Shown here one piece after another: positions 1 through 38,168 of a stretch of 38,168 nucleotides of DNA. Made by a program: the position numbers and the translations under genes. This stretch comes from Betaproteobacteria bacterium (GTDB lineage: Bacteria; Pseudomonadota; Gammaproteobacteria; Burkholderiales; Thiobacillaceae), in assembly GCA_020061585.1 (NCBI GenBank), contig JAGUXX010000051.1, positions 1 through 38,168 on the forward strand, written 5' to 3'. Position 1 is the stretch's first letter, and every line of letters starts with the position of its first letter. Under the pieces are notes generated by a model that saw nothing but the letters and a program-made list of their open reading frames with translations, made no database searches and was not told the DNA's origin.

Positions 1-1
1 C

Positions 2-139
2 GTCGCGCCGCCAGCCGTCACCGCAAGCCCGGCGGCGGCGCCCGCCGCGCGTTACGGACGAACCCGGGGCGAACCGGTGTGCGCCTTGTTGCTGCCCCCC
101 GCCAGCCCTCCGGACGCTTCCTCCGCGTCGCAATCATGA
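2..139 (+). CDS. C-terminal end of an unidentified upstream gene (partial)
   Basis: An open frame enters from the left edge and ends in TGA at 137-139. It encodes about 45 residues, rich in Ala and Pro and ending in SSASQS. The stop overlaps the ATG of the next gene as ATGA, the arrangement expected of two translationally coupled genes, and that overlap is the main support. The visible residues match no family I recognise. In a GC-rich genome an open frame this short can occur by chance, so the call is weak. Confidence 0.35.
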   Translation, partial: VAPPAVTASPAAAPAARYGRTRGEPVCALLLPPASPPDASSASQS

Positions 140-435
140 GTTCCGAATGGCTGTTGCTGGCCGGATTGGCCGCCATGGCCTGGTTTTGGTGGGACAGTCT
201 GCAAAAGCGCGAACTCGCGGTGCGCGCCGCGCGCGCGGTTTGTGAGCGGGCCAGTGTGCAATTCCTCGACGACAGTGTGGCGCTGAGCAAAATGCGCTTG
301 CGGCGTGACGCCGCGCAACGCGCCAGGTTGTATCGTGAATATTCGTTCGAATACTCCAGCGTGGGTGATGATCGCCAGGCCGGACGGGTTTATCTGCTGG
401 GTGAACGGGTGTTGTCGGCGGATCTGATTTCCTGA
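136..435 (+). CDS. DUF3301 family small membrane-anchored protein
   Basis: The product is 99 residues. Residues 1-20 form one hydrophobic segment (SEWLLLAGLAAMAWFWWDSL) that should anchor it in the inner membrane. A basic cytoplasmic tail follows, with the DUF3301-like pattern: RAVCERASVQFLDDSVAL, an Arg-rich stretch, then YREYSFEYSSVGDDRQAGRVYLLG. The reading frame extends upstream to 79, but the ATG at 136 is preferred because the hydrophobic segment begins there and the codon overlaps the preceding stop as ATGA. The function of DUF3301 proteins is unknown. The next gene is convergent, and the roughly 100 bp between them show no clear terminator. Confidence 0.8.
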   Translation: MSSEWLLLAGLAAMAWFWWDSLQKRELAVRAARAVCERASVQFLDDSVALSKMRLRRDAAQRARLYREYSFEYSSVGDDRQAGRVYLLGERVLSADLIS

Positions 436-536
436 GGGGGCGTCGCGCACCGGCCACGCGCGACTGTTCGCGGTGCTAACGTCGTGCGCGGCAGAGCTCG
501 GTCAGTACAGACCTGTATTCGCGGACCAGTCAGGCG

Positions 537-1199
537 CTATTTGCCCGCCAGATAGCGTTTGTCGTCGAAGGTGGAGACCCATTCGGGTTTGTAGATCACC
601 ATCATGGTGATCAGCATGCCGGTTACAAATGCTTCGCTGAACGCAATCAGGAAGTAGTAGGGCAGATATTCCCGCAGCAGGTAGTCGAGCGGATAAGCGC
701 CGGCCAAGGTGACGAATCCGGTCGCCGCCAGGCCGACCGCTATCGTGGCCAGCGCCGCGCCGAAGAACCCGTTGAGGAAGATATAGATGAACAGGTGGTT
801 GGGCAATTTTCCGTCGACCAGCCGGAAGATGGCCCAGGAAACCGCGACCGGCACGCCGCCCATGATCAGCCAGTTGGCGGCGAAAGCGGCATATTCGCCA
901 TGCCGGAGACTGATCGCGGCGGTGATCAGCGCCAACGAGAACAACGCGAACAATGGACGGAACATCAGCGTCAGCGCGGTGGCGCCGATCAGATGGAAAT
1001 TCAGTCCCGGTTTGATGCCGGTCTTGATCAGCCAAAGGCCGAGCACGCAGACCGTGGCGGCGAGAAAAATGTTGAGGTTGGCGCCGTCGCTCAGCATCCG
1101 CCATCTGGCGCGCCGCGCGATCTGTAGCCCAAGCAGCGCGGCCAGCAGCCAAATGGTCCACAACCAGTGAATGGGGATGTTGCCAGCGACCAGATTCAT
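537..1199 (-). CDS. CbiM/NikM-like energy-coupling factor permease
   Basis: This 220-residue protein is almost wholly hydrophobic, with about six membrane segments. It begins MNLVAGNIPIHWLWTIWLLA and resembles the substrate-specificity (S/M) subunits of energy-coupling factor transporters of the CbiM/NikM class, which bind cobalt, nickel or related substrates. The motif-like stretch LNFHLIGATALTLMF fits the proteobacterial lone-permease group, and the end (YKPEWVSTFDDKRYLAGK) is typical of that group as I remember it. No CbiQ-like T subunit or ATPase lies beside it, so substrate and mechanism cannot be read from context. It is divergent from the HD-GYP gene, with about 134 bp between them. 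Confidence 0.7.
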   Translation of the reverse strand: MNLVAGNIPIHWLWTIWLLAALLGLQIARRARWRMLSDGANLNIFLAATVCVLGLWLIKTGIKPGLNFHLIGATALTLMFRPLFALFSLALITAAISLRHGEYAAFAANWLIMGGVPVAVSWAIFRLVDGKLPNHLFIYIFLNGFFGAALATIAVGLAATGFVTLAGAYPLDYLLREYLPYYFLIAFSEAFVTGMLITMMVIYKPEWVSTFDDKRYLAGK

Positions 1200-1333
1200 G
1201 GCGTTATCGTCCAGGGTAGGAATGGGTAGTCGCGGATTTTATTGGAAAGCGCTCCGGAACCCGTTCACCCGGCAATTTTAAGGGTTTCCCTTCCGGGCAG
1301 GCATGTCTACCTGAAGGGTGCGGATGACTTATC

Positions 1334-4045
1334 ATGCGGCAGAGTTCAACGGGATCGTTTTTTATGTGCAAAGCGGCTGTAAAGCCCTTATCGGATCGAG
1401 ATTTCAGGTCGTGGCCGGTCTTGCTGTCGCGGCCGTTGCTACGATTGGCGCTGCTGCTGGCATGCCTGGTTACCGGACTTGCGCAGGCCGCCACGCAGGA
1501 AATCCGGATTGGAGTGCTGGCCTTGCGCGGCGCCGAACGGGCGATCCAGAACTGGTCCGAAACCGCAGTCTATCTGGAGCGCATGCTGCCTGGGCAGGAC
1601 TTTCGCATCGTGCCGCTGGGGTTCGATGAAATACATCTGGCGGTGCGCCAGCGCAGCGTTGAATTCGTGCTGGCCAACCCGTCCTTTTACGTCGAGATGG
1701 AAACCCTGTACGGCGTCAGTCCGGTGGTCACCATGCGCAACCGGCACGATGGCGGACCGGGTTACAGCAAGTTCGGCGGCGTCATTTTCACCCGTGTCGC
1801 GCAGTCTGGAATTCGCGATTTCGCGGATTTGAAGGGCAAGTCGTTCAGCGCGGTCGACAAGGATTCGTTTGGCGGATGGCACGCCGGTTGGCGGGAATTG
1901 TTGCGCCAAGGGGTGCGGCCGGAATCCGATTTCAAGATGCTCAGTTATGCCGGCACGCATGATGCCGTGGTCTATGCCGTGCGCGACGGCAAAGCCGATG
2001 CCGGCACGGTGCGTACCGAGACGCTGGAGCGGATGGCCGAGGAAGGCTCGATCAAGCTGACCGATTTTTTTGTCTTGGGTGAACGTCGGCATGATGATTT
2101 TCCGCTGCTGCTCAGTACCGAGCTGTATCCCGAATGGCCGCTGGCAAAGTTGAAGGGTGTTCCGGATGCGCTGGCGGTGCGCGTGGCGGTGGCCTTGATG
2201 CAGATGCCGGCGGATGATCCGGCGGCGATCAATGGTCAGATCATGGGCTGGACGCTGCCGTTGAACTACCAGTCGGTGCACGAGACCTTGCGTACCTTGC
2301 GCATTGGCCCCTACGCCAAACAGCGGACGCTGACCTTGGCCGAATTGATGGCTCAGTACGGCCATTGGATCATTCTGGTCTTGGTGTTCTTGCTGCTGTC
2401 GCTGATCGTGGCGATTTATGTCAGCCGGATCAATCGTCGGCTGCGCCAGCAGCGGCGCGAGCTGAGCGTGTTGAATGCCGATCTCGAGGGGCGTGTCCGG
2501 GAGCGCACCGATCGGGTGGAAAATCTGCTGGACCGCGAGCGCTATCTGCGCGGCATTCTGGCCATGGTGGCGGACGTCAACGAGATTCTGATCACCACCA
2601 GCAGCCAGGACGAGATGCTCAAGGCCTGTTGCGATCGGCTGGTCGTCAACCCCGATTATCTTTTTGCCTGGGTCAGCCTGCTGCGGGCCGGCCAGTTGGC
2701 GGTTGCCGCCAAATCGTATGGTCATGCCGAGATTTCCCGCAAATTGCTGTCTTGCCTCGGCGATGATCCGGCGGATGCGGCGTTGCGGGAAAACCGGACA
2801 GTAGTGACCAGTGGCGACGAACTGGAGGCGACGCTACGCGAAGCCGGCATCTCTTCGGTGGCTTCGCTGCCGCTGCGGCGCGATGCCTACGCCGATGCGT
2901 TCGGCATGCTCTGCGTGTTGACCACGCGCGTGGATGGTTTCGACGCGGAAGAACTTTCGATGCTGGAACAACTTGCCGGCGACATCGGCTTCGCCATCCA
3001 GTCGTATCGCCATCAGGCCGAGACCGCGCGGTTGCAACAGGAACGTATCGGTAATTACGAAGAAACCATCCTGTCGATGGTCGAAATGATCGAAAAGCGC
3101 GATACCTATACCGCCGGTCATACCCGGCGTGTCGCGCAGTATTGCGAGTTGATCGCCAAGCATCTGGGTTATGGCGCTGAGGAAATCGAACGTCTGAAGG
3201 GGGCGGCCATTCTGCACGACATCGGCAAGATAGCCATTCCGGATGCCGTGCTGCTCAAGCCGGGTAGTCTGACCAGCCTTGAATACGATCTGATCAAGCA
3301 ACACGTCGAAGTCGGTTACGAAGCGCTATCGCGTATCGAGATGTACCGCGAACTGGCGGAAATCATGCGCCATCACCATGAGCGTCATGACGGTCGCGGT
3401 TATCCCGCCGGGCTCAAGGGGGAGGCGGTCCCGCGTCTGTCGCGGATCATGGCGGTGGCCGACGCCTTCGACGCGATGACCACCAATCGCATCTACAAGC
3501 CGCGGATGACCGTGGCCGAGGCGCTGGCGGAGTTGCACGGTCTTGCCGGCAGCGAGTTCGACCCGGAAATCGTCGCCGCCGCCGAGGTGGCCTTGAACGC
3601 GGTGGCGCCACCGCCACTGGCTGACCAGATTCCGAAAACCTTGCTCGAAAAACAGCGTTTCGCCTATTTCTTCAATGACCACATGACCGGCTTGCACAAC
3701 GCCGAGTACCTGCGATTCATCAGCAAGAGCGGACTCGATGGCGGTTTTCGCTGGGCCTGTCTGGTCATGCTGCAACATTTTTCGCGTTACAACAGCGAGC
3801 GTGGCTGGGCGGCCGGCAATCAGTTGCTGGTCGGATTTGCCGCGCATTTGGCGGCAACCTACCCCGGCGCGGTGATCAGCCGGGTGATGGGCGATGATTT
3901 CGTCCTGCTCGCATCCGCTCCGCTGCCGATTGATGTCATGCGATTGAAAGCCGGATCGCCATTACGCGACACGCCAGTGGAAATCGAATTCAAGGAAATC
4001 GATCTTGCCGCGGAGCGACTGGAAGGTTTGTTGCGGATGATCTGA
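1334..4045 (+). CDS. PhnD-like sensor with GAF, HD-GYP and degenerate GGDEF domains
   Basis: The 903-residue protein is predicted to sense a ligand in the periplasm and act on cyclic di-GMP in the cytoplasm. A signal-like hydrophobic segment (about residues 35-52) is followed by a PhnD-type periplasmic binding domain (about 55-320; IRIGVLALRGAE near the start, then GKSFSAVDKDSFGG). One membrane helix (about 343-364) leads to a short coiled coil, a GAF-like domain (about 405-560) and an HD-GYP domain (about 575-760). The HD-GYP motifs HDIGK (about 628) and HHERHDGRGYP (about 680-690) are intact, so phosphodiesterase activity is plausible. The C-terminus (about 775-903) resembles GGDEF, but the signature is MGDDF, so it is probably not a working cyclase. 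The start is uncertain: ATG 1334 or ATG 1364, neither with a strong Shine-Dalgarno sequence. The gene stands alone. Confidence 0.88.
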   Translation: MRQSSTGSFFMCKAAVKPLSDRDFRSWPVLLSRPLLRLALLLACLVTGLAQAATQEIRIGVLALRGAERAIQNWSETAVYLERMLPGQDFRIVPLGFDEIHLAVRQRSVEFVLANPSFYVEMETLYGVSPVVTMRNRHDGGPGYSKFGGVIFTRVAQSGIRDFADLKGKSFSAVDKDSFGGWHAGWRELLRQGVRPESDFKMLSYAGTHDAVVYAVRDGKADAGTVRTETLERMAEEGSIKLTDFFVLGERRHDDFPLLLSTELYPEWPLAKLKGVPDALAVRVAVALMQMPADDPAAINGQIMGWTLPLNYQSVHETLRTLRIGPYAKQRTLTLAELMAQYGHWIILVLVFLLLSLIVAIYVSRINRRLRQQRRELSVLNADLEGRVRERTDRVENLLDRERYLRGILAMVADVNEILITTSSQDEMLKACCDRLVVNPDYLFAWVSLLRAGQLAVAAKSYGHAEISRKLLSCLGDDPADAALRENRTVVTSGDELEATLREAGISSVASLPLRRDAYADAFGMLCVLTTRVDGFDAEELSMLEQLAGDIGFAIQSYRHQAETARLQQERIGNYEETILSMVEMIEKRDTYTAGHTRRVAQYCELIAKHLGYGAEEIERLKGAAILHDIGKIAIPDAVLLKPGSLTSLEYDLIKQHVEVGYEALSRIEMYRELAEIMRHHHERHDGRGYPAGLKGEAVPRLSRIMAVADAFDAMTTNRIYKPRMTVAEALAELHGLAGSEFDPEIVAAAEVALNAVAPPPLADQIPKTLLEKQRFAYFFNDHMTGLHNAEYLRFISKSGLDGGFRWACLVMLQHFSRYNSERGWAAGNQLLVGFAAHLAATYPGAVISRVMGDDFVLLASAPLPIDVMRLKAGSPLRDTPVEIEFKEIDLAAERLEGLLRMI

Positions 4046-4108
4046 TTCGTCGGAATGCAATCAGACGTCGGATAAAATCCGGCTTTCGTTTATTGCTGGA
4101 AAGCTGTC

Positions 4109-4768
4109 ATGCGTCTTGCCCTGTTCGATCTCGACAACACTTTGCTGGCCGGCGATTCCGATTTTGAATGGGCGCAATATCTGATCGAACAAGGCGTGCT
4201 CGACCGCGAAGTATATGAAGCCCGCAATCAGACCTTTTACGATCAGTACAAGGCCGGCACGCTCGATATCCACGAATTTCTCGACTTTCAGTTGAAACCG
4301 CTATCGCGTCACCCGCGCGCGCAACTAGACGTCTGGCATGCCGATTTCATGGCCCGCAAGATCATCCCGATCATTGCCTCCGGTACGCCCGCGCTTCTGG
4401 AAAAACACCGTGACGATGTCCGCGTAATCATTACCGCCACCAACAGTTTCGTTACCGCGCCGATCGCCGCCCATCTTGGCGTGCCGCATCTGATCGCAAC
4501 CGAAGCGGAACAACTCGAAGGCGAGTTCACCGGGCGCCTCCATGGTTTGCCATCGTTCAAGGAGGGCAAAGTCCGTCGCCTGCTCGAATGGTTGGCCATG
4601 CGCGGCCAATGTTGGGATGACGTCAGTGATAGCTGGTTCTACAGCGATTCACTCAACGACCTGCCGTTGCTGGAAGTGGTGCGGCATCCCGTTGCCGTTG
4701 ATCCCGATGCGACACTGAAAGCCTGTGCCGAAAGTCGCAACTGGCCGGTAATCAGTTTGCGCGGCTGA
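4109..4768 (+). CDS. HAD family (subfamily IB, SerB-like) phosphatase
   Basis: This 219-residue hydrolase of the haloacid dehalogenase superfamily has the expected motifs. Motif I, FDLDNTLLAGDSD (residues 6-18), carries the nucleophile Asp; motif II is TATNSF; motif III is SDSLNDLPLLEVV near the C-terminus. The helical cap between motifs I and II places it in subfamily IB with phosphoserine phosphatase, and many betaproteobacteria carry such a copy annotated as SerB-like. The real substrate cannot be read from the sequence. It follows the HD-GYP gene by 63 bp on the same strand. A TAAAAT hexamer at 4073-4078 could be a -10 element, giving it a promoter of its own. Confidence 0.88.
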   Translation: MRLALFDLDNTLLAGDSDFEWAQYLIEQGVLDREVYEARNQTFYDQYKAGTLDIHEFLDFQLKPLSRHPRAQLDVWHADFMARKIIPIIASGTPALLEKHRDDVRVIITATNSFVTAPIAAHLGVPHLIATEAEQLEGEFTGRLHGLPSFKEGKVRRLLEWLAMRGQCWDDVSDSWFYSDSLNDLPLLEVVRHPVAVDPDATLKACAESRNWPVISLRG

Positions 4769-4796
4769 TGCCGCCTTGCACGGTCGGTCGTCGCGA

Positions 4797-5003
4797 TCAA
4801 ATCGCGTCATTACCCGTGGCTTCGACTGGCGGTATGGTCTTGTGGCAAGTGCAGCGCACCGATGCGGGCGCTTGATATTGACGACGAATCTCCTGCATCC
4901 TGACCTTGCAGGTGGACTCGTTGTCGAAAAACTCGGCTTTGCCGGTGGTGGCCGGCAGATCCGGGGAAAGCGAAAGAAAGCTCAACAAAACCAGGCTTTT
5001 CAT
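4797..5003 (-). CDS. Small secreted protein with conserved-looking cysteines
   Basis: This 68-residue ORF starts MKSLVLLSFLSLSPDLPA, which looks like a short signal peptide, so the mature part would be periplasmic. The mature part has Cys at about residues 32, 51 and 53 (STCKVRMQEI and VRCTCHK). I recognise no family. Support comes from the signal-like N-terminus and a candidate promoter just upstream in an unusually AT-rich patch. The Shine-Dalgarno sequence is weak. An overlapping plus-strand frame at 4776-5018 has no such features and was set aside. Confidence 0.5.
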   Translation of the reverse strand: MKSLVLLSFLSLSPDLPATTGKAEFFDNESTCKVRMQEIRRQYQAPASVRCTCHKTIPPVEATGNDAI

Positions 5004-5032
5004 GATGATGTCCGATAAAAATTATTAATGGC

Positions 5033-5060
5033 TATATATAAGCATATTATGATGTATCAA
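5033..5060 (-). promoter_or_regulatory. Candidate sigma-70 promoter for the small secreted protein
   Basis: Read on the minus strand, TTGATA (5060-5055) and TATATA (5038-5033) are separated by 16 bp, and the start codon lies about 30 bp downstream. The patch is strikingly AT-rich within a GC-rich window. This is a pattern match only. Confidence 0.4.
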
Positions 5061-5430
5061 ATCCTATGTCTGACCGGATCTGGATAAAATGAATTGCAGT
5101 CGTGGCAATGTCGCAATGGTCCATAAAGACTAATTGCGGCTGGTGAGGCAAAAAACGCCCCCCCCAAATCCCACCAAAATGCCGATGTAAACTCCGATTC
5201 ACCTGGCCTGCTCAACGTGGCCGGCATTGCTGTCAGTTGCCGACATTTCTTTGAAGTTGCGCTTGCGTTACGTGAGACAAACGGGCTTCCGATGACTTAT
5301 CTATCAGTGTTGGACAGCGCTCGGCCTTGATTGTAAAAGGGTCATTGCGCTGGTCGGACAGCCCGGATGTCGATCAGCGTTTATTGCCGCAACTGACGGA
5401 TTGATCCGTAACTTTGGAGAGGAACTGGGT
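5061..5430. other. Non-coding stretch upstream of the response regulator
   Basis: I see no gene here. Open frames are short or read antisense to the regulator, and none has a convincing start. The left end is AT-rich and belongs to the promoter patch of the minus-strand small gene. A G/C-poor run of seven C residues (about 5159-5165) follows a run of A residues, but it forms no hairpin I can see. The regulator's Shine-Dalgarno sequence GGAGAGG lies at 5416-5422. Confidence 0.5.
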
Positions 5431-5958
5431 ATGGGCTTGTTTGATCGATTGCGCGCTTTATTCGTTGGATCACCCGAATCGGTTGAACATTCCTCCGCTG
5501 AACTCGCTATCGCCACCCAAGATGTCCGGGAACGGCGCAAACGTCCGCGTATCAATGCGCGCAAAGGCACGCGAGTGCTGATCGTCGATGACTCGCCGAC
5601 CATACTGCTGCATTTGCGCAAGCTGTTTGCTTCCGCCGGTTATCAGACACGCGAGGCGGCTGACGCGGATATCGCATTGCGGATGATGCGCAGCGAGCGC
5701 CCGGATCTGGTCGTACTCGATGTCATCATGCCGGGCACCAACGGCTTTGCGGCTTTGCGGCATATGCGCAAAGACCCGAAAGTGCGCGATGTGCCGGTGA
5801 TCATGATGAGCGGCAACGAACAAGCTACCGAGGAGTTCTATCTGATGCGTATCGGCGCGGATGGCTTCATGAAGAAACCGTTCACCCGGTTCGACGTGTT
5901 CAGCCGCATTGAAGCCATACTGGATGACGCTTGTGTGCCGCGTCGTTCGGCTGGTTGA
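5431..5958 (+). CDS. CheY-like single-domain response regulator
   Basis: The 175-residue protein has a short N-terminal extension (MGLFDRLRALFVG, amphipathic) followed by one receiver domain from about residue 47. The acidic pair is in VLIVDDSP, the phospho-acceptor Asp is in LVVLDVIMPG, the conserved Ser is in IMMSGN, and the Lys is in FMKKPF. There is no output domain, so it should signal by protein contact, as PilH or CheY do; the class resembles twitching and PilH-type regulators. ATG 5431 is preferred over an upstream TTG at 5401 because GGAGAGG lies about 9 bp before it. No kinase gene is adjacent. A strong hairpin terminator follows at once. Confidence 0.85.
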   Translation: MGLFDRLRALFVGSPESVEHSSAELAIATQDVRERRKRPRINARKGTRVLIVDDSPTILLHLRKLFASAGYQTREAADADIALRMMRSERPDLVVLDVIMPGTNGFAALRHMRKDPKVRDVPVIMMSGNEQATEEFYLMRIGADGFMKKPFTRFDVFSRIEAILDDACVPRRSAG

Positions 5959-5960
5959 GG

Positions 5961-5990
5961 AAAAAAGCTACCCGCGGCGCGGGTAGTTTG
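5961..5990. terminator. Rho-independent terminator, possibly bidirectional
   Basis: An A6 run is followed by a perfect stem CTACCCGC / GCGGGTAG with a 3-base loop (5968-5986) and then TTT. It begins just after the response-regulator stop. The A-run upstream would serve as a T-run for transcripts arriving on the minus strand from the DUF2892 gene. Confidence 0.75.
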
Positions 5991-6008
5991 TGGCGCGCCA
6001 TCCCGGTA

Positions 6009-6046
6009 TTGATCCGATGCTTTTGATCCGACGCTTTTGATCCGAA
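6009..6046. repeat. Short tandem repeat, 14-nt unit
   Basis: TTGATCCGATGCTT (6009-6022) and TTGATCCGACGCTT (6023-6036) are followed by a partial third copy, TTGATCCGAA. They sit between the terminator and the DUF2892 stop. Length variation by slippage is likely. Confidence 0.85.
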
Positions 6047-6066
6047 ATGGCGCGGCGATGCCGGCT

Positions 6067-6261
6067 TCAGCTTTTTTTCACCGGGCAGGTGCTCAGCCCC
6101 AGCAGCGGGTAGAACGGGCAGAACTTGAACAGACCGGTGGCCAGGGGGACCAGACCGATCCAGGCCCAGACTGGTCCGCCCAGCGCCGCCACCCAGGCGA
6201 TCAGGGCCAGACCGACAACGATGCGCAGGATGCGATCAATACCGCCGACATTTGCATTCAT
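6067..6261 (-). CDS. DUF2892 family small inner-membrane protein
   Basis: This 64-residue protein has two hydrophobic helices (about residues 11-28 and 32-47). It matches the DUF2892 pattern: MNANVGGIDRILRIVVGLAL at the start and a PLLGLSTCPVKKS end. In this family the C-terminal CP motif is common, and similar domains are fused to rhodaneses such as YgaP. The function is not known, though a link to sulfur or sulfide handling is often inferred from such fusions. The start is supported by GGAGAAAC a few bases upstream on the minus strand. It stands alone. Confidence 0.88.
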   Translation of the reverse strand: MNANVGGIDRILRIVVGLALIAWVAALGGPVWAWIGLVPLATGLFKFCPFYPLLGLSTCPVKKS

Positions 6262-6362
6262 GATGTTTCTCCAAAAAGGTTGAGCTCAGAATAACGCTCC
6301 CGTAGGGAACGCATGCAGGCTATCGAGCGGGCTTGGTCGGATCAGTGACTTTGGTTACATAA

Positions 6363-6398
6363 CGCATCACCACGCGCATCACCACGCGCATCACCCGC
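6363..6398. repeat. Short tandem repeat, 12-nt unit, three copies
   Basis: CGCATCACCACG occurs at 6363-6374 and 6375-6386, with a third slightly diverged copy at 6387-6398. It lies in the gap between the DUF2892 gene and the terminator of apbC. No protein is encoded across it. Confidence 0.85.
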
Positions 6399-6430
6399 CG
6401 CCGATGATCCACTGGCAACCGGCAAACAAA

Positions 6431-6460
6431 AAGGCGCCCCGAGCAAGTCGCGGGCGCCTT
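6431..6460 (-). terminator. Rho-independent terminator of apbC
   Basis: AAGGCGCCC (6431-6439) pairs perfectly with GGGCGCCTT (6452-6460) across a 12-base loop. On the minus strand the stem is followed by TTTTTGTTTG. It sits about 20 bp past the apbC stop. Confidence 0.85.
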
Positions 6461-6482
6461 GAATGACGAATGACAGGCTGTA

Positions 6483-7571
6483 TCAGGTGTTCTGAATCAC
6501 GATGCTGGGGAATTTCGAAGAATGGTCGACCGCCAGATCACCGACCTTCACCGCCACCCGGCGGGCGATCTGCCGATAGATTTCCGCGATGCGCGATTCC
6601 GGTTCGGCCACCACGGTGGGTTTGCCGGAATCGGTTTCTTCGCGGATACGAATGTCCAACGGCAAGGCGCCGAGGAATTCGTTGCCGTAATCCTTGCACA
6701 TGCGCTCGCCGCCGCCTTCACCGAAGATGCGCTCTTCATGGCCGCACTGGGAACAGATGTGCAGACTCATGTTCTCCACCACGCCGAGTATCGGCACGCC
6801 GACCTTCTCGAACATCTTGAGACCCTTGCGCGCGTCGATCAGCGCGATGTCCTGCGGCGTGGTGACGATCACCGCGCCGGTCACCGGTACCCGTTGCGCC
6901 AGCGTAAGCTGAATGTCGCCGGTGCCGGGCGGCAGGTCGATGACCAGATAATCGAGGTCTTTCCATTTGGTATTGTTGAGCAATTGCTCCAGCGCCTGGG
7001 TGACCATCGGGCCGCGCCAGACCATCGGCGTTTCGACATCGATCAGGAAACCGATCGACATGGCTTGCAAGCCATGGCCCAGCATCGGTTCGAGATTCTG
7101 GCCATCGGGCGATTCCGGGCGGCCATGGATGCCCAGCATGGTGGGCTGCGAGGGGCCGTAGATATCGGCGTCCAGCATGCCGACGCTGGCGCCCTCGGCG
7201 GCCAGCGCCAGGGCCAGATTGACGGCGGTGGTGGACTTGCCGACACCGCCCTTGCCGGAGGCGACGGCGATGATGTTCTTCACGCCGGGAATCAGCTTGA
7301 CGCCTTTCTGCACGCTATGCGCGACGATCTTCCAGCTGATGTTGGTTCGCACGCCCGCCACGCCAGACAGGCCGTTGATCTTGTCTTCGACCAGTTTGGC
7401 CATCTCGGCCATGACCATTTTGGCCGGGTAGGGCAGCACGATATCGAGGCTGACCTGATCACCCTCGACTTTGATGTTGCGGGCTGACTTGGTGGTGATG
7501 AAATCTTTCTGGGTGTTGGGATCTATGAGTTCTTTAAGTGCAGCCTGCACTTGTTCGACGGAAACCGACAT
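6483..7571 (-). CDS. apbC: Iron-sulfur cluster carrier ATPase ApbC/Mrp
   Basis: This 362-residue protein belongs to the Mrp/NBP35 P-loop ATPases, which load and transfer [4Fe-4S] clusters to client enzymes in the cytoplasm. Residues 1-80 form a MIP18/DUF59-like domain. The deviant Walker A, SGKGGVGKST, lies at about residue 105. Also visible are the LDADIYGPSQ motif, the LPPGTGD motif and the cluster-binding CSQCG pair at about residue 265. Its length is normal for the family. The start is the ATG at 7571, the only Met ahead of the DUF59-like domain. It is a single-gene unit with its own terminator. NifJ, encoded further along, is an obvious type of [4Fe-4S] client. Confidence 0.95.
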   Translation of the reverse strand: MSVSVEQVQAALKELIDPNTQKDFITTKSARNIKVEGDQVSLDIVLPYPAKMVMAEMAKLVEDKINGLSGVAGVRTNISWKIVAHSVQKGVKLIPGVKNIIAVASGKGGVGKSTTAVNLALALAAEGASVGMLDADIYGPSQPTMLGIHGRPESPDGQNLEPMLGHGLQAMSIGFLIDVETPMVWRGPMVTQALEQLLNNTKWKDLDYLVIDLPPGTGDIQLTLAQRVPVTGAVIVTTPQDIALIDARKGLKMFEKVGVPILGVVENMSLHICSQCGHEERIFGEGGGERMCKDYGNEFLGALPLDIRIREETDSGKPTVVAEPESRIAEIYRQIARRVAVKVGDLAVDHSSKFPSIVIQNT

Positions 7572-7711
7572 GGTCTGACCTCTAGGTTGGAAGATGGTGG
7601 GGTGTTGCTGGAATCGATAATTTTCGCGGTCTGGTCATAGTGATGGCGATCGCGGACTTTTCAAGACCGGGAATTACTTGATCATTTTACTCGGCTTAGG
7701 GGCGAGACCAT

Positions 7712-7729
7712 CCTACCCATCCGGGTAGG
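7712..7729. other. Stem-loop without T-run
   Basis: CCTACCC and GGGTAGG pair perfectly across a 4-base loop, downstream of the Pro/Ala-rich gene and upstream of apbC. No poly-T tract follows in either direction, so it may be a weak terminator or an mRNA-end stabiliser. Confidence 0.4.
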
Positions 7730-7785
7730 TGTTGGAGATTGCCGGTCATTGCCCGTGCTGGAGGTTTGGATAGGCGAGTTCTGGA

Positions 7786-8448
7786 TCAGGGGCAGACATC
7801 GAGACGCCCATCTTTCCAGCACAGCTTGCGTATTTTTCGGGTGGATTTTTTCTGGGCGGTACGCGACTTCACGACCGGGTTCGCAGCCGCATTGGTCATG
7901 TTCGCGGGACCGGCTGCCAACGCCTCGACAGGCGGTGCAAGCAACGCGGAATCGGCTGGCTTGCCGGGCGAGTCGGGGCTGGACGGCAAGATCGTCTCGA
8001 CCGCCGCGGCGCTGGCGGGAACGCTGGGAGCGGGTTCGACCAGCGGAATGACGGGTTCCGCCAAGGCAGTCGCGTCAGTCGCCTCGGATGCGCCGGGAGC
8101 GGCGACGCTATCGGCGCTTGCCGGGGCCGTGCTGGATGGCGGCGCTTGCGTTGCCGGGGGGCTATCCGGCGTGGCGGTTGTCGCGGCGGGTTCGCTGGTT
8201 GCGGGGAGCCGGGGTTGGGCAGGCCATTGCGGCGCGACCGGCCACATCCAGAACGGCGTCGGAAATGGCATTGGCTGCATCGGCAGGGGCATCGGCGCGG
8301 CCCACATTTGCGCTTGCGGGAAATACGGGGTGAACGGCCAGAACGGTGTTTGTTGCCCCGGGGCGAAGGATTGCTGGGCCTGCACGGATGCGCCAAAGAG
8401 ACTCAGTGCGCCAAGCGAGACCAGGGCCAGTCTTCGTATCAATAGCAT
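7786..8448 (-). CDS. Secreted proline/alanine-rich low-complexity protein
   Basis: The 220-residue product begins with a signal peptide (MLLIRRLALVSLGALSLFGA, cleavage near SVQAQQ). Next comes a Pro/Met/Trp-rich segment (FWPFTPYFPQ, MPLPMQPMPFPTPFWMWP), then a long Ala/Pro/Ser/Thr linker, and last a basic tail ending KLCWKDGRLDVCP with two Cys. Such a plan suggests a periplasmic or envelope-attached protein whose end could form a disulfide. I recognise no family. A plus-strand frame of 349 codons covers the same DNA, but it has no signal or domain and looks like a GC-rich shadow. It is third in a minus-strand run after the CBS gene and an unknown gene, 10 bp from its neighbour. Confidence 0.65.
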   Translation of the reverse strand: MLLIRRLALVSLGALSLFGASVQAQQSFAPGQQTPFWPFTPYFPQAQMWAAPMPLPMQPMPFPTPFWMWPVAPQWPAQPRLPATSEPAATTATPDSPPATQAPPSSTAPASADSVAAPGASEATDATALAEPVIPLVEPAPSVPASAAAVETILPSSPDSPGKPADSALLAPPVEALAAGPANMTNAAANPVVKSRTAQKKSTRKIRKLCWKDGRLDVCP

Positions 8449-8458
8449 TGCATCCCCG

Positions 8459-8815
8459 TTATTCTGGATTGTGTGCGATCAGTTTCAGCATCGGTGCTTG
8501 CGCACGCAGCGCGCCAACTATTTCGCTGATGATGCCGGGCCGATATTTCAACGAAACCCACAACACGTTGAGTTTCAGATTGAAGTCGGCGAACACCACC
8601 CAGCTTTCGAAGCGGGTCAGTACATTTTGAATAATGCGCGTCAGACATTCGATTTCATGCGTGGAGCGATTCTTGAGGCCTGGCGCCAGCATCATGAAGT
8701 CGACGTAAGGACGACCTGCGCTGTCGCGTTTCGGCGCCAGTTTCCAGAGCGGTTCGCCACGCCCCCAGCAGCCCGGCTCGCCGGGTAGTGATTGGGGGCG
8801 GCTGACCAGTTTCAC
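8459..8815 (-). CDS. Conserved-looking hypothetical protein in CBS operon
   Basis: The open frame is longer upstream, but that part overlaps the CBS gene and is Arg/Ser-rich, as shadow frames are. The best start is the GTG at 8815, one base past the CBS-gene stop (8817-8819), giving 118 residues. The protein is soluble, with a basic N-terminal half (WGRGEPLWKLAPKRD) and a C-terminal half reading VVFADFNLKLNVLWVSLKYR then PGIISEIVGALRAQAP. The last segment recalls the beta-alpha-beta pattern of ACT-like ligand-binding folds, but this is only a resemblance. The function is unknown; tight linkage to the CBS gene suggests a shared role. Confidence 0.65.
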   Translation of the reverse strand: MKLVSRPQSLPGEPGCWGRGEPLWKLAPKRDSAGRPYVDFMMLAPGLKNRSTHEIECLTRIIQNVLTRFESWVVFADFNLKLNVLWVSLKYRPGIISEIVGALRAQAPMLKLIAHNPE

Positions 8816-8816
8816 G

Positions 8817-9422
8817 CTATCTGCCGAGTTCGACACCCAGTTCCGCGAACGTGCTGGCGACGCCGGCGGTTTCGAGTTGCGCGCCAAGCTGGCGACTGAT
8901 CTGCGAAACCGAGAACATGCCACGCAGGATCTGGCTGCGGTCGGTGGTGCGTTCCACCGCCAGCGCGTGCTGGCGGCCATGCGTCTTGAGCGTCGCGATC
9001 ACGTCGCCGACATGCGCGGTCTGAAGATCATCCATGCATAGCACTTCCAGCTTCTCGCGCGGTGTCATGATGTCTTTCACCATCACGTCGGAATGCCGAA
9101 TGCCCTGGGTCTGCACGATCTGCATGGGTTTTTCGCTGGTCAGGTCGGTGGCGGTGATCAGGCCGAGGATGTGGTTCTGATCATCCACCACCAGCAGCAT
9201 GCGCACGCCGCGATGGATCATCTTGGCGCGCGCCGCTTCGATGGTTTCGAGCGGGAAGATGGTATAGGCGGTGACCACCGTGAAATCGGTCATCACGCTC
9301 GCGGCGGGCTGGTCGAGGCCAACTTTTTCCGGCAGTGCTTGACGCGGTTTGTGGAACGTAGCGCCCTTTTGCAGGGGGGCGGTGGGGATGACTTTGTAAT
9401 TTCTGCTCACGATATCAATCAC
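8817..9422 (-). CDS. CBS-domain pair protein
   Basis: This 201-residue protein consists of an N-terminal extension of about 40 residues and two CBS motifs. The first (about 42-100) includes VMTDFTVVTAYTIFPLETI and the typical GLITATDLT end. The second (about 108-190) includes VKDIMTPREKLEVLCMDDL. CBS pairs usually bind adenine nucleotides such as AMP, ATP or SAM and regulate a partner. There is no enzyme domain, so it would act as a separate sensor. The start is a GTG at 9422 (V-I-D-I-V-S-R). The next gene begins one base after its stop. rppH lies upstream on the same strand, 25 bp away, so all four genes may share a transcript. Confidence 0.85.
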   Translation of the reverse strand: MIDIVSRNYKVIPTAPLQKGATFHKPRQALPEKVGLDQPAASVMTDFTVVTAYTIFPLETIEAARAKMIHRGVRMLLVVDDQNHILGLITATDLTSEKPMQIVQTQGIRHSDVMVKDIMTPREKLEVLCMDDLQTAHVGDVIATLKTHGRQHALAVERTTDRSQILRGMFSVSQISRQLGAQLETAGVASTFAELGVELGR

Positions 9423-9447
9423 TCATTGGGTTATCCGTACGGACGAT

Positions 9448-9990
9448 TCAAGATCTGCCCACGCCATGCGCGCGCATCGCCAGCATATACGGATGGCAGG
9501 TACGCGGATGCTCGGCGCCGACAGTCAGAAAGCGTTCCAGTTCGCTCAAGGCCGTACGGTAGACCTCGCGCTTGAATTCGACAACATCCGCCGCCGGCGC
9601 CCAGTATTCATGCCAGCGCCAGGCATCGAATTCCGGATGTTCGGAGGCGCGCAGCCGGACATCGCAATCGCGTCCAATCAGGCGCAACAGAAACCAGATC
9701 TGTTTCTGGCCGCGATAATGCCCGCGCCATTCACGCTTCATCCAGTCGCGCGGCACGTCGTAGCGCATCCAGTTGCGGGTGCGTCCAAGGATGCGCACAT
9801 GATCCTGAGCCAACCCGACTTCTTCCATCAACTCGCGATACATCGCCTGTTCGGGGCTTTCACCATGCTTGATGCCGCCCTGAGGAAATTGCCAGGAGTT
9901 CTGGCGTATGCGTTTGCCCCAGAAAACTTCGTTGCGCGCATTGCAGATGATGATGCCCACGTTCGGCCGGTAACCGTCTTTGTCGATCAT
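9448..9990 (-). CDS. rppH: RNA pyrophosphohydrolase RppH
   Basis: This 180-residue Nudix hydrolase removes pyrophosphate from the 5' end of triphosphorylated mRNA, which starts RNase E-dependent decay. The Nudix box runs from [16 protein letters not shown] to LMEEVG at about residues 38-60, with the catalytic Glu residues in REL-EE. The N-terminus [17 protein letters not shown] is characteristic of RppH, as is NSWQFPQGG ahead of the box, and the length is normal. The start at 9990 is preceded by an AGGCGG Shine-Dalgarno-like sequence. It heads a minus-strand run with the CBS gene. Confidence 0.95.
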
Positions 9991-10074
9991 GGCCGCCTCG
10001 ATAAATTACAGAATTACGACCGATTTTCCCACCCTTCATCGGCGATGGAAAGCATCAGTCATAGGCGAAGCGGC

Positions 10075-10848
10075 TCACAGTATGAACGCCTCGCTGGAGG
10101 TCGGATTCCAGTTGCGCATGCGGGAAACGAAGCTTTCGAACTCCAGGCCCCGTTCCGCCTCGAGTCGCTGGGCGTCTTGCAGCAATGCGCCGAGATTTAC
10201 ATCCGGCAGTGGCTTGCGAAATGCGAACACGATGATGTTGCCCTTCTTCTCGGCCGGCAATTGCAGGACATGTTCGCCGAACGCGCGGGCCAGGCGGTCG
10301 AAAAAGCGCGGGTAATATTCGTCCGAGCCCCACAGGTTGAATACCGCCACGCCGCCCGGTCGCAGCATGGCCTTGCAGGCGCGGTAGAACTCCGCGCTGG
10401 TCAGTGCGTCGACGATGCGTTTGGCGTCGAAGCCGTCCACCAGCAACACATCCTGGCTATCCGGATGGTCGTGGACGAAGGCGGCGCCATCGCCGGTGAT
10501 TACCGTCAGCCGCTGGTCATCCGGCGGCAACATGAAGTAGGCGCGCGCGGCGGCAACCACTTCCGGGTTGATTTCCAGCGCGGTCAAGCGGCTTTGCGGC
10601 AGATTGCGGTGGATGTACTTGGCGATGGAACCGCCGCCCAGGCCGATCAGCGCGATATCGCGCGGATCGCCGCGAAACAGTAGAAAGGCCATCATCGCGC
10701 GGGTGTATTCCAGTTCCAGCGCATCGGGCTGCTTCAGGCGCATGGCGCTCTGCACGGCGGGGCCGCCGAGATGCAGGTAGCGGACGTCTTGGCGTTCGGA
10801 GATCTCGACCGGGGCATGGCCGGGGCTGCGGCGACGAAAAAAACTCAT
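10075..10848 (-). CDS. Spermidine synthase-like methyltransferase-fold protein
   Basis: This 257-residue protein has a Rossmann domain of the polyamine synthase (SpeE-like) superfamily. Residues at about 73-80 read IGLGGGSIAKYIH, the nucleotide-binding loop. The acidic ALEINPEVVAAARAYF follows, then GDGAAFV and VLLVDGFD. Single-domain SpeE-like proteins of this type are common in betaproteobacteria. Many lack a proven aminopropyltransferase activity, and the polyamine-site residues cannot be judged by eye. The ATG at 10848 (MSFFRRRSPG) is preferred to one seven codons upstream, since GGGAAAC lies just before it. It is divergent from the PCMT gene, and the intervening 97 bp include TAAAAT at 10906-10911, a possible -10 for the latter. 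Confidence 0.82.
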   Translation of the reverse strand: MSFFRRRSPGHAPVEISERQDVRYLHLGGPAVQSAMRLKQPDALELEYTRAMMAFLLFRGDPRDIALIGLGGGSIAKYIHRNLPQSRLTALEINPEVVAAARAYFMLPPDDQRLTVITGDGAAFVHDHPDSQDVLLVDGFDAKRIVDALTSAEFYRACKAMLRPGGVAVFNLWGSDEYYPRFFDRLARAFGEHVLQLPAEKKGNIIVFAFRKPLPDVNLGALLQDAQRLEAERGLEFESFVSRMRNWNPTSSEAFIL

Positions 10849-10945
10849 GGGGGTTTCCCGAATCAACAAGGTTCAGGCGAGGATACTTCACTCCGGCTGT
10901 TCGGCTAAAATCGACACCTATTCAAATATCCGGATACTACGGGCG

Positions 10946-11599
10946 ATGGACTACGAACAAGCGCGCTTCAATATGGTGGAACAGCAGATCCGTCCCTGGG
11001 AAGTGCTCGATCCCAAGGTGCTCGATCTGTTGCACAAGGTGAAACGGGAAGACTATGTGCCGCGGGTCTATCGATCTCTGGCATTTGTCGATATGGAGAT
11101 ACCGCTGGGCGGCGGCGCGTTGATGTGGGCGCCCAAGATCGAGGCGAAAGTGCTGCAATCGCTGCAATTGCGCCCGCAGGACCGGGTACTCGAAATCGGC
11201 ACCGGCAGCGGCTATTTCACCGCGTTGATGGCGCATCAGGCCAGCGTGGTGGTCAGCGTGGAATTGCGCGCCGACCTCAAGGACGACGCCGAACGCAAAT
11301 TCAAGGCGCATGGCCTGAGCAACATCCAATGCCGCTTGGGCGACGCGGCGCGCGACTGGACCGATGACGGCGGCTTCGATGTCATCGTGCTGACCGGCTC
11401 CACGCCTTTGCTGCCGCCGGCCTATCGCGACCGGCTCAGCCCGGGTGGCCGCCTGTTCGCCATCGTCGGGGAAGGCGATGCGATGGCCGCCACGCTGGTC
11501 ACTTGTCTGGCGCCGGCGACCTATCGTTCCGACCGTTTGTTCGAAACCAGCGCGCCGGCGCTGGTCAACGCATTGGCGCCGGAGCGTTTCGTCTTCTGA
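10946..11599 (+). CDS. Protein-L-isoaspartate O-methyltransferase family protein
   Basis: The 217-residue enzyme belongs to the PCMT family of SAM-dependent methyltransferases, which repair isoaspartyl residues. The SAM loop is VLEIGTGSGYFTALMA at about residues 79-94. The N-terminus MDYEQARFNMVEQQIRPW and LDPKVLDLL are typical of the betaproteobacterial subgroup that sits upstream of rhodanese and tolC genes. In that subgroup the catalytic threonine motif is often altered; here the region reads VDMEIPLGGGALMWAP, so true repair activity is uncertain. The ATG at 10946 begins the conserved N-terminus. The stop overlaps the next gene's start (TGATG). Confidence 0.88.
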   Translation: MDYEQARFNMVEQQIRPWEVLDPKVLDLLHKVKREDYVPRVYRSLAFVDMEIPLGGGALMWAPKIEAKVLQSLQLRPQDRVLEIGTGSGYFTALMAHQASVVVSVELRADLKDDAERKFKAHGLSNIQCRLGDAARDWTDDGGFDVIVLTGSTPLLPPAYRDRLSPGGRLFAIVGEGDAMAATLVTCLAPATYRSDRLFETSAPALVNALAPERFVF

Positions 11600-11922
11600 T
11601 GCGCCAGCTTCGTCCCGTCGAACTCAAATCCTGGCTTGACGACCCGCAACAGAAACCGCCGCTGCTGCTCGATGTGCGTGAACCTTGGGAGTACGAACGC
11701 TGTCACATCGCCGGTGCAAAGTTGATGCCGATGAGTCAGATCCAATCGACTTTCGCTCAGCTCGACCCGGAGCGGGAGATCGTGGTCATTTGCCATCATG
11801 GCGTGCGCAGTTTTCATGTCGCGCGCTTCCTTGAACACAATGGTTTTGAAAAGGTGATCAACCTGACTGGCGGCGTCGATGCCTGGGCCAAAGAGGTGGA
11901 TCGCCAAATGCCTGTTTACTGA
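11599..11922 (+). CDS. Single-domain rhodanese (sulfurtransferase)
   Basis: This 107-residue protein is one rhodanese domain. The substrate entry motif is LLLDVREPWEYERCHI (about residues 23-38), and the active-site loop ICHHGVRS has the catalytic Cys that carries persulfide. LTGGVDAWAKEVD near the end is the usual rhodanese tail. It is likely cytoplasmic and transfers sulfur from thiosulfate or a persulfide to an acceptor. The ATG at 11599 overlaps the PCMT stop, so translation is probably coupled. The TolC gene starts 11 bp after its stop. The three genes appear to form one operon. Confidence 0.92.
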   Translation: MRQLRPVELKSWLDDPQQKPPLLLDVREPWEYERCHIAGAKLMPMSQIQSTFAQLDPEREIVVICHHGVRSFHVARFLEHNGFEKVINLTGGVDAWAKEVDRQMPVY

Positions 11923-11932
11923 TCGAGTGAAA

Positions 11933-13228
11933 ATGATGCGTCAGATCCTGATCTTCGCCGCGCTGATGTTCGCGCTGCCGGCTATGGCCGGGAACGCCAA
12001 CCTGAGCGATGTTTATCGGCTGGCGCTCGATAACGATGCCGGGTACGCGGCGGCCCGCGAAAGCTACAAAGCCGGCCTTGAAAAGCAGCCTCAGGCGCGC
12101 GCCGGCTTGCTGCCGACGCTCAATCTCGGCGCGAATCTGCGTTACAACGAGTCGCGCAGCAGCGCATCGCCATCAAGCGACTATGATTCGCGCAGCGTGT
12201 TTCTGACCCTGACGCAGCCGATCTATCGCAAGCAGAATATCGAGGCCTATGCCCAAGCCAAGATCCAAACCTTGTTGGCGGAGCAGGAACTGAATCTGGC
12301 CGAGCAGAATCTGCTGCTGTCGGTGGCGCAGGCTTACTTCGCGGTGTTGCAGGCGCAGGATGTGCTCACCACCGCGCAAGCGCAGAAACAGGCGTTTGCC
12401 GAACAACTGGCGCAGGCGCGCAAGAGTTTCGAGGTCGGGGCGTCGACGATCACCGATACCCATGAAGCCCAGGCGCGTTACGACCTGACCGCGGCGCAGG
12501 AAATCGCCGGGTTGAACGACCTGGAAGTGAAACGGCGCGCGCTGGAAAAAATCATCGGCGGCGAGACCCCGGACCTGGCGCGTTTGCGCGATGGTGTGCG
12601 CTTGTCCTTGCCGGAGCCGAGCAATATGGATGCCTGGGTCCGGCAGGCCGAGGAAGCCGGTATCGCGGTACGGCTGAATCAGTCCGCGGTCGAATTGGCG
12701 CGGCGCGAGGTGGAACGTCAACGCGGCGGCCATCACCCGACAGTCGATCTGGCGGCCAGTTACAGCGATAACCGCAATCCGTCGTCGACGCTTTCTTCCA
12801 GTAGCGGCGGCAACATAGGCGTGGAATTCGGCTGGTTGCTGTATCAGGGCGGGGCCAACGATTCGCGCGTGCGCGAGGCGGTGGCAAATCAGGAAAAATC
12901 CCGTCATGAACTCGAAAGCGCGCGTCGTCAGGCCCGGCTTGAAGCGCGTCAGGGGTTTTTAGGCGTGCTGTCCGGCGATGCCCAAGTCAAGGCGCTGGAG
13001 CAGGCGTTGGTGTCCAGCGAAGCGCAGTTGAAATCGACCAAGCTCGGTCTGGAAGTCGGCGTGCGTACCCGCGTCGACGTGCTCAACGCCCAGCAGCAAT
13101 TGTTCACCACCCGCCGCGATCTCGCCGCCGCGCGCTATCAGACTCTGGTTGCCGGGTTGCAACTGAAGGCGGCGGCCGGCAGTCTGGATGCCGAGGATCT
13201 GAAAGTGATCGACGCGCTGTTGCAATAG
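11933..13228 (+). CDS. tolC: TolC family outer-membrane efflux channel
   Basis: This 431-residue outer-membrane channel begins with a signal peptide (MMRQILIFAALMFALPAMAG, mature from about NANLSDVYRLAL). It shows the two-fold repeat of TolC proteins: long coiled-coil helices rich in Ala/Gln/Glu (residues 120-215 and 320-400) and beta strands with NLGANLRYNESRS and EFGWLLYQGG. The segment GVRTRVDVLNAQQQLF is the usual TolC signature near the C-terminus. It should pair with tripartite efflux pumps or type I secretion, but neither is encoded here. ATG 11933 and ATG 11936 are adjacent; GAGTG lies just before the first. It ends 1 bp from the convergent waaA stop. Confidence 0.92.
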   Translation: MMRQILIFAALMFALPAMAGNANLSDVYRLALDNDAGYAAARESYKAGLEKQPQARAGLLPTLNLGANLRYNESRSSASPSSDYDSRSVFLTLTQPIYRKQNIEAYAQAKIQTLLAEQELNLAEQNLLLSVAQAYFAVLQAQDVLTTAQAQKQAFAEQLAQARKSFEVGASTITDTHEAQARYDLTAAQEIAGLNDLEVKRRALEKIIGGETPDLARLRDGVRLSLPEPSNMDAWVRQAEEAGIAVRLNQSAVELARREVERQRGGHHPTVDLAASYSDNRNPSSTLSSSSGGNIGVEFGWLLYQGGANDSRVREAVANQEKSRHELESARRQARLEARQGFLGVLSGDAQVKALEQALVSSEAQLKSTKLGLEVGVRTRVDVLNAQQQLFTTRRDLAAARYQTLVAGLQLKAAAGSLDAEDLKVIDALLQ

Positions 13229-13229
13229 A

Positions 13230-14507
13230 TCAATTGGTTCCTTGCCATGCCGGTTCCAGCATGGCCAGCGTGCGTTCGGTGGCGCCGCGATTGCGCTCGG
13301 CGAATGCCCTGCCGGAAGCGGCCATGACGGCCCGCCGGTCTGGATCGGCGCGCAATTCCGCCAGCGCCGAGGTCAGCGTTTCGCCATCCGCCACCCGCCA
13401 CGCCGCGCCGGCCGCCACGGCTTGTTCCGCCGCTTCGCTGAAGTTCCAGGTATGCGGACCGATCAGCGCCGGACAACCGGCCGCCGCCGCCTCGATCAGA
13501 TTCTGTCCGCCGAACGGCAGCAAACTGCCGCCGATGTAGGCCACGTCGGCGGCGGCGAAATAGCTGGCCATTTCGCCCATGCTGTCGCCCAGAAACAGCT
13601 TCACGTCTGGGGGCAGTGGCGTTGGGGACATGCTGTCGCCACGTCGTGCCCAAGGTTTTCCGCGCGCCTCGATCAGATCCGCGACTTCGGCGAACCTTTG
13701 CGGATGCCGCGGCACTAGAACCAGCAACAGATCTGGCAGATCGAGCCGCTCGAAGATATCGAGCAGCAGTTGCTCCTCGCCCTCGCGGGTGCTTGCGGCC
13801 AGCCATACGAAGCGCCGGCCGAACTGTTCGCGCAAGCGCGCGGCGCGGCGATCGGTGTCCGTCGGAGCGGCGACGTCGAACTTCAAATTGCCGGTGATGC
13901 GCGGCGCGTCGACGCCCAACGCGGCAAAGCGTGCCGCGTCATCCGCTGTTTGCGCGGCCAGGCCGCTCAGTGATTGCAAGGCGGGGGTGGCCAGTCGGCG
14001 AAAACGCGCATAGCCGCGCGCCGAGCGCGCGGACAGCCGCGCGTTGACCAGAAACAGCGGAATGGAATTCCGCTTGCAGGCGACGAACAGATTCGGCCAC
14101 AACTCGGTTTCCATGATCACCCCCATGTCGGGACGCGCGCGCCGCAGAAACAGCCAGATCAGCGGCGGAAAATCGTAGGGCAGATAGGCTTGTTCGAATC
14201 CTGGTCGGTCCTGACCGGCGAACAAGGACCGCCCGGTATCCCGTCCGGTCGGCGTGGTGTGGGTCAACAGTATCGCGCAATCCGGGTGCCGTGCTTGCCA
14301 GGCCGCGATCAACGGCGCGGCGGCGCGCGTCTCGCCGACCGAAACGGCGTGGATCCACAGCCGCGCGCCGCCGCGCCAGCGACGATGCCAGCCCAGCCGT
14401 TCCGGCCAATGGCGCAGGTAATCCGGCTGCCGCCGTGCCCGCCACAGCAGGTGCAGAAAGGCCAGCGGCAAGAACAGGAGCCAGACCAGGGAATAGATCA
14501 ATCGCAT
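13230..14507 (-). CDS. waaA: 3-deoxy-D-manno-octulosonic acid (KDO) transferase WaaA
   Basis: This 425-residue glycosyltransferase adds KDO residues to lipid A precursor at the cytoplasmic face of the inner membrane. An N-terminal hydrophobic helix (MRLIYSLVWLLFLPLAFLHL) anchors it. Family motifs are visible in order: WIHAVSVGETRAA with the catalytic Glu, LTHTTPTGRDTG, ETELWPNLF, VNARLSARSARGYARF, and GGSLLPFGGQNLIEAAAAG near the end. The length is normal. The start at 14507 is chosen over 14555 because the anchor helix begins there. It is divergent from the epimerase gene. Confidence 0.94.
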   Translation of the reverse strand: MRLIYSLVWLLFLPLAFLHLLWRARRQPDYLRHWPERLGWHRRWRGGARLWIHAVSVGETRAAAPLIAAWQARHPDCAILLTHTTPTGRDTGRSLFAGQDRPGFEQAYLPYDFPPLIWLFLRRARPDMGVIMETELWPNLFVACKRNSIPLFLVNARLSARSARGYARFRRLATPALQSLSGLAAQTADDAARFAALGVDAPRITGNLKFDVAAPTDTDRRAARLREQFGRRFVWLAASTREGEEQLLLDIFERLDLPDLLLVLVPRHPQRFAEVADLIEARGKPWARRGDSMSPTPLPPDVKLFLGDSMGEMASYFAAADVAYIGGSLLPFGGQNLIEAAAAGCPALIGPHTWNFSEAAEQAVAAGAAWRVADGETLTSALAELRADPDRRAVMAASGRAFAERNRGATERTLAMLEPAWQGTN

Positions 14508-14637
14508 GGGGCGGATGTTATTGAAGGCGCGTCGCGCTGTCTCGTTCAAGCGCATAGCCAGCCAGATGATGGATCAAATAGTGACATGCCGGGGGGCGGC
14601 GACTACCATTCGCCGGGTTCAAATCAGGGGAATCGTC

Positions 14638-15645
14638 ATGAAAGTCTTGGTTACCGGCGCCGCCGGATTTATCGGCATGCATGTCGCGCAGATTCTGCTC
14701 AAGCGCGGTGATCAAGTGGTCGGCATCGACAATCTCAACGATTATTACGATCCCCAATTGAAACTGGCGCGCCTGGAACAGCTCAAGCCGTATCCGAATT
14801 TCAGGTTCGTGCGAGGCGATATTGCCGACCGGGTGGTGGTGGAAGACCTGTTCGCCGCAGAGCAATTCAACCGTGTCATCAATCTGGCCGCCCAACCCGG
14901 CGTGCGTTATTCGCTGAAAAATCCCTACGCCTACATCCAGACCAATCTGGTCGGTTTCGGCAATCTGCTGGAAGGCTGCCGCCATAACGGCGTCGAACAC
15001 TTCGTCTACGCCAGCAGTTCCAGCGTCTACGGCGCCAACACCCACATGCCGTTTTCGGTGCATGACAACGTCGATCATCCGGTCAGCCTCTACGCCGCCA
15101 GCAAGAAAGCCAACGAACTGATGGCGCACACCTACAGCCACCTGTACGGCCTGCCGACCACCGGTCTGCGCTATTTCACCGTCTACGGCCCGTGGGGTCG
15201 CCCCGACATGTCGCCCTGGCTGTTCACCAGCGCCATTCTTGAAGGCCGCACCATCGACGTGTTCAACCACGGCAAGATGCAACGCGATTTCACCTACGTT
15301 TACGACATCGCCGAAGGCACCGTGCGCGTACTCGACAAAATCGCCACGCCCAACCCCGAATTCAGCACCGATGCGCCCGATCCCAGCACCAGCTACGCGC
15401 CGTTCCGGGTTTACAACATCGGCAACAATCAGCCGGTGGAACTGATGACCTTCATCAAGACGATAGAAGATGCCGTCGGCCAGGAAGCGAAAAAGAACTT
15501 CCTGCCGATGCAGCCGGGCGATGTGGTGGCGACCTATGCCGATATCGACGCGCTGAAGCGCGATGTCGGTTTCGAACCGAAGACCGAACTGGCGGCGGGG
15601 ATCGCCAACTGGACGGCGTGGTATCGGCAATATACCGGGCAATAG
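14638..15645 (+). CDS. NAD-dependent epimerase, UDP-glucuronate 4-epimerase type
   Basis: This 335-residue enzyme is an extended short-chain dehydrogenase with the NAD loop VTGAAGFIGMHVAQILL (residues 5-21) and catalytic YAASK (about residue 156). It carries the features of UDP-glucuronate 4-epimerase: DNLNDYYDPQLKLARLE, LAAQPGVRYS, RYFTVYGPWGRPDM and the GKMQRDFTYVYDI segment. It should convert UDP-glucuronate to UDP-galacturonate, a precursor for acidic surface glycans. AGGGGA lies 6 bp before the ATG. Upstream spacing from waaA suggests its own promoter. It could supply sugar to the glycan operon at 29-37 kb, though that link is inferred. Confidence 0.9.
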   Translation: MKVLVTGAAGFIGMHVAQILLKRGDQVVGIDNLNDYYDPQLKLARLEQLKPYPNFRFVRGDIADRVVVEDLFAAEQFNRVINLAAQPGVRYSLKNPYAYIQTNLVGFGNLLEGCRHNGVEHFVYASSSSVYGANTHMPFSVHDNVDHPVSLYAASKKANELMAHTYSHLYGLPTTGLRYFTVYGPWGRPDMSPWLFTSAILEGRTIDVFNHGKMQRDFTYVYDIAEGTVRVLDKIATPNPEFSTDAPDPSTSYAPFRVYNIGNNQPVELMTFIKTIEDAVGQEAKKNFLPMQPGDVVATYADIDALKRDVGFEPKTELAAGIANWTAWYRQYTGQ

Positions 15646-15668
15646 CTCCGACGCGCCGTGATGCGCGA

Positions 15669-16298
15669 CTATTGCTCGCCGGGTGGTTCGGTTGGGCTTG
15701 ATTCCGGTGTTGACGTGGAAGCGACAACCGGGAAGGTGACGTCCTCGTACAACAGGTCCATCGACAGCCGCGCGCCGACGCTTTCCAGCACTACATCATC
15801 AAGCGCGCCGCTGGCGTAGAGGACCCACAGTCCATCTCCGCCTTTTCTGAACAGGTCGGCGTGGCGGCGATCCTGTTCCACAAGCAAGTATTCCTTGAGG
15901 CTGTCGAGGTTGCGGTAATACTCGAATTTGCGGCCGCGATCATAAGCGGCGGTGGATTCGGACAGCACTTCGACGATCAGTGCGGGATGCCGTTTCGCCA
16001 GGTCGGCTTCCGGTGTCTTGTCGCGCGCATCGCAAGTCACCATCACATCCGGATAGAACGCGGCATTGGCGGCATCGAGGCGCAGCTTCATGTCGGCGAT
16101 GAAGGCGCGGCAAGGACTGCCGCGCAGGGTGGAACGGAGAGCGCTGGCAATATTGAGCGCAATCGTATTGTGTGGATCGCGCGCGCCAGTCATGGCGAAG
16201 ACCTCGCCATTGATGTACTCGTGACGATCGCTTTGCTCGGCTTCCCAGCGCATGAAATCGTCCAGGCTGAATTCGAGTTGCGGTTGCAAGGCACCCAT
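15669..16298 (-). CDS. Uma2 family (DUF820) putative nuclease, copy 1
   Basis: This 209-residue protein has the Uma2 fold, a PD-(D/E)XK nuclease-like family abundant in cyanobacteria and found patchily in proteobacteria. The N-terminus has LDDFMRWEAEQSDRHEYING. The core has FYPDVMVTC (the catalytic-type PD), then PALIVEVLSEST with the E-x-L partner, AYDRGRKFEYYRN and EYLLVEQD. Its biological role is not known. It is convergent with the epimerase gene. Just upstream of its start lies a tandem palindromic repeat. A second Uma2 gene lies at 18.9 kb; the two are clearly diverged in sequence. Confidence 0.88.
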   Translation of the reverse strand: MGALQPQLEFSLDDFMRWEAEQSDRHEYINGEVFAMTGARDPHNTIALNIASALRSTLRGSPCRAFIADMKLRLDAANAAFYPDVMVTCDARDKTPEADLAKRHPALIVEVLSESTAAYDRGRKFEYYRNLDSLKEYLLVEQDRRHADLFRKGGDGLWVLYASGALDDVVLESVGARLSMDLLYEDVTFPVVASTSTPESSPTEPPGEQ

Positions 16299-16368
16299 GA
16301 TTATTCCCGCGTCTTAGGTCAAGTGAGTATAGCGGAGGCTTGCCGACTCGCATCCCGCTCCGCCGCAG

Positions 16369-16591
16369 CGGTTCTCGGTACGCCGGAGAGCGGAGTCGTT
16401 AGCGGCTCTGCCGCTTACAAATCCGGCCTCCCCCTTTGCGGGGATTCGTAAGGCGCTAAAGCGCCAACGACTCCGCTGCACCGGTTCTCGGTACGCCGGA
16501 GAGCGGAGTCGTTAGCGGCTCTGCCGCTTACGAATCCGGCCTCCCCCTTGCGGGGATTCGTAAGGCGCTAAAGCGCCAACGACTCCGCTGC
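16369..16591. repeat. Two tandem copies of a 111-bp palindromic repeat
   Basis: Copy 1 is 16369-16479 and copy 2 is 16482-16591, nearly identical. Each has outer arms GCGGAGTCGTT and AACGACTCCGC (copy 1: 16390-16400 and 16466-16476), nested arms TTACGAATCC / GGATTCGTAA (clean in copy 2), and two local hairpins, AGCGGCTCTGCCGCT and GGCGCTAAAGCGCC. The visible differences include a T present in copy 1 and missing in copy 2. There is no open frame. It fills the gap between the Uma2 gene and the FAD oxidoreductase, whose stop codon lies inside copy 2. Confidence 0.9.
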
Positions 16592-17488
16592 CCTTGCCGC
16601 CACCAGACCTTGCGCCAGCGCGGTGGGCACGCTGGGTTGCGGGGTTTCGGTGACGTCGCCGGCGGCATGGATGCCGGCGACCGTGGTGCGTTGCCAGATA
16701 TCGGTCTGGATGTGGCCGCTGGGGCTCAGTGACGGCCGCAATTCCGGCGCGAAACATGTCAGCACGTCGGTATTCGGCAAATAGCCGAACATCGCCAGCA
16801 GCCAGTCATAGCGCACTTTTATCGAGCCCCAGGTGGCGACAATGCGGCGGTCATCCAGGCTCAGCGAATCGGGGGTGCAATTCGCGCGCAGCTCGATGTT
16901 CGGATGCGCGTTGCAGGTGTCCTGAAACGGTTGCCGCGCGGAAAACTGCCGCCGCGTGCAAACCCGTACCTGGTTGTCGCGTTCAGCGAGAAACAGCGCA
17001 TGGTCGAGCGCGTTGTCGCCGCCGCCGAGTATCAGTACACGGGCTTGTCGTATATCGTCGCGTATGGTTTCCGATAGCGGGCCGATGATGACGCGATCCG
17101 ATGCGGCGGTGAGCGCCAGCAGTTCCGGCGTGCCGCGCGGATGTGTGCCGGTGGCGATAACGATTGCATGGGCGGCAAGGGAATGTTCTCCGGCCGGGGT
17201 TTGATAGTCCAGGTTGAAATCACCCGCCACGCCGTTGACGGCGGTGATGCGAGCCTGTTTGACGCAGGTCAGCGGCAAGGCGGCAAAGTGCCGCGCCATA
17301 CGCAAGCTCATTTCGCGGCCGGTTTCTTCCGGTTCACCCAGCAGCCAGAGGTTGGGATGGAAATTGCCCAGTTGAATGCCGCCGATGTCAGCGCTCAGTT
17401 CAATGACCACCGGGGTGAGGCCGAACGACAGGCAGGCATTGGCGCAGGACATGCCGGCGGGGCCGGCGCCGAGGATGGCTACGATCAT
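16568..17488 (-). CDS. FAD-dependent NAD(P)H oxidoreductase, thioredoxin reductase-like
   Basis: The 306-residue protein has two dinucleotide-binding sites: FAD at the N-terminus (VAILGAGPAGMSCANACL, residues 3-20) and NAD(P) at about residue 150 (VLILGGGDNALDHALFLA). The closing FAD motif is GIHAAGDVTE near residue 280. No CxxC redox pair is present in the central domain, so it is not a true thioredoxin reductase; ferredoxin:NAD(P) reductases of this fold are one alternative. ATG 17488 begins the FAD motif and is preferred to longer starts. The last residues (AAESLAL) and the stop TAG are encoded by the flanking 111-bp repeat, so its natural C-terminus may have been replaced. It is divergent from midA. 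Confidence 0.85.
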   Translation of the reverse strand: MIVAILGAGPAGMSCANACLSFGLTPVVIELSADIGGIQLGNFHPNLWLLGEPEETGREMSLRMARHFAALPLTCVKQARITAVNGVAGDFNLDYQTPAGEHSLAAHAIVIATGTHPRGTPELLALTAASDRVIIGPLSETIRDDIRQARVLILGGGDNALDHALFLAERDNQVRVCTRRQFSARQPFQDTCNAHPNIELRANCTPDSLSLDDRRIVATWGSIKVRYDWLLAMFGYLPNTDVLTCFAPELRPSLSPSGHIQTDIWQRTTVAGIHAAGDVTETPQPSVPTALAQGLVAARAAESLAL

Positions 17489-17537
17489 GATGGTATTGGT
17501 GCGGTTATCATCTGCGCCCGAAACTAGCACAGCCGCC

Positions 17538-18704
17538 ATGCCGTCTCCAACCTCCACGCCGCAACTTCCGTCCCCCGAACCGGATGCGTTGATCCATTGT
17601 CGGCGGGTGCGCGCGCATATTCAGGCCGACATCGCCCAGGCCGGCGGCTGGATTCCTTTCGCGCGTTACATGGAACTGGCGCTCTACGCCCCGGGGCTGG
17701 GCTATTACGCCGGCGGGGCAGCGAAGTTCGGCGCGGCGGGCGATTTTGTCACCGCGCCGGAAATGACGCCGTTGTTCGGTGCGACCTTGGCGCGCGCCGT
17801 CGAAGCGGTGCTGCGCGCCACCGGCGGCGAGATCCTCGAACTCGGCGCCGGCAGCGGCCGTCTGGCGCTGGATCTGCTGCGCGAACTGGAAATTCGGCAA
17901 GCGTTGCCTGCGCGGTATCGAATTCTCGAAGTCAGCCCGGATTTGCGCCTGCGGCAACGTGAGTTGATCGCGGCGGAAGCGCCGCATCTGTTGCCGCGCG
18001 TAGTCTGGCTGGACCGCTTGCCGGAGCGGTTTGTCGGTTTGATGCTGGCCAACGAAGTGCTGGACGCGATGCCGGTGCATCTGCTGCATTGGCTGGATGG
18101 AGAGGTGTTCGAGCGTGGCGTCGTGGTGGAGCGCGGCGAGTTCGCCTGGCGCGACCTGCGCTTGTCCGAAGGGCCGCTGTGGCAAGCCGCCAAGGCGATC
18201 AATCCCGGCCCGGATTACGTGTCCGAAATCAACCTCGCCGCGCCGGCCTGGATCGCCAGCCTGGCGCAGTGCCTGGAGCGCGGCGTCATGCTCTGCTTCG
18301 ACTATGGTTTTCCGCGCGGCGAGTATTTTCACCCGCAGCGATACATGGGTACTTTGCGCGTGCATTACCGACACCACAGTCTGGATGATCCGTTTTATCT
18401 ACCCGGATTGTGCGATTTGACCGCGCATGTCGATTTCAGCGCCGTCGCCGACGCGGCTCGCGCATCCGGCCTGGATCTGTTGGGTTACACCAGCCAGGCC
18501 AATTTCCTGCTCAATGCCGGCCTGCTCGAATTGATGCAGCGCATGACGCCCGGCAGTATCGACTACCTGCGCGCCGCGGCGGCGGTGCAGAAACTGTTGC
18601 AGCCTTCGGAGATGGGGGAATTGTTCAAGGCAATTGCCTTTGGACGCGGCATCGACGGGAACCTCCCGGGGTTCGAGCGCGGCGATCGGCGCGGCGCGCT
18701 TTGA
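17538..18704 (+). CDS. MidA/NDUFAF7-like SAM-dependent methyltransferase (DUF185)
   Basis: This 388-residue protein is a class I methyltransferase of the family related to mitochondrial NDUFAF7, which methylates an Arg of a complex I subunit. Markers are FARYMELALYAPGLGYYAGG near residue 40, GDFVTAPEMTPLFG, the SAM loop ILELGAGSGRLALDLL at about residue 100, and LANEVLDAMPVHLL. Further on, FDYGFPRGEYFHPQR and GLCDLTAHVDFS are typical. Its bacterial role is not settled. The ATG at 17538 is chosen, 49 bp from the divergent oxidoreductase start, as upstream Met codons lie inside that gene. A MITE-like element begins 4 bp past its stop. Confidence 0.9.
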   Translation: MPSPTSTPQLPSPEPDALIHCRRVRAHIQADIAQAGGWIPFARYMELALYAPGLGYYAGGAAKFGAAGDFVTAPEMTPLFGATLARAVEAVLRATGGEILELGAGSGRLALDLLRELEIRQALPARYRILEVSPDLRLRQRELIAAEAPHLLPRVVWLDRLPERFVGLMLANEVLDAMPVHLLHWLDGEVFERGVVVERGEFAWRDLRLSEGPLWQAAKAINPGPDYVSEINLAAPAWIASLAQCLERGVMLCFDYGFPRGEYFHPQRYMGTLRVHYRHHSLDDPFYLPGLCDLTAHVDFSAVADAARASGLDLLGYTSQANFLLNAGLLELMQRMTPGSIDYLRAAAAVQKLLQPSEMGELFKAIAFGRGIDGNLPGFERGDRRGAL

Positions 18705-18707
18705 CAC

Positions 18708-18838
18708 GGTGTTGAAAAACGCGAAATGGCTCAGAAATACGTCATGCCGGCGCAGGCCGGTATCCATAAGCCGTTGATATTGATCACGTCGCACTGGACC
18801 CCGGCCTTCGCCGGGGTGACGGTGTGTTTTTCAACACC
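18708..18838. mobile_element. 131-bp MITE-like element containing two REP-like arms
   Basis: The ends are perfect 13-bp inverted repeats, GGTGTTGAAAAAC (18708-18720) and GTTTTTCAACACC (18826-18838). Inside are two opposed 26-bp arms of the REP-like family: forward at 18741-18766 (core CCGGCGCAGGCCGG) and reverse at 18795-18820 (core CCCCGGCCTTCGCCGGGG). It has no open frame and no clear target duplication. GTTGAAAAACGCG recurs alone at 28871-28883, just after mgtE. It may be a non-autonomous element or a nested REP doublet. Confidence 0.65.
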
Positions 18839-18852
18839 CTGTTAATCGACCC

Positions 18853-19425
18853 TCAGCCGAAGGCATGGGTCAGATCGACGCTGACCTCGGCCAGCCCTGG
18901 AACACTTGTCGAGCCGGGGGTTTCGGTGGCGGTGATGTCGGTATAGCGCCCCTCCAGCGGTGCGCGATGAAAACGAATGCTGCGCGCCGGGATGTCGACG
19001 ATCCAGTATTCGGGGATGCCATGACGGGCGTACAACTCGGCTTTGACACCGCGGTCGAAGGCGGCGGAACTGTCGGCCACTTCGACCACTAGCAGCGTAT
19101 CGTCGGGGCCGGGGTGGGCGTGGCGATAAAAATCCTTGCGCGGTTTCAGCAGGGCCAAGTCGGGGTATACCTCGACGATGGGCGATAGGCGCAGAGCGTT
19201 TTGTACCCAAACAATTGCATTGCTGTGAACCGCATCGGTGAAACCCTGGGTCAGCCAACCCACATTGCCACAATGAAAACTGCCGATCGGCGCCATGTCG
19301 ATAATCTCCCCTTCGATCAGTTCTACGCGTTCTCCCGGCATGAACATGCCGACTTCCGCCATTTTGTGGAATTGTTCGGCATTGATGCGGTGGCGCGTGA
19401 TTGGGGGCGGAAGAACCAGTTCCAT
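18853..19425 (-). CDS. Uma2 family (DUF820) putative nuclease, copy 2
   Basis: This 190-residue protein is of the same Uma2 family as the gene at 15.7 kb but clearly diverged. It has MPGERVELIEGEIIDMAPIG at about residue 28, VYPDLALLKP with the PD of the nuclease core, LLVVEVADSSAAFDRGVKAEL and YWIVDIPARSIRFHR. The function is not known. The start is ATG at 19425 (MELVLPPPITRHR). The stop lies 15 bp from the MITE-like element. ntrC ends 69 bp upstream on the same strand and is not obviously co-transcribed. Confidence 0.88.
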   Translation of the reverse strand: MELVLPPPITRHRINAEQFHKMAEVGMFMPGERVELIEGEIIDMAPIGSFHCGNVGWLTQGFTDAVHSNAIVWVQNALRLSPIVEVYPDLALLKPRKDFYRHAHPGPDDTLLVVEVADSSAAFDRGVKAELYARHGIPEYWIVDIPARSIRFHRAPLEGRYTDITATETPGSTSVPGLAEVSVDLTHAFG

Positions 19426-19493
19426 GGCTGACTCCGGTTGCTGGATGGGTTGAATATTGGCGCTTCAATCTGGACACGGCAAGTAGGGTGAAT

Positions 19494-20894
19494 TTATTCC
19501 TCGCCGCCGGCCTCCATCCCCAGTTCCTGTATCTTCCGGGTCAGTGTGTTGCGCCCCCAGCCCAGCAGCGTGGCGGCTTCGATCTTGCGGCCGCCGGTGT
19601 GGGCCAGCGCGACGCGGATCAGGCTGCGTTCGAATTCGCTGGTCAGATCGTTGAGGATGCCGCTGTCGCCGCGCGCCAGGCGGGCCTGCGCGGTGCGGGC
19701 CAGGGCATCGGACCAGTCCAGCGCGGTATTGGCCGGGTCATGGCTGGCTTCCGGCGGCAGATCCTTCACATCGACCATCTGGCTGGGCGCCATCACCGTC
19801 AGCCAGTGGCAGAGATTTTCCAGTTGGCGCACGTTGCCGGGGTAGGGCAGGGCGGCCAGGGCTTTCATGGCTTCCTCGGATACCTGCTTCATTTCCACGC
19901 CCAGATCCTGCGCGCTCTTTTGCAGGAAGTACTTGATCAGCAATGGAATGTCTTCGCGGCGCTCGCGCAGCGCCGGCAGTTTGATGCGGATGACGTTGAG
20001 CCGATGAAACAGATCTTCGCGGAACAGCCCTTGCCGCACCCGTTCCTCCAGCGCCTGGTGCGTCGCGGCGATGACCCGCACGTTGACCCGCACCGGGGCG
20101 TGACCGCCGACCCGGTAGAACTCGCCATCGGCGAGCACGCGCAGCAGGCGAGTTTGCAGATCCGAAGGCATGTCGCCGATTTCATCGAGAAACAGCGTGC
20201 CGCCGTCGGCCTGTTCGAAGCGTCCGCGACGCGACGCGGTGGCGCCGGTGAAGGCGCCGCGTTCATGGCCGAACAGTTCGCTCTCCAGCAGATCTTTGGG
20301 AATCGCGGCGGTATTCAGCGCGATGAATGGCTTGTCGCGGCGCGGACTGTGACGATGCAAGGCATGCGCGACGAGTTCCTTGCCGGAGCCGGTTTCGCCG
20401 GTGATCAGCACCGTGGCGTGGCTTTGGCTCAAACGACCAATGGCGCGAAACACGTCCTGCATCGCCGGCGCCTGGCCCAGCATCGCCTGGCCGATCAGGC
20501 CGGAATCGAGCCCCGGGGCTTCGTCGCCGCGATTGCCTTCTTCCAGCGCGCGGTGGATCAGTTCCAGCGCGTGATTGACGTCGAAGGGTTTCGGCAGATA
20601 TTCGAAGGCGCCGCCCTGAAACGCCGACACCGCCGAATCCAGGTCGGAGTAGGCGGTCATGATGATGATCGGCAGTCGCGGGTGCGCGGCTTTCAGGTGT
20701 TCCATGAAATCCAGGCCGCTCATGCCCGGCATGCGGATGTCCGACAGCACCGCTCCCGGCGTTTCCCGTTCCAGCGCGCGCAACGCGGCCTCGGCGCTGT
20801 CGAAGATGCGGTGCGGCAGATTTTCCCGCGCCAGGGCTTTTTCGAACACCCAGCGTATCGAGCGGTCGTCATCGATGATCCAGACCGGTTTCAT
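19494..20894 (-). CDS. ntrC: Nitrogen regulation response regulator NtrC
   Basis: The 466-residue protein is a sigma-54 enhancer-binding activator. The receiver domain (1-120) has [11 protein letters not shown] and the phospho-acceptor region [15 protein letters not shown]. The central AAA+ domain (about 145-375) has Walker [18 protein letters not shown] for sigma-54 contact and LFLDEIGDM for Walker B. The C-terminal Fis-type helix-turn-helix reads [20 protein letters not shown]. The length is typical of NtrC. ATG 20894 starts the receiver; AGAGGAG lies just upstream. It follows ntrB by 20 bp and forms the classical two-component operon. It activates nitrogen-scavenging genes when phosphorylated by NtrB. 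Confidence 0.95.
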
Positions 20895-20914
20895 AAATTG
20901 ACTCCTCTGCATGC

Positions 20915-21943
20915 TTATTTAATAGGCAAATAAATGGAAAAACAGGTGCGTCCCGGCTGGCTTTCGACATGGATCGCCCCCTCATGGCGTTGCACCAGAC
21001 TTTGCGCCAGCGTCAACCCTAGCCCGGTGCCGCCCTCGCGGCCGGAAACCAGCGGGAAAAACACCCGCCCGAGCATGTCGTCGGGAATGCCCGGGCCGTT
21101 GTCGATGACATCCAGACGCACCGCCAGTTTCCACAGTTTCATCGCCAGCGTGACCTGGCGCGCCACGCGGGTGCGGAAGTTGATGCGGCCATCGCCATTC
21201 ATCGCCTGCGCGGCGTTGCGGGTGATATTCAGCACCGCCTGGATCAGTTGCTCCGGGTCGCCTTCCAGATCCGGCAGGCTGGTGTCGTAATCGCACTTGA
21301 ATTGCAGCAGCGGATATTCGGCGCGCAGCAGGCTGCGCACCCGCTCCAGCACTTCATGCACGTTGATTGATTGCACCACCGGCCGCTTGGCCGGGGTCAG
21401 CAGCCGGTCGAGCAGGCTTTGCAGGCGATTGGTTTCCTGGATGATGACTTGCGTGTATTCGCGCAGATCGGTGGAATCCAGCTCCGCTTCCAGCAACTGC
21501 GCGGCGCCGCGTATACCGCCCAGCGGATTGCGGATTTCGTGCGCCAGTTGTCGCAGCAGTTGCTGGCTGGCCTGGGTCTGCGCCATGACCTGCTCGTCAC
21601 GGGCGATGCGCACGTTGCCGGCGGCTGGATGCAGCTCGATCACCGCCGCGCCTCGATCGTCATCGATAGGCGAAACAGTGGCGGATAGCACCAGGCTATG
21701 CCCATTGATGGGGAGCGCGACGTCATGTTCGGTATAGCTTGCGCCCTCCAATAGTGCGTGATCAACTGCGCGCACCAGTTCGGGGCAGTCGCCGAGCAAT
21801 TGCGCGACCGGGCGACCCAGGGCATGGTAGGCCGAGATGCCGAGCAGGTTCTCCGCCGCCGGGTTGAGGTAGCGGGTAACTCGCTGCTGGTCGGCGATCA
21901 GGACGGCAGTGGCGAGGATTTCGGTGCTGGGCGTGGTTGGCAT
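20915..21943 (-). CDS. ntrB: Nitrogen regulation sensor kinase NtrB
   Basis: This 342-residue cytoplasmic histidine kinase has a PAS-like domain (about 8-110; LNPAAENLLGIS), a dimerisation/phospho-acceptor helix with LAHEIRNPLGGIRGAAQLLE (His at about 137), and an ATPase domain with an N-box (LNITRNAAQAMN), a G1 box (DNGPGIPDDM) and a G2 box (GGTGLGLTLAQSLV). No membrane segments are seen, as expected for NtrB, which is controlled by PII. The start is at 21943. The upstream neighbour nifJ is divergent. I saw no glnA or PII gene nearby, so the usual glnA-ntrBC linkage is absent in this window. Confidence 0.94.
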   Translation of the reverse strand: MPTTPSTEILATAVLIADQQRVTRYLNPAAENLLGISAYHALGRPVAQLLGDCPELVRAVDHALLEGASYTEHDVALPINGHSLVLSATVSPIDDDRGAAVIELHPAAGNVRIARDEQVMAQTQASQQLLRQLAHEIRNPLGGIRGAAQLLEAELDSTDLREYTQVIIQETNRLQSLLDRLLTPAKRPVVQSINVHEVLERVRSLLRAEYPLLQFKCDYDTSLPDLEGDPEQLIQAVLNITRNAAQAMNGDGRINFRTRVARQVTLAMKLWKLAVRLDVIDNGPGIPDDMLGRVFFPLVSGREGGTGLGLTLAQSLVQRHEGAIHVESQPGRTCFSIYLPIK

Positions 21944-22060
21944 GATGGCAATCGGGCGAAGTCAATGTCAGGGTAGCAAGAAGCAGGCCATTAGCGGACG
22001 TTATGGGGGGCAAGATGCCCGGGGCAAGGCGCGTTGCGGGATACGCGACCCGCGCCGGGC

Positions 22061-22083
22061 GTATTGTGCGGGACATACAATAC
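22061..22083. promoter_or_regulatory. Operator-like inverted repeat upstream of nifJ
   Basis: GTATTGT (22061-22067) and ACAATAC (22077-22083) form a perfect 7-bp inverted repeat with a 9-bp spacer, 23 bp before the nifJ start codon. TACAAT within the right half could be a -10 element, which would make a bound repressor block transcription. No matching regulator gene was identified. Confidence 0.4.
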
Positions 22084-22106
22084 AAACTGTTCTAGGGGGA
22101 GCCGCA

Positions 22107-25100
22107 ATGACCGCTTATCTCAATCTCGACGGCAACGAAGCCGCCGCGCGCATGGCTTATCAATGCAATGAAGTGATCGCGATCTATCCGATCACGCCGT
22201 CGTCCAACATGGGCGAGTGGGCCGACGAATGGGCCGCGCAGGACAAACCGAACCTGTGGGGGGCGACGCCGAAGATCATCGAGATGCAGTCGGAAGGCGG
22301 CGCGGCGGGCGCGCTGCACGGCGCGCTGACCGCCGGCGCGCTGGCCAGCAGTTTTACCGCCAGCCAGGGTTTGCTGTTGTTCATCCCGAATCTGTACAAG
22401 ATCGCCGGCGAGTTGACGCCGTTCGTGCTGCACGTGGCGGCGCGGGCGGTGGCAACGCATGCGCTGTCGATCTTCGGCGATCATTCCGATGTGATGGCCT
22501 GTCGCGCCACCGGCTGCGCCCTGTTGTGCGCCAATTCGGTGCAGGAGGCGCAGGACTTCGCGTTGATCGCCCAGGCCGCGACACTGGCCGGGCGGATACC
22601 GGTAATCCATTTCTTCGACGGCTTCCGGACCTCGCATGAAGTCGCCAAGATCGTCGCCGTCGAGCCGGATACCGTGCGCGCCATGATCGACGACCGTCTG
22701 GTCGCCGCGCATCGGGCGCGGGCGCTGTCGCCGGAACATCCGGTGCTGCGCGGCACCTCGCAGAATCCGGACGTGTTCTTCCAATCGCGCGAGCGGGCGA
22801 ATCCGTTCTACGCCGCTTTTCCCGAGTTGATGCAGGACGCGATGGATCGCTTCGCCGAACTGACCGGGCGTCAATACCGACTGTTCGAGTATGTCGGCGC
22901 CGTCGATGCCGAGCGGGTCATCGTGCTGATGGGTTCCGGCGCGGAAACCGTCGAGGAAACCGTGCAACATCTGACCGCCCGCGGCGACAAGGTCGGTGTG
23001 CTGAAGGTGCGGCTGTTTCGGCCGTTCGCGCCGGCGGCGCTGCTGGACGCGTTGCCGGCCAGCATCAAGGCGGTCGCCGTGCTCGACCGCTGCAAGGAGC
23101 CCGGCGCCGATGGCGAACCGCTCTACAAGGATGTCATCACCGCGCTGGCACAGGCGACCATCGACGCGACGCGGACCATGCCGAAAGTCATCGGCGGCCG
23201 TTACGGTCTGGGCAGCAAGGAATTCACGCCGGGCATGGTGGCGGCGGTGTTCGCCGAACTGGCGCGGCCGGCGCCGAAGCGCGAATTCACTATCGGCATC
23301 CACGATGACATCACCCAGCTTTCGCTGGACTGGGATGCTGTTTTGCGCACTGACGCCGCGCGCGCTTTGCACCATGCGGTGTTCTGGGGCCTGGGCGCGG
23401 ACGGCACGGTGTCGGCCAACAAGAATTCGATCAAGATCGTCGGCGAGGCGACCGACCTGCATACCCAAGGCTATTTCGTATACGACTCGAAGAAGTCCGG
23501 CGCGGTGACCGTCTCGCATCTGCGCTTCGGTCCCGCCGCGATTCGTTCGACCTATCTGATCGAGACCGGCATGGCCGACTTCGTCGCCTGTCATCAGACC
23601 GTGTTCACCGAACGCTATGACCTGCTGGCGCAGGCCGCGCCGGGCGGTGTGTTTCTGCTCAACACGCCGGCGTCGGCGGATGCCGTGTGGGCGACCTTGC
23701 CGGAGACCCTGCGCGCGCAAATCGTCGACAAGCGGCTGCGGTTCTGGGTCATCGACGCCTATGCCGTCGCCGAGGCGGCCGGCATGGGGCGGCGCATCAA
23801 CACCATCATGCAGACCTGTTTCTTCGCCATCTCCGGCATCCTGCCGCGTGAACAGGCGATCGCCGCGATCAAGCGGGCGGTGGACAAGACCTACGGCAAG
23901 AAGAGCAAGCGGCTGGCGGATTTGAACTACGCGGCGATCGACAAGACGCTGGAAAATCTGCATCAGGTTACTTTATCCCGTCACCCCGGCGAATGCCGGG
24001 GTCCAGGGGATGTACCGATGAACTGGACCCCGGCCTACGCCGGGGTGACAGCGCTTCCCGACTTCGTGCGCGACGTCACGCTGCCGATCTACTCCGGCAA
24101 AGGCGACGAATTGCCAGTGTCGTTGATGCCGGTCGACGGCACCTTCCCGGTCGGTACCGCGCAATACGAGAAACGCAACATCGCGCTGGAAATCCCGGTC
24201 TGGGAAGCCGATCTGTGTACCCAATGCGGCAAGTGCGTGTTCGTCTGCCCGCATTCGGCGATCCGTTCGCGGGCGTTCGCCGCGGAAGCCGCCAACGGCG
24301 CGCCGACCACCTTCAAACATGCGCCGGCGAAGAGCAAGGACTTCCCGGCCGGCACCCACATCAGCTACCAGGTCGCGCCGGAAGACTGCACAGGTTGCGG
24401 CGATTGCGTCGAAGCCTGCCCGATCCACGACAAATCCAACCTCAGTCGGCGCGCCGTCAACATGGCGCCGCAGGCGCCGCTGCGCGAGGCGGAACGCGAC
24501 AACTACGCGTTCTTTCTGGCGCTGCCCGAGTTCGACCGCGGCGCGTTGAAACACACCACGATACCCGGCTCGATGCTGCTCGATCCGCTATTCGAATATT
24601 CCGGCGCCTGTGCCGGCTGCGGCGAGACGCCCTACATCCGACTGGCGACGCAGTTGTTCGGCGATCGCATGCTGATCGCCAACGCCACTGGTTGCTCGTC
24701 GATCTACGGCGGCAACCTGCCGACCACGCCGTACACCGTCAACGGCGCCGGACGCGGTCCGGCCTGGAGCAATTCGCTGTTCGAGGACAACGCCGAATTC
24801 GGCCTGGGCATGCGCCTGGCGGCGGATCAGTTGATGGGGTATGCGAAGCAGTTGGTGAAGGAATTGGCCGGCGATATCGGCGGCGATCTGGCGGTTGAAC
24901 TGGCCGAAGCCGATCAGCGCGAGGAGGCCGGCTTGCATGCGCAACGCCACCGGGTGGCGCTGCTGCTGGAAAAACTGGCAAGCGCCAACCACCCACGCGC
25001 CGCGGAACTCGCCAGCGTCGCCGAGTGGCTGATCCGTCGCTCGGTGTGGATCATCGGCGGCGATGGCTGGGCCTACGACATCGGCTACGGCGGCCTCGAT

Positions 25101-25712
25101 CATGTGCTGGCGCTGCCCTATGACGTCAACATCCTGGTGCTGGATACCGAGGTGTATTCCAACACCGGCGGCCAGACCTCCAAGGCGACGCCGCTCGGCG
25201 CGGTGGCCAAGTTCTCCGCCGGCGGCAAGGCGACGGCGAAGAAGGATCTCGGCAAACTGGCCAGCGATTATGGTCATGTCTATGTCGCCAACGTCGCCTA
25301 CGGCGCCAAGGACACGCAGACCCTGCGCGTGTTCCACGAGGCCGAGGCGTATGACGGCCCGTCGCTGATCGTCGCCTACAGCCCATGCATCGCGCACGGC
25401 TACGACATGCTCTACAACCAGCGCCAGCAGGATATGGCGGTGAAAACCGGCCATTGGCCGCTGTTCCGCTTTGACCCGCGTCTGGCGTCGGCCGGCGGCA
25501 ACCCGTTCAAACTCGATTCCGCCGCGCCGAGTCGGCCGATCAAGGATTTCATGGACAGCGAAACCCGCTTCGCGATGCTGAACCGCAGTCATCCCGAGGC
25601 CGCGCAAGCGTTCCTGGAGCAGGCGCAGAAAGATGCCGAACGGCGTTTCAAGGCTTACCAGGAATTGGCTGCCGATCGTCATGCCAGTGCGGGCCAGAAT
25701 CCAGAGAAATGA
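22107..25712 (+). CDS. nifJ: Pyruvate:ferredoxin (flavodoxin) oxidoreductase, single-chain
   Basis: The 1201-residue enzyme oxidatively decarboxylates pyruvate to acetyl-CoA, passing electrons to ferredoxin or flavodoxin. The N-terminal domain has LDGNEAAARMAYQCNEVIAI and YPITPSS; the gamma-like domain (about 415-610) contains GLGADGTVSANKNSIKI. Two [4Fe-4S] motifs follow, CTQCGKCVFVCPHS (about 704) and CTGCGDCVEACPIH (about 761). The TPP domain has CAGCGETPY (about 835) and GGDGWAYDIGYGG (about 983). AGGGGGAG precedes the ATG at 22107. Residues about 625-648 are a translated REP-like palindrome, described separately; the rest is complete and the frame stays open, so it may be active. It is divergent from ntrB; the stop overlaps a GIY-YIG remnant. 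Confidence 0.95.
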   Translation: MTAYLNLDGNEAAARMAYQCNEVIAIYPITPSSNMGEWADEWAAQDKPNLWGATPKIIEMQSEGGAAGALHGALTAGALASSFTASQGLLLFIPNLYKIAGELTPFVLHVAARAVATHALSIFGDHSDVMACRATGCALLCANSVQEAQDFALIAQAATLAGRIPVIHFFDGFRTSHEVAKIVAVEPDTVRAMIDDRLVAAHRARALSPEHPVLRGTSQNPDVFFQSRERANPFYAAFPELMQDAMDRFAELTGRQYRLFEYVGAVDAERVIVLMGSGAETVEETVQHLTARGDKVGVLKVRLFRPFAPAALLDALPASIKAVAVLDRCKEPGADGEPLYKDVITALAQATIDATRTMPKVIGGRYGLGSKEFTPGMVAAVFAELARPAPKREFTIGIHDDITQLSLDWDAVLRTDAARALHHAVFWGLGADGTVSANKNSIKIVGEATDLHTQGYFVYDSKKSGAVTVSHLRFGPAAIRSTYLIETGMADFVACHQTVFTERYDLLAQAAPGGVFLLNTPASADAVWATLPETLRAQIVDKRLRFWVIDAYAVAEAAGMGRRINTIMQTCFFAISGILPREQAIAAIKRAVDKTYGKKSKRLADLNYAAIDKTLENLHQVTLSRHPGECRGPGDVPMNWTPAYAGVTALPDFVRDVTLPIYSGKGDELPVSLMPVDGTFPVGTAQYEKRNIALEIPVWEADLCTQCGKCVFVCPHSAIRSRAFAAEAANGAPTTFKHAPAKSKDFPAGTHISYQVAPEDCTGCGDCVEACPIHDKSNLSRRAVNMAPQAPLREAERDNYAFFLALPEFDRGALKHTTIPGSMLLDPLFEYSGACAGCGETPYIRLATQLFGDRMLIANATGCSSIYGGNLPTTPYTVNGAGRGPAWSNSLFEDNAEFGLGMRLAADQLMGYAKQLVKELAGDIGGDLAVELAEADQREEAGLHAQRHRVALLLEKLASANHPRAAELASVAEWLIRRSVWIIGGDGWAYDIGYGGLDHVLALPYDVNILVLDTEVYSNTGGQTSKATPLGAVAKFSAGGKATAKKDLGKLASDYGHVYVANVAYGAKDTQTLRVFHEAEAYDGPSLIVAYSPCIAHGYDMLYNQRQQDMAVKTGHWPLFRFDPRLASAGGNPFKLDSAAPSRPIKDFMDSETRFAMLNRSHPEAAQAFLEQAQKDAERRFKAYQELAADRHASAGQNPEK
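23980..24049. repeat. REP-like palindrome doublet inside nifJ
   Basis: A forward arm at 23980-24005 (core CCCCGGCGAATGCCGGGG) and a reverse arm at 24024-24049 (core CCCCGGCCTACGCCGGGG) are separated by 18 bp. Both are of the family also seen at 18.7 kb and 26.0 kb. The reading frame passes through without a stop and encodes RHPGECRGPG, then NWTPAYAGVT. It falls between the gamma-like and ferredoxin-like domains, where a linker is expected. Confidence 0.9.
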
Positions 25713-25991
25713 AACAACCTTGTGTCTATATGCTCGCCAGTCAGCGAAACGGCACGCTATACATCGGCGTCACCTCCGACCTGATCAAACGCGTTTGGGA
25801 ACACAAGCAGGATTTGGCCGATGGCTTTACCAAGAAATATGGCGTGCATACCCTGGTGTGAAATGCATGAAGACATGATGTGTGCAATAGCACGCGAAAA
25901 AGCCCTGAAAGAATGGAAACGCGCTTGGAAATTGGCATTGATCGAGAAAGCCAATCCGCTATGGAAGGATTTATATGATGATCTTTTGTAG
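25709..25991 (+). pseudogene. GIY-YIG endonuclease domain gene, frameshifted
   Basis: The start ATG overlaps the nifJ stop (ATGA). The first 50 codons read KQPCVYMLASQRNGTLYIGV, then TSDLIKRVWEHKQDLADGFT and KKYGVHTLV before a TGA at 25859-25861. The GIY-YIG signature appears as VYML and LYIG. One frame over, from 25860, the family resumes with EMHEDMMCAIAREKALKEWK and continues through WKLALIEKANPLWKDLY to a TAG at 25989-25991. About five bases appear to be missing at the break (expected W-Y before E-M-H). The intact product would be about 95 residues, a small UPF0213/YhbQ-like nuclease. REP-like arms begin 4 bp past its end. Confidence 0.88.
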
Positions 25992-25995
25992 CCGC

Positions 25996-26294
25996 TGGAT
26001 ACCGGCCTACGCCGGTAAGACGGGTATGACGGGTATGACGACAATGACCCCGTCACCCCGGCGAAGGCCGGGGTCCAGTGCGTTGGTCGGTGCACGCGTA
26101 GAGCGCAACGGTTGTCACCAGATCAACGCGCGCCGCTCGATACCGGCATTCGCCGGTAAGACGGGTATGACGACAATGACCTCGTCACCCCGGCGAAGGC
26201 CGGGGTCCAGTGCGTGGGTCGAAGCAAGCGTGGCGTGCAGCGGTTGTCAGCCAATCAACGCGCGCCACTGGATACCGGCATACGCCGGTATGAC
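25996..26294. repeat. Tandem array of REP-like palindromes (five arms)
   Basis: Five 26-bp arms alternate in orientation: reverse 25996-26021, forward 26052-26077, reverse 26137-26162, forward 26184-26209, reverse 26269-26294. The array is also a direct repeat with starts at 25991, 26132 and 26264 (141 and 132 bp apart). The first unit has an extra copy of GGGTATGAC. Internal sequence such as CGGTTGTCA and ATCAACGCGCGCC is also shared between units, so whole units were duplicated. It fills the space between the GIY-YIG remnant and the dihydroorotate-dehydrogenase-like gene and encodes nothing I can support. Confidence 0.9.
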
Positions 26295-26329
26295 GGCAAA
26301 TGCCCCCATCCTCACATCAGGAGCCTGAC

Positions 26330-27358
26330 ATGATCGACCTCTCCACCGACTACGTCGGACTCAAGCTGAAAAATCCGTTGGTACCGTCGGCTTCGCCGCT
26401 GTCCAAAGACCTCGACAGCGCGCTGCGCCTGGAAGATGCCGGCGCCGGCGCGCTGGTGATGTACTCGCTGTTCGAGGAGGAATTGCGCGCCGAGGAATCG
26501 ATGGCCGATCGCTTCCTGCTGCATGCCGATCTCGGACATGCCGAGGCGGATGGTTTTCTGCCGGATCACGGCGTTTTCACCAGTTGCCTCGACCGCTATC
26601 TGGAACAACTCGGGCAACTCAAGCGGCGTCTGGATATCCCCGTCATCGCCAGCCTCAACGGTGTGTCGCTGTCCGGCTGGGTGGAATTGGGCAAGGAAAT
26701 GCAGCAAGCCGGCGCCGATGCGCTGGAACTGAATGTCTATCACGTCGCCGCCGATGCCGGGATTGCCGCCGAGGCGGTGGAGGCGCGCTATATCGATCTG
26801 CTCAATGAACTGCGTGGCGCGGTGGAACTGCCGATCATCATGAAGCTGTCGCCATTTTTCTCTTCCCTGCCGCATTTCGTTCGACAACTGGAACGGGCAG
26901 GCGCGCGTGGCGTGGCGTTGTTCAATCGCTTCATGCAGCCGGATATCGATCTGGGTGAAAGTCCGCTGGATCGGCTGTGCATGGTGGATCAACTGCATCT
27001 GTCCTATCCCGATGAAGCCCTGTTGCGCATGCGCTGGATCGCCATTTTGCGCGGCCACACCCGCATGACGCTGGCCGCGACCGGCGGGGTGCACGGCTAT
27101 CAGGAGGCGATGAAACTGCTGCTCGCCGGCGCCGATGTCGTGCATCTGGCATCCTGTCTGCTTCTGCATGGTCCGGCCAAACTCGGCCAGATCCTGCACG
27201 ACATGGAAGACTGGATGGCGGCGCGCGACTATGCATCGGTGGCGCAACTCAAGGGCAGCATGAGCCAGCGCAATCTGCCCGATCCGAGCGCTGTGGAACG
27301 CGCCAGCTACATCCGGGTGATCGAGGGATTCGAACCGCCGCCCGGTATCTGGCGCTGA
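26330..27358 (+). CDS. Dihydroorotate dehydrogenase-like flavoprotein
   Basis: This 342-residue TIM-barrel protein resembles class I dihydroorotate dehydrogenases but belongs to a separate subgroup often found beside nifJ. Visible parts are GLKLKNPLVPSASPLSKDLD at the start, PVIASLNGVSLSGWVELGKE, ADALELNVYH, and FMN-site segments IIMKLSPFFSS and LAATGGVHGYQEAMKLLLAG. Pyrimidine synthesis is not assured; linkage to nifJ suggests a redox role tied to ferredoxin metabolism, which is inference. AGGAG lies 7 bp before the ATG at 26330. It is separated from nifJ by the GIY-YIG remnant and a palindrome array that could affect read-through. mgtE follows by 60 bp. Confidence 0.88.
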   Translation: MIDLSTDYVGLKLKNPLVPSASPLSKDLDSALRLEDAGAGALVMYSLFEEELRAEESMADRFLLHADLGHAEADGFLPDHGVFTSCLDRYLEQLGQLKRRLDIPVIASLNGVSLSGWVELGKEMQQAGADALELNVYHVAADAGIAAEAVEARYIDLLNELRGAVELPIIMKLSPFFSSLPHFVRQLERAGARGVALFNRFMQPDIDLGESPLDRLCMVDQLHLSYPDEALLRMRWIAILRGHTRMTLAATGGVHGYQEAMKLLLAGADVVHLASCLLLHGPAKLGQILHDMEDWMAARDYASVAQLKGSMSQRNLPDPSAVERASYIRVIEGFEPPPGIWR

Positions 27359-27418
27359 GGGGCGATAGCGCAGCGGCGCTGAATTCCTTGTTCCAGCAAG
27401 ACTACAATCGCGCCCGCC

Positions 27419-28861
27419 ATGATCGACCAGCACGAAACCCAATCGCATGAATCCGTCGAGGACAGCCTCAAGCAGGTGATGGCTCTGCTCGCCCGCCACA
27501 AGCTGGTCGAGTCGCTGGTGCACAAGCAGGACATGCCGCGCCACGAACTGGTCGAGTTGCTGGTGCATAAACAGAATCTCGCCGAACTGTCGAAGAAACT
27601 GGATACGCTGCATCCCGCCGATGTGGCCTACATCCTGGAAACCCTGCCGCTGGAAGAGCGGATGCTGGTCTGGGATCTGGTCAAGGCCGACCGTGACGGC
27701 GATATCCTGCTGGAAGTCTCCGACGCGGTGCGCGAATCGCTGATCGCCACCATGGACAACCGCGAACTGGTGGCCGCCGCCGCCAGCCTGGATACCGACG
27801 AGATCGCCGACCTCGCCCAGGACCTGCCCAGCGACGTGGTTCAGGAACTGCTCAAGTCGCTGGATATCGCCAAGCGCGCCCAGGTCGAGTCCTCGCTGTC
27901 GTACGACGAGGATTCGGTCGGCGGCCTGATGGATTACGACTTCGTCACCATCCGCGCCGATGTCACGCTGGAAGTGGCGTTGCGCTATCTGCGCATGCTC
28001 GGCGACCTGCCGCCGCACACCGATAAATTGTTCGTGGTGGAACGCGATGGCCGGCTGATCGGCAGTTTGCCGTTGAAACGCATGCTGGTGCATGACCCGG
28101 ACGCGCACATCGCCGCCGTGATGTCCGACGATCCGGTGTTGTTCCATCCTTCCGATGCGGCCTCCGACGCGGCGCAAGCGTTCGAACGCTACGACCTGGT
28201 CACCGCGCCGGTGGTCGATGCGCAGAATCGACTGGTCGGCCGGCTGACCGTCGACGTGGTGCTCGATTTCATCCGCGCCGAATCGGAACAGGACATGCTG
28301 CAACTGGCCGGTCTGCGGGAGGACGAAGATCTGTTCACCACAGTCTGGAAAGCCGCCAAGAACCGCTGGCTGTGGCTGGCGATCAATCTGTGCACCGCGC
28401 TGATCGCGTCTCGGGTGGTCGGCGCTTTCGAAGGCAGCATCGAGAAGCTCGCCGCGCTGGCGGCGCTGATGCCCATCGTCGCCGGCATGGGCGGAAACTC
28501 CGGCAACCAGACCTCGACGCTGGTGGTGCGCGGCCTGGCGCTCGGCCTGATCAACAAGGACAACGCCAAGCGCATCCTGACCAAGGAACTCGGCATCGCC
28601 TTGCTCAACGGCACGGTGTGGGGCGGCGTGATGGGCGTGGTGACCTACCTGCTGTACGGCAATCCGGCGCTGGGCGGCGTGATGGCCGCCGCGATGATGC
28701 TCAACCTGCTGGTCGCGGCGATGGCCGGCTATTTTGCCCCGACCCTGATCGTCCGCTCCGGCCGCGACCCGGCGTTCGGCTCGGCCGTGCTGACCACCTT
28801 CATTACCGATTCGATGGGGTTTTTCATCTTTTTGGGGCTGGCGACGGTGGTGTTGTTATGA
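27419..28861 (+). CDS. mgtE: Magnesium transporter MgtE
   Basis: The 480-residue channel has an N-terminal superhelical MgtE_N domain (about 30-150; LHPADVAYILETLPLEER), a CBS pair (about 160-290; GGLMDYDFVTIRADVTLEVA and GSLPLKRMLV) and five membrane helices in the C-terminal part. The pore segment PIVAGMGGNSGNQTSTLVVR and the DS of FITDSMGFFIFLGL are present. Mg2+ binding by the cytoplasmic domains closes the channel in this family. The N-terminus carries a near-duplicate (HKLVESLVHKQ then HELVELLVHKQ). The start is ATG 27419. No Mg-sensing leader is evident in the 60-bp gap. Confidence 0.93.
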   Translation: MIDQHETQSHESVEDSLKQVMALLARHKLVESLVHKQDMPRHELVELLVHKQNLAELSKKLDTLHPADVAYILETLPLEERMLVWDLVKADRDGDILLEVSDAVRESLIATMDNRELVAAAASLDTDEIADLAQDLPSDVVQELLKSLDIAKRAQVESSLSYDEDSVGGLMDYDFVTIRADVTLEVALRYLRMLGDLPPHTDKLFVVERDGRLIGSLPLKRMLVHDPDAHIAAVMSDDPVLFHPSDAASDAAQAFERYDLVTAPVVDAQNRLVGRLTVDVVLDFIRAESEQDMLQLAGLREDEDLFTTVWKAAKNRWLWLAINLCTALIASRVVGAFEGSIEKLAALAALMPIVAGMGGNSGNQTSTLVVRGLALGLINKDNAKRILTKELGIALLNGTVWGGVMGVVTYLLYGNPALGGVMAAAMMLNLLVAAMAGYFAPTLIVRSGRDPAFGSAVLTTFITDSMGFFIFLGLATVVLL

Positions 28862-28899
28862 AGGTATCCCGTTGAAAAACGCGTCGTCAGCGGCGGCTG

Positions 28900-29628
28900 T
28901 CAAGCACCATTGCGTCCATGCCGGTAATAACAGGCTATCGACAGGCCGATCATGATCGGGATGCCGAGTTCCAGAACTTCCTCGAAGGTCGAGGCATAGC
29001 TGGAGGCCTGGCTGCTGACCAGGATGCCGATATCGGCGAGTTTTCTCGCGAAACCGTCCAGGCTCTTGGCCACCACAATGCAGGTCAAAGCAGACAGGAC
29101 ACCATAGGCGCAGGCCCGTCCACGCTTGAGATCGACCAGCCAGGTCCGGCCTTCCAGTCGAAACAGCCGATAGATGCAGTAGAGGAACAGGGCAATCACC
29201 GCGCCGCCGATCAGTTTCTCGGTCATGCCGACCTCGGGGCTCAGGTAAAACCGGCTCTTGGAAAGGCTCATGGTGGTGAACCGGTTGTGGAAATCCATCT
29301 CCCGCAGCGCGAACAACATCAGCAATCCGGCCGCCGGCCAGCGTCCCGACCAGTCGCCGGCCAGACGGATGATCACCGCCGCGCACAGCAGGTAGCCAAT
29401 GGCCGAGAGCGTTTCGATGGGGCCCGATTCGGATAACAGATAATCCTTCGAACCAACCCCGGCGATCATCAGACCCGCTATCAGCAGGACCAGGAACAGC
29501 CAGACCAGGGTGTAAAGGCGGAAATAGCTTTTCGGATCGTTGGCGGGAAAAATAGGCATGTTGATGTCTGATGGTATTTTTGAAACCGCGTCTGTTTCCG
29601 TGTTGATGGGCTCCAGCTTCACATTCAA
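28900..29628 (-). CDS. Multi-pass membrane protein of unknown family
   Basis: The 242-residue protein has about six hydrophobic helices, beginning YTLVWLFLVLLIAGLMIAGV at about residue 40. A conserved-looking polar stretch, LREMDFHNRFTTMSLSKSRF, lies between helices 3 and 4. The N-terminal 35 residues are hydrophilic. I cannot name a family. It is last in the glycan operon, and its ATG overlaps the stop of the FkbM methyltransferase gene by four bases, so it is translated with it. A role in the envelope or in glycan export is possible from context only. Confidence 0.75.
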   Translation of the reverse strand: MNVKLEPINTETDAVSKIPSDINMPIFPANDPKSYFRLYTLVWLFLVLLIAGLMIAGVGSKDYLLSESGPIETLSAIGYLLCAAVIIRLAGDWSGRWPAAGLLMLFALREMDFHNRFTTMSLSKSRFYLSPEVGMTEKLIGGAVIALFLYCIYRLFRLEGRTWLVDLKRGRACAYGVLSALTCIVVAKSLDGFARKLADIGILVSSQASSYASTFEEVLELGIPIMIGLSIACYYRHGRNGA

Positions 29629-30488
29629 GTGGGATGTTCGAGGACCAGAATGAGGTTCATCTTGTGCGCGGCATGTTTACGGTAGCCTGCCGCGGTCAGC
29701 AGACTCATCAAGTCGGTGCGCCAACGATAAGCCGAATCTTCAATGACGATGAATGCGGGAAATAATGAGCGATCAGCTTCCCGGAAGAACGGCGACAGGA
29801 TTTGATCCTCCATGCCTTCCACGTCGATCTTCATGCCGTCGACCTGGGTCACGCCTGCGTCGCGCAGCAGATCGTCCAGGGTCTTGCAGGGCACGCGCAG
29901 CTTGTTGGCGCCCGGGGTGTTGAGTCCGCTTTCGCCCAGGTTGCCGTCGGCCACGGTGAATTCGACCTCGCCGGTGCTGTCCGACAGCGCGATGGGCGCC
30001 AGTCGCACCTGGGGCTCGAAGCTGTTGACGGCGACATTGAAGCCCAATCGGCTCTGCATGGTGGGATTGGCCTCCACCGCCAGCACGTAGCCCTTGCCAG
30101 CCATGCGCCGATAATTGCGGGCGGCGGTCAGGGTATAGATACCGGCGTTGGCGCCGATGTCCAGGAACACGCCATCCGGTGTCAGGTGGGTTTCAACATA
30201 ATTCCGCTCGGCGGGGTCGCAGAAGCCGGGCATGAACAGGAATTTGCGCTCCGACACGTTGTCGTTGACGTGGACCCGCATGCGCAGCCCTTCCACCTCG
30301 GCGTCGATCGGCTCGGTTCGGTTGCGCAGTACCAGACGGCGCAGAATCAGTGCCAGGCGCCGGCCCAGCCAGGTGCGGGGCTGGCGCTGGGCCAGGCGGA
30401 GCAGGCGGCGGTCGCTGGTGGACAGGGCATGGGCGCCGAACCGGGGCGTGGAGGAAGGGGAAGGAAATGGCGAATCGGGAATTGACAA
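29625..30488 (-). CDS. FkbM family methyltransferase
   Basis: The 287-residue protein has a class I SAM-dependent methyltransferase core: GVFLDIGANAGIYTLTAARN at about residue 107, AVEANPTMQSRLGFN, and MKIDVEGMEDQILSPFF. These match the FkbM family, which O-methylates sugars or polyketides. The first 60 residues are basic and variable. It lies in the minus-strand glycan operon, downstream of a decayed SGNH-like gene, and is likely to methylate a sugar of the surface polymer; the target cannot be read. A truncated relative lies at 34.6-34.9 kb. Confidence 0.9.
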   Translation of the reverse strand: MSIPDSPFPSPSSTPRFGAHALSTSDRRLLRLAQRQPRTWLGRRLALILRRLVLRNRTEPIDAEVEGLRMRVHVNDNVSERKFLFMPGFCDPAERNYVETHLTPDGVFLDIGANAGIYTLTAARNYRRMAGKGYVLAVEANPTMQSRLGFNVAVNSFEPQVRLAPIALSDSTGEVEFTVADGNLGESGLNTPGANKLRVPCKTLDDLLRDAGVTQVDGMKIDVEGMEDQILSPFFREADRSLFPAFIVIEDSAYRWRTDLMSLLTAAGYRKHAAHKMNLILVLEHPT

Positions 30489-30533
30489 GGGGAAATCCCG
30501 GCAAAGGAACGGCTAGGCCGCAACGGCAGTGGA

Positions 30534-31090
30534 TTATACAGGCAGCAAGCGCGGAGGCTTGAGGGCGGCGGCCAGCATCCTGGCATAGACATCGTCGTCG
30601 TAATGGTGGTCATTGCGGTCCTGACTCAACATGGCCGGTCTTGCCTAGCCATCCTCGCCCTGGCATCCGGCATCCAGGTCCAGGAAGGGAATGCCCTGCG
30701 CCGCGCAGTGGGCTCCCATGCGCCGGTTGAATTCCAGGGCCAGGTCGGTGCGCGCCCGCTGGCAGATGATGAAACCGGTATCCACCTCGCCCAGCAACAC
30801 GATGATCCAGTCCGGTCGTGAACGTCAGAGCCGTTCCTCGAAGATAGGCATGGCCTGAGACTTGGAACGCGGATTCTTCAGGCTGCCCCGCCCACCGCGA
30901 CCACGTTGAAGAAACAGCCCGGGAAAACCTGTTTGAACACGGGGTTGCGGAACACCCGGGCATGGGAATCCCCGAGCATGAGGATTTCCTTGAGGTAGAG
31001 CCGTTTCAGCCAGAGACTCAAGCGGTTGCGCAGGGAGCCCTTGATGCGGCGTTTACGCTTTCTTTCCGCCCGGTCCCAGTCGTGGGGCAT
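30534..31090 (-). pseudogene. Decayed SGNH/GDSL-like glycan gene
   Basis: The first frame (31090 down to about 30880) encodes LYLKEILMLGDSHARVFRNP then VFKQVFPGCFFNVVAVGGA, with the GDSH block of SGNH-hydrolase-like proteins. It then stops. The homologous-looking text resumes in another frame as LKNPRSKSQAMPIFEERL, and later as RPDWIIVLLGEVDTGFII, FNRRMGAHCAAQGIPFLDLD and LSQDRNDHHYDDDVYARM, ending in TAA at 30534-30536. An in-frame TAG interrupts this last stretch. At least two indels and one nonsense change are present, and the total (about 185 codons) is short for the likely original. I infer one ancestral gene; the exact family is uncertain. Confidence 0.8.
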
Positions 31091-31109
31091 CTGTGTCTAT
31101 CCGCCTGAT

Positions 31110-31874
31110 TCAGCCCGGGACACCAGAGGCCCGACCGGAATCCACGGCGCCACCGTGGCGTTGCCGCCATCCGTCGCAGAAAGCCAGAAAATCGTAATCC
31201 CGCTGATACCAGGCGCGAATTTGCGCCACCGCTTCCTCGCCGAGCCGGGAAGACGTTCCGGGGGCACCGGCACCGCGGTTGGTGGACATGGGGTCCTCCG
31301 GCAGGACCAGGGAATCCGGCAAGGCCAGGGCTGACTTGAGGGCAGCAAAATCCGAAGCAAATGTTTCGATCCCGCCAATGAAGAAAATCTGATCTTCCCT
31401 TTCCGCCAGAAGCGCTTCATTGCCGAACCAGTCCCAATATGAGGCACGGATATGCGTGATGCTGGCCATGGCATGGAGGGCGGCGGCATGGTTCGGGTGG
31501 GCCGAATCCAGGGCCAGGGCCAGGCTTTCCGGATCCTTGAACTGGGCGAAGGCACGGGCTTCATCCGCCGTCCAAGGCACGAGGTGGGCCGGTGCCCCCT
31601 GTCGCAGGCGGCTGCCGAAACCGCTGACGAAGCGGGTCACCGGATCCCGCACCACGAACATCACCTTGTGTCCCCGGGGGATGTCCTCGAGCCGAACCCG
31701 GTGAGGGTGCAGGTGCAGCACATGCCGGGCCAGGACCTGGTGGTCGGCGAGTACGTGCTTGATGGTCGTTCCCCCCGTCTTGCGGATGTGCAGGAAATGG
31801 ATATTGGTGCGACCGGTGACGGCGGCCAGGGCCATCTTGCCCAGCCGATTCAGCCCGCGAAAGGAAAGGCTCAT
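31110..31874 (-). CDS. Sulfotransferase family protein
   Basis: The 254-residue enzyme resembles sulfotransferases that act on capsule or LPS sugars, using PAPS as the donor. The 5'-phosphosulfate loop is FLHIRKTGGTTIKHVL (about residues 26-41), and the 3'-phosphate site is VMFVVRDPVTRFVSGFGSRL (about 72-91). Residues such as HPNHAAALHAMASITHIR are typical of the bacterial group. The frame is open to a GTG at 31925 that overlaps the previous stop (GTGA); I prefer ATG 31874, because family homology starts there. It indicates that the glycan may be sulfated, which is uncommon in this kind of locus. Confidence 0.85.
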   Translation of the reverse strand: MSLSFRGLNRLGKMALAAVTGRTNIHFLHIRKTGGTTIKHVLADHQVLARHVLHLHPHRVRLEDIPRGHKVMFVVRDPVTRFVSGFGSRLRQGAPAHLVPWTADEARAFAQFKDPESLALALDSAHPNHAAALHAMASITHIRASYWDWFGNEALLAEREDQIFFIGGIETFASDFAALKSALALPDSLVLPEDPMSTNRGAGAPGTSSRLGEEAVAQIRAWYQRDYDFLAFCDGWRQRHGGAVDSGRASGVPG

Positions 31875-31921
31875 GGGTAAAGCCGCTTCATGTTGAATGG
31901 GGCATGGACGAACCTGGTGCC

Positions 31922-32743
31922 TCACTCACGCCAATGTTCGGCCACCCACTGGGTGGGCTTGATATAGCGCTTCAGGTGGGTGTACCAGGAACTGCCGATA
32001 CGCTGGGGTGAATTCATCCGCTTCAGATGCTCCCAACGAGTCAGATGGGGAAAGCCATCGTTCCAGCGTCCCGCCAAGGCGTCGGCCGGGTCCGGCTTGC
32101 CGGGAAAGATCACCACCCGGGCGTCCTTGGGCAGGCGGGGTGCGCGGAAATAGCGTAGCGGCCAGGGACCCAGACAATCAAGGCGGAAATGCCGTACCCA
32201 GCCCCGAGGCCAGAACTTCACGCCGCCTCGGACGTTCTGGGTGACATAGCGTTGCTCGAACTGGTAGTGGCCGGCGATGCCCTCGGGATCCTTGCGGAAG
32301 TTCTCCAGCAGGTAATGGTGGGCACCGATGCGGAAACGGAAGATGGAACTCTGGCCCAGCCGCTCCAGGGGCTTGATCATGTTGCGGGCCTGAATGACAT
32401 CATCGGGGTCGCCGTAGGTGAAGAAGCAGTCGATGTTGCCGGTGATCACCACGTCCAGGTCCACGAACAGGGCCAGGCCCTGGAGGCCGAACAGGTCCTT
32501 GTTCCACAGGGCGGTCTTGGGCCACTTGCCCGGGACGTTGGTGGGCCGGGGGCAACCGAGTTCGGGCAGGTCGTAGCAGTCCACTTCCGGGCGAATGCCG
32601 GTGCGGTCATCAGTAAAGCAGATGACCCGGAACGGCGGCGTGATATTGCGGGAAACCATGCCGTAGATGCGGTTCACATACTCGGGGCCATAACGGCTGC
32701 CCCACTTGATGCACATGACCTGCTTGATGTTCTGTTCAGCCAA
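31922..32743 (-). CDS. DxD glycosyltransferase-like protein, paralogue 1
   Basis: This 273-residue protein has the nucleotide-sugar and metal motif FVDLDVVITGNIDCFF near residue 100, preceded by TALWNKDLFGLQG. The N-terminal QVMCIKWGSRYGPEYVNRIY and the end WVAEHWRE closely match the second copy at 33.9-34.6 kb, so the two are paralogues. The fold class cannot be fixed by eye; GT-A is implied by the DxD. The best start is a TTG at 32743, with CAGGAG about 8 bp upstream, and it overlaps the ELM1 gene stop by 8 bp. Longer starts lie within that gene. It probably adds a sugar to the surface glycan. Confidence 0.82.
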   Translation of the reverse strand: MAEQNIKQVMCIKWGSRYGPEYVNRIYGMVSRNITPPFRVICFTDDRTGIRPEVDCYDLPELGCPRPTNVPGKWPKTALWNKDLFGLQGLALFVDLDVVITGNIDCFFTYGDPDDVIQARNMIKPLERLGQSSIFRFRIGAHHYLLENFRKDPEGIAGHYQFEQRYVTQNVRGGVKFWPRGWVRHFRLDCLGPWPLRYFRAPRLPKDARVVIFPGKPDPADALAGRWNDGFPHLTRWEHLKRMNSPQRIGSSWYTHLKRYIKPTQWVAEHWRE

Positions 32744-33860
32744 CTTGGCACTCCTGCCGGGAGGTTGTGTGACGCCCTTGCACGGGGGAACCGGGCTGGC
32801 CGAGCCAGTCCAGGAGGGCGGTGATGGTGTCCTGCATGATGTCTGTGCTGACTGGCTGGAACGTATCGGCCAGCGAGCCGGGCGCAAGGTTACAGGTATC
32901 CATGGCTTTCACGGGAACCTGGATCAGGCGGGAGGCGGCGACGTTGGCGGCCAGGAAACGCTTGTTGAAACTGGATTCCAGGGCATCGTGGCGCAAGGTT
33001 TCCGGGAACAGGGCGAATACCGGCCTTCCCGAGCTGATGGCCTCGGAAAGCATGGTCAGGCTGTCCTGGGTGCAGAAGGCCACGTCAGCGGCCCCCAGGT
33101 AGGGGATGACCACGGGTCGGGGGTCGCCGCCCCACCATGTGGCATCGGCCACCCGGGCCGGCTCCAGTTCGGCGCGCAGGATGGCTTCCGCCTCCCTGCC
33201 GGTGCGCCGGGAGGTGGTCAGCAGCCAGGCCAGGTCGTATTTCTGTGCCAGATAGTTCATGCCCTGGGCCAGGGCTTGCCAGTCCTCCGCCAAATAGTGG
33301 TGGCTGCGGCTGTTTCCGCCCAGCAGCATGCAGGCCAGGCGCCGCCCTGCCAGCCCTTGAGCCGCGATGAAGTCAGTCCCGGCCCGAGCTGCTTTGACCG
33401 GATCAAGGCGGGTGGGCAGGTAGTCCATGGTAATGCGGTTGTCACCCTGGACATCCTCCTCGGCGTGCAGCACCACTTTAAATTGGCGAGTGGAGATGTC
33501 CGGGGGCGGGCCGATGAAGACGTTGGCGCAGCCCAGACGACGTGCCAGCAGCACGTTGAGAAAGGCGGTTTTGCCGCCACTGGAAATAATGAGGTCGGGG
33601 CGTCCGGTGGGACGTCCTTCGGGAAAATCATAAACCATGTTCTCCAGCCAGACTGGCAACTCGCTCCGAGTGGCCTGGATAAGTCTGGCCACCAGTGGTC
33701 GGGCGAACCCCCGGATGTGCTGCCGCGCCTGAACCCAGACGATCCGGCCGTAACCCGCCCGTTGCAGGGCTTCGGCAACCGCCAGGGATTGGTTGTAGTG
33801 TCCCGGGTTGCCGTCGCTGATCAGCCAGATGGACGGTGCGTCGCCAGCATTGTCAGCCAC
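32736..33860 (-). CDS. ELM1-family (PF06258-type) protein, paralogue A
   Basis: This 374-residue protein belongs to the family named after plant mitochondrial fission protein ELM1, widespread in alpha- and betaproteobacteria. Recognisable parts are IWLISDGNPGHYNQSLAVAE at the start, LIISSGGKTAFLNVLLARRL, LLGGNSRSHHYL, LLTTSRRTG and VAFCTQDSLTMLSEAISSGR near residue 290. The last segment resembles the donor-binding end of GT-B glycosyltransferases. With neighbours that are all glycan enzymes, a glycosyltransferase role is more likely than fission, but this is inference. It is flanked by the two DxD paralogues, 3 bp from one and overlapping the other. Confidence 0.85.
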   Translation of the reverse strand: MADNAGDAPSIWLISDGNPGHYNQSLAVAEALQRAGYGRIVWVQARQHIRGFARPLVARLIQATRSELPVWLENMVYDFPEGRPTGRPDLIISSGGKTAFLNVLLARRLGCANVFIGPPPDISTRQFKVVLHAEEDVQGDNRITMDYLPTRLDPVKAARAGTDFIAAQGLAGRRLACMLLGGNSRSHHYLAEDWQALAQGMNYLAQKYDLAWLLTTSRRTGREAEAILRAELEPARVADATWWGGDPRPVVIPYLGAADVAFCTQDSLTMLSEAISSGRPVFALFPETLRHDALESSFNKRFLAANVAASRLIQVPVKAMDTCNLAPGSLADTFQPVSTDIMQDTITALLDWLGQPGSPVQGRHTTSRQECQVG

Positions 33861-33863
33861 GGC

Positions 33864-34598
33864 TTATTCCCTCCAGTGTTCGCCAATCCAGGTGGCCGGC
33901 AGAATATGCTTGTATATGCGCTTGTACCAGACGGCAGGCCATAGTCCAACTACCGCCTCGTCCGGATTGGGGACGCCGGGGAAGGCAACCACTCGCGCGG
34001 TTGGTGGAAGAAACGGCGGTTGCCACCAACGTTGCGGCATCGGCGGCAGGCAGTGGGTCTTGAACAGCACGCACCACTCATCCGGCCAGAAGGCGATGCT
34101 CTTGACGGTGCGCGAGATATAAGTTTGGGAGTTGCGGAACTGCTGGAACACTTCATCCTGATGGTCTACCAGATGATGCAGCAGGTAAGGATGACTGCCG
34201 ATACGGAAGCGGAATACCGAGGTGTTGCCGATACCTTGACCAGGTTGGGTCCAATTCTGCATGACGATGTAACTGAGCTGCGGTTGGTAGTCGAAAAACG
34301 GTTCGAGCGACCCGGTGACCACCACATCCAGGTCCAGGTACAGCCAATCACCTTGCATGCCGGGCAAGGTGTCGTTCCACAGCGAAACCTTGCGCCAGCC
34401 TCGATTGTTGTGTGGCGGTGGTATGGACACCGTTGGGCAGTCCAGGCATTCAACTTCGGGTCTGATGCCCTCTCGTCGATCCGTCATGCAGACAAAACGG
34501 AATGGCGATGCGAGGTGACGCGCGACCATGCCATAGAGTTTGTTGACGTACAGGGCGGGATATTTCTCCCCCCATTTCATACAGATGATCTGTTTCAT
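33864..34598 (-). CDS. DxD glycosyltransferase-like protein, paralogue 2
   Basis: The 244-residue protein mirrors the gene at 31.9-32.7 kb. Compare the start (KQIICMKWGEKYPALYVNKL against KQVMCIKWGSRYGPEYVNRI), the metal site (YLDLDVVVTGSLEPFF against FVDLDVVITGNIDCFF), the RIGSHPYLLHHL segment and the end (WIGEHWRE against WVAEHWRE). It lacks an N-terminal extension, starting directly with MKQIICMKWG at 34598. It ends 3 bp from the ELM1 paralogue A start, so these genes are probably translated from one message. Different acceptors are likely, given the diverged middle sections. Confidence 0.84.
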   Translation of the reverse strand: MKQIICMKWGEKYPALYVNKLYGMVARHLASPFRFVCMTDRREGIRPEVECLDCPTVSIPPPHNNRGWRKVSLWNDTLPGMQGDWLYLDLDVVVTGSLEPFFDYQPQLSYIVMQNWTQPGQGIGNTSVFRFRIGSHPYLLHHLVDHQDEVFQQFRNSQTYISRTVKSIAFWPDEWCVLFKTHCLPPMPQRWWQPPFLPPTARVVAFPGVPNPDEAVVGLWPAVWYKRIYKHILPATWIGEHWRE

Positions 34599-34604
34599 GG
34601 CAGG

Positions 34605-34928
34605 TTAGCCCGCTAAACAATGGTCCAGGTTGGCGCGATCAGATCCGGGCGCGAGGGGATAGTCCCCGACTGCGAAACATTCGCCAGAGTTCGCGCCGAT
34701 ATCGAGACAAAGACACGGCGACAAGGCCCGGACATGATCGCGCCAAAAATGCATGGGCGTCGAAATGCAACCTCTGGCCGAGTCCATGATCTGCTTTTTG
34801 TAGGCTCGATGATCGTCAGGACTGAGATGTACCCGATGCGGGGAATCCGGCGGGCTGACAACACGCGGACGCGGCGAGCCGTGCCTGGCCAAAATCAGCG
34901 GTCCGAACAACAGGCGTTTAAGTTGCAA
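34605..34928 (-). pseudogene. Truncated FkbM-type methyltransferase gene
   Basis: The 107-codon frame keeps only an N-terminal part: KRLLFGPLILARHGSPRPRV, then MHFWRDHVRALSPCLCLDIG and ANSGECFAVGDYP, which is the SAM-binding loop I (DIGANSGE). The sequence after DYP (LAPGSDRANLDHCLAG) does not continue the fold, and a TAA follows. An intact methyltransferase would need well over 100 more residues. The start overlaps the GT4 gene by 11 bp, so the fragment may still be translated. A 3' deletion joined it to the next gene. Confidence 0.78.
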
Positions 34929-36063
34929 GCGTAGGTTCCTCGTTCAAGGCCAGATAAACGTTCAGCGTTGCCGCAAGCATGTTCCGCAGCGTGAACTCAT
35001 GCTCGCGTGGCACCGCCGGCGGGGCTTGCAGAAAGGCGCGCACAGTCTTGCGCAAGGCTTGCTCGTCGCCCAACGGCAGCATTCCGTCCGGCAACAACGC
35101 ATGCAACTGCTCGCCGACGCCGCCGTGATTGTAGCCGCATACCGGGATGCCCAGACTCAGCGCTTCAAGCACGGTGCGGCCAAACGACTCGGCCTGGGTG
35201 GACAACGACAGGACCAGGCGCGAGATCGCCATGATTTCACGCAGATCGGAGCGTTGACCGGTGAAGGTCACGTGGCTGTCGATGCCCAGTCTGGTGGTCA
35301 AAGACCGCAATTCGTCCAGGTAAGCTTGCTTGGCGGGTTCGGCGCCGCCGACGATCAGGCCATGAATCGCCGGATGGGTCTGCTTCAGGTCGGCAATCAG
35401 GCCGAGAAAATCTTCATGGCCTTTCAATCGGGTGATCCGCCCGGGCAGTGTCAGCAACTGCTTGCCGGCAAGATCGGGATATTGTCCGCGCCAGGCTTCC
35501 AGCCATTGCGCGGATGGCTGGAAGCCGTAGGCATACTGTGCGCGATCGACGCCGCGATAAATCAGTTTGACTCGATCAGCCTCGACCTTCGGATAGCGAT
35601 CGAGCACGTATTGCCGAACCGTTTCCGAGACCGCGATGACCGCCTCGCCCTTGGTCATCACCGCGCTGTAGGCGTTGACCGAATACATGCCGTGCACGGT
35701 GCTGACCAGATGCGGTCTGTGTTCGGGGTCCATGCCTTTCCAGGCCAGATACGCCACCCAACCTGGCATGCGCGAACGGATGTGCAGGATATCCACCTGC
35801 TCGTCGCGAAGAATCCGGCGCAACCGGCCGACGTAGCGCGGCGGGGTCAACAGCGATTTGCGGCCCACATCCCAAGCCAGGTGTTCGCTGCCTTCGCGTT
35901 GGAGTTGCTCGACCAGGCGCCCGCCAGCCGAAATGACGATCGAGCGATGCCCTTGTTCGACCAGATATTTGCCGACTTCCAGCGTGCCGCGTTCGACGCC
36001 GCCGGATTCCAGCGCCGGCAAGATTTGCAGCACGGTCAGGCGGCGTGGTGATTCAGGCGGCAT
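34918..36063 (-). CDS. GT4-family glycosyltransferase (GT-B fold)
   Basis: The 381-residue retaining glycosyltransferase has an N-terminal acceptor domain (VLQILPALESGGVERGTLEV, residues 10-29; VDILHIRSRMPGW; VSTVHGMYSV) and a C-terminal donor domain. The latter includes LLTLPGRITRLKGHEDFLGL, HVTFTGQRSDLREIM, and the E-x7-E motif in STQAESFGRTVLEALSLGIP, followed by VCGYNHGGVGE. It should add a hexose to lipid A core or another lipid-linked glycan. Its start overlaps the ELM1 paralogue B end by 11 bp, and its end overlaps the methyltransferase fragment by 11 bp, consistent with a tight operon. Confidence 0.92.
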   Translation of the reverse strand: MPPESPRRLTVLQILPALESGGVERGTLEVGKYLVEQGHRSIVISAGGRLVEQLQREGSEHLAWDVGRKSLLTPPRYVGRLRRILRDEQVDILHIRSRMPGWVAYLAWKGMDPEHRPHLVSTVHGMYSVNAYSAVMTKGEAVIAVSETVRQYVLDRYPKVEADRVKLIYRGVDRAQYAYGFQPSAQWLEAWRGQYPDLAGKQLLTLPGRITRLKGHEDFLGLIADLKQTHPAIHGLIVGGAEPAKQAYLDELRSLTTRLGIDSHVTFTGQRSDLREIMAISRLVLSLSTQAESFGRTVLEALSLGIPVCGYNHGGVGEQLHALLPDGMLPLGDEQALRKTVRAFLQAPPAVPREHEFTLRNMLAATLNVYLALNEEPTLAT

Positions 36064-37003
36064 GGCTATCCAGGCGGTTCAATATCTGTTCAGCAACGCG
36101 TTTGGCTTCATTGAACTCGCGTTCCGGGAGGGCGAGCGGTTGTCCGCCGCGCCAGGCTTCGAACGGCGTTACCCAGGCATTATCGATCAATTTCCGCACG
36201 CCTCGACTAACGCGCGTGTCGCGCGGCTCCGGCAAACGCAGCAACCCGACACCGGCGCCGGCGGTGAGCGCTTCATAAAGCATGGAAACGCTGTCTTCCG
36301 TTACCCAGACCTGGCCTGCCTGCCCCAGGGCCTGTTCCAGCCAGCCAGGGCCGGTGGCGTCATGCGGGATTAGTTCAATATTGCCAGGCAGTGGTTGTGG
36401 CAATGCGGCGAGAAAAGTCGCCGGTGTTCGACGCGAGGAGGTGAGTTGCCAGTTCACACCAGGCGTGGATTCGACGATGCGCGCGACAGCCGCGGCGACG
36501 CGGTTGTCGTCCCAGCCGTAGTGGCTGGAAACGCCGCCGATCAAGATCAGCCCCCGGTCTGGCGAGGCGGATCGACTGGTTTGCACATCGTTGAGCACGC
36601 CCTGAATGCGGATGACATTGCCGCGCGCCGGCGGGTCGTCATGTTCCGGGATGACGCACAGGTCGAACCATGACAAGGGCAGACTCGGTTTCATCAGCAC
36701 CACCGCCTGGCCGCCGAAAGCGCGACGCGCGGCCAGCAGCGCGAAGTGGGTGGCATGGCCGGCGGCCAGCAGAATATCCGGCGCGGGCAGGCCGACGCCG
36801 GCGGGGAAGCGGCCCAGCATCCACTGCGCAAGCGATGCGGCGCGTGAAGGCGCCGCGAAATCGAAGCATTCGCCGGCGCGCCCCCTCAGCAACGCGTGCG
36901 TCAGGCCCAGGGTTTGTTTCTCGTGACCGGGTTTGCCGTCGACGAGACGCCAGATGGACAGCGGCGAATCAGAACGATTGTGTGGAATTGATTGTGTAAG
37001 CAA
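36053..37003 (-). CDS. ELM1-family (PF06258-type) protein, paralogue B
   Basis: The 316-residue protein is the second ELM1-family member in the operon. It has IWRLVDGKPGHEKQTLGLTH at the start, LIGGVSSHYGWDDNRVA, WQLTSSRRTPATFLAAL, and VTEDSVSMLYEALTAGAGVG at about residue 240. These align in order with ISDGNPGHYNQSL, LLGGNSRSHHYLAED, LLTTSRRTG and CTQDSLTMLSEAI of paralogue A, yet overall sequence is quite diverged and it is shorter. It is the first gene of the run, starting at 37003 beside a transposase remnant; no clear promoter was found in the intervening bases. Role as for paralogue A: a glycosyltransferase-like function is inferred. Confidence 0.84.
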   Translation of the reverse strand: MLTQSIPHNRSDSPLSIWRLVDGKPGHEKQTLGLTHALLRGRAGECFDFAAPSRAASLAQWMLGRFPAGVGLPAPDILLAAGHATHFALLAARRAFGGQAVVLMKPSLPLSWFDLCVIPEHDDPPARGNVIRIQGVLNDVQTSRSASPDRGLILIGGVSSHYGWDDNRVAAAVARIVESTPGVNWQLTSSRRTPATFLAALPQPLPGNIELIPHDATGPGWLEQALGQAGQVWVTEDSVSMLYEALTAGAGVGLLRLPEPRDTRVSRGVRKLIDNAWVTPFEAWRGGQPLALPEREFNEAKRVAEQILNRLDSHAA

Positions 37004-37021
37004 GCTTCGTGATGCTCGTTT

Positions 37022-37201
37022 CGCTACGAGCTGGAGCCGAAGCGGGTGGATGGAATACGGCGGGCGACAAATGGAAATTTTGTGTTGGGCAATACGCGCT
37101 TTGCCGAGCAGATCGAGGCGGCCCGGGGGCGGCGAGTGGTGCCGGGAAAATCAGGGCGGCCACGCAAGGTTGAACCGGAGTCTGGTGATTTGTTGGGGTG
37201 A
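37022..37201 (+). pseudogene. C-terminal remnant of REP-associated (Y1/IS200-like) transposase
   Basis: An open stretch of 59 codons reads RYELEPKRVDGIRRATNGNF, then VLGNTRFAEQIEAARGRRVV and PGKSGRPRKVEPESG before TGA at 37199-37201. The ATNGNFVLGNTRFAEQI segment and the GRPRK end match the tail of REP-associated tyrosine transposases as I know the family. The catalytic HUH and Tyr regions are missing, and an in-frame TGA lies just upstream at 37010-37012. There is no start codon, so it should be silent. It sits between the glycan operon promoter region and the toxin-antitoxin pair, and may mark one edge of an exchanged segment. Confidence 0.72.
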
Positions 37202-37233
37202 AACCGTGGTCAACACCACCGCTGCTGCTTCGC

Positions 37234-37437
37234 TCAGCCCACTGCGGCGCGGATCGAGTCGATATCGTTCCTCAGGAGTTGATTGACCAACTCATTGAGC
37301 GTGGTACCGCGTTTGGCGGCACTGGCCGCCAAGAAATCCAGCACCTCCGGCTCCAGCCGCACAGGTGGGATCAGGCGCAAATTGGGCCGGTAGAACTTGC
37401 CGCGCTCGGCGTTGCTGAAATCGTATTCATCCTTCAT
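37234..37437 (-). CDS. brnA: BrnA-type antitoxin
   Basis: The 67-residue protein begins MKDEYDFSNAERGKFYRPN, characteristic of BrnA antitoxins. It continues with a short ribbon-helix-helix-like segment, VRLEPEVLDFLAASAAKRGT and TLNELVNQLLRND. BrnA binds the BrnT toxin and the operon's own promoter. GAGGTGAG lies a few bases before the ATG. The longer frame upstream (to 37626) lies within the toxin gene and is not used. It is intact, although its toxin partner 38 bp upstream carries a premature stop. Its proposed DNA-binding role is from family knowledge. Confidence 0.85.
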   Translation of the reverse strand: MKDEYDFSNAERGKFYRPNLRLIPPVRLEPEVLDFLAASAAKRGTTLNELVNQLLRNDIDSIRAAVG

Positions 37438-37475
37438 GTGCTCACCTCGTCTTGCTGGCCGCTTGCGCGGCCTGC

Positions 37476-37784
37476 TCAATGTTGCTGCTCGTACTGCTCG
37501 CGTTCCCGCTTGGTCGGCTGCCGTGCCGAGATCACTCGCACCAGGGCGGTACTCGGACCGGTCGCGCTGAAGGTGTGAACCACCACCAACAGCTTGCCGT
37601 TCTGCGCTCGTCCCAAACTCACCCACCGCTCTTCGTCGTCACTATGTTCTTCATCCTAGCGCGACATCATCAGCGGATCGAGAAACACGCTCATTGTCTC
37701 GTTGAACTCGACACCATGCTTGACCAGGTTTCCGGCCGCCTTGACGTCGTCCCACTCGAACTCGTAAGTCGTGTCTCCGGTCAT
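37476..37784 (-). pseudogene. brnT: BrnT-type toxin gene with premature amber stop
   Basis: On the minus strand an ATG at 37784, preceded by AGAGGAG, opens a 102-codon BrnT-like reading: YEFEWDDVKAAGNLVKHGVE, FNETMSVFLDPLMMSR, then TAG (37658-37656, codon 43), then DEEHSDDEERWVSLGRAQNG, LLVVVHTFSA, VRVISARQPTKREREQYEQQ and TGA. Matches are the WDDVKAAGNLVKHGVEF start, the HSDDEERW middle and the ISARxxxxxERxxYE end. Apart from the single stop the frame is complete, so one base substitution inactivates it; a Tyr codon (TAC or TAT) would restore it. A sequencing error is possible but unforced. BrnT is a RelE-like ribonuclease toxin. Confidence 0.87.
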
Positions 37785-38022
37785 GCCTGTTTCTCCTCTG
37801 CCGGCTGGTTTGCTCCAGCCCGCGAAGGGTAGGGCGATTTAGCGTATCCGCCGGATGCATCCGGTGCAATGCACTGGCGGGAAGCAGATCAATGAAGACC
37901 GTGCGCCAACATCCGCCACGCTCGCCAGGGGATAGTACGGTTTTGTGTTAGTTCTGCGCGGTGATGATCCAACTATGCATCCCCATGTCACGTCGCCCTC
38001 GCCATGTACCCGCTAGTGTGGT

Positions 38023-38168
38023 GTTGCACGCTTGCCGGCGCAAATAAAACGGATGGATTTTTCCGCCAAGCTAGGCGCGGACCCGCTGCCGTATGGGGTA
38101 TACGGCAAGGGACCGCAACGACGCATGGCGGAAAAAGCCGCCGTTTTATGGGCTGGATAGCGTGCAAC
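38023..38168. mobile_element. 146-bp inverted-repeat element at the window edge
   Basis: The left arm (38023-38067) and right arm (38127-38168) are imperfect inverted repeats. Both begin with GTTGCACGCT, then share ATAAAACGG and TTTTTCCGCC in the same order. A smaller inner hairpin, GCCGTAT / ATACGGC, lies at 38088-38106. The final base of the window is the final base of the right arm. There is no coding sequence. It could be a MITE, the ends of an insertion sequence that lost its gene, or a large hairpin. The 238 bp to its left (37785-38022) show nothing I can name. Confidence 0.6.

Follow-up and report, generated by a model that had tools for sequence, protein, structure and literature searches.

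The question raised by this locus is how a palindromic repeat comes to lie in frame inside the gene of a key metabolic enzyme, and whether its presence there is a single accident or one instance of a recurring process. The window, by which we mean the whole stretch of 38,168 nt that was analysed, contains a nifJ gene whose product matches the family model TIGR02176 with 1677.6 bits over residues 7-1189 (cut-off 911.35), i.e. over its full length, and the PDB entries 6cin, 1b0p and 7plm at E=0; the family, Pfam and PDB matches together give the domain order of a full-length single-chain PFOR. The nearest named matches of this gene are in Thiobacillus, Zoogloea and Burkholderiales contigs. The features of the gene needed for what follows are these (F1 is one of our repeat family labels).

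22104-25712, plus strand: nifJ, pyruvate:ferredoxin (flavodoxin) oxidoreductase, 1202 aa (TIGR02176; PDB matches)
23253-23285, plus strand: second site, about residues 384-394, between PFOR_II and POR, empty in the window (from relatives)
23394-23948, plus strand: POR domain PF01558 (gamma part), residues 431-615 (Pfam match)
23964-24056, plus strand: linker of 93 nt or 31 codons, filled by different palindromic repeats in relatives (alignment of relatives)
23979-24051, no strand assigned: dimer of F1, by anatomy a CGTC-type REP, with end tags outward and tails inward (repeat search, fold)
23980-24006, plus strand: left arm, predicted translation RHPGECRGP
24023-24049, minus strand: right arm (inverted), predicted translation WTPAYAGVT
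24051-24185, plus strand: EKR domain PF10371, residues 650-694 (Pfam match)

The arms of the dimer are 27 nt each, 93% complementary and spaced 16 nt apart; its left unit begins with CGTC at 23979 and its right unit begins with TGTC on the opposite strand. An 8-bp stem with a 4-nt loop can be read in the sequence of each unit (ACCCCGGC-GAAT-GCCGGGGT and ACCCCGGC-GTAG-GCCGGGGT), and both units end in TCCAG, the CCA-type unpaired tail. By this anatomy (viz. end tag, stem, loop, tail and dispersed copies) the element is, as judged from its sequence, a dimer of a short, non-autonomous CGTC-1 REP, whose first two stem pairs in the window are A-T and C-G, whereas the description of CGTC-1 has A/T "almost invariably" at both positions. 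The first-pass annotation had placed the doublet at 23980-24049, and the arms do lie there, but the full dimer with its end tags occupies 23979-24051. These 73 nt fold at -57.4 kcal/mol, and a 100-nt folding window on the linker gives z = -6.3 (200 dinucleotide shuffles), with none of the 67 other folding windows in nifJ being as stable. The consensus F1 unit is open in 5 of the 6 reading frames and the whole linker of the window in only 2 of 6; the predicted frame, in which the annotated peptide RHPGECRGP...NWTPAYAGVT is read without a stop, is confirmed inside the full-length gene.

The repeat sits between POR and EKR, ahead of the 4Fe-4S domains, and the earlier proposal that it occupies a linker between the pyruvate-site and ferredoxin-like parts is borne out by the end of POR at residue 615 and the start of EKR at residue 650. 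Family matches end or begin at residues 389 (alpha), 426-612 (gamma) and 695 (delta), and both sites in nifJ that are filled by repeats, in the window or in its relatives, are borders of parts that elsewhere are separate subunits. That the insert might instead lie in a buried core segment was addressed by modelling. In an AlphaFold model of residues 398-840 (mean pLDDT 87.7; 69 of the 108 open sequences found were aligned as input), the linker forms the lowest internal blocks, with pLDDT of 51 and 52 next to neighbours of 88 and 83, and only the C-terminal end is equally low, which in this model fits an exposed flexible joint. The linker is shorter at the same place in the solved PFORs 6cin and 1b0p. 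The linker peptide is most likely a passive filler, and a NifJ protein carrying the repeat is most likely still active.

If the insertion were peculiar to the nifJ gene of the window, then the same linker in related nifJ genes should lack such elements. The genus search covered 23 genomes, 20 of which have a close nifJ gene (G005, G012 and G017 gave weak matches only). None of these 20 genes has a stop codon in the 242 residues searched around the linker, and in 16 of them residues 621-651 hold a repeat with a match in the linker of a different nifJ gene, so that the repeat of the window is far from being a one-off. These repeats belong to five unrelated families: F1 in the window's own genome (G000), in G015 and, decayed, in G001; F2 in G013 and G019; F3 in G006, G016 and G021, where it is joined to F2 in a mosaic; F4 in G011, G020, G022, G018, G009 and G008; and F5 in G007 and G002. 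The linker of G004 is palindrome-like (F6) and was matched by itself only; F6 was left out of the family count because, across 200 kb of G004, its core was matched solely in the stretch containing nifJ itself. In the linkers of G014, G003 and G010 sequence matching among the 20 genes found no match to another nifJ linker, and those of G014 and G010 may, by eye, hold decayed copies. The alternative that relatives devoid of the repeat would show the same residues at this place is borne out at most in part, by one of them: those without a matching repeat mostly differ, but G014 has VPMN and PAG in common with the window and is read as a decayed copy.

Outside the genus, F1 was recognised by eye in the same linker of G030 and of the Thiobacillus contigs L093 and L041 (decayed). 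The left arm of F1 is read as RHPG in the window and as VIPA in G030, G015 and L093, and this difference of frame indicates that no conserved peptide is involved. At the second site (residues 386-394) F2 is present in 5 of the 20 congeneric genes (G006, G008, G015, G020 and G022), and elsewhere in these 20 genes, outside the two inter-domain sites, no repeat match was found. In G015 (L036, 3920-3960) the F2 copy at the second site is accompanied by a frame shift that splits nifJ at the alpha/gamma border, which is either an assembly error or a real split. In G029 (L040) nifJ is divided between two contigs at the linker (residues 1-629 and 649-1190), and such a break would be expected if an unassembled repeat sits there.

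The length of the linker shows that its older content has also been altered. Residues 622-651 amount to 30 residues in the window. Among 75 further loci (L046 and above, including three from near relatives) the same interval is 21 residues long in 55 and 20-26 residues long in 72. The F1 dimer alone adds about 24 residues, yet the net gain of the window's linker is only about 9, and therefore much of the older linker has been lost; the event was not the simple net insertion that had been assumed. The three longer linkers are those of L089, L117 and L100. In L089 (Nostoc) the linker holds a tandem repeat of GGGGACT in frame, in L117 (Nostoc) it holds, in frame, a dispersed cyanobacterial palindrome that gave 67 matches when searched against the genome it comes from, and in L100 no repeat is evident. 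A PFOR linker of near-fixed length in most other bacteria sampled can thus be rewritten.

In G000 (4.59 Mb in 336 contigs, 93.5% complete) a 111-nt F1 query gave 83 matches (E<=0.001, strands counted apart), and a scan of the window together with 37 fetched stretches covered 46 F1 sites. By codon score three of the 46, in nifJ, in ureF and in an sbcC-like gene, are in frame within genes with coding sequence on both sides; the copies are dispersed and mostly intergenic. Those in the window, found by repeat search, are as follows.

18741-18820, no strand assigned: intergenic F1 copies
25996-26077, no strand assigned: intergenic F1 copies
26184-26294, no strand assigned: intergenic F1 copies

The annotation of the doublet as REP-like and as belonging to one family with the arrays nearby is thus supported by matching copies at 18.79 and 26.05-26.29 kb. 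An array of another palindromic repeat, unlike F1, with direct copies 112-113 nt apart and inverted arms of 36 nt, occupies 16358-16591, and a strong inverted repeat at 14309-14382 lies within a minus-strand open frame (13230-14555). A GIY-YIG nuclease-like frame at 25709-25991 (PF01541, first 50 codons), whose start overlaps the nifJ stop codon and which is broken near 25860, directly precedes the repeat array at 26.0 kb; the piece past 25860 has no Pfam match, and we take it to resemble the end of a GIY-YIG protein in another frame.

The ureF gene (PF01730) was found in 6 of the 23 genomes. A loop of it carries two F1 dimers in G000, one F1 in G002 and, by eye, an F2-like repeat in G019, and no repeat in G014, G016 or G010; the loop region is without stops in the compared genomes. 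This loop thus behaves as the nifJ linker does, and nifJ is likely the most extreme case of a tendency that is more widespread in the genus. In the sbcC-like gene (PF13558; L172, 1504-1577 in G000) an in-frame F1 palindrome occupies one same site in G000 and G002, the two genomes compared. Known SbcC relatives cut DNA hairpins. Of other families, an F2 repeat lies in frame in an HsdM-like methylase gene of G006 (L199, 12501-12553), and an F3 repeat in an aminotransferase gene of G020 (L188, 5376-5478), which we take to be bioF-like, coincides with a change of reading frame at which the gene looks broken.

The families F1 to F5 are dispersed through the genus and for the most part common in the genomes concerned. 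With strands counted apart, and as lower bounds from about 40 candidates scored per genome, F1 has at least 82 matches in G000; F2 has at least 52 matches in G013 and at least 19 in G019; F3 at least 101 in G016, 85 in G006 and 75 in G021; F4 at least 89 in G011, 77 in G020, 31 in G022, 29 in G018, 7 in G009 and 2 in G008; and F5 at least 61 in G007. F5 has 2 matches in G002, both of which are its nifJ copy, F1 has at least 4 in G015, and with the window's copy as query F1 had no match among the candidates scored in G001. Eleven of the 16 repeat-bearing genes therefore lie in genomes where their linker family is common; in the genomes of the other 5 (G015, G009, G008, G002 and G001) few copies of the family, or none outside nifJ, were found.

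The occupancy of the linker was compared with a background of separate non-coding 90-nt windows from 40 stretches of 20 kb in 12 of these genomes. Repeats of these families were present in 17 of 651 such windows (17 of 463 without G004, whose 188 windows gave no match), and in the fullest genome, G006, in 8 of 62. The comparison of 16/20 with 17/651 gives a Fisher p of 8e-20, which is only a guide, as the genes share ancestry; this ancestry, and the fact that non-coding DNA is itself partly constrained, mean that the excess is overstated. An earlier count, based on 20 stretches and on windows that overlapped, was 44 of 901. The background repeat sites numbered 31 in non-coding DNA and 8 in DNA called coding, some of the 8 being doubtful gene calls.

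We consider it probable that these results reflect a permissive nifJ linker in which dispersed palindromic repeats are turned over rapidly and in frame. Under this explanation palindromic repeats would land often, by means of whichever machinery moves the family in question; those that fall in folded domains or break the frame would mostly be lost by selection; the linker would accept nearly any peptide of about 25-40 residues that contains no stop; and the older repeat or linker DNA would be deleted upon the arrival of a new repeat, because the linker cannot grow without limit. The nifJ linker appears to be a place where selfish DNA has landed repeatedly, in a gene that stays open. Several findings count against this explanation: neither a target duplication nor an insertion event was directly seen in these linkers; one of the five second-site repeats (that of G015) has a frame shift; in five genomes few copies of the linker family, or none outside nifJ, were found, as given above; and the occupancy exceeds what tolerance alone would lead one to expect, even in comparison with G006. 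The high occupancy by itself is compatible with frequent landing, selection or attraction alike.

The turnover is apparent between sister genes. In a tree of 37 nifJ proteins, made with the variable sites removed and leaving out the duplicates L043 (of G009) and L109 (of G010) and the partial genes of G025 and G029, the sister genes of G013 and G007 (support 0.998; 150-nt flanks 97 and 99% identical) carry F2 and F5, respectively, and those of G006 and G020 (support 0.957; flanks 97 and 95% identical) carry F3 and F4. The linkers of these two pairs give no convincing alignment and have no alignable remnants. The sisters G021 and G015 (support 1.0) carry F3 with F2 and F1, and G004 and G002 (support 0.755) carry F6 and F5. 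As near-identical sister genes have different families, the content has been swapped, not stacked. By parsimony the linker state changed 12 to 15 times on the 37-gene tree, depending on how decayed copies are counted, a number that rests, like the labels on the tree, on family assignments (F1-F6) and marks of decay made by eye and on a tree with several weak nodes (0.11-0.62).

If an existing palindrome attracts its own replacement, by hairpin breakage or transposase targeting, then the site would be self-perpetuating, and near-identical flanks with different contents lacking alignable remnants, the F3/F2 mosaic linker of G021 and the two F1 dimers in one ureF loop are all as one would expect. 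However, no breakpoint or intermediate was seen in these sequences, and ordinary insertion followed by deletion would look alike; we regard such attraction as unlikely. It is compatible with the permissive linker and would add to it a cause for the high occupancy. A bolder proposal, viz. that ancient inter-subunit joints of a fused enzyme are self-perpetuating docking sites for selfish palindromic DNA, where a resident palindrome would provoke its replacement by the active family of each lineage and the linker would change from one sister species to the next, in two phyla or more, is put forward here tentatively, as an idea with a small chance of being right.

The recurrence of families in separate branches (F2 in G013 and G019, F5 in G007 and G002) could also arise if species exchange linkers as cassettes by recombination in the conserved flanks, in which case a few insertions would have spread widely, and the restriction of F5 in G002 to nifJ is in keeping with this. 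However, when identity along nifJ was followed in 200-column windows it was mostly >0.9 in both the G013/G007 and G006/G020 pairs, falling at the repeat sites and beyond the ends of the gene, and neither pair has a tract of raised identity around the linker (very short tracts would escape notice); 11 of the 16 genomes, moreover, hold many copies of the family present in their linker. Cassette exchange is on these grounds distinctly unlikely.

A further suggestion is that selection retains the hairpin for a role in the nifJ mRNA, for instance in pausing ribosomes or blocking RNases at the gamma-delta border, which any palindrome could fill. The occupancy far above background and the confinement of repeats to two inter-domain sites agree with this suggestion, and in dinucleotide shuffles 11 of the 16 repeat-bearing linkers fold beyond chance (z of -3.4 to -10.1). 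The other five, however, give z values of -1.8 (G016, G021 and G018), 0.7 (G001) and 1.5 (G008), where the fixed 100-nt folding window may have cut stems, and the 11 linkers labelled repeat-free (G010 being perhaps decayed) range from -2.4 to 1.1, so that no stem is evident in these genes. In G001 and G008 the repeat does not fold beyond chance and yet the frame stays open, and this spread in folding, with the frame always kept, argues, together with the different frames in which the F1 left arm is read, against conservation of a peptide and against a strict need for the hairpin. A hairpin selected for itself was a candidate suggested by raw energies and was set aside when dinucleotide shuffles removed most of the signal; by raw energy the GC-rich, repeat-free linkers of G024, G003, G023 and L045 likewise rank within the lowest 1% of 8000 random windows. 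A strict hairpin finder that required ungapped arms of 20 nt identified 6 of 19 congeneric linkers (G000, G002, G007, G006, G011 and G020), together with 45 hairpins across 400 kb of background, and because it disallows bulges, sequence matching was used in its place. A function of the hairpin in the mRNA appears quite improbable. An assembly artefact or a dead gene, which the 336-contig assembly of the window and the frame shift at the second site of G015 might suggest, is hardly credible in view of the stop-free linker region in 20 of 20 congeneric genes, the full-length family score and the recurrence of the pattern across many separate assemblies.

As regards the movers of the families, 6 of the 30 loci fetched (L254, L257, L262, L264, L266 and L268) have a Y1_Tnp (RAYT) gene flanked by F4 on either side, and with its GTAG end and RAYT-flanking position F4 is likely mobilised by a RAYT transposase. 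F5 and F6 also begin with GTAG, and no F5 copy was found beside RAYT genes in the 30 loci fetched. For F1 a RAYT mover was considered and rejected, as the search of the 93.5%-complete genome G000 gave no match to PF01797 (Y1_Tnp).

REPs and RPEs read in frame have so far been known as isolated curiosities, and the nifJ linker is, by comparison, a repeated natural experiment, in which the insertion, deletion and tolerance of palindromes inside proteins could be measured, and which could help in asking what mobilises CGTC REPs and whether a palindrome attracts the next one. According to the available portions of Di Nocera, De Gregorio and Rocco 2013 (PMC3733652), a CGTC-1 REP has a CGTC (or TGTC, CCTC) end, an 8-bp stem, a 4-nt loop and a CCA tail; CGTC REPs form dimers and are mostly intergenic, sometimes inside genes; they are apparently without a dedicated transposase; and different REPs occur at about the same recB site in two Xanthomonas species. 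The element of the window resembles them in end, stem, loop, tail, dimers and mostly intergenic copies. "Thiobacillus" is absent from the main text of PMC3733652, and what is available of that paper describes neither a linker filled by five families across a genus nor swaps between sister species. The GTAG REPs with RAYT genes in the same source are like F4 in their GTAG end and Y1_Tnp flanking, whereas the window's element is of CGTC type in a genome that gave no PF01797 match. Neisseria dRS3, as presented there, is of the same CGTC-1 class by anatomy, and the window's element differs from it in host and in its in-frame position within a gene.

Among the matches listed in our literature search, in so far as their text was available, there was no published report of a nifJ linker filled by palindromic repeats. 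The Rickettsia RPEs, as given in the available parts of PMC10969869 and PMC2229807, are palindromic elements of about 105-150 bp that are translated in frame in conserved genes, and a guanylate kinase with an RPE insert is active (PMC2229807). The kinship with these translated elements suggested by the first-pass annotation is upheld, as far as these sources go, by the in-frame palindrome in a conserved gene and by the short RPE-6 class, RPE-6 and RPE-4 being equated with CGTC-1 and CGTC-4 in PMC3733652. The nifJ element is like the RPEs in its predicted in-frame translation within a conserved gene, and unlike them in its host, in its dimer length of 73 bp and in the convergence of unrelated families on one linker. 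Based on the portions of these papers at hand, the in-frame palindrome is of a known kind, and the recurrence of unrelated families at one linker goes beyond the published cases found.
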